From positions 1 to 21,572 of IMG/VR virus record IMGVR_UViG_3300027861_000222: 21,572 nucleotides of DNA, one strand, 5' to 3'. Numbering within the stretch: the first letter of the stretch is position 1; each line of letters begins with the position of its first letter. The translations under genes and the position numbers were made by a program. The notes beneath the pieces were generated by a model. The model saw nothing but the letters and a program-made list of their open reading frames with translations. It did no database searches and was not told the DNA's origin. Below, piece by piece: positions 1-21,572 of this stretch. Source of the stretch: a virus.

Positions 1-423
1 ACAGGATGGAACTCAGACGAGCAGATGGAGGTTGCCGGGATAGACGTGTTCTTCCCGTATATGGGCGACCAAGAACTGACTGTTCGCTGGTATAAAGACC
101 GGAATCCGGAGGCTGTTGGCTCGAGAACATTCGCCCTTGACCAGTTTGGAACAGCTGCACAGAAAACAGAGAACACAGATCTCACTACGCTGGTTGGCTG
201 GGCTGACGACCCAGTCGACCCTGACGACACAACAACGTACAAGAACTGGGGAGAGGGAAAGTGGAATGGCCGCAGACAGTTGTTCCAACGGCTTGTCTTC
301 CCAGAGACTGTTGTTTGTCGTGAAATAGAGATTGAGTTTGAGAATGGCAACGAGAAGGAGCCGTTCATGCTTGACGGGTTCGTTTTATGGCGAGCAAGCA
401 AGGGCTCTGAGAGGCAACGGTAA
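1..423 (+). CDS. C-terminal part of a phage tail/neck-type structural protein (5' partial)
   Basis: The reading frame is open from the first base, so this is the end of a longer protein; the first in-frame Met at position 25 is probably not the start. The visible 140 residues are rich in beta-strand pattern and aromatic residues, with no signal peptide or membrane segment. The ending, with alternating hydrophobic residues followed by a DGFVLW segment, resembles the final strands of large beta-rich phage tail or neck proteins that precede fibre genes. The stop overlaps the next start (TAATG at 421-425), consistent with one late operon. The structural role is inferred mostly from context; I do not recognise a named family. 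The missing N-terminal part would decide whether this is a beta-propeller type tail protein. Confidence 0.6.
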   Translation, partial: TGWNSDEQMEVAGIDVFFPYMGDQELTVRWYKDRNPEAVGSRTFALDQFGTAAQKTENTDLTTLVGWADDPVDPDDTTTYKNWGEGKWNGRRQLFQRLVFPETVVCREIEIEFENGNEKEPFMLDGFVLWRASKGSERQR

Positions 424-683
424 TGTCCTGGGAAGGTCGCGATGAAGACGATCAGGCGGCAGTAAGGACTACTCTTGCCACAAGCGAAGCCATGCTTTCC
501 AGGTTGAGGAGAGCTGTTAGCAGGTCCAACCTGGGCGGGTCAGGGTCATGGCCGCTTTCAAAAAGGGCCTCGCATTGCCTTCGCCTTCTCGGAGGAGGAG
601 GCTCTGTTTCGGTCGACAGTCCAAGATCTGTCCGCAGGGCCATTACGATTATAGAGAACTACAAGCCTTCGGCGGGTCCATAG
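423..683 (+). CDS. Small hypothetical protein in the structural operon
   Basis: An 86-residue protein whose ATG overlaps the preceding stop (TAATG). A GAGAGG sequence at 409-414 lies about 8 bases upstream, a good ribosome binding site. The N-terminal third is acidic, the middle is Arg/Ser rich (about residues 25-45), and a GGGGS stretch follows. There is no membrane segment or recognisable motif. It is collinear with its neighbours and separated from the next gene by one base, so it is very likely expressed. Its function is unknown; position suggests a minor virion or assembly protein, which is inference only. Two other frames are open across the same stretch, but only this one has the stop/start coupling and the ribosome binding site. 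Confidence 0.6.
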   Translation: MSWEGRDEDDQAAVRTTLATSEAMLSRLRRAVSRSNLGGSGSWPLSKRASHCLRLLGGGGSVSVDSPRSVRRAITIIENYKPSAGP

Positions 684-684
684 A

Positions 685-1425
685 ATGTACTACAGGAAGG
701 GTTTTTATCCTCGACCAGGACAGGCTGACGTTCCAGACGATTTGTGGGCTGAGTTCCAGCGTATTCGCGGACACATGTCCACTATTGACCAAAACAACGT
801 GGACAGGGAGACCCTGACTCCGATTAAGATCGTCCCTCCAACGGACCTTGAGCACAACGGAACATCTGACATCGTCGACCAGCACGGCGAGTTTCTATAC
901 AAAACCTCAGTCGCATCGTCTTTGGCCGAAAAGAACATCGCCAAGCGGGCTATTAGATGGCGAGACCTTGGAAAGTACGGCCTAACCCTAAAAGCCCAGT
1001 CCAGAGGCGATGGTCCTTGGATAGTGGGCGCGTCTATTGACTTTGGCGCATACAGAACAAGCGACGGAACGTCTGTGAACGATTCAGCAGGACCGTACCT
1101 AGGGGGTGGCCCGCAAAACCACGACAGGGCGAATGTTTACTTGAGGATAAAGAGCTCTCAAGACGGGCTTTCCGTTGCTGAGGGTGTTGGCGGAATCAGT
1201 CACACAGTGTTTGGCGCCTCCGTTGCGGTTGTGACCACTGTCATCGCTCGCGGTGGACAGATACAGTTTTCGCCGTCAATTAAGTACAGGGAGCTTAGTC
1301 GGGGCACGGGGTCGCTTGACGAAGCCGCAGGAGGCGGGACGGGGGATGCTGACATCCCTGGTGACTCAGGGTGGGGTGTCCGGATTCTCAAGGCAAACAT
1401 CTTTGCTTTTGCGTTGTATCGATAA
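685..1425 (+). CDS. Fibre-like virion protein, first of three related genes
   Basis: A 246-residue, beta-rich soluble protein with no signal peptide. An N-terminal helix (about residues 18-32) leads into an N-N-V-D-R-E-T-L segment around residues 37-45. This is the kind of short docking or coiled element seen ahead of beta domains in phage fibres. The C-terminal part carries an HTV motif at H173 and ends in a strongly hydrophobic last strand (ANIFAFALYR). The next two genes show the same order: docking segment, beta domain, HTV motif, hydrophobic final strand. A Gly-rich loop lies at about residues 212-225. The start lies one base after the previous stop and the gene ends in a TAATG overlap. 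I infer a tail or head fibre/appendage role; no enzyme motif is visible. Confidence 0.6.
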   Translation: MYYRKGFYPRPGQADVPDDLWAEFQRIRGHMSTIDQNNVDRETLTPIKIVPPTDLEHNGTSDIVDQHGEFLYKTSVASSLAEKNIAKRAIRWRDLGKYGLTLKAQSRGDGPWIVGASIDFGAYRTSDGTSVNDSAGPYLGGGPQNHDRANVYLRIKSSQDGLSVAEGVGGISHTVFGASVAVVTTVIARGGQIQFSPSIKYRELSRGTGSLDEAAGGGTGDADIPGDSGWGVRILKANIFAFALYR

Positions 1426-2036
1426 TGTCAGTCTTTATCTACACCTCAGACTTCAGAGAGAAGGACGGAGAGGTCCTCTCGTCGCTAGACATCTCAAAAA
1501 ACATCGAGGACATGCGGGACGCCGCGAATGAGCTTACTTGGAAAAACATCGAGGATGGCTCACTAGACACCTACCACCTCGCAGAAGGGAAGATGACGAA
1601 GTATGTGGGTGGTCACCACGTCTCGCTTGGCCCCGTAGTGGTCGGCGGTTCTGCGGCAATACCGCTTTCAAGCCTCTCGTTCCCGGCCTCCTCTGGAGAC
1701 GGAGTTTTTATTGTGGGCAGTGTCAATTATGATGGGATCAAGTCTGGCTCATCTGGCTCTAACCGCTCTAAGGTGACAATCGCCGCCTCGAGCGTCTCGC
1801 CATCTGGTGCCAGTTATAGCGAGGGATTGTTGAAACATACGCATGTGGACAACCCAGAGCAATACGGACAAGCTGGGATTGTATTTGCGTACCAAGCGAA
1901 GAACGGCGGAGAAGAGGGTTACGTGCATACCGTAAGCCTCTCTATTGATTTTGCTGGCGCGATACTCTTTCCGTCTGGGCATATCGAGGATACACCCCTT
2001 CGCGGGAGCCTTGTCGTGTTCGTGGTCCATAGATGA
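1425..2036 (+). CDS. Fibre-like virion protein, second of three related genes
   Basis: A 203-residue protein. The frame is open further upstream, but the ATG at 1425 overlaps the preceding stop (TAATG) and matches the coupling used throughout this operon, so it is chosen over 1371. An N-terminal helical stretch (residues 20-33) leads to W-K-N-I-E-D-G-S-L (about residues 35-43), like the 'NI.DGSI' docking segments that precede beta domains in many phage fibre proteins. The domain that follows is Ser/Gly rich and beta-patterned, with HTV at H168-V170 and a final strand GSLVVFVVHR. It is clearly similar in layout to its two neighbours. An appendage or receptor-binding role is inferred. The four-base ATGA overlap with the next gene implies translational coupling. 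Confidence 0.6.
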   Translation: MSVFIYTSDFREKDGEVLSSLDISKNIEDMRDAANELTWKNIEDGSLDTYHLAEGKMTKYVGGHHVSLGPVVVGGSAAIPLSSLSFPASSGDGVFIVGSVNYDGIKSGSSGSNRSKVTIAASSVSPSGASYSEGLLKHTHVDNPEQYGQAGIVFAYQAKNGGEEGYVHTVSLSIDFAGAILFPSGHIEDTPLRGSLVVFVVHR

Positions 2037-2905
2037 CAACCATTAACTTTACCGTGCCTCCGGGCATCTCTGACGGGTCTCCAGCAACGGCTGACGACGC
2101 ATCCTTTGCCTTTGACGCAATGGAAGGGCTCTTTCAGAGCGGCGTTCACGACAATAACTTTTCCAAGGATGCGGTGATCCGTGGTCAGAGCTTTCGCCAA
2201 AGCGCCCTGTCCGACGTGTTCTCGAGGAAGACCTCGTCAGAGCACTGGTCAGTTCTCCCAGGAACAGGGGACAAGTCTTTTGATGTTCCTGGCGGAGCGC
2301 TTAGGTTCCGCCTCAGGGCTCCTGCAGATGTCCTGGTCTTCTTCTCCGCTACCGTTCACCGGATAAATAGAAAACTCAACAAGAGCCCTGATGGAAAGGA
2401 GCAGGGTGGTTACGGGTTTTTCGCGTGGACATTTAACGCCCTGTGGGAGGGGTCTGACTCCGACCCAGGCAGCGAATACATTCAGGCCAGGTCACTTCTT
2501 AGGGGAAGGCTTGGGGCCTACGGCAGCAAGTTCGATGTATCGCGCGGCGTTTTCATGCCGTGGAAGATTAGTCCTATTGACGAGGGCGTTCCGGTAGATT
2601 TAGAGAAAACACGCATGGTCTCCCCGTCGCTTTCTAACGACGCAGGCCGACTTCAGGCTGGTTGGCACAACGTCAGGCACACGGTCAACTGGGAGCCCTT
2701 TGGGCTCGGCTTAAACGATAAAGACGCATGTTCTACGATGGTGATTGGAAATACAGAGCTTGTTGTTGTCGCCAATTACGGTAGGAAAGAGGATACACTC
2801 GCCTATGAAGCAACAGTTCCGCCGCCGATTGTTGTGGTTACGCAGGATTCGTCAGACTCAATCTCAGGAACTAAAATCATTTACGAGAAAATAAACCGAG
2901 GCTGA
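2033..2905 (+). CDS. Fibre-like virion protein, third of three related genes
   Basis: A 290-residue protein starting in an ATGA overlap with the previous gene. It has the same order of elements as the two proteins before it. An N-terminal helix is followed by a D-N-N-F-S-K-D-A-V segment (about residues 41-49), a beta domain (ALRFRLRAPADVLVFFSATV, about residues 86-105), an HTV motif at H216, and a hydrophobic strand TELVVVANYG. Unlike the others it extends about 35 residues beyond that strand, with a Pro/Val-rich stretch and a Ser/Asp-rich tail. No catalytic motif, membrane segment or signal peptide is seen. I infer a fibre or spike component, possibly assembling with the two upstream proteins. 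The stop overlaps the next start (TGATG). Confidence 0.6.
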   Translation: MTTINFTVPPGISDGSPATADDASFAFDAMEGLFQSGVHDNNFSKDAVIRGQSFRQSALSDVFSRKTSSEHWSVLPGTGDKSFDVPGGALRFRLRAPADVLVFFSATVHRINRKLNKSPDGKEQGGYGFFAWTFNALWEGSDSDPGSEYIQARSLLRGRLGAYGSKFDVSRGVFMPWKISPIDEGVPVDLEKTRMVSPSLSNDAGRLQAGWHNVRHTVNWEPFGLGLNDKDACSTMVIGNTELVVVANYGRKEDTLAYEATVPPPIVVVTQDSSDSISGTKIIYEKINRG

Positions 2906-3501
2906 TGGTTACTTCATACACAAAACCCATGGGGCCTTACGACACTGCATTTGAGGTGCAGTCCGGTCGTCTTGGCGAGGCTAGAAGGAAGGCAGAGTCT
3001 GCCCCCCTTGATTACTCGAGGCTAGGTGGCAGGGCTCTTGGTCAGCGAGGAGACATGCTCGCCTCTTTCGCTAAGGCAGCTCAGAATGTTTCACAGGACC
3101 GTCGAAGCGCCGACATGAACCGCACCATTTCTTGGGATAACGCCAGAATTAAAAAGCAGGCCCTTGTCGATAAACTGAAAGCAGAAAACATATCCAGCCT
3201 TGTCTCTACCGGAGGCAAGTTTGCTCAGGACCTTGCACGAAGGGGAGTCGACATAAGCACTCGCGAGATGGGCGTTGAGGACATCGGCACGATGTATGGG
3301 ATTGATCCAACAACCGAGGGCCCAAAGGCTAGAGCAGAGCGCGAGAGGCAGTTGTTCCAACTTCTTAACGAGAATCGGATCAGAGAGACTGAGGAAGGTT
3401 CTGGCAGATACCGATTCACGCCAGGCGGGGGATTTCAGGAGTTTCATAGGGGCCCCTATTGGTGGGAGAGCCCCTCCTCTACTGGAGGCTGGACTAGATA
3501 A
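2905..3501 (+). CDS. Predicted helical virion-associated protein upstream of the ejection-protein set
   Basis: A 198-residue protein with TGATG coupling to the preceding gene. The N-terminal two thirds are helical and rich in Arg, Ala and Gln (residues 20-155), with a heptad-like stretch around residues 70-95. The C-terminus is Gly, Pro and Trp rich (about residues 168-198). No membrane helix, signal peptide or catalytic motif is visible. It directly precedes three proteins that look like internal/ejection proteins and shares their Ala/Arg/Glu bias, so a minor internal virion or tail-tube assembly role is plausible. I do not recognise a family. Confidence 0.55.
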   Translation: MVTSYTKPMGPYDTAFEVQSGRLGEARRKAESAPLDYSRLGGRALGQRGDMLASFAKAAQNVSQDRRSADMNRTISWDNARIKKQALVDKLKAENISSLVSTGGKFAQDLARRGVDISTREMGVEDIGTMYGIDPTTEGPKARAERERQLFQLLNENRIRETEEGSGRYRFTPGGGFQEFHRGPYWWESPSSTGGWTR

Positions 3502-4103
3502 TGTTACTTACACAGATTGCAGCTGCAGACCAGTTCAAGAAGGCCAACATCGGCCTCTCCGACCAGGACTACTACGACAGGTTCATCGCCCCTTACGCAA
3601 AAGAGCGTTATCGACAGGCTATTGGCGAGGGCGGTGCCATGCAGAGGGGAGCGAAGAAGACGCAGGGCCAGCTCGTCTCAGCTCAGTTTGGCGGTCGAGA
3701 TACTTCCATGGGCCAGGCGGCGATAGGCTCAATGGCCCCCACCTTCAGAAAGGCAATGTCTGGAGTTATGGGCAGGGTCCAGCAGGACGTTGACAAGTGG
3801 GGCGCTCAGAAGATGATGGAGAGAAAGCAGGACGTGGCTAAGGCCCGAGAAACTGTTGAGCAGGTGAACAGGCTTGAGGCTGGACTGGCGGCGGCTATCC
3901 CGTATGCAGGCCAATACATCTCTGCAGGAACTGCTGCAGGAGGAGCCCTCATGGACGTGGGCGTGGGTGAGGCGATGCTGGCCGGAAACAAGCGCCCCCT
4001 TCGCACGGTTCAGTTCGGGCAAAACCCGTATGAGCAAGACTCTCCTGGCCTTAGTATGGGCGGCGGCGGAGTCTCCAACCTCTACAATCTTTCCTACGCT
4101 TAG
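3501..4103 (+). CDS. Putative small internal virion (ejection) protein, T7 gp14-like by size and order
   Basis: A 200-residue protein with TAATG coupling to its neighbour. The N-terminal half is charged and helical. An Ala/Gly-rich hydrophobic stretch follows at about residues 126-161, compatible with membrane insertion, and the tail is Gly/Asn/Tyr rich. T7 gp14 is a protein of about 200 residues that enters the outer membrane during DNA ejection and is encoded just before gp15 and gp16. Here the next genes encode 703 and 2194 residues, the same small-medium-large order. The assignment rests on length, hydrophobic segment and gene order, not on recognisable sequence identity. The alternative is an unrelated head-tail assembly protein. 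Confidence 0.5.
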   Translation: MLLTQIAAADQFKKANIGLSDQDYYDRFIAPYAKERYRQAIGEGGAMQRGAKKTQGQLVSAQFGGRDTSMGQAAIGSMAPTFRKAMSGVMGRVQQDVDKWGAQKMMERKQDVAKARETVEQVNRLEAGLAAAIPYAGQYISAGTAAGGALMDVGVGEAMLAGNKRPLRTVQFGQNPYEQDSPGLSMGGGGVSNLYNLSYA

Positions 4104-4112
4104 GGGCTTCTG

Positions 4113-6224
4113 ATGGCTAACGGGCACGACCTCTATCCGGGCAGTGGTTTGGCTGATGAACTAATCAGTGCAAACGCAATGCGCCCTTACGCCAATACCT
4201 TTAAGGACATTTACCAAGGCATGATGGAGGGCCGAAAGGTCGCTCTGGCAGAGAAGCAAGCGCGTGACATTGAGTACCAACGAAGGTTCATGCGGGAGGA
4301 GGCGCAGAGGAAGGCTAGGGAAGCCGCCTATCCGACATCTGGAGGCGGGACTACTGGTGGGGCTACTGGCTCTACTGGCGGGGCTGGCGGGACCGGCATC
4401 CTAAGCGGAGAGGTTGCTGGGGTTCCTTATTCAGTTCGTTCAGAATCAGACATACTTGCCGAGCTCCTTGCTCCAGGAACCGCTTCGCTTCAAAGCGCTC
4501 AGGTTGGCGATATGTTTAGCGACAAGGGTCTAATGGCCCGGATTGCCAGGGGGAAAGAGGAGGGCGTTGGTGACATTGGTGGCGGGTACGCAGGGCGGAA
4601 CATAACCCCCAGCGGCGAGCGCTTCGTAACCCCGGAAGCCTTGCGAATACCCGGCGCGGCCTCTCGCACTTTTGCTCCAGGCCCGCCTGCCGGCACAGAG
4701 CGGCGCGGTGAGCCCAGCGCGGACAAGTTCATGGCTAAGGTTGCTGGTATCGACGATAAGGCTAAGCAGGAAAGGATGGACACCACCCGTCTAATCCAAA
4801 GCCTTGTTAAGGGCGGTCTTATTCCCGAAGAGACTCTCTACTCTGGAACCCCAGAAGAAGCGGCTGAGGAGATCTCAAACCTTCTCGCTGGCCTATCCCC
4901 AGGAGTTCTGCAACAGCGCATTGAAAGCGTTGAGGGCTATGAGGGTGTTCCCATGGCTGACTTTGAACGCCTCAGGGCTAGGGCAGCGAAGATGAGTAGC
5001 CAGGAGCTCCAGGCAGCGAGGGGCGAGGCAAGAGCTAAGGGGGTTAAGGGAGCCCTTGCGGTCCTGAAGTCCGACCCTGTCTTTGCCGGCCTTTCTGACA
5101 AGGCCGCTTCGTACCTAGCAAACCTCCAGATGACCAACTTTGATCGCTTTAAGGAGTTCATGGGCGAGGCTGGGCAGACGTACAGGAAGGTTCTCGGGGA
5201 AGAGGGTGCTACGGCGCGGAACAATGCGGATAATGCGGTTCTGTGGACTAAGCGGGCAGACCGTCTCAGAGAGAACGAAGCCCGAACTGCAGCCCTCTCG
5301 ATAAAGTATTTCGAGAACGCGAGGCGGGAAAGAGACGCAGCCCTTAATGCCGAGATGGAGTCTGCGGAAAGCGCAGCGTCTGTGGCGGAGACGCAGTTCC
5401 AAGATGTTGCTCTTGTCGTTAGCGGAGACGGTGATCTTCAGAGCCAGCTGGAAACCGCCAAGAGACTGCGTCAAACGTCGACAAAGGAGGAGTTGCTAAA
5501 AATCCTTGTCGATGCAGATGTAGAGAACAAGGGCTTCCCTCCTGAGGAGGCAAGGAAAAGGGCTCAGATCGTCGTTGACTACCTTAGGCTCGACGTGGAA
5601 AGGGCGGTGCTTGCCAGTAAAGCTAAGGACCTTTCAAGCGACATCGACATTGTTCTGTCGGGTAAAAGCATCGAGCATCTGCAGTCGGAGGAAGTTAGGG
5701 GGATCGCTGAAAACTACTTTAAGGATGCGGAGGTTGCCGCACTCAAGGCGGAGGCAAAGGGTCCTGAGGACATGCGGTACGAGGAACAGATCGACGCTCG
5801 CATGGCAGGGTTTAAGAGCAGGGAGAGGATTGCAGAGGCCCGAAATGATGCCCGCGCCCTCACAGCCCAAGGAAGAAGAGCAGGCGGGCTGACTGAAGCC
5901 GAGGCTAGGTCCCTAGCGCAAACTGTCGGAGACGCCCTCGACCTTGACGACCCGCAAAGAGGCCTGCTTTTTGAGCTTTCAAAGACCCCTGCGGGAAGAA
6001 AGAAACTCCTACAGGAGGCCAACGTAGACAACCCAAGCGAGACCATCAGGATGTTGCAAGGGCTGGGTATGATTCCTTCTCGAACTGGCGGCGGGTCTAA
6101 TCAAGCAACTCCGTCTGAGCCACACGAGTGGGGGGTGACGACGAGGGGTGACGGGACGGTGTGGGAGATACCCTTGGGCAGGGACGGAAAACAAGACATG
6201 CGCTTCAGCCCCAGAAAAAAATAA
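4113..6224 (+). CDS. Putative mid-sized internal virion (ejection) protein, T7 gp15-like by size and order
   Basis: A 703-residue protein, close to the length of T7 gp15 (about 750). A charged N-terminal helix (residues 36-72) is followed by a low-complexity Gly/Thr linker at about residues 75-95. Residues from about 210 to 640 are almost continuously helical, rich in Ala, Glu, Arg and Lys, with no membrane segment and no Cys-rich or nucleotide-binding motif. Long helical composition fits the tube-forming ejection proteins of podoviruses. The C-terminus is short and basic (SPRKK). A TAGGGG sequence about 7 bases before the ATG may serve as ribosome binding site. It sits nine bases after the 200-residue gene and six before the 2194-residue gene. 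Function is inferred from composition and order. Confidence 0.5.
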   Translation: MANGHDLYPGSGLADELISANAMRPYANTFKDIYQGMMEGRKVALAEKQARDIEYQRRFMREEAQRKAREAAYPTSGGGTTGGATGSTGGAGGTGILSGEVAGVPYSVRSESDILAELLAPGTASLQSAQVGDMFSDKGLMARIARGKEEGVGDIGGGYAGRNITPSGERFVTPEALRIPGAASRTFAPGPPAGTERRGEPSADKFMAKVAGIDDKAKQERMDTTRLIQSLVKGGLIPEETLYSGTPEEAAEEISNLLAGLSPGVLQQRIESVEGYEGVPMADFERLRARAAKMSSQELQAARGEARAKGVKGALAVLKSDPVFAGLSDKAASYLANLQMTNFDRFKEFMGEAGQTYRKVLGEEGATARNNADNAVLWTKRADRLRENEARTAALSIKYFENARRERDAALNAEMESAESAASVAETQFQDVALVVSGDGDLQSQLETAKRLRQTSTKEELLKILVDADVENKGFPPEEARKRAQIVVDYLRLDVERAVLASKAKDLSSDIDIVLSGKSIEHLQSEEVRGIAENYFKDAEVAALKAEAKGPEDMRYEEQIDARMAGFKSRERIAEARNDARALTAQGRRAGGLTEAEARSLAQTVGDALDLDDPQRGLLFELSKTPAGRKKLLQEANVDNPSETIRMLQGLGMIPSRTGGGSNQATPSEPHEWGVTTRGDGTVWEIPLGRDGKQDMRFSPRKK

Positions 6225-6230
6225 CTGACC

Positions 6231-9200
6231 ATGGCAGTCAAGCGAGTTGACCCCTCAGAAGTTGATTGGAGCGGTGTAGACGCCGCCCCGTCCGACCAGA
6301 GGCAAATCAGTTCCTCAGAAGTTGATTGGAGCGGTGCAGACGAGCTCGCTGCGCCCGTAGACCAGCCACAGTACGAGATTGCCCCAGGAGCGAAACTCGA
6401 GTTTGCCGAACGAGCTGTTCTCGGCAAGGTGTTGGGCCAAGAAGGCTTGGGCAGTAAAGAGAAGTCTCGGCACATAGAAGACCTTCTCAAGAAAGACTCA
6501 AGGGGAGAGCAGTTTCTAGAGAGTGTTTCTCGATATAGGCCAGAGCCGGAAGGCGGCGCTTGGTGGCACCGGCCTCTAGAGCAACTTGCCGATGTTGTGG
6601 ACGTTGGCTTTACGGTTTTCGGAAAGAGTGTTGTTCGCCCGATACACGCTGAGGCCTCTGCTGAGGCGGACTTTAGCGCCCTTATGGGCAAGACGAATAA
6701 GGAGCGAAGCGACTTCCTGGGCAAGGTTCACGAGAAGGACGACGCAAGAGGGGCTTACGAAGAGATTGTCTTTGGGCTCAACCAGGCAGAAGACGCAAGA
6801 AATCGAATCAAGCGGATTGCCGCCGAAAACGGGTATGCGTATGGGGAGCGGCCTTTGGGCCCAACCGGCAGCGGCCTAATTCCCGGCGCACATGAAGTAG
6901 ATGTTTGGGCTAAGGGTTCCAGGCGCTCTCGTTCCGGCGTTTCTGGACTTTCGGAAGAGCATGCCAGCGAGATTCGGTCTCTTCAGCTGCAAATGCGAGA
7001 GGGGTTTACCTCTGCGGGGTCTGGAGGAAACAAACTGTCTCGGGCTTACTTCGACCCAAACCTTCCTGGCTTTAGCAACAACAGAAGCCCTTACGGTGGA
7101 GATGCGCCTCGACCGTGGGAGGGCCCTTCTGATGTCACTGAGAACATTCTTCGCGGCCTCATCGGGATGGACGATCCAGAAACCCTCGACAAGTCTAGAA
7201 AGTTCCTTCAAAAGGCATCCGGCTTAACTATCGACCTCCTTATGCCTGACTGGGCGATCTACAACGCAGAGCGCGGCGACTGGCTAACCACAAGCCGGCT
7301 TGGCGACAAGAAGTTGGAGATACTGAAAGAGAAGACCGGCGCAGACGTTCACCCGCTAGCCCTCATAAACCCGCTTGACAGCCTTATCGGGCTTGAGGCG
7401 CGCAAGAGGCTTAAGGCGGACAGGGACCGCAGGATAGAAGCGGGTGACTACAGGAGCGGTCTGTTTCTTTTTGAGGCGGCTACCATGCTCGGGCCAGACT
7501 TGGCGATGCCGAGGACTCCAAGGGTGCTGGTGACTCCCGCCGGCCGTCTTACTGAAAAGGGAGACCGCGCTGTTCGAGGAGTCCAAGAAAAGCACTTGGG
7601 CGACCTTGCCGAACACTACGCGGAGATCAGCGCTGCCCGCCTTGACGATGGCCTGGACATTATCCCAAGGCAGCAAGTCGAGGAGGGGTTAAACAAGCTC
7701 AGGGCAGACATTGACGGGGAGATTGCCAGAATTGGCGACGAGGCGCTGAGCGAGGGCAAGGCCATTTCTGGCTTTGACTTCAGCGATTCGATTCATCTTA
7801 CGGACGATGGAGTTGAGTTTATTGGCGGCAAGGCCAAGCCGGTTTACTCGTCTATTCAGGACGGGGCAAAGCCGCTTACCAGGAAAGAGATTCTTAATTC
7901 CGACGACATATTTGCCGGAAGAAAGTCTGGCTTCGCCAATGTTGTTGATGCGTCAAAGGACGTTGTTGCGGAAATAAAAGTAGCAATGACCTCAGGAGAG
8001 AGGCTCGTTCAAGTAACCCCGGAGATCAGAAAGAGCCTCAAGTTTGATACTTTTGGCGAGTGGGTCGTTGAGACTTCGAGCGGTGGGTACAGGGAACTAA
8101 GCCCTCGCGACCTCATCGGTCAAAACCAAGTCGCGTCTTTCGACAAACTTGGTACTAGATGGGGCACCGACGCCTCTTCGTTTATAAGGAAGTTTGACGA
8201 AGCCGCCTTTCATATCGACAAAAACACGGCCAACGCAGAGCAGAGGGCGCTCTACGGCTCCGCTTTGGAGATCCTGGGGGATCCATCTCCTGACACTGCA
8301 GAAGGGCTCCTGCTTCTCGACTCCCTGCGAGAGGCTATCCTGGACGGCCTCGACCTCGTGCCCCATTCAGCAAATGCCCCCGCAAGAGCGGCTGCTAGCC
8401 GGATTCGCGCCGCGCAGAAGGCGTCAAGCAAGGCGAAGGATCTTGCGAAGAAGGCTGCTAGCTCACAGTCCGACGAGCTCATTAGGGAGGCTGGTGTCGC
8501 AGCAGACATAGCGAATGGACTAGCCGCAGACGCACACGTTCACGCACTAATGGCAAACGCAAACAAGTCCCTTGCGGTTGAGTCGAGCGTTGCTCGCGCC
8601 GAACTAAGGACGGCAAATAAAAACGTCCTCGCTGCGGAGAGCGATCTGGCGAAGGTTAGGCAGCAAAGAGAAAGCGTTACCGGAAGGGCTCGCGCCGCTC
8701 TTAACGAAATGGACGACCAGAAGGCCTTCGCTGAAATAGCGGAGATGGATAGGAATGCGGCGGAACTTGCCTCCAAAGAGCTCGATGTCAGGATCGCAAG
8801 AGAGAAGGCGGATGTTGCCAGAGAGGCTTTCGAGGTGCTCGAGGAGTCTGTTCGCGCCCTGGAGAAGATGGGCGGGCCATCTCAAAAACTAAACCTCAAC
8901 GACCTCACAAGGCTCGCCGGCAAATACAAGACAGAATACAACCTCGCAGTAAAGGAAATCGAGGGTCTTTCCTCCACGAGAAACAGGTCTCTGGGGGTTG
9001 CTCAAAAGAAGATCTGGAAGCAGGCAGAGAAGGTTCCCCGACTCATGAAGGAGTCGGCAGAGAAGGCTGCTGCCGGGAGCAGGACTAGGTGGGCAGACCC
9101 TGCGGCCCTAGAGGCGCCCTCTGCCGACCGATTGCTGACGGACATGGTTGTTGGGGCCAGAGAGGCGCAAAGAGAAGCAGGCAGGCTTACCGCTAAGGTT

Positions 9201-12200
9201 GGAGCTGAAGAACTCCCAGAGGGCGCCAGCGTCTTTGAGAGACGCTCTCTCTCGGCAAGGAAGGGCGTGGCTACCAAGGGACGCAAGTCGTCAGCAGAGT
9301 CGGCCAGAGAGGCTGGGGCGCTACTTGAGTCGGAGACTAACGCCAGGGTCGCTACTGCGATGCTGAAGTGGGTGAACCTTCGCGACCAAGCAAGGAACAT
9401 CGGCAGGGAGATATTGAGCGCCGCGAAGAGGCGGGACTTTGCCGAGATGCGAAGACTCACCCTGCTTCACGAGAAAAGCATTATCTCCCTTGAGCGCAAA
9501 TCAGCAGCAGTCGCAAAGAGTCTCGCCAAAGAGGCAAGGAAGACGGCCAACGAGGCCAAAGCAGCTGCAAAGAAGGCGGTCTCTGTTGAGGTAAGGGCTA
9601 GGTCGGCAAGATCTGACTTGGTTCGGGCTCGAAAGGCTGAGGGCGTGGCGATGGCGAAATCTGCCAAGGCCATGGCGATAGTCAACAGGGCCGCTGAGGT
9701 GGTTGAGTCCATTGGTGGAAGGGAGGCGGCTCCGTTGCGAGACTTCCTCCTGGAGACGATGCAGAGGAACTACCTCGCAGGCCAGGAGGTGCGGCAGATA
9801 CTGACCTCTGTTCTTGGGTACTCAACGAAGAGCGAGGCGGCTGCTATTCGCGCCGCAGAGGCGCGCATTAACCTTCTAGAGCACACCATGAGGGAGTTTG
9901 CTTCGGACGCTACTCTTTACGAGGTTCTCGGTGACGTGACCGTCGCAGAGGCGCAGCAGGCGACTAGAGCCCTTGAGCGGATTGCAGAGGGCAGGGCTCC
10001 AGACCTGAGCAAGTTGACGGACAAGGCGAGGGACGCTCTCGACATAGGAAGAAACCTCCTTGAGGACGTGTATGAAGTCTTCAAGGCCGCTGGGAAAATC
10101 AGCAAAGACCATAGCAAGGAGAAGTTCCTTGAGGACATGCTTCTGGAGGGATACCTTCCGCACATCTTCACCGTTAAGGGGTCGCGGGCGATAGCCAAGA
10201 TTCTTGGCGAGAAGGGCGCCCTCTCTACGGTTATCGCAAGTGCCCTGAAGAGAACGAAAAAGGGCGGCGTTGAGGAGCTCAATCAGCTCGTCCGCGAAGA
10301 CACGGCCAGGATGCTTTACGAGGAAGCTCGGTCCACCTACAAGGGCATGTCTCGGGAGGACGCGATTGCTGCGATTATCAAGGAGCACGGTCTCGATAAA
10401 ATCTCTGTGTACGAGGCGGACGCCGTTAAGATTTTCCAGCTCTACGGGAGAGGCGGTGGCAAGGGGCTGGCGAATACGAGGCTTATTCGGGAAACAAAAA
10501 CCCGTTACCCGCGACAGGCAGAGTTTGCCGCCATGGCGAAGAAGCCGGGGGGAGTCCCTGCAGCAGACGCTGCCGCAAAAGAGGCTGGTTATGTAAGGAT
10601 TCCTCAGGCCGCGCACATGGAGCTTTATCTGGCGGACCCGGTTTGGGCTGGATGGAAAGAGCACTCTAAGGAGATTCGGAACTTCCTGAAGGCAGGGGTT
10701 AAGGACAAAAGCGGAAAGACTGTTCCTGTCACGAAGGAAGATCTGCTCAACAAGCTCAAGCAGATCGGAGCCGACGTATCTAGAGTTTCGGATGAAGAAC
10801 TCACGTTTGTTATGAGCGAGCACCTGTATGCCCCAGCGCCTATTGCAGCGTTCCTAGAAGACCTAGTTCGCCCGGACTGGATGAAGAGCTTCAAAGAGGC
10901 TGACAATGTGATGCTGCGCGAGATGGGCCTCAGCTTCGATGAGTATCTTCGTAACTGGAAAATGATGGTCACAATTTTTGCCCCGGCATTCCATGGGCGA
11001 AATGCGATCTCTAACGTCATTCAAAACACCCTGGTGCATGGGACGGACGCTCTAAATCCGAGTACATACGCAGACTCGTTTGCGATCATGTACGGAGCTG
11101 ACGACGCCCTGCACACGATTAGATGGGTAGACGACGCTGGCGTTGAGCACCTCAATACAAAGACGTTCAAGGAGTGGCGACAGATAGCCGAGAGAACGAA
11201 CGTCGACACCGAGATGGTTACGGTCACAGATGTCGGCGCTACGTTTGCCTCCAAGAAGACGGAGGCGCTTGGTCGGGCAGCGAAAGACTTCGTTCAAAAC
11301 ATGAACAAAGAGACCTTTGCTGTGCTGGCGAAGCACACAGCGGTACCGTTCCTCGCCGGCAGTGCTGGCGCCGTGTATGGGTTTAACTCCGCAGAGGAGG
11401 AGGCCGACTTTGGGCACAAGATGACCATGGCGGTGGGCTACGGTGCAGCTGGTCTGTTTGCTGGAATGGCAGGGAAAACCCACTACGACGTGTTCATGTC
11501 AGACGGGCACAAGGCCTATCAACACGCAAAATCTCTAGGGAAACCCAACAAGCAGGCGATGCTTGACGGTTGGAACGAGGCCTATCCCGCCTATTTGGAG
11601 TTGCTTAAGAACTCCACTCGAGTTGGCGCCTTCTCTGCGACAACGGCTGGCGTGACTGCCGGCACGTCGATTGCTGTTGGGCTAACGACTGGCGGCGCCT
11701 CAACGGCTCTCCAGATAGCGGCAGGGGCTGGCATGACTTCCGCAGGAGCGAAGGTCGCCCTCGAGTCCCTTGCGTTTTTCGCTGGCGGCGTTGGCAAGGG
11801 GATTGAGAGGCAGGCCCGGTACACTAATTGGATTACGGGCATGAAGAAGGGCATGTCTCCTGAGGCATCGGCTCATCTAGTCAACCAGACCTTGTTTGAC
11901 TACAACAAGCTCTCCTCGCTCGAGAGACATACGATGAGGCGCATATTCCCCTTCTGGACCTGGAACTCAAAGAACTTCAGGCTGCAGGGCTGGTTGATGG
12001 ACAATCGGCCAAAGACGTATATCGCCCAGGCAAGGGTGCTTGACATGCTTCAGAAGGATGTCATGTCCGCCGAGGATATGGCGACAGTTCCGCCGCACCT
12101 TCGATACCGGATTGCGGCAGCGTATGGGAATGGGAAGATTATCAGCGGCTTCGGTCACCCGATTGAACCGATACTTGACCTTACGAAGCCTGGACTTGGC

Positions 12201-12815
12201 GGCGTCCTATCGAATGTGCATCCCACGATCCCCCTTCTGATGAAGTTTGGCGCCTTTGGACTGGGCTCAGAGGGGAAGGACCCGTACTTTGGGGTGGATA
12301 TTACGGAGCTCAGGTCGGCTAGGGATGTTCGATTCCTTCCAGAAGTTGTCCAGGAGTGGGTTGGGTATGGGACGACACTCGACCCAAGGACCGGAAGATT
12401 GAAGCACCAAACGGGGTTGTTTGCCGACGGCCCAGACGCAGCTCTCGGAGCGAAGAGGATGGCCCTCTTGAGGTCCTTTGAGGCTTGGAGGCTCGTGTCT
12501 GAATGGAACAAGGTTGTTGTTGACAGTTTCATGACAAGCACGTCTCAGGGCGTTGTTGGCGATCCGGCTACCGCAGGGGAGAGGTTTCTGTCGATCACGA
12601 CTGGCATTAAGCCATACGCAAGAAGGCCAGAGGAAATTAGGGACCTTCTTTGGTTCTCTTACGAGAGGCGCTTGATGGATATTTTGGAAGAGCGGGGCCT
12701 AATTAAGTCAATGAAGTATGCGCCGTCGATGCCTCCCATCCGAGTGAAAGAGGCTTCTGGCAGGGTCGACATGACCCCCAAGTTGACCGACGAGCGAAAC
12801 CTGGGGGCTAGGTAG
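6231..12815 (+). CDS. Giant 2194-residue virion protein, putative ejection/internal polyvalent protein
   Basis: This gene fills nearly a third of the window. It begins with two copies of an SEVDWSG element (about residues 8-14 and 28-34). Residues 45-700 form a mixed region without a recognised enzyme. Residues about 714-1160 are a long Ala/Lys/Arg/Glu-rich coiled-coil stretch. A GYLPHIFT segment lies near residue 1307. A W-K...P-A-F..R-N...N segment (about 1574-1592) and an R-R-I-F-P-F-W-T-W-N segment (about 1901-1911) resemble conserved elements of the C-terminal regions of very large phage 'polyvalent' proteins. Two small-residue hydrophobic stretches (about 1700-1750 and 1798-1857) could insert in membrane. 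It is longer than T7 gp16 (about 1320) but holds the same position; no transglycosylase motif is visible. No clear ribosome binding site precedes the ATG. Confidence 0.6.
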   Translation: MAVKRVDPSEVDWSGVDAAPSDQRQISSSEVDWSGADELAAPVDQPQYEIAPGAKLEFAERAVLGKVLGQEGLGSKEKSRHIEDLLKKDSRGEQFLESVSRYRPEPEGGAWWHRPLEQLADVVDVGFTVFGKSVVRPIHAEASAEADFSALMGKTNKERSDFLGKVHEKDDARGAYEEIVFGLNQAEDARNRIKRIAAENGYAYGERPLGPTGSGLIPGAHEVDVWAKGSRRSRSGVSGLSEEHASEIRSLQLQMREGFTSAGSGGNKLSRAYFDPNLPGFSNNRSPYGGDAPRPWEGPSDVTENILRGLIGMDDPETLDKSRKFLQKASGLTIDLLMPDWAIYNAERGDWLTTSRLGDKKLEILKEKTGADVHPLALINPLDSLIGLEARKRLKADRDRRIEAGDYRSGLFLFEAATMLGPDLAMPRTPRVLVTPAGRLTEKGDRAVRGVQEKHLGDLAEHYAEISAARLDDGLDIIPRQQVEEGLNKLRADIDGEIARIGDEALSEGKAISGFDFSDSIHLTDDGVEFIGGKAKPVYSSIQDGAKPLTRKEILNSDDIFAGRKSGFANVVDASKDVVAEIKVAMTSGERLVQVTPEIRKSLKFDTFGEWVVETSSGGYRELSPRDLIGQNQVASFDKLGTRWGTDASSFIRKFDEAAFHIDKNTANAEQRALYGSALEILGDPSPDTAEGLLLLDSLREAILDGLDLVPHSANAPARAAASRIRAAQKASSKAKDLAKKAASSQSDELIREAGVAADIANGLAADAHVHALMANANKSLAVESSVARAELRTANKNVLAAESDLAKVRQQRESVTGRARAALNEMDDQKAFAEIAEMDRNAAELASKELDVRIAREKADVAREAFEVLEESVRALEKMGGPSQKLNLNDLTRLAGKYKTEYNLAVKEIEGLSSTRNRSLGVAQKKIWKQAEKVPRLMKESAEKAAAGSRTRWADPAALEAPSADRLLTDMVVGAREAQREAGRLTAKVGAEELPEGASVFERRSLSARKGVATKGRKSSAESAREAGALLESETNARVATAMLKWVNLRDQARNIGREILSAAKRRDFAEMRRLTLLHEKSIISLERKSAAVAKSLAKEARKTANEAKAAAKKAVSVEVRARSARSDLVRARKAEGVAMAKSAKAMAIVNRAAEVVESIGGREAAPLRDFLLETMQRNYLAGQEVRQILTSVLGYSTKSEAAAIRAAEARINLLEHTMREFASDATLYEVLGDVTVAEAQQATRALERIAEGRAPDLSKLTDKARDALDIGRNLLEDVYEVFKAAGKISKDHSKEKFLEDMLLEGYLPHIFTVKGSRAIAKILGEKGALSTVIASALKRTKKGGVEELNQLVREDTARMLYEEARSTYKGMSREDAIAAIIKEHGLDKISVYEADAVKIFQLYGRGGGKGLANTRLIRETKTRYPRQAEFAAMAKKPGGVPAADAAAKEAGYVRIPQAAHMELYLADPVWAGWKEHSKEIRNFLKAGVKDKSGKTVPVTKEDLLNKLKQIGADVSRVSDEELTFVMSEHLYAPAPIAAFLEDLVRPDWMKSFKEADNVMLREMGLSFDEYLRNWKMMVTIFAPAFHGRNAISNVIQNTLVHGTDALNPSTYADSFAIMYGADDALHTIRWVDDAGVEHLNTKTFKEWRQIAERTNVDTEMVTVTDVGATFASKKTEALGRAAKDFVQNMNKETFAVLAKHTAVPFLAGSAGAVYGFNSAEEEADFGHKMTMAVGYGAAGLFAGMAGKTHYDVFMSDGHKAYQHAKSLGKPNKQAMLDGWNEAYPAYLELLKNSTRVGAFSATTAGVTAGTSIAVGLTTGGASTALQIAAGAGMTSAGAKVALESLAFFAGGVGKGIERQARYTNWITGMKKGMSPEASAHLVNQTLFDYNKLSSLERHTMRRIFPFWTWNSKNFRLQGWLMDNRPKTYIAQARVLDMLQKDVMSAEDMATVPPHLRYRIAAAYGNGKIISGFGHPIEPILDLTKPGLGGVLSNVHPTIPLLMKFGAFGLGSEGKDPYFGVDITELRSARDVRFLPEVVQEWVGYGTTLDPRTGRLKHQTGLFADGPDAALGAKRMALLRSFEAWRLVSEWNKVVVDSFMTSTSQGVVGDPATAGERFLSITTGIKPYARRPEEIRDLLWFSYERRLMDILEERGLIKSMKYAPSMPPIRVKEASGRVDMTPKLTDERNLGAR
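6253..6342. repeat. 30-bp direct repeat, exactly 60 bp apart, inside the giant gene
   Basis: Positions 6253-6282 and 6313-6342 are identical except for one base (T at 6277, C at 6337). The register is exactly 60 bp, so the reading frame is kept and the protein gains two copies of SEVDWSG spaced 20 residues apart. The mismatch changes Val to Ala. The short, near-perfect DNA repeat suggests a recent duplication or a conserved short binding motif. Confidence 0.85.
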
Positions 12816-12817
12816 CC

Positions 12818-13120
12818 ATGCCTTTAGATCACAAGCGATTCACCAGGCGTAGGCCCGAGAACCCGACAAGGCCTCAGGAAACTAGGCTTATTCAGAAGTC
12901 GCCCTTTGACGTTAAAGACCAAATGGTCGCGAAAGACAGTTCTGGTTCGACCGGAAGCCTGTCTATTTCAACCAAGAGCTACGAGGGGCAGCTCATGTCT
13001 GACTTAAGAACACAAGACTTACTGCGCGAAGTCTTGTATGAATTGAAACACATCAGGCTGCACATGGAAGCGCTGTCTGGCGAAGACCTCAGAGGAGATG
13101 TTGAATATGCAGATCAATGA
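12818..13120 (+). CDS. Small protein with C-terminal helical segment, paired with decoration-type protein
   Basis: A 100-residue protein starting two bases after the giant gene. The N-terminal 30 residues are basic and Pro/Arg rich, the middle is Ser/Gly/Thr rich, and the C-terminal 40 residues form an amphipathic helix (LLREVLYELKHIRLHMEAL, about residues 69-87) followed by an acidic end. Short proteins with such a 'LL.E.L.ELK.I..H' helix are common in environmental phage genomes just before a beta-rich decoration-type protein, and that is the arrangement here. This resemblance is from memory and is not proof. The 3' end overlaps the next gene by 14 bases. Role unknown, probably virion-associated. 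Confidence 0.6.
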   Translation: MPLDHKRFTRRRPENPTRPQETRLIQKSPFDVKDQMVAKDSSGSTGSLSISTKSYEGQLMSDLRTQDLLREVLYELKHIRLHMEALSGEDLRGDVEYADQ

Positions 13121-13709
13121 TGGAACTGGTGGAGGCTACTCCGCCAAGGTAAGCGAGAACGGTCGCGTCTCTGTTAACGCAGACGACGGATGCCTTGCAG
13201 CTGCAAAGGCTGGCGCCGTCTACGTCCTCACGAACACAGACGCCAAGCCAACCCTAACCATGACCGCAAATGGCGGGATAATGGGAGCCATTGTTAACTC
13301 TGAGAGCTCAAAAAAGAGCCTTGTCATCGACTCGGTGTCGGTTTCTTCTGGGGCCGTGGGAACTAACGCAGCGATCTTCGTTGGCTACACGGTCGGCGCT
13401 GTGGGCGCCTCTCTTTCGGACATGGAAATTGCTTCCACCCATACAAGCTATCCGAGAGGGACGAGCTCAACGGTAACTCCCTACATTTGGGATGAGTCGA
13501 CCGGGGATACTCTGACAAACCTTTCCGGAGGTCACGCAGTTACCAGGACAATTCTTGCCGCTGGTGGGCCAACTGAACTTGTTCCTTCCGGCAGAATAAT
13601 CATTGCCCCAGGTGGAAGCCTTGGGGTTTACCTGAAGCCTGCTACCGGGACTCCAGAGATTGCTTTTGCGATCCGCTTCTATGAGATTGACGAACACAAA
13701 GGTTACTAA
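13107..13709 (+). CDS. Beta-rich phage decoration/head-fibre type protein
   Basis: A 200-residue protein. Two in-frame ATGs are available, at 13098 and 13107. The ribosome binding site AGAGGAG at 13091-13097 directly abuts the first but is nine bases from the second, so 13107 is preferred. The N-terminus reads M-Q-I-N-D-G-T-G-G-G-Y-S-A-K-V, followed by N-G-R-V-S-V. This is the short DGTG...A.V...NR.. pattern common at the start of phage virion surface proteins. The rest is Ser/Thr/Gly/Val rich with alternating strands and no membrane segment or catalytic motif. A capsid decoration or head-fibre role is likely by family resemblance and context but not proven. It is followed by a 48-bp gap containing a small hairpin. 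Confidence 0.6.
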   Translation: MQINDGTGGGYSAKVSENGRVSVNADDGCLAAAKAGAVYVLTNTDAKPTLTMTANGGIMGAIVNSESSKKSLVIDSVSVSSGAVGTNAAIFVGYTVGAVGASLSDMEIASTHTSYPRGTSSTVTPYIWDESTGDTLTNLSGGHAVTRTILAAGGPTELVPSGRIIIAPGGSLGVYLKPATGTPEIAFAIRFYEIDEHKGY

Positions 13710-13716
13710 CAACACT

Positions 13717-13736
13717 GCGCCCTAACGAGCGGGCGC
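13717..13736 (+). other. Short GC-rich hairpin in intergenic gap
   Basis: GCGCCC (13717-13722) and GGGCGC (13731-13736) form a perfect 6-bp stem with an 8-base loop. No U tract follows, so it is not a classical terminator. It lies between two virion genes and 7 bases before the AAGGAG ribosome binding site of the gene starting at 13758. It could be an RNA processing or stability element, or a weak attenuator. Confidence 0.4.
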
Positions 13737-13757
13737 TGTAAGCCAAGGAGACTCGTA

Positions 13758-14174
13758 ATGGCAATTACTCTTCCCGTATACACAAACTGTGCGCGCCAGA
13801 ATGTGGGCGACCCTGGCGGGACAGCCGAGTTCCCAGCCGGCGGTAGTGGGGCCATCAAAATCCGCGTGTTTGGCGACACCGCCGTCGAGGCGGATTCACC
13901 CGGCGTTGCTCGAGGACTGCTTATTGGCTGTCGAGTTACCGCAGACGCCGCAGCGGGCACCGTAACCATCAGGGTCTACAGCGACGACAGCAAGACTGAC
14001 GAGCTGTACAACGTAGGGTTGGACTGCTCCTCTTCCCCGTTCATGTCGTCAGATGTGCTGTCTCAGGGGATTCCGTTTTTCTCGCCCCCCCACTTCACCA
14101 TCCAGTGCTCTGTGGACCCGAACGACGACGTTCATGTTACCTTCTATATCAAGTCCATTGCCGGCAATGGATAA
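13758..14174 (+). CDS. Beta-sandwich type small virion protein
   Basis: A 138-residue protein preceded by AAGGAG at good spacing, one of the best ribosome binding sites in the rightward unit. The sequence alternates hydrophobic and polar residues throughout, with a Gly-rich loop near residues 19-31, a G-T-V-T-I-R-V-Y-S segment in the middle, and a final strand VHVTFYIKS. Four Cys are present (about residues 11, 58, 90 and 115). No signal peptide or membrane segment is seen. Size and strand pattern match the two 123-residue proteins encoded at 17463-18215, so it may be another decoration-type protein of high copy number. It ends in TAATG, coupled to the lectin-like gene. Confidence 0.55.
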   Translation: MAITLPVYTNCARQNVGDPGGTAEFPAGGSGAIKIRVFGDTAVEADSPGVARGLLIGCRVTADAAAGTVTIRVYSDDSKTDELYNVGLDCSSSPFMSSDVLSQGIPFFSPPHFTIQCSVDPNDDVHVTFYIKSIAGNG

Positions 14175-15001
14175 TGGCAAGCCATCCATTGAGTCATGGT
14201 GTCAGGAGCCATCCCAGCCGGGTTTCTAGGGGGGAGGAGAACGGCGCTCTCCGAAAACACCCAAGGCTTTTGTTTGACCCACGAAACATGCAGACCCCCC
14301 TGCTTGTCTGGGTTCGCGCCGACCTGGGCATTGGACTGAACGGATCGGCTGTCTCTACTTGGGCCGACTACAGTGGCGAGGGCAACAACTTCGCGCAAGC
14401 TACTGCTTCGCTCCAGCCAGCACCTACAGCCAATGGCATTGGCGGTCGTCCAGGCATTTCCTTTGATGGAACGTCTGACCAGATTAACGGTCCCAGCTTT
14501 TATGGCATGCTCAGCGATCCCGCAGACTGGTCGTTCTTCGTGGTGGGTGGCGGATGGACGTGGGGAGCAAGCGTCAATGCCTATCACGGTCGCGGAATGC
14601 TCGGCGCTCCTGTGCTCGGCAGTAGTTATTTTTACGTTGGCGTCACTACCGAGGCAGGCCCAGGCATCGGCACCGGGTACTGGGACGCAAGCGCTCACCG
14701 AATAGGCTACGAGGACTCCGCAGCCGAGGGGCAGAATGTGATAGTGGCTGGCACAAGCGACGGTGGGGAAGTGACGACGAGAGTCAACGGTTCGGCGGGC
14801 TCTACAACCTCTGGCGCAACTGGGGCAGGGGTGAACTCATTAGGCACGCTTCTTCAAATTGGCAAAGGAAACGGCAACCTCAATTATTGGGACGGGTCGA
14901 TCTCTGAGGTGTTGGTCTTCGACGGGGCGTTGAGCGGCGAAGAGATCAATCAGGTCGAGCAGTACCTTGGCGACCGCTACGACATCGGGGTGCAGGGATG
15001 A
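14174..15001 (+). CDS. ConA/LamG-like lectin-fold protein, probable adhesin or glycan-binding virion protein
   Basis: A 275-residue protein. The ATG at 14174 overlaps the previous stop (TAATG) and is preferred over an in-frame ATG upstream. Residues 1-38 are polar and basic. From residue 44 the pattern LVWVRAD...LNGSAVSTWADYSGEGNN, then GRPGISFDGT (about 91-100), is the hallmark start of ConA-like/LamG-type jelly-roll domains. The hallmark end is also present at about residues 238-266: DGSISEVLVFDGALSGEE, then INQVEQYLGDRY. Such domains bind glycans and are common in phage adhesins and surface decorations. No catalytic residues are evident. Location between decoration-type and lysis genes suggests a virion surface role, perhaps host or matrix attachment. 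The fold call is strong; the ligand is unknown. Confidence 0.75.
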   Translation: MASHPLSHGVRSHPSRVSRGEENGALRKHPRLLFDPRNMQTPLLVWVRADLGIGLNGSAVSTWADYSGEGNNFAQATASLQPAPTANGIGGRPGISFDGTSDQINGPSFYGMLSDPADWSFFVVGGGWTWGASVNAYHGRGMLGAPVLGSSYFYVGVTTEAGPGIGTGYWDASAHRIGYEDSAAEGQNVIVAGTSDGGEVTTRVNGSAGSTTSGATGAGVNSLGTLLQIGKGNGNLNYWDGSISEVLVFDGALSGEEINQVEQYLGDRYDIGVQG

Positions 15002-15288
15002 AGTGGCTAGTTCTGGAGACGCTCGCAGCCGCTGAGAGCCGCGCAGACGACATCTCTGAGGCTATGGGATACCCGCATCCATCAACGGATACAGAGCGGG
15101 CGACGTTGCCGATAGAGCATCCAAGTGATGGCAAAGGGGCTGTTCCAATAGCGGCTAGCGTCTGGTCCTGGGTTGCAGAAGAGTCTATCGACATGGCTTC
15201 TTTATTGACATCTACAGAGCAGGCTGCTTTGTATGACCTCGCAGAGATGGACTCTGCCGGGTGGTTCCCGTCCGTACCGTTGGAATAA
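14998..15288 (+). CDS. Small hypothetical protein coupled to the lectin-like gene
   Basis: A 96-residue acidic protein that starts in a four-base ATGA overlap with the lectin-like gene. The N-terminus is helical (residues 1-22). A His/Pro-containing stretch follows, then a helical C-terminal part (about residues 65-86) and a Pro-containing tail. There is no signal peptide, despite a few hydrophobic N-terminal residues, and no membrane segment or recognisable motif. Tight coupling to the upstream gene suggests a partner, for example an assembly chaperone or cap for the lectin-like protein, but that is guesswork from position. Three bases separate it from the first lysis-cassette gene. Confidence 0.55.
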   Translation: MKWLVLETLAAAESRADDISEAMGYPHPSTDTERATLPIEHPSDGKGAVPIAASVWSWVAEESIDMASLLTSTEQAALYDLAEMDSAGWFPSVPLE

Positions 15289-15290
15289 TT

Positions 15291-15479
15291 ATGGACCTCT
15301 TCATACAGTCTTGGCCTGTTCTTTTATCTGGCGCATCGCTTGTCGTTGGCGGCTCCCTGTGGGCTGGCAAGGTCTTCTTCATGCTTCAGGGCATAGAGGC
15401 AAAGATAGATTGCATGTCACAGAACATCGCTACGCACGAGCATGACCCAGAGGGTCGTGTTGTTATTCCCGCGAGGTAG
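15291..15479 (+). CDS. Small single-membrane-segment protein, holin candidate
   Basis: A 62-residue protein. The frame is open from 15261, but the ATG at 15291 lies just after the preceding stop and gives a typical short membrane protein, so it is preferred. One membrane segment covers about residues 8-32. A short amphipathic helix and a His/Asp/Glu-containing polar tail follow. Small proteins with one N-terminal membrane helix and a short coiled tail are common next to phage endolysins, and this one ends two bases before the endolysin start. It could be a holin, an antiholin or an endolysin-associated accessory protein. There is no experimental-type evidence in the sequence to choose. Confidence 0.6.
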   Translation: MDLFIQSWPVLLSGASLVVGGSLWAGKVFFMLQGIEAKIDCMSQNIATHEHDPEGRVVIPAR

Positions 15480-15481
15480 CA

Positions 15482-15886
15482 ATGCCCTCCTTCGGCAAGA
15501 GCAGCAAGGATCGCCTTGCTACATGCCATCCAGACCTCCAGAAACTGATGAACGAGGTGATAAAGCACGTCGACATCAGCATTCTATGCGGACATCGAAG
15601 CGTTGAGGAGCAGGCTGAGCTCTACCGCCAGGGCAAAAGTAAGCTCGACGGGTCTGCAGGGAAGAAGTCGAACCATAACTACAAACCAAGCAGGGCGGTC
15701 GACTTCAGCCCTTACCCGGTGAGGTGGGAGCGCGAGCGATTCATCGCTGCTGCTTATTTCGCCAAAGGCATCGCGTCACAGATGGGCATCAAGGTAAGAC
15801 TTGGATGTGATTGGAACGCGGACCTCGTATTCTCAGAGGGCTTCTTTGATGGGCCTCACCTGGAGCTGGTAATTGACGATGAATAA
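15482..15886 (+). CDS. M15-type peptidoglycan peptidase (endolysin)
   Basis: A 134-residue protein with the zinc peptidase motifs of family M15 (VanY / L-alanyl-D-glutamate peptidase type). A G-H-R-S-V-E-E-Q segment lies at residues 37-44. SNHNYKPSRAVDF (63-75) supplies zinc ligands H65 and D74. A DGPHLEL segment (123-129) supplies the third ligand H126. The length and motif spacing match single-domain phage endolysins, such as the T5 type, that cut the peptide stems of Gram-negative peptidoglycan. No signal peptide is seen, so export would need a holin. A GAGGT ribosome binding site precedes the ATG. It is surrounded by small membrane proteins, as expected in a lysis cassette. I would call this a peptidase endolysin with good confidence; the exact bond cut is inferred from the family. 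Confidence 0.85.
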   Translation: MPSFGKSSKDRLATCHPDLQKLMNEVIKHVDISILCGHRSVEEQAELYRQGKSKLDGSAGKKSNHNYKPSRAVDFSPYPVRWERERFIAAAYFAKGIASQMGIKVRLGCDWNADLVFSEGFFDGPHLELVIDDE

Positions 15887-16064
15887 CAAAGCAAAAAACG
15901 CTCTTATCTTTGCTGCTGTGGCGGGCGTTTTGTCCGCCATGGTCTTTCTTCAGTGGCAGGGCCCAGTGCCTAGCCAACCCATAGACCTTTCTGATGATGA
16001 CGATTCTGGCGACGACGACGACAGTTCTCGCTTCGGAAACCTTCCGCCGGCCCCAAAGAAATGA
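15879..16064 (+). CDS. Tiny membrane protein with acidic Asp-rich tail
   Basis: A 61-residue protein from the ATG at 15879. A TTG at 15873 is also possible and has a better-spaced GGAG (15862-15865), so the start is uncertain by two codons. A membrane segment of about 20 residues (from about residue 8) is followed by a linker and then a strikingly acidic stretch with two DDDD runs (about residues 38-48), ending in Pro/Lys. It overlaps the endolysin by 8 bases and the next membrane protein by four (ATGA). N-terminal membrane anchor plus acidic tail is compatible with a pinholin, an antiholin or a small accessory lysis protein. No family is recognised. Confidence 0.6.
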   Translation: MNNKAKNALIFAAVAGVLSAMVFLQWQGPVPSQPIDLSDDDDSGDDDDSSRFGNLPPAPKK

Positions 16065-16435
16065 CTGTATCTGACTACATGGACTTGGCTGTTCGCGCTG
16101 GCGGCATATCCCTAGCTACCTATGCGGTTATTGGGCAGGTCGTAAAGCCCGGACTGCGGATGTTGGCGAAGTATCACTCCCACCCAATTGGCAACCTGAC
16201 AAAGGGCCAGGAGGAGTTTTACCGATGGCTAACCCGCACTCTCTGTGTTGTTATCGGCGGCATCATGGGCTACATGCCTCTCTGGCCCGGTTGGTTTGAA
16301 CCCAGTTGGGGTCCAATCCTTGGCTGCATTGCCGGTTCTATGTCCCCTGGTATCTACCTTGCCGTTTCTAAAGCCCTACCAAAGAAGATACAAAAGCTCA
16401 TCTCTGGTGCCTCAGTTTCTGGCAGTAGCAAATGA
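16061..16435 (+). CDS. Multi-pass small membrane protein, holin candidate
   Basis: A 124-residue protein starting in an ATGA overlap. It has two clear hydrophobic segments (about residues 60-78 and 84-106) and a weaker amphipathic one (about 13-33). They are separated by a charged loop (His, Lys, Glu, Arg), and the C-terminus is short, Lys/Ser rich and basic. Size, two to three membrane passes and basic C-terminal tail are typical of phage holins, and it sits three bases-overlap genes downstream of the endolysin. It is the best canonical holin candidate among four small membrane proteins here, although no specific holin family could be assigned by eye. The next gene also overlaps by four bases. 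Confidence 0.6.
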   Translation: MTVSDYMDLAVRAGGISLATYAVIGQVVKPGLRMLAKYHSHPIGNLTKGQEEFYRWLTRTLCVVIGGIMGYMPLWPGWFEPSWGPILGCIAGSMSPGIYLAVSKALPKKIQKLISGASVSGSSK

Positions 16436-16791
16436 ACACGTCCCTGATAGGCATGGCTGTGGTCTTGGTAATAGCCTTGGTTGTTATTGGCGTTGTCGCG
16501 GCGAAGAACGAGCCCCTCAGGACAAAGTTGGTGGGAGTGGGCCTGGGAATTGCTGGTGCCCTTGCTGCAGTCGTTGCGGTTCTGACGCTTAACCGGGAGA
16601 AGAGGCGATCTGCAGATGTGGCTGCTTCAACTAAGCAGGTTAAGGGTGGGCGCCAGGAGGCGAAAGAGGACGCCAAGGAGACCGAGCGTGAACTCGACGC
16701 TGCAGTAAGCAAGGAGCTCGACACCCACGAAGAGGCTGCTGGTGAGCAGGAGGACCTCAAAGAGATGAAGCGGGAGCGGCTCAAGTCGTGA
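16432..16791 (+). CDS. Two-membrane-segment protein with long charged coiled coil
   Basis: A 119-residue protein starting in an ATGA overlap. Two hydrophobic segments (about residues 5-24 and 33-53) are separated by a short charged loop (K-N-E-P-L-R-T-K). The remaining 65 residues are Glu/Lys/Arg-rich and helical, a likely coiled coil. The layout is reminiscent of an inner-membrane spanin (Rz), which has one N-terminal anchor and a coiled coil. However, with two membrane segments the coil would face the cytoplasm unless the topology is unusual. It could otherwise be a holin accessory protein. It is followed, with a GTGA overlap, by a lipoprotein gene, the usual Rz-Rz1 order. Confidence 0.6.
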   Translation: MNTSLIGMAVVLVIALVVIGVVAAKNEPLRTKLVGVGLGIAGALAAVVAVLTLNREKRRSADVAASTKQVKGGRQEAKEDAKETERELDAAVSKELDTHEEAAGEQEDLKEMKRERLKS

Positions 16792-17330
16792 TTGCTCGCC
16801 TGCTAGTGCTGGTTGCTATCACCTCGATGGGGTGTTCTCCGCTGCACTATGTACGCAAAGACCCCATCATTCCGCCCAATCCACTCGAGGCTCCCGAACT
16901 GTCCTACCCTACCCTTGAGGACTTCGATTGCCCCAGGTACACCCTAACGCCGTCCACAGGGGTGTGGAATGAGGGCGGGTGGGGAGACCTGGATGGCAGT
17001 GTTGAGGTCATTCTTCCTCATGACAAGCACCCTGCAGTAGACCGATACAGGAAGAGCAAGTGCCGGCATATTGTTCTCGCTCCAGGATGGTGGGTGACTG
17101 CTAGAGAGGCGAGAGACAGGTATCCGTTGGTGCGAAAGCAACTCGGACTGTGGCTGGACTACTCGGCTCGAGCAGCTGAGCGTCACCAGAAAGAGTCGGA
17201 AGAAATTGCTAAGTTGGTTAATATGGCGCGGAAGCGTCAAATAGAGGTAGCATTTGCCAGCGCTGGTGCGGGCTTCGGAGTCGGGGCCCTTGCCGCTACA
17301 ATTGTTGCTGTTGTGCTGGCCGGGAGGTAG
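16788..17330 (+). CDS. Putative unimolecular spanin: lipoprotein with C-terminal membrane helix
   Basis: A 180-residue protein with a GTG start in a GTGA overlap. The N-terminus is a lipoprotein-type signal: R4, a hydrophobic core, and S-M-G-C with Cys at residue 16. A Pro-rich linker follows (about 25-41), as in outer-membrane spanins. The middle domain has C48 and C92, which could form a disulphide. A charged helix (about 124-152) leads to a C-terminal hydrophobic segment (154-178) ending in Arg. An outer-membrane lipid anchor plus an inner-membrane C-terminal helix in one protein is the defining layout of u-spanins such as T1 gp11, which fuse the two membranes at the last step of lysis. 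The protein is longer than T1 gp11. The role is inferred from topology and neighbours. Confidence 0.65.
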   Translation: MIARLLVLVAITSMGCSPLHYVRKDPIIPPNPLEAPELSYPTLEDFDCPRYTLTPSTGVWNEGGWGDLDGSVEVILPHDKHPAVDRYRKSKCRHIVLAPGWWVTAREARDRYPLVRKQLGLWLDYSARAAERHQKESEEIAKLVNMARKRQIEVAFASAGAGFGVGALAATIVAVVLAGR

Positions 17331-17334
17331 CTCA

Positions 17335-17463
17335 ATGAAGTACAAAAAGACTACGGTAAGTTCTGCTTACGGAAAGCCAAAGCCAAAGAAGAAGGCTTCT
17401 TCTGGCGCTGGAAAGAAGAAAAAAAAGATACCCGCGCACGGGACCAGGAGGCGAGCTAGGTAA
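17335..17463 (+). CDS. 42-residue highly basic peptide
   Basis: The ATG at 17335 follows the spanin stop by four bases, with a GGGAGG ribosome binding site about 7 bases upstream. The frame is open further upstream inside the spanin gene, but that extension is hydrophobic and out of keeping. The 42 residues contain 13 Lys and 4 Arg and no acidic residue, with KPKPKKK, a five-Lys run (27-31) and an RRRAR C-terminus. Such composition is typical of nucleic-acid-binding or DNA-condensing small proteins. The gene is coupled by TAATG to the next one. The tandem AGG AGG arginine codons at 17446-17451 also form the ribosome binding site of that gene. Function unknown; DNA or RNA binding is inferred from charge alone. 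Confidence 0.6.
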   Translation: MKYKKTTVSSAYGKPKPKKKASSGAGKKKKKIPAHGTRRRAR

Positions 17464-17834
17464 TGGCAACTTCAACGACAGCATCAATTGCTGATCCATT
17501 AGCGAACACACTGTATACGGTTACGGAGACCTCTACGAAGCCAACAGCAGTGTATCTGGACGCTAGCGGAGGCACCCTATACGCTGTTGAGATCGACAAC
17601 ACGGCGAACTCTTCAGTTGCGTACCTTCACATGTGGAACATCGCCTCAGGCGTTGCCATCGGCACAACTGACGAGCACTACACATTCATGTGTCCTGCCT
17701 CTTCTCGAGTGACCTATGCGTGTCCAGGCGGGCACGTCTATCCCACAGCACTGGCGGCGGGGATCGTCTCCTCTCCCGGCGGTTCGGTTGGGCCGAGCGC
17801 TACCGTCACCGCATACGTTCTCGTCGAAAACTAA
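17463..17834 (+). CDS. Small beta-sandwich virion protein, paralogue 1
   Basis: A 123-residue protein, the same length as the next one and alignable with it: LYAVEIDNT...AYLHMWN here against VYGIDINNS...TYVRLYD there, then TTDEHYTFMCPASSR against TTDSDVLIPVAASTR. The pattern 'IDN...YL.LWN....GTT' is familiar from small beta-sandwich structural proteins in environmental phages. There is no signal peptide or membrane segment. A strong AGGAGG ribosome binding site ten bases from the TAATG start suggests high expression, fitting a decoration or major accessory virion protein. It is separated from other structural genes by the lysis cassette. Confidence 0.65.
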   Translation: MATSTTASIADPLANTLYTVTETSTKPTAVYLDASGGTLYAVEIDNTANSSVAYLHMWNIASGVAIGTTDEHYTFMCPASSRVTYACPGGHVYPTALAAGIVSSPGGSVGPSATVTAYVLVEN

Positions 17835-17843
17835 GGAGCAGAG

Positions 17844-18215
17844 ATGGCAACTGCAAGCAAGGACAGCACTGGATCTGGAAGCAAACTATCTACGCGCCTT
17901 ATCGAGGTCACCGACCTTGAAGGAACAGGCCTGTCTGATGTCACCAGTGGTGCTGCGACCGTATACGGCATCGACATCAACAATTCCCTTGGCGCCATCA
18001 CTTATGTTCGCTTGTATGACAGCGGCTCCCCAACTTACGCAACGACGGATTCTGACGTTTTGATCCCAGTGGCTGCCAGTACACGCTCTTCTTGGATTAT
18101 CGCTCAGGGTGTTTCGTTCGGAACAGGAGTCTCTCTTCACGCCCACAGTGACGACGGTCCTGGCGGCACCGGAGCGCTGGGCGCCGGCCCAACAGTCCTT
18201 ATGCTTACCGCCTAA
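17844..18215 (+). CDS. Small beta-sandwich virion protein, paralogue 2
   Basis: A 123-residue protein with AAGGAG six bases before the ATG. It aligns over most of its length with the preceding protein, so the pair arose by tandem duplication. The N-terminus starts the same way (MAT, then a Ser/Thr-rich stretch), the central strands correspond, and the C-terminal Gly/Pro-rich loop is followed by a short final strand. This copy lacks the two Cys of its paralogue's middle region. It is the last gene of the rightward unit, and its stop codon lies in the foot of the terminator stem. A virion surface or decoration role is inferred from fold pattern and expression signals. Confidence 0.65.
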   Translation: MATASKDSTGSGSKLSTRLIEVTDLEGTGLSDVTSGAATVYGIDINNSLGAITYVRLYDSGSPTYATTDSDVLIPVAASTRSSWIIAQGVSFGTGVSLHAHSDDGPGGTGALGAGPTVLMLTA

Positions 18216-18256
18216 AAGAAAAGCCCCTGGTGGCTTAAACCAGAGGCTTTCTTTTA
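18213..18256. terminator. Strong bidirectional intrinsic terminator between convergent operons
   Basis: The left arm 18213-18231 pairs with the right arm 18239-18256 around a 7-base loop. There is one C-A mismatch (18226/18244) and one bulged A (18219). The core is GC-rich, and the outer part has A-rich and T-rich arms, giving a U tract in both directions (TTTCTTTT on plus, TTTTCTTTT on minus). It lies between the end of the rightward late unit and the end of the leftward operon, so it can serve both. The remaining 18257-18317 contains no gene; AGTCGG/CCGACT there could form a weak extra stem. Confidence 0.9.
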
Positions 18257-18317
18257 GAAGTCGGGAGATGGGGGTCAGGCCGACTCCCACTGACAGAGAG
18301 TGAGTGCGCTGATTAAA

Positions 18318-18602
18318 TCAGGACTCAGCTGTCGGGTCAATAAGACAAACATGTTTTGCTACTGCAGCCATAGCTCTGTCGAGCTCTACCTCGTAAGCAA
18401 TCTTGTCGTCTATCTGATCGTAGGTCACCTCTCCGCGAATCACTGACTCGGGCGACTTAGCGAACTCGTTAACCGCATACCTGAATGCGTCATCCGAATC
18501 CCCTCCAATGCCGAGCATGGGTACTGAGAAAAGGAAAAGCTTCACCTGCGTCTCTTCTTTTACGCGCTTCATAACTGACTCAAGTATCTCTGAAGTATTC
18601 AC
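18318..18602 (-). CDS. Small hypothetical protein, last gene of the leftward operon
   Basis: A 94-residue protein starting with GTG in a four-base GTGA overlap with the resolvase gene. AGGAGG lies nine bases upstream, a strong ribosome binding site. Residues 1-20 are a charged helix and a short hydrophobic patch (KLFLFSVPMLGIGG) follows. The remainder is acidic and helical, with a D-Q-I-D-D-K-I segment near residues 62-68. There is no recognisable domain. Early-operon position next to recombination genes suggests an accessory role, but nothing in the sequence specifies it. The gene ends 62 bases from the terminator that it shares with the rightward unit. Confidence 0.6.
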   Translation of the reverse strand: MNTSEILESVMKRVKEETQVKLFLFSVPMLGIGGDSDDAFRYAVNEFAKSPESVIRGEVTYDQIDDKIAYEVELDRAMAAVAKHVCLIDPTAES

Positions 18603-19102
18603 GTTAGTCTCCCTCCTAAGATTCTCCTGCAGTACTCAGCGATACATGCTGCGTCTGCGATGTTGTCGTCTGGCTTAGTCTTCCTCCCTGGAGTTAAGTC
18701 AAGGTCTGGCACAAGCCTCCTCGCAGCTGCAATGGCTCGAGGCTTTGGCTCTCCCGAACCAGGACACACTTCCTTTTGCCAAGTCTTTGGGTGCGGGATG
18801 TCGTATCTGCAGCCAAGCCCTGACAGGAGCCCCTCCAGGCGCCCCCAGTTGCGTCCCATGGTGATAGCGCTGACTGCTCCCATCTTAGGGGCAGGGCGGC
18901 TTCCTAGAGCCTCTATGGCGGCTGAGATGGAATCTACAGTGCAGTCCTCTTCTTCGCATCGTTGCTCGAGCCAGGAGGTAAGGGCCCTCAGGTCGATGTC
19001 TTTACCGACGATGGGAAGTTTGGTAGCAGATACAAGACTGCCGTCCCCCCTGAGGAGGACGGCAGCACCTTGTTTTCCTGGGTCTATGCCAAGGTAAATC
19101 AT
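18599..19102 (-). CDS. RuvC-like Holliday junction resolvase (RNase H fold)
   Basis: A 167-residue protein, close to the length of bacterial RuvC (about 170). The first strand gives G-I-D-P-G at residues 5-9 with catalytic D7. The second acidic residue is E64 in A-I-E-A-L, followed by a Met/Gly/Arg-rich segment and then G-R-L-E-G-L (87-92). The C-terminal helix D-N-I-A-D-A (146-151) provides the last catalytic acids, D146 and D150. T-W-Q-K (about 110) and a K-P-D-D segment are also seen in phage members. Such enzymes cut Holliday or branched junctions arising in recombination or before packaging. Two bases separate it from the SSB-like gene. I see no strong ribosome binding site, so translation may depend on coupling. 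Confidence 0.8.
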   Translation of the reverse strand: MIYLGIDPGKQGAAVLLRGDGSLVSATKLPIVGKDIDLRALTSWLEQRCEEEDCTVDSISAAIEALGSRPAPKMGAVSAITMGRNWGRLEGLLSGLGCRYDIPHPKTWQKEVCPGSGEPKPRAIAAARRLVPDLDLTPGRKTKPDDNIADAACIAEYCRRILGGRLT

Positions 19103-19104
19103 GA

Positions 19105-19596
19105 CTAGAAGGGTATCTCGTCGTCTTCGGCAACGTCGTTACTTGCAACGTCGTTGAACCAGAAGGTGTCGTACCCGTTTCGGTTTGTCGTCTTACGCAT
19201 CTTGATGCGCTTGCCAACAACATCCGCCTGGACTCTCCCGGCCTTGTTTTGCTCCGGGTTGTACAGTTCGTCCATAGGCGGCAGGTTTCCGAGCAAGAGC
19301 ATCATGTCTTGCGCGAGAATCTTTAGCCCTATGTCAGAGGCAGATTGAAACTTCTCTACGAAGCCGCCCTTCATGATCCCCTCTTCAACCTCAAGACCCC
19401 ACTTGTAGTAGGTCTTCCCGTCGTCAGTCGTCCAATAGTTAAAGAAAAGTACTCGAACCACGTAGTCCCCATCCTCGAGGGGTACCGGCTTCTTGTTCGA
19501 CGAAGACCCTCCTGAGCCATCGCCTCCGCTGTTCGGTTTAAAGTCTTCCGGAGCAAAGTTGTTCCAGATGTCTGCTGCTTCTTTTACTGAACCCAT
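19105..19596 (-). CDS. ssb: SSB-like single-stranded DNA-binding protein with DDEIPF tip
   Basis: A 163-residue protein. The first 43 residues are polar, with a Gly/Ser-rich linker at about 23-33. Residues 44-70 (DYVVRVLFFNYW, then KTYYKWGLEV) have the alternating strands of an OB-fold and resemble the DUF669-type phage proteins linked to recombination. The last six residues, DDEIPF, match the conserved acidic tip with which bacterial SSB recruits repair and recombination proteins. A short tandem repeat (VASNDVA) precedes the tip. An AGGAAGG sequence lies upstream of the ATG. Placement between a Sak4-like ATPase and a RuvC-like resolvase supports a role in coating ssDNA during recombination or replication. 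The tip is decisive for an SSB-type function; the exact OB family is less certain. Confidence 0.75.
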   Translation of the reverse strand: MGSVKEAADIWNNFAPEDFKPNSGGDGSGGSSSNKKPVPLEDGDYVVRVLFFNYWTTDDGKTYYKWGLEVEEGIMKGGFVEKFQSASDIGLKILAQDMMLLLGNLPPMDELYNPEQNKAGRVQADVVGKRIKMRKTTNRNGYDTFWFNDVASNDVAEDDEIPF

Positions 19597-19610
19597 TTTG
19601 TAATACCTTC

Positions 19611-20342
19611 CTAGTTAGTGGGTTGGTTTGGCTTGAAACTGGCGTCGAATGCCGCCTCAAGCACCTTGTAATCAAGCTCAAGGAGCTCTGGCATTGGCTT
19701 AGCCAGAGAACCTCTGGCGCCGCATTCAATGTGCAGGTCGCCATCCTTAAAGGGAGCCGTCCGGATGTACCTAGACTCGTTCTCCCCTATCTCAACACGC
19801 AAGATGAAGTCGACAGCACCGTGCAGTACCTTTCTCGCACTGCCAGGAAGAGCTGACGTGACTGTGACTGAGCCACTCCTCTTGCCGTTGTCGTCGATCT
19901 CAATCTCTTTGCGCTCGTGACTGATGAACACGATGGTCATGTCCAGCTTGCGGAGCGTGGCGATTGCGTTCGTCAGCTTGCGTCGAGCCAGCTTGTAGCC
20001 CTTGCCGAAGCCAACATCAGACAAGTCTGTCCACTTGTTCTCTGAGCAGACATCGTCCACAAGGAACTCATAGAGGTTGTCCACGGTGTCGACGACTAGG
20101 GTCTCCCATTTGTGGTCTTCCTTGAGCAGCGCCTTGATCGCATTACGGAAGTCGGACCAGGAGTTTATCTGTATCTCTGCAGCCTCCATCGCTGCAGTCC
20201 CTGGCTCAGTGGCGAGGAAGAGTGCGTTTGTCATCTGGTTGGCGAGCGTTGTCTTGCCCACCTTCGGCTCTCCAAAGAACAGCCAGATGTAGTCTTTGAC
20301 GTTGGTTAGTGGTTTGTGCTTTTCAGTTGGGATGATTCCCAT
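19611..20342 (-). CDS. Sak4-like RecA-type P-loop ATPase (phage recombinase/annealase)
   Basis: A 243-residue protein of the size of phage Sak4/AAA_24 ATPases. Walker A is G-E-P-K-V-G-K-T-T at residues 24-32. Walker B is T-L-V-V-D with D85. A D-M-T-I-V-F-I-S-H-E strand (about 134-143) matches the third RecA-core strand, with a Ser-His pair in the sensor position. The E-P-G (46-48) near the second strand is also typical. Sak4 proteins are shortened RecA/Rad51-like enzymes that anneal single strands, usually with a partner SSB, and one is encoded immediately downstream here. AAAGGAG precedes the ATG. The call as a RecA-type ATPase is secure; the subfamily name is by size, motifs and context. 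Confidence 0.8.
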   Translation of the reverse strand: MGIIPTEKHKPLTNVKDYIWLFFGEPKVGKTTLANQMTNALFLATEPGTAAMEAAEIQINSWSDFRNAIKALLKEDHKWETLVVDTVDNLYEFLVDDVCSENKWTDLSDVGFGKGYKLARRKLTNAIATLRKLDMTIVFISHERKEIEIDDNGKRSGSVTVTSALPGSARKVLHGAVDFILRVEIGENESRYIRTAPFKDGDLHIECGARGSLAKPMPELLELDYKVLEAAFDASFKPNQPTN

Positions 20343-20355
20343 GTCTTCTCCTTTG

Positions 20356-21222
20356 TTAACCCAGTTCAGGGTGTGGGTTGTCGATAACCCGGTAAGCGTC
20401 TCTCGTTACGTGCTTGCAGCACAGGTCTAGAAAGGCGCACCTTCCGAACCTGCCCACACAGCTCTCAGTGTTGCGAACAGGTAGTCCGCCGTTCTCGGTG
20501 TAGAGAATCCTCTTGTGGATCTCCCAAGCCTCCCTTCTCCAGAGGTCCATCTCGACCTCTGTTCTAGTGACGATCTCCTGGAAGTAATAGAACTCAGGCC
20601 TCTTGGCGTAGTCCTCTTCCATCCTCTTGATGTAGTCATCTACGGTGTCTCCCTTCCTGCGCTTCATGGTTGGCTTACGCAGGATTCGGTAAATCATCTT
20701 CCTGATGTACCTCTTGTTCCTTATGGACGCTGCCTCGAGGTACGCAGATATTTGGAAGTCGACATCAAGCCTGTCTATGTAGCTTGCGTCTACTCGGCTT
20801 GCGCTCTTGTACTCCCACACCGCGTCGTGGCTCAGTCCATCCATCATCCCTGAATAGGTGTGGGTCCTCGATGACCTCCCCGTTGCTGGGTTCCTGAAGG
20901 GCAGAGAAAACTTAACCTCTGCCTGATCGGGCCAGTCGTCCCACCTCTCAAGCGCTCCGCGAACCATAATCTCAGCGATTCCTGCCGAGACCTGAGCTCG
21001 CTCTACGTCTTCACGAAGAATAAGCGCCTTTGAGTTCTCCTCGATGTGGTTGCTCGCCGCCTCTGGACTCTTCCTTTCCAGACCTAGGTGGATTGCTGTC
21101 CCCATCTCCAGGTTTGTTCCCTGAATCATGGGGCGGAGCAGTTCTAGGTATTTGAACCTGTGCAGCTGCTCGCACCGGCTGAACGTAACCATTTCTGATT
21201 GCGTGATCGCTCTCTTTGTCAT
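20356..21222 (-). CDS. Cas4/RecB-like PD-(D/E)XK exonuclease with probable Fe-S cluster
   Basis: A 288-residue protein. The ATG at 21222 has GGGAGAG five bases upstream; the frame opens at 21288 just after a stop, but that extension has no such site. Motifs in order: F-S-R-C (14-17) then R-F-K-Y-L; G-T-A-I-H (41-45) with the helical His; G-M-M-D (125-128); W-E-Y-K (136-139) giving the E-x-K; Q-I-S-A-Y (157-161). C-terminal cysteines C255, C262, C268 and C269 together with C17 fit the iron-sulphur clasp of Cas4 and AddB-type nucleases. These enzymes resect DNA ends to yield single strands for the annealase encoded next. It overlaps the upstream zinc-ribbon frame by 212 bases. The function is strongly supported by motifs. 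Confidence 0.85.
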   Translation of the reverse strand: MTKRAITQSEMVTFSRCEQLHRFKYLELLRPMIQGTNLEMGTAIHLGLERKSPEAASNHIEENSKALILREDVERAQVSAGIAEIMVRGALERWDDWPDQAEVKFSLPFRNPATGRSSRTHTYSGMMDGLSHDAVWEYKSASRVDASYIDRLDVDFQISAYLEAASIRNKRYIRKMIYRILRKPTMKRRKGDTVDDYIKRMEEDYAKRPEFYYFQEIVTRTEVEMDLWRREAWEIHKRILYTENGGLPVRNTESCVGRFGRCAFLDLCCKHVTRDAYRVIDNPHPELG

Positions 21223-21346
21223 ACAAACTCTCCCATCTTTCAGCGAGTAAGTGCTCAGCCCCGCAGTACTCGCAGGTAAAGGTTCCATTCAAGCGAATGG
21301 ACACCGTTGTGTGATCACAAAACTCGCAACAAATCGCCTCTTCCAT
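21011..21346 (-). CDS. Small zinc-ribbon protein, first gene of the leftward operon
   Basis: ATG at 21346 with AAGGAG eight bases upstream. A C-C-E-F-C (6-10) and C-E-Y-C (25-28) pair forms a CxxC...CxxC zinc ribbon with a short hairpin between. After about residue 40 the frame stays open to residue 111 but enters the nuclease gene, overlapping it by 212 bases in another frame. This tail is rich in Pro, Gly, Ser and Arg and shows no domain character. The real protein therefore has an unusually long overlap, or the ribbon is the only functional part. The 5' leader is about 24 bases from the predicted promoter. Zinc ribbons of this type may bind nucleic acid or protein; the role is unknown. Confidence 0.6.
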   Translation of the reverse strand: MEEAICCEFCDHTTVSIRLNGTFTCEYCGAEHLLAERWESLYDKESDHAIRNGYVQPVRAAAQVQIPRTAPPHDSGNKPGDGDSNPPRSGKEESRGGEQPHRGELKGAYSS

Positions 21347-21376
21347 GGCGGGTCTCCTTCCTAGAGAGCCGCCATG

Positions 21377-21405
21377 ATAATACATAGGTAGAATAATTAG
21401 GTCAA
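21377..21405 (-). promoter_or_regulatory. Strong sigma70-type leftward promoter
   Basis: Reading leftward, TTGACC (complement of 21400-21405) and TATTAT (complement of 21377-21382) are separated by exactly 17 bases. Each box matches the sigma70 consensus at five of six positions. Predicted transcription would begin near 21370, 24 bases before the zinc-ribbon ATG at 21346, and would serve the whole leftward operon. It is the best promoter match I saw in the window. Confidence 0.8.
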
Positions 21406-21409
21406 ATGG

Positions 21410-21438
21410 TTGTAATACATTAGTAAGGTATGTATGCT
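21410..21438 (+). promoter_or_regulatory. Weaker rightward sigma70-type promoter for the XRE regulator
   Basis: TTGTAA (21410-21415) and TATGCT (21433-21438) are 17 bases apart, each matching four of six consensus positions. The predicted start near 21445 leaves a very short leader before the GGAGGT at 21448-21453 and the ATG at 21458. It lies back to back with the leftward promoter, with only four bases between the two -35 boxes. Confidence 0.5.
21415..21435. promoter_or_regulatory. Candidate operator: inverted repeat in the divergent promoter region
   Basis: ATACAT (21415-21420) and ATGTAT (21430-21435) form a 21-bp dyad with a 9-base centre, lying across the spacer and -10 of the rightward promoter. 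A further ATACAT (21380-21385) overlaps the -10 of the leftward promoter as part of an eight-base direct repeat TAATACAT (21378-21385 and 21413-21420). Dyads of this size are typical of XRE/Cro-type repressor sites, and such a regulator is encoded immediately to the right. Confidence 0.5.
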
Positions 21439-21457
21439 CCCTTCTTTGGAGGTGCGA

Positions 21458-21572
21458 ATGAATGGCATGAATCTCAATGGAACAAGGCTCCTTCGTGAGT
21501 GGCAAAGCCGCGAAGGAATAAACAGAAAACAGGCCGCTGAAAGGCTTTCGGTAGGCTTGCCAACACTTGACT
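21458..21572 (+). CDS. XRE/Cro-type helix-turn-helix regulator (3' truncated by the window)
   Basis: The first 38 residues are visible. GGAGGT at 21448-21453 supports the ATG at 21458; a second in-frame ATG at 21467 is possible. The segment GTRLLREWQ, then GINRKQAAERLSV and LPTLD is the classic first part of an XRE/lambda-Cro-type DNA-binding domain. A first helix is followed by helix 2 with Gln-Ala-Ala, the turn, and the start of the recognition helix. It is divergent from the leftward operon and separated from it by 111 bases holding both promoters and a dyad, so autoregulation and control of the recombination operon are likely. Whether it acts as a lysogeny repressor or a lytic timing factor cannot be told from this fragment. 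Confidence 0.8.
   Translation, partial: MNGMNLNGTRLLREWQSREGINRKQAAERLSVGLPTLD

Follow-up and report, generated by a model that had tools for sequence, protein, structure and literature searches.

Adjacent medium and giant genes in a putative ejection-protein slot are exchanged as one block between related phages

We analyzed a virus record of 21,572 bases (the window). Three open reading frames of 200, 703 and 2194 amino acids lie on its + strand in that order, just where a sequence-only reading of the DNA had placed them. We refer to the medium-sized protein as MID and to the largest as GIANT. All three genes are held in a single tightly packed operon: the gaps within the trio are only 9 and 6 nt, and the small gene overlaps the preceding gene by 1 nt. 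The trio and its neighbors are:

1-423, + strand: tail-nozzle gene, 3' portion (97% identity with the end of L002:1710-4064, a frame that matches phrog_3287 and phrog_511)
2905-3501, + strand: 198-aa protein just 5' of the trio (87% identical to its homologue in contig G001; conserved in the clade)
3501-4103, + strand: small protein, 200 aa; candidate counterpart of T7 gp14 / P22 gp7; outside the exchanged block
4113-6224, + strand: MID, 703 aa; candidate counterpart of T7 gp15 / P22 gp20
6231-12815, + strand: GIANT, 2194 aa; candidate counterpart of T7 gp16 / P22 gp16
12818-13120, + strand: 100-aa gene in the conserved DNA to the right of the exchanged block (92% identical to contig G006, versus 28% for GIANT)

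The order of the trio recurs in related contigs, so these are real genes and not chance reading frames. In those contigs, homologues of the small protein are 22-95% identical, the MIDs have 601-916 amino acids, and the complete giants have 1900, 2056, 2075, 2314, 2736 or 3204 amino acids. Genes for a LamG-domain protein and an endolysin lie 3' of the trio, and the opposite strand downstream encodes a RuvC-like resolvase, a Sak4-like protein and a PD-(D/E)XK exonuclease. MID and GIANT are the most divergent shared gene pair among the relatives; a 203-aa gene, the LamG gene and the lysis region vary too.

Contig G001 encodes the same giant (96% identity) and reaches further upstream than the window. 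Its genes are, in order, scaffold-like (named by its position), major capsid, two small genes, adaptor-like, nozzle-like, and then the window's genes. The capsid protein matches phrog_9953 (E = 3e-25), the adaptor-like protein matches phrog_399/10775, and the nozzle-like protein (784 amino acids in G001) matches phrog_3287 and phrog_511. In other contigs, open reading frames of terminase and portal size lie further upstream; these are named from position and size, with no database match. A search with the capsid protein brought in 26 contigs, many of which have the same operon. (A scan of genome contigs for prophage carriers or a host gave just one MAG contig.) Using a profile for the nozzle, we also found a nozzle gene 3-6 kb upstream of giants that share GIANT's C-terminal domain (the PFYTW domain, see below) in at least 9 different distant phages, two of which are Cellulosimicrobium phage DS1 and Podoviridae sp. 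ct52p938. Because a capsid-adaptor-nozzle series precedes the trio, and because the nozzle-then-giant order is found in distant phages as well, we place the trio in the podovirus ejection-protein slot. Its layout is that of ejection proteins: three consecutive genes, small, medium and large, after the adaptor and nozzle genes.

Sequence searches told us little about the three proteins themselves. None had a match in Pfam at E ≤ 1, so GIANT indeed has no visible transglycosylase, as the sequence-only reading had remarked, or any other Pfam domain at that threshold. In PHROGs, MID and GIANT had only chance-level matches and the small protein had none. We searched 50,697 phage records with the trio, at both the nucleotide and the translated level, without a match, and sequence-profile searches of the PDB with MID and with the C-terminal core of GIANT returned only chance matches. 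The hydrophobic stretch that had been reported in the small protein is present but weak (best 19-residue Kyte-Doolittle mean of 1.01, versus 1.31 and 1.01 for T7 gp14). Two small-residue hydrophobic stretches near the C-terminus of GIANT were borne out, at residues 1697-1715 (1.20) and 1798-1816 (1.23); these score slightly below T7 gp16 (1.32-1.44).

GIANT can be divided into these regions:

6573-8369, + strand: N-terminal region (residues ~115-713), a divergent homologue of other clade giants
8370-9710, + strand: Ala-rich region whose second half is basic (from the composition profile); alignments break here and its length varies among relatives
9720-12695, + strand: conserved C-terminal core (residues ~1164-2155), 28-38% identical across the clade
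10845-12770, + strand: PFYTW domain, from alignments (APAFHGRN near residue 1587, RRIFPFWTW near residue 1907)
11319-11678, + strand: segment that holds residues 1697-1715 and 1798-1816, the two hydrophobic stretches rich in small residues, which are candidates for membrane insertion

The C-terminal ~1,000 residues are conserved in the clade, where the relatives of GIANT have 1,900-3,204 amino acids. More broadly, an alignment search found 75 viral contigs (including the clade's own) that encode a relative of the C-terminal block, which has the motifs K..T..P.FH.RN and FDY..L..E...RR.FPFYTW. The N-terminal halves had seemed candidates for unrelated cargo in each allele. This was ruled out: they are divergent homologues of one another. 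For example, the N-terminal region of GIANT is 24% identical to L082 over about 600 residues (E = 6e-14).

The PFYTW domain was not recognized by Pfam or NCBIfam models in the members we scanned. An AlphaFold2 model of a compact homologue was confident (pLDDT 82, pTM 0.77), and structure searches of PDB and VIA with this model found no convincing fold (best Z of 2.6). The predicted fold does match viral proteins in BFVD, with E values down to 2e-10. The names among these matches include "large polyvalent protein associated domain", LPD38, ART-PolyVal, Zeta toxin, RelA/SpoT and LT_GEWL; for the proteins named LPD38 or LPD-containing, the aligned part was not displayed. The Pfam model for LPD38 (PF18857) had no match at E ≤ 10 in the 25 records tested, and no control matched either. 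Some of the BFVD matches are from phages with Myoviridae or Siphoviridae labels, so the domain also occurs outside the short-tailed phages. (The model of the 1045-residue C-terminal core was poor, with pLDDT 55 and pTM 0.41, so the absence of PDB matches to it is meaningless.)

MID and GIANT are swapped together as one block between related phages. The block and the conserved segment to its left are:

4113-4246, + strand: conserved N-terminus of MID (codons 1 to ~45), from nucleotide comparison of five contigs; ends at the 5' breakpoint
4247-12815, + strand: exchanged block of 8.57 kb, starting at MID codon ~45 and ending with GIANT's stop codon

Between the window and contig G006, most of the flanking proteins are 84-99% identical, while MID is just 27% identical and GIANT is 28% identical. 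DNA identity is lost at about position 4247 (MID codon ~45) and is regained at about position 12812 (the stop codon of GIANT), and these breakpoints can be placed to within a few bases. The segment of MID that is retained includes a YPGS motif that is conserved in the relatives. The small protein is also retained: it is 88-95% identical in G001, G002 and G006 despite the replacement of the next two genes. Contigs G001 and G002 have 99.8% DNA identity over 10.2 kb, and then, from the same MID codon, G001 has the window's type of pair and G002 has the G006 type. Contig G003 agrees with G002 over 13.3 kb. A different lineage repeats the pattern: most right-flank genes of G028 and G012 are 83-100% identical, while their giants (2075 and 3204 amino acids) are 32% identical and their MIDs are 28% identical. 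Wherever both are readable, the type of MID matches the type of GIANT. Finally, DNA identity between the window and G001 rises from 88.2% in the flank to 92.1% in MID and 96.9% in the giant. Recombination that moved the block between lineages would leave the cassette more similar than the flank, as is seen here. What the contigs themselves show is the gene order, conservation, the exchange between contigs, and the breakpoints.

Within the exchanged block, there is a second, smaller region of replacement where the two genes adjoin:

6122-6340, + strand: nested hypervariable junction, comprising the last ~34 codons of MID and the first ~37 codons of GIANT
6255-6335, + strand: N-terminal tandem peptide of GIANT (SEVDWSG at about residues 9-15 and 29-35)

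Comparing the window with G001, we found no stretch of DNA identity within the junction, and both sides of it are 92-97% identical. The junction is also replaced between G002 and G006, where it takes in the last 14 (G002) or 38 (G006) codons of MID and the first 54 (G002) or 23 (G006) codons of the giant. A peptide at the start of the giant is repeated two to three times, and its sequence is different in most genomes; the repeat units include SEVDWSG, GSAEDLLAEPDV, DRFGNPIDE, VSDEEFDAYE, DPFAGLG and SRFGG.LE. In a shuffle test, 11 of the 13 giants tested, and the giant of G015 as well, had the lowest possible p value (0.0033). Of 172 control reading frames, just five (2.9%) reached p ≤ 0.01, three of them giants. 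The tails of the MIDs vary in parallel with the repeats of the giants. Three MIDs share an ALPxGxxFL-type ending, which is in no other of the 922 reading frames that we checked. Since the MID tail adjoins the giant's repeat, adjacency alone would carry both along.

We considered whether the tandem peptide binds a partner protein that shares its motif, and rejected this: in 6 of the 7 genomes scanned, no protein besides the giant has the motif. (Genome G013 is the exception, with additional matches that are single copies of RLSGL in two short, unvalidated reading frames.) Nor is the tandem peptide a general trait of gp16-like proteins, as T7, SP6, P-SSP7, P22, N4, DS1 and ct52p938 do not have it, and only 2 of 23 distant PFYTW giants reach even p < 0.05. 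Speculatively, the MID tail and the tandem peptides of GIANT might be an exchangeable lock-and-key code at the adjoining gene ends, with the whole block picking the host membrane or prophage. If so, one short recombination would swap both halves of a code that sets the pairing of giant and tunnel protein in packing or assembly, and the whole MID-GIANT block would decide which host membrane or resident prophage admits the DNA.

Could the apparent exchange be mostly an artefact of metagenome assembly, in which strains with near-identical stretches were wrongly joined? Short identical stretches do flank both breakpoints, and the join in G001 is seen in a single contig, so the G001/G002 pair alone could be an assembly chimera. 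However, the flanks of the window and G006 are only about 79-92% identical at the DNA level, and a single contig would have to contain errors at both ends of the block. Also, G002 and G003 come from two metagenomes and agree, the G006 giant is repeated in G023-G025 with a similar right flank, and G028/G012 shows the same pattern in another lineage. We consider this explanation very improbable. We also doubt, though less strongly, that the trio are true homologues of T7 gp14, gp15 and gp16 by descent, past the reach of sequence detection, with GIANT an enlarged gp16 that has lost its transglycosylase. The trio has the same order and size ranking, the order matches both T7 and P22, and the hydrophobic stretches near the C-terminus of GIANT are as in T7 gp16. 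Against this, hhalign found no match to the ejection proteins of T7, SP6, P-SSP7, P22 or N4. Most of the control pairs of known relatives failed too, so we do not use the hhalign result as evidence. The confident predicted fold of the PFYTW domain has no match in the PDB, although structures of the T7 core have been deposited there (PMC8954989); this is not proof.

Another explanation, which we think is unlikely although better than the previous two, is that GIANT is mainly a polyvalent cargo protein: it would be packaged in the head, injected with the DNA, and act in the cytoplasm against host defences, and its exchange would reflect an arms race with host defence rather than the fit of conduit parts. 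The PFYTW domain would then be a packaging or ejection module and the variable remainder an effector. Polyvalent proteins are known as packaged early effectors that are encoded beside virion genes (Iyer et al. 2017, PMC5512222), and the predicted structure of the PFYTW domain matches proteins with such names, as described above. Some distant PFYTW giants carry a Zeta-toxin (L085), Fic (L119) or FtsK-gamma domain (L106, and weakly L099). The window's GIANT and the other clade giants that we scanned have no enzyme domain, however; their N-terminal regions are homologous instead of being unrelated effectors; and MID, which has no recognizable effector domain, is swapped along with GIANT. The suggestion in the sequence-only reading that GIANT may carry cargo into the cell is plausible for the wider family, where cargo is shown only in distant relatives; the window's own GIANT has no recognizable enzyme.

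Overall, the trio probably encodes podovirus DNA-ejection (internal virion) proteins, with MID and GIANT inherited as a matched pair. We infer a virion location, a conduit, membrane insertion and a selective force, as follows. After adsorption, the three proteins would leave the head ahead of the DNA and build a conduit across the envelope. The small protein would be outermost, MID would form the tunnel, and GIANT, with the conserved PFYTW domain and the hydrophobic stretches, would lie at or through the inner membrane. MID would have to fit GIANT, which would explain why the two are swapped as a unit; the small protein and the first ~45 residues of MID would dock on conserved parts of the virion and so be retained. 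The driver is probably selection at the inner-membrane step, by superinfection exclusion or host membrane factors, as for P22 gp16 and gp20. The replacement of the pair as a block hints at strong selection on the inner stage of infection.

The trio had been likened to the podovirus ejectosome. The likeness is apt for gene position and layout, and falls short of proven homology to T7 gp14/15/16 or P22 gp7/20/16. In T7, the order is gp12, 13, 14, 15, 16, and the trio shares the small-medium-large order after the nozzle (gp12). The sizes that had been quoted for T7 gp14, gp15 and gp16 are correct (196, 747 and 1318 amino acids; PMC8954989). Both gp14 and gp16 have weak hydrophobic stretches, like the window's small protein and GIANT. 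GIANT is 1.7 times longer than gp16, and gp16 has an N-terminal lytic transglycosylase, unlike GIANT; P22 gp16 also lacks one (PMC8954989). The 198-aa protein occupies the place of T7 gp13 or P22 gp14, a likeness by position only. In N4 and DEV (Schitoviridae), a giant of about 3,400-3,500 amino acids is ejected with two smaller ejection proteins (PMC12633501, PMC10925440). That giant is the virion RNA polymerase, while GIANT has no RNA polymerase or metallopeptidase domain in Pfam. (With hhalign, whose controls mostly failed, the C-terminal core of GIANT had no match to N4 gp50.) Polyvalent proteins have several effector domains per polypeptide, while the window's GIANT has none and the distant PFYTW members have single effector or DNA-binding domains. 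Through the PFYTW domain, whose predicted fold matches many proteins named polyvalent or LPD38, this loosely named group is tied to the podovirus ejection slot.

That link is new here, along with the paired exchange with defined breakpoints and the swappable N-terminal tandem peptides. The breakpoints are located within a few bases, and beside the swap one of the contig pairs is 99.8% identical. The exchange marks the inner-membrane stage of infection as a variable locus, one that metagenomes can reveal. The closest functional parallel is P22, given the precedent of gp16 and gp20 and the co-exchange of MID and GIANT. The P22 order is gp10, 26, 14, 7, 20, 16, and the trio likewise follows scaffold, coat, adaptor and gp10-type genes. 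P22 gp16 is much shorter than GIANT (609 versus 2194 amino acids) and has no N-terminal tandem peptide. In P22, gp7 is more conserved, while few virion proteins vary as much as gp16 and gp20 (PMC10883804), and the window's clade has the same contrast between a conserved small protein and variable medium and large proteins. Sf6 gp16 or gp20 alone fails in P22, the pair works, and gp7 alone works; changes in gp16 and gp20 also escape SieA, an inner-membrane exclusion protein (PMC10883804). So it was already known that P22 ejection proteins must match and are a target of superinfection exclusion. In P22, genetics shows that the medium and large proteins must match, while here their co-exchange is read from three contig pairs: the same pairing, as a natural experiment, in an uncultured phage group that has no detectable sequence relation to P22.

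A second locus that varies is the lysis/accessory region, which seems to recombine on its own, apart from the block that contains the giant gene and the gene for the 703-aa protein. This region of the related contig G006 has genes other than the window's. Two contigs with a G006-type giant (L059 and L062) have versions that resemble the window's, which suggests that the two loci recombine separately. The features considered here (in the window unless noted) are:

685-2036, genes for 246-aa and 221-aa proteins, downstream of the tail-nozzle gene
6231-6340, short repeated peptide at the giant's N-terminus
13758-14174, 138-aa ORF
14105-15001, LamG ORF, next after the 138-aa ORF
14998-16435, lysis/accessory region
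L046:8856-18470, 3204-aa giant of contig G012

The genes for the 246-aa and 221-aa proteins (84% and 67% versus G006) are diverging more quickly than those encoding the nozzle and the capsid, as might be expected for receptor-binding or tail-tip proteins. The 138-aa ORF overlaps the LamG ORF by ~70 nt, in G006 as well; the LamG gene's true start may lie further downstream, or frameshifting may link the two ORFs.

Residues ~1555-1582 and ~1969-2025 of the G012 giant both match a single segment of a 2736-aa relative, so a duplication may explain some of the extra length. The C-terminal domain of these giants recurs in distant ones, which contain different further domains (Fic in L119, Zeta-toxin in L085, and FtsK-gamma in L106); this suggests a common delivery module with differing cargo.

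No N-terminal repeated peptide was seen in the giant's counterparts from T7, SP6, P-SSP7, P22, or N4. The clade's giants begin with a short peptide in 2-3 copies, whose sequence is unrelated across most genomes; besides the window's, these are the giants of related records L041, L043, L046, L048, L051, L053, L055, L065, L082, and L083.
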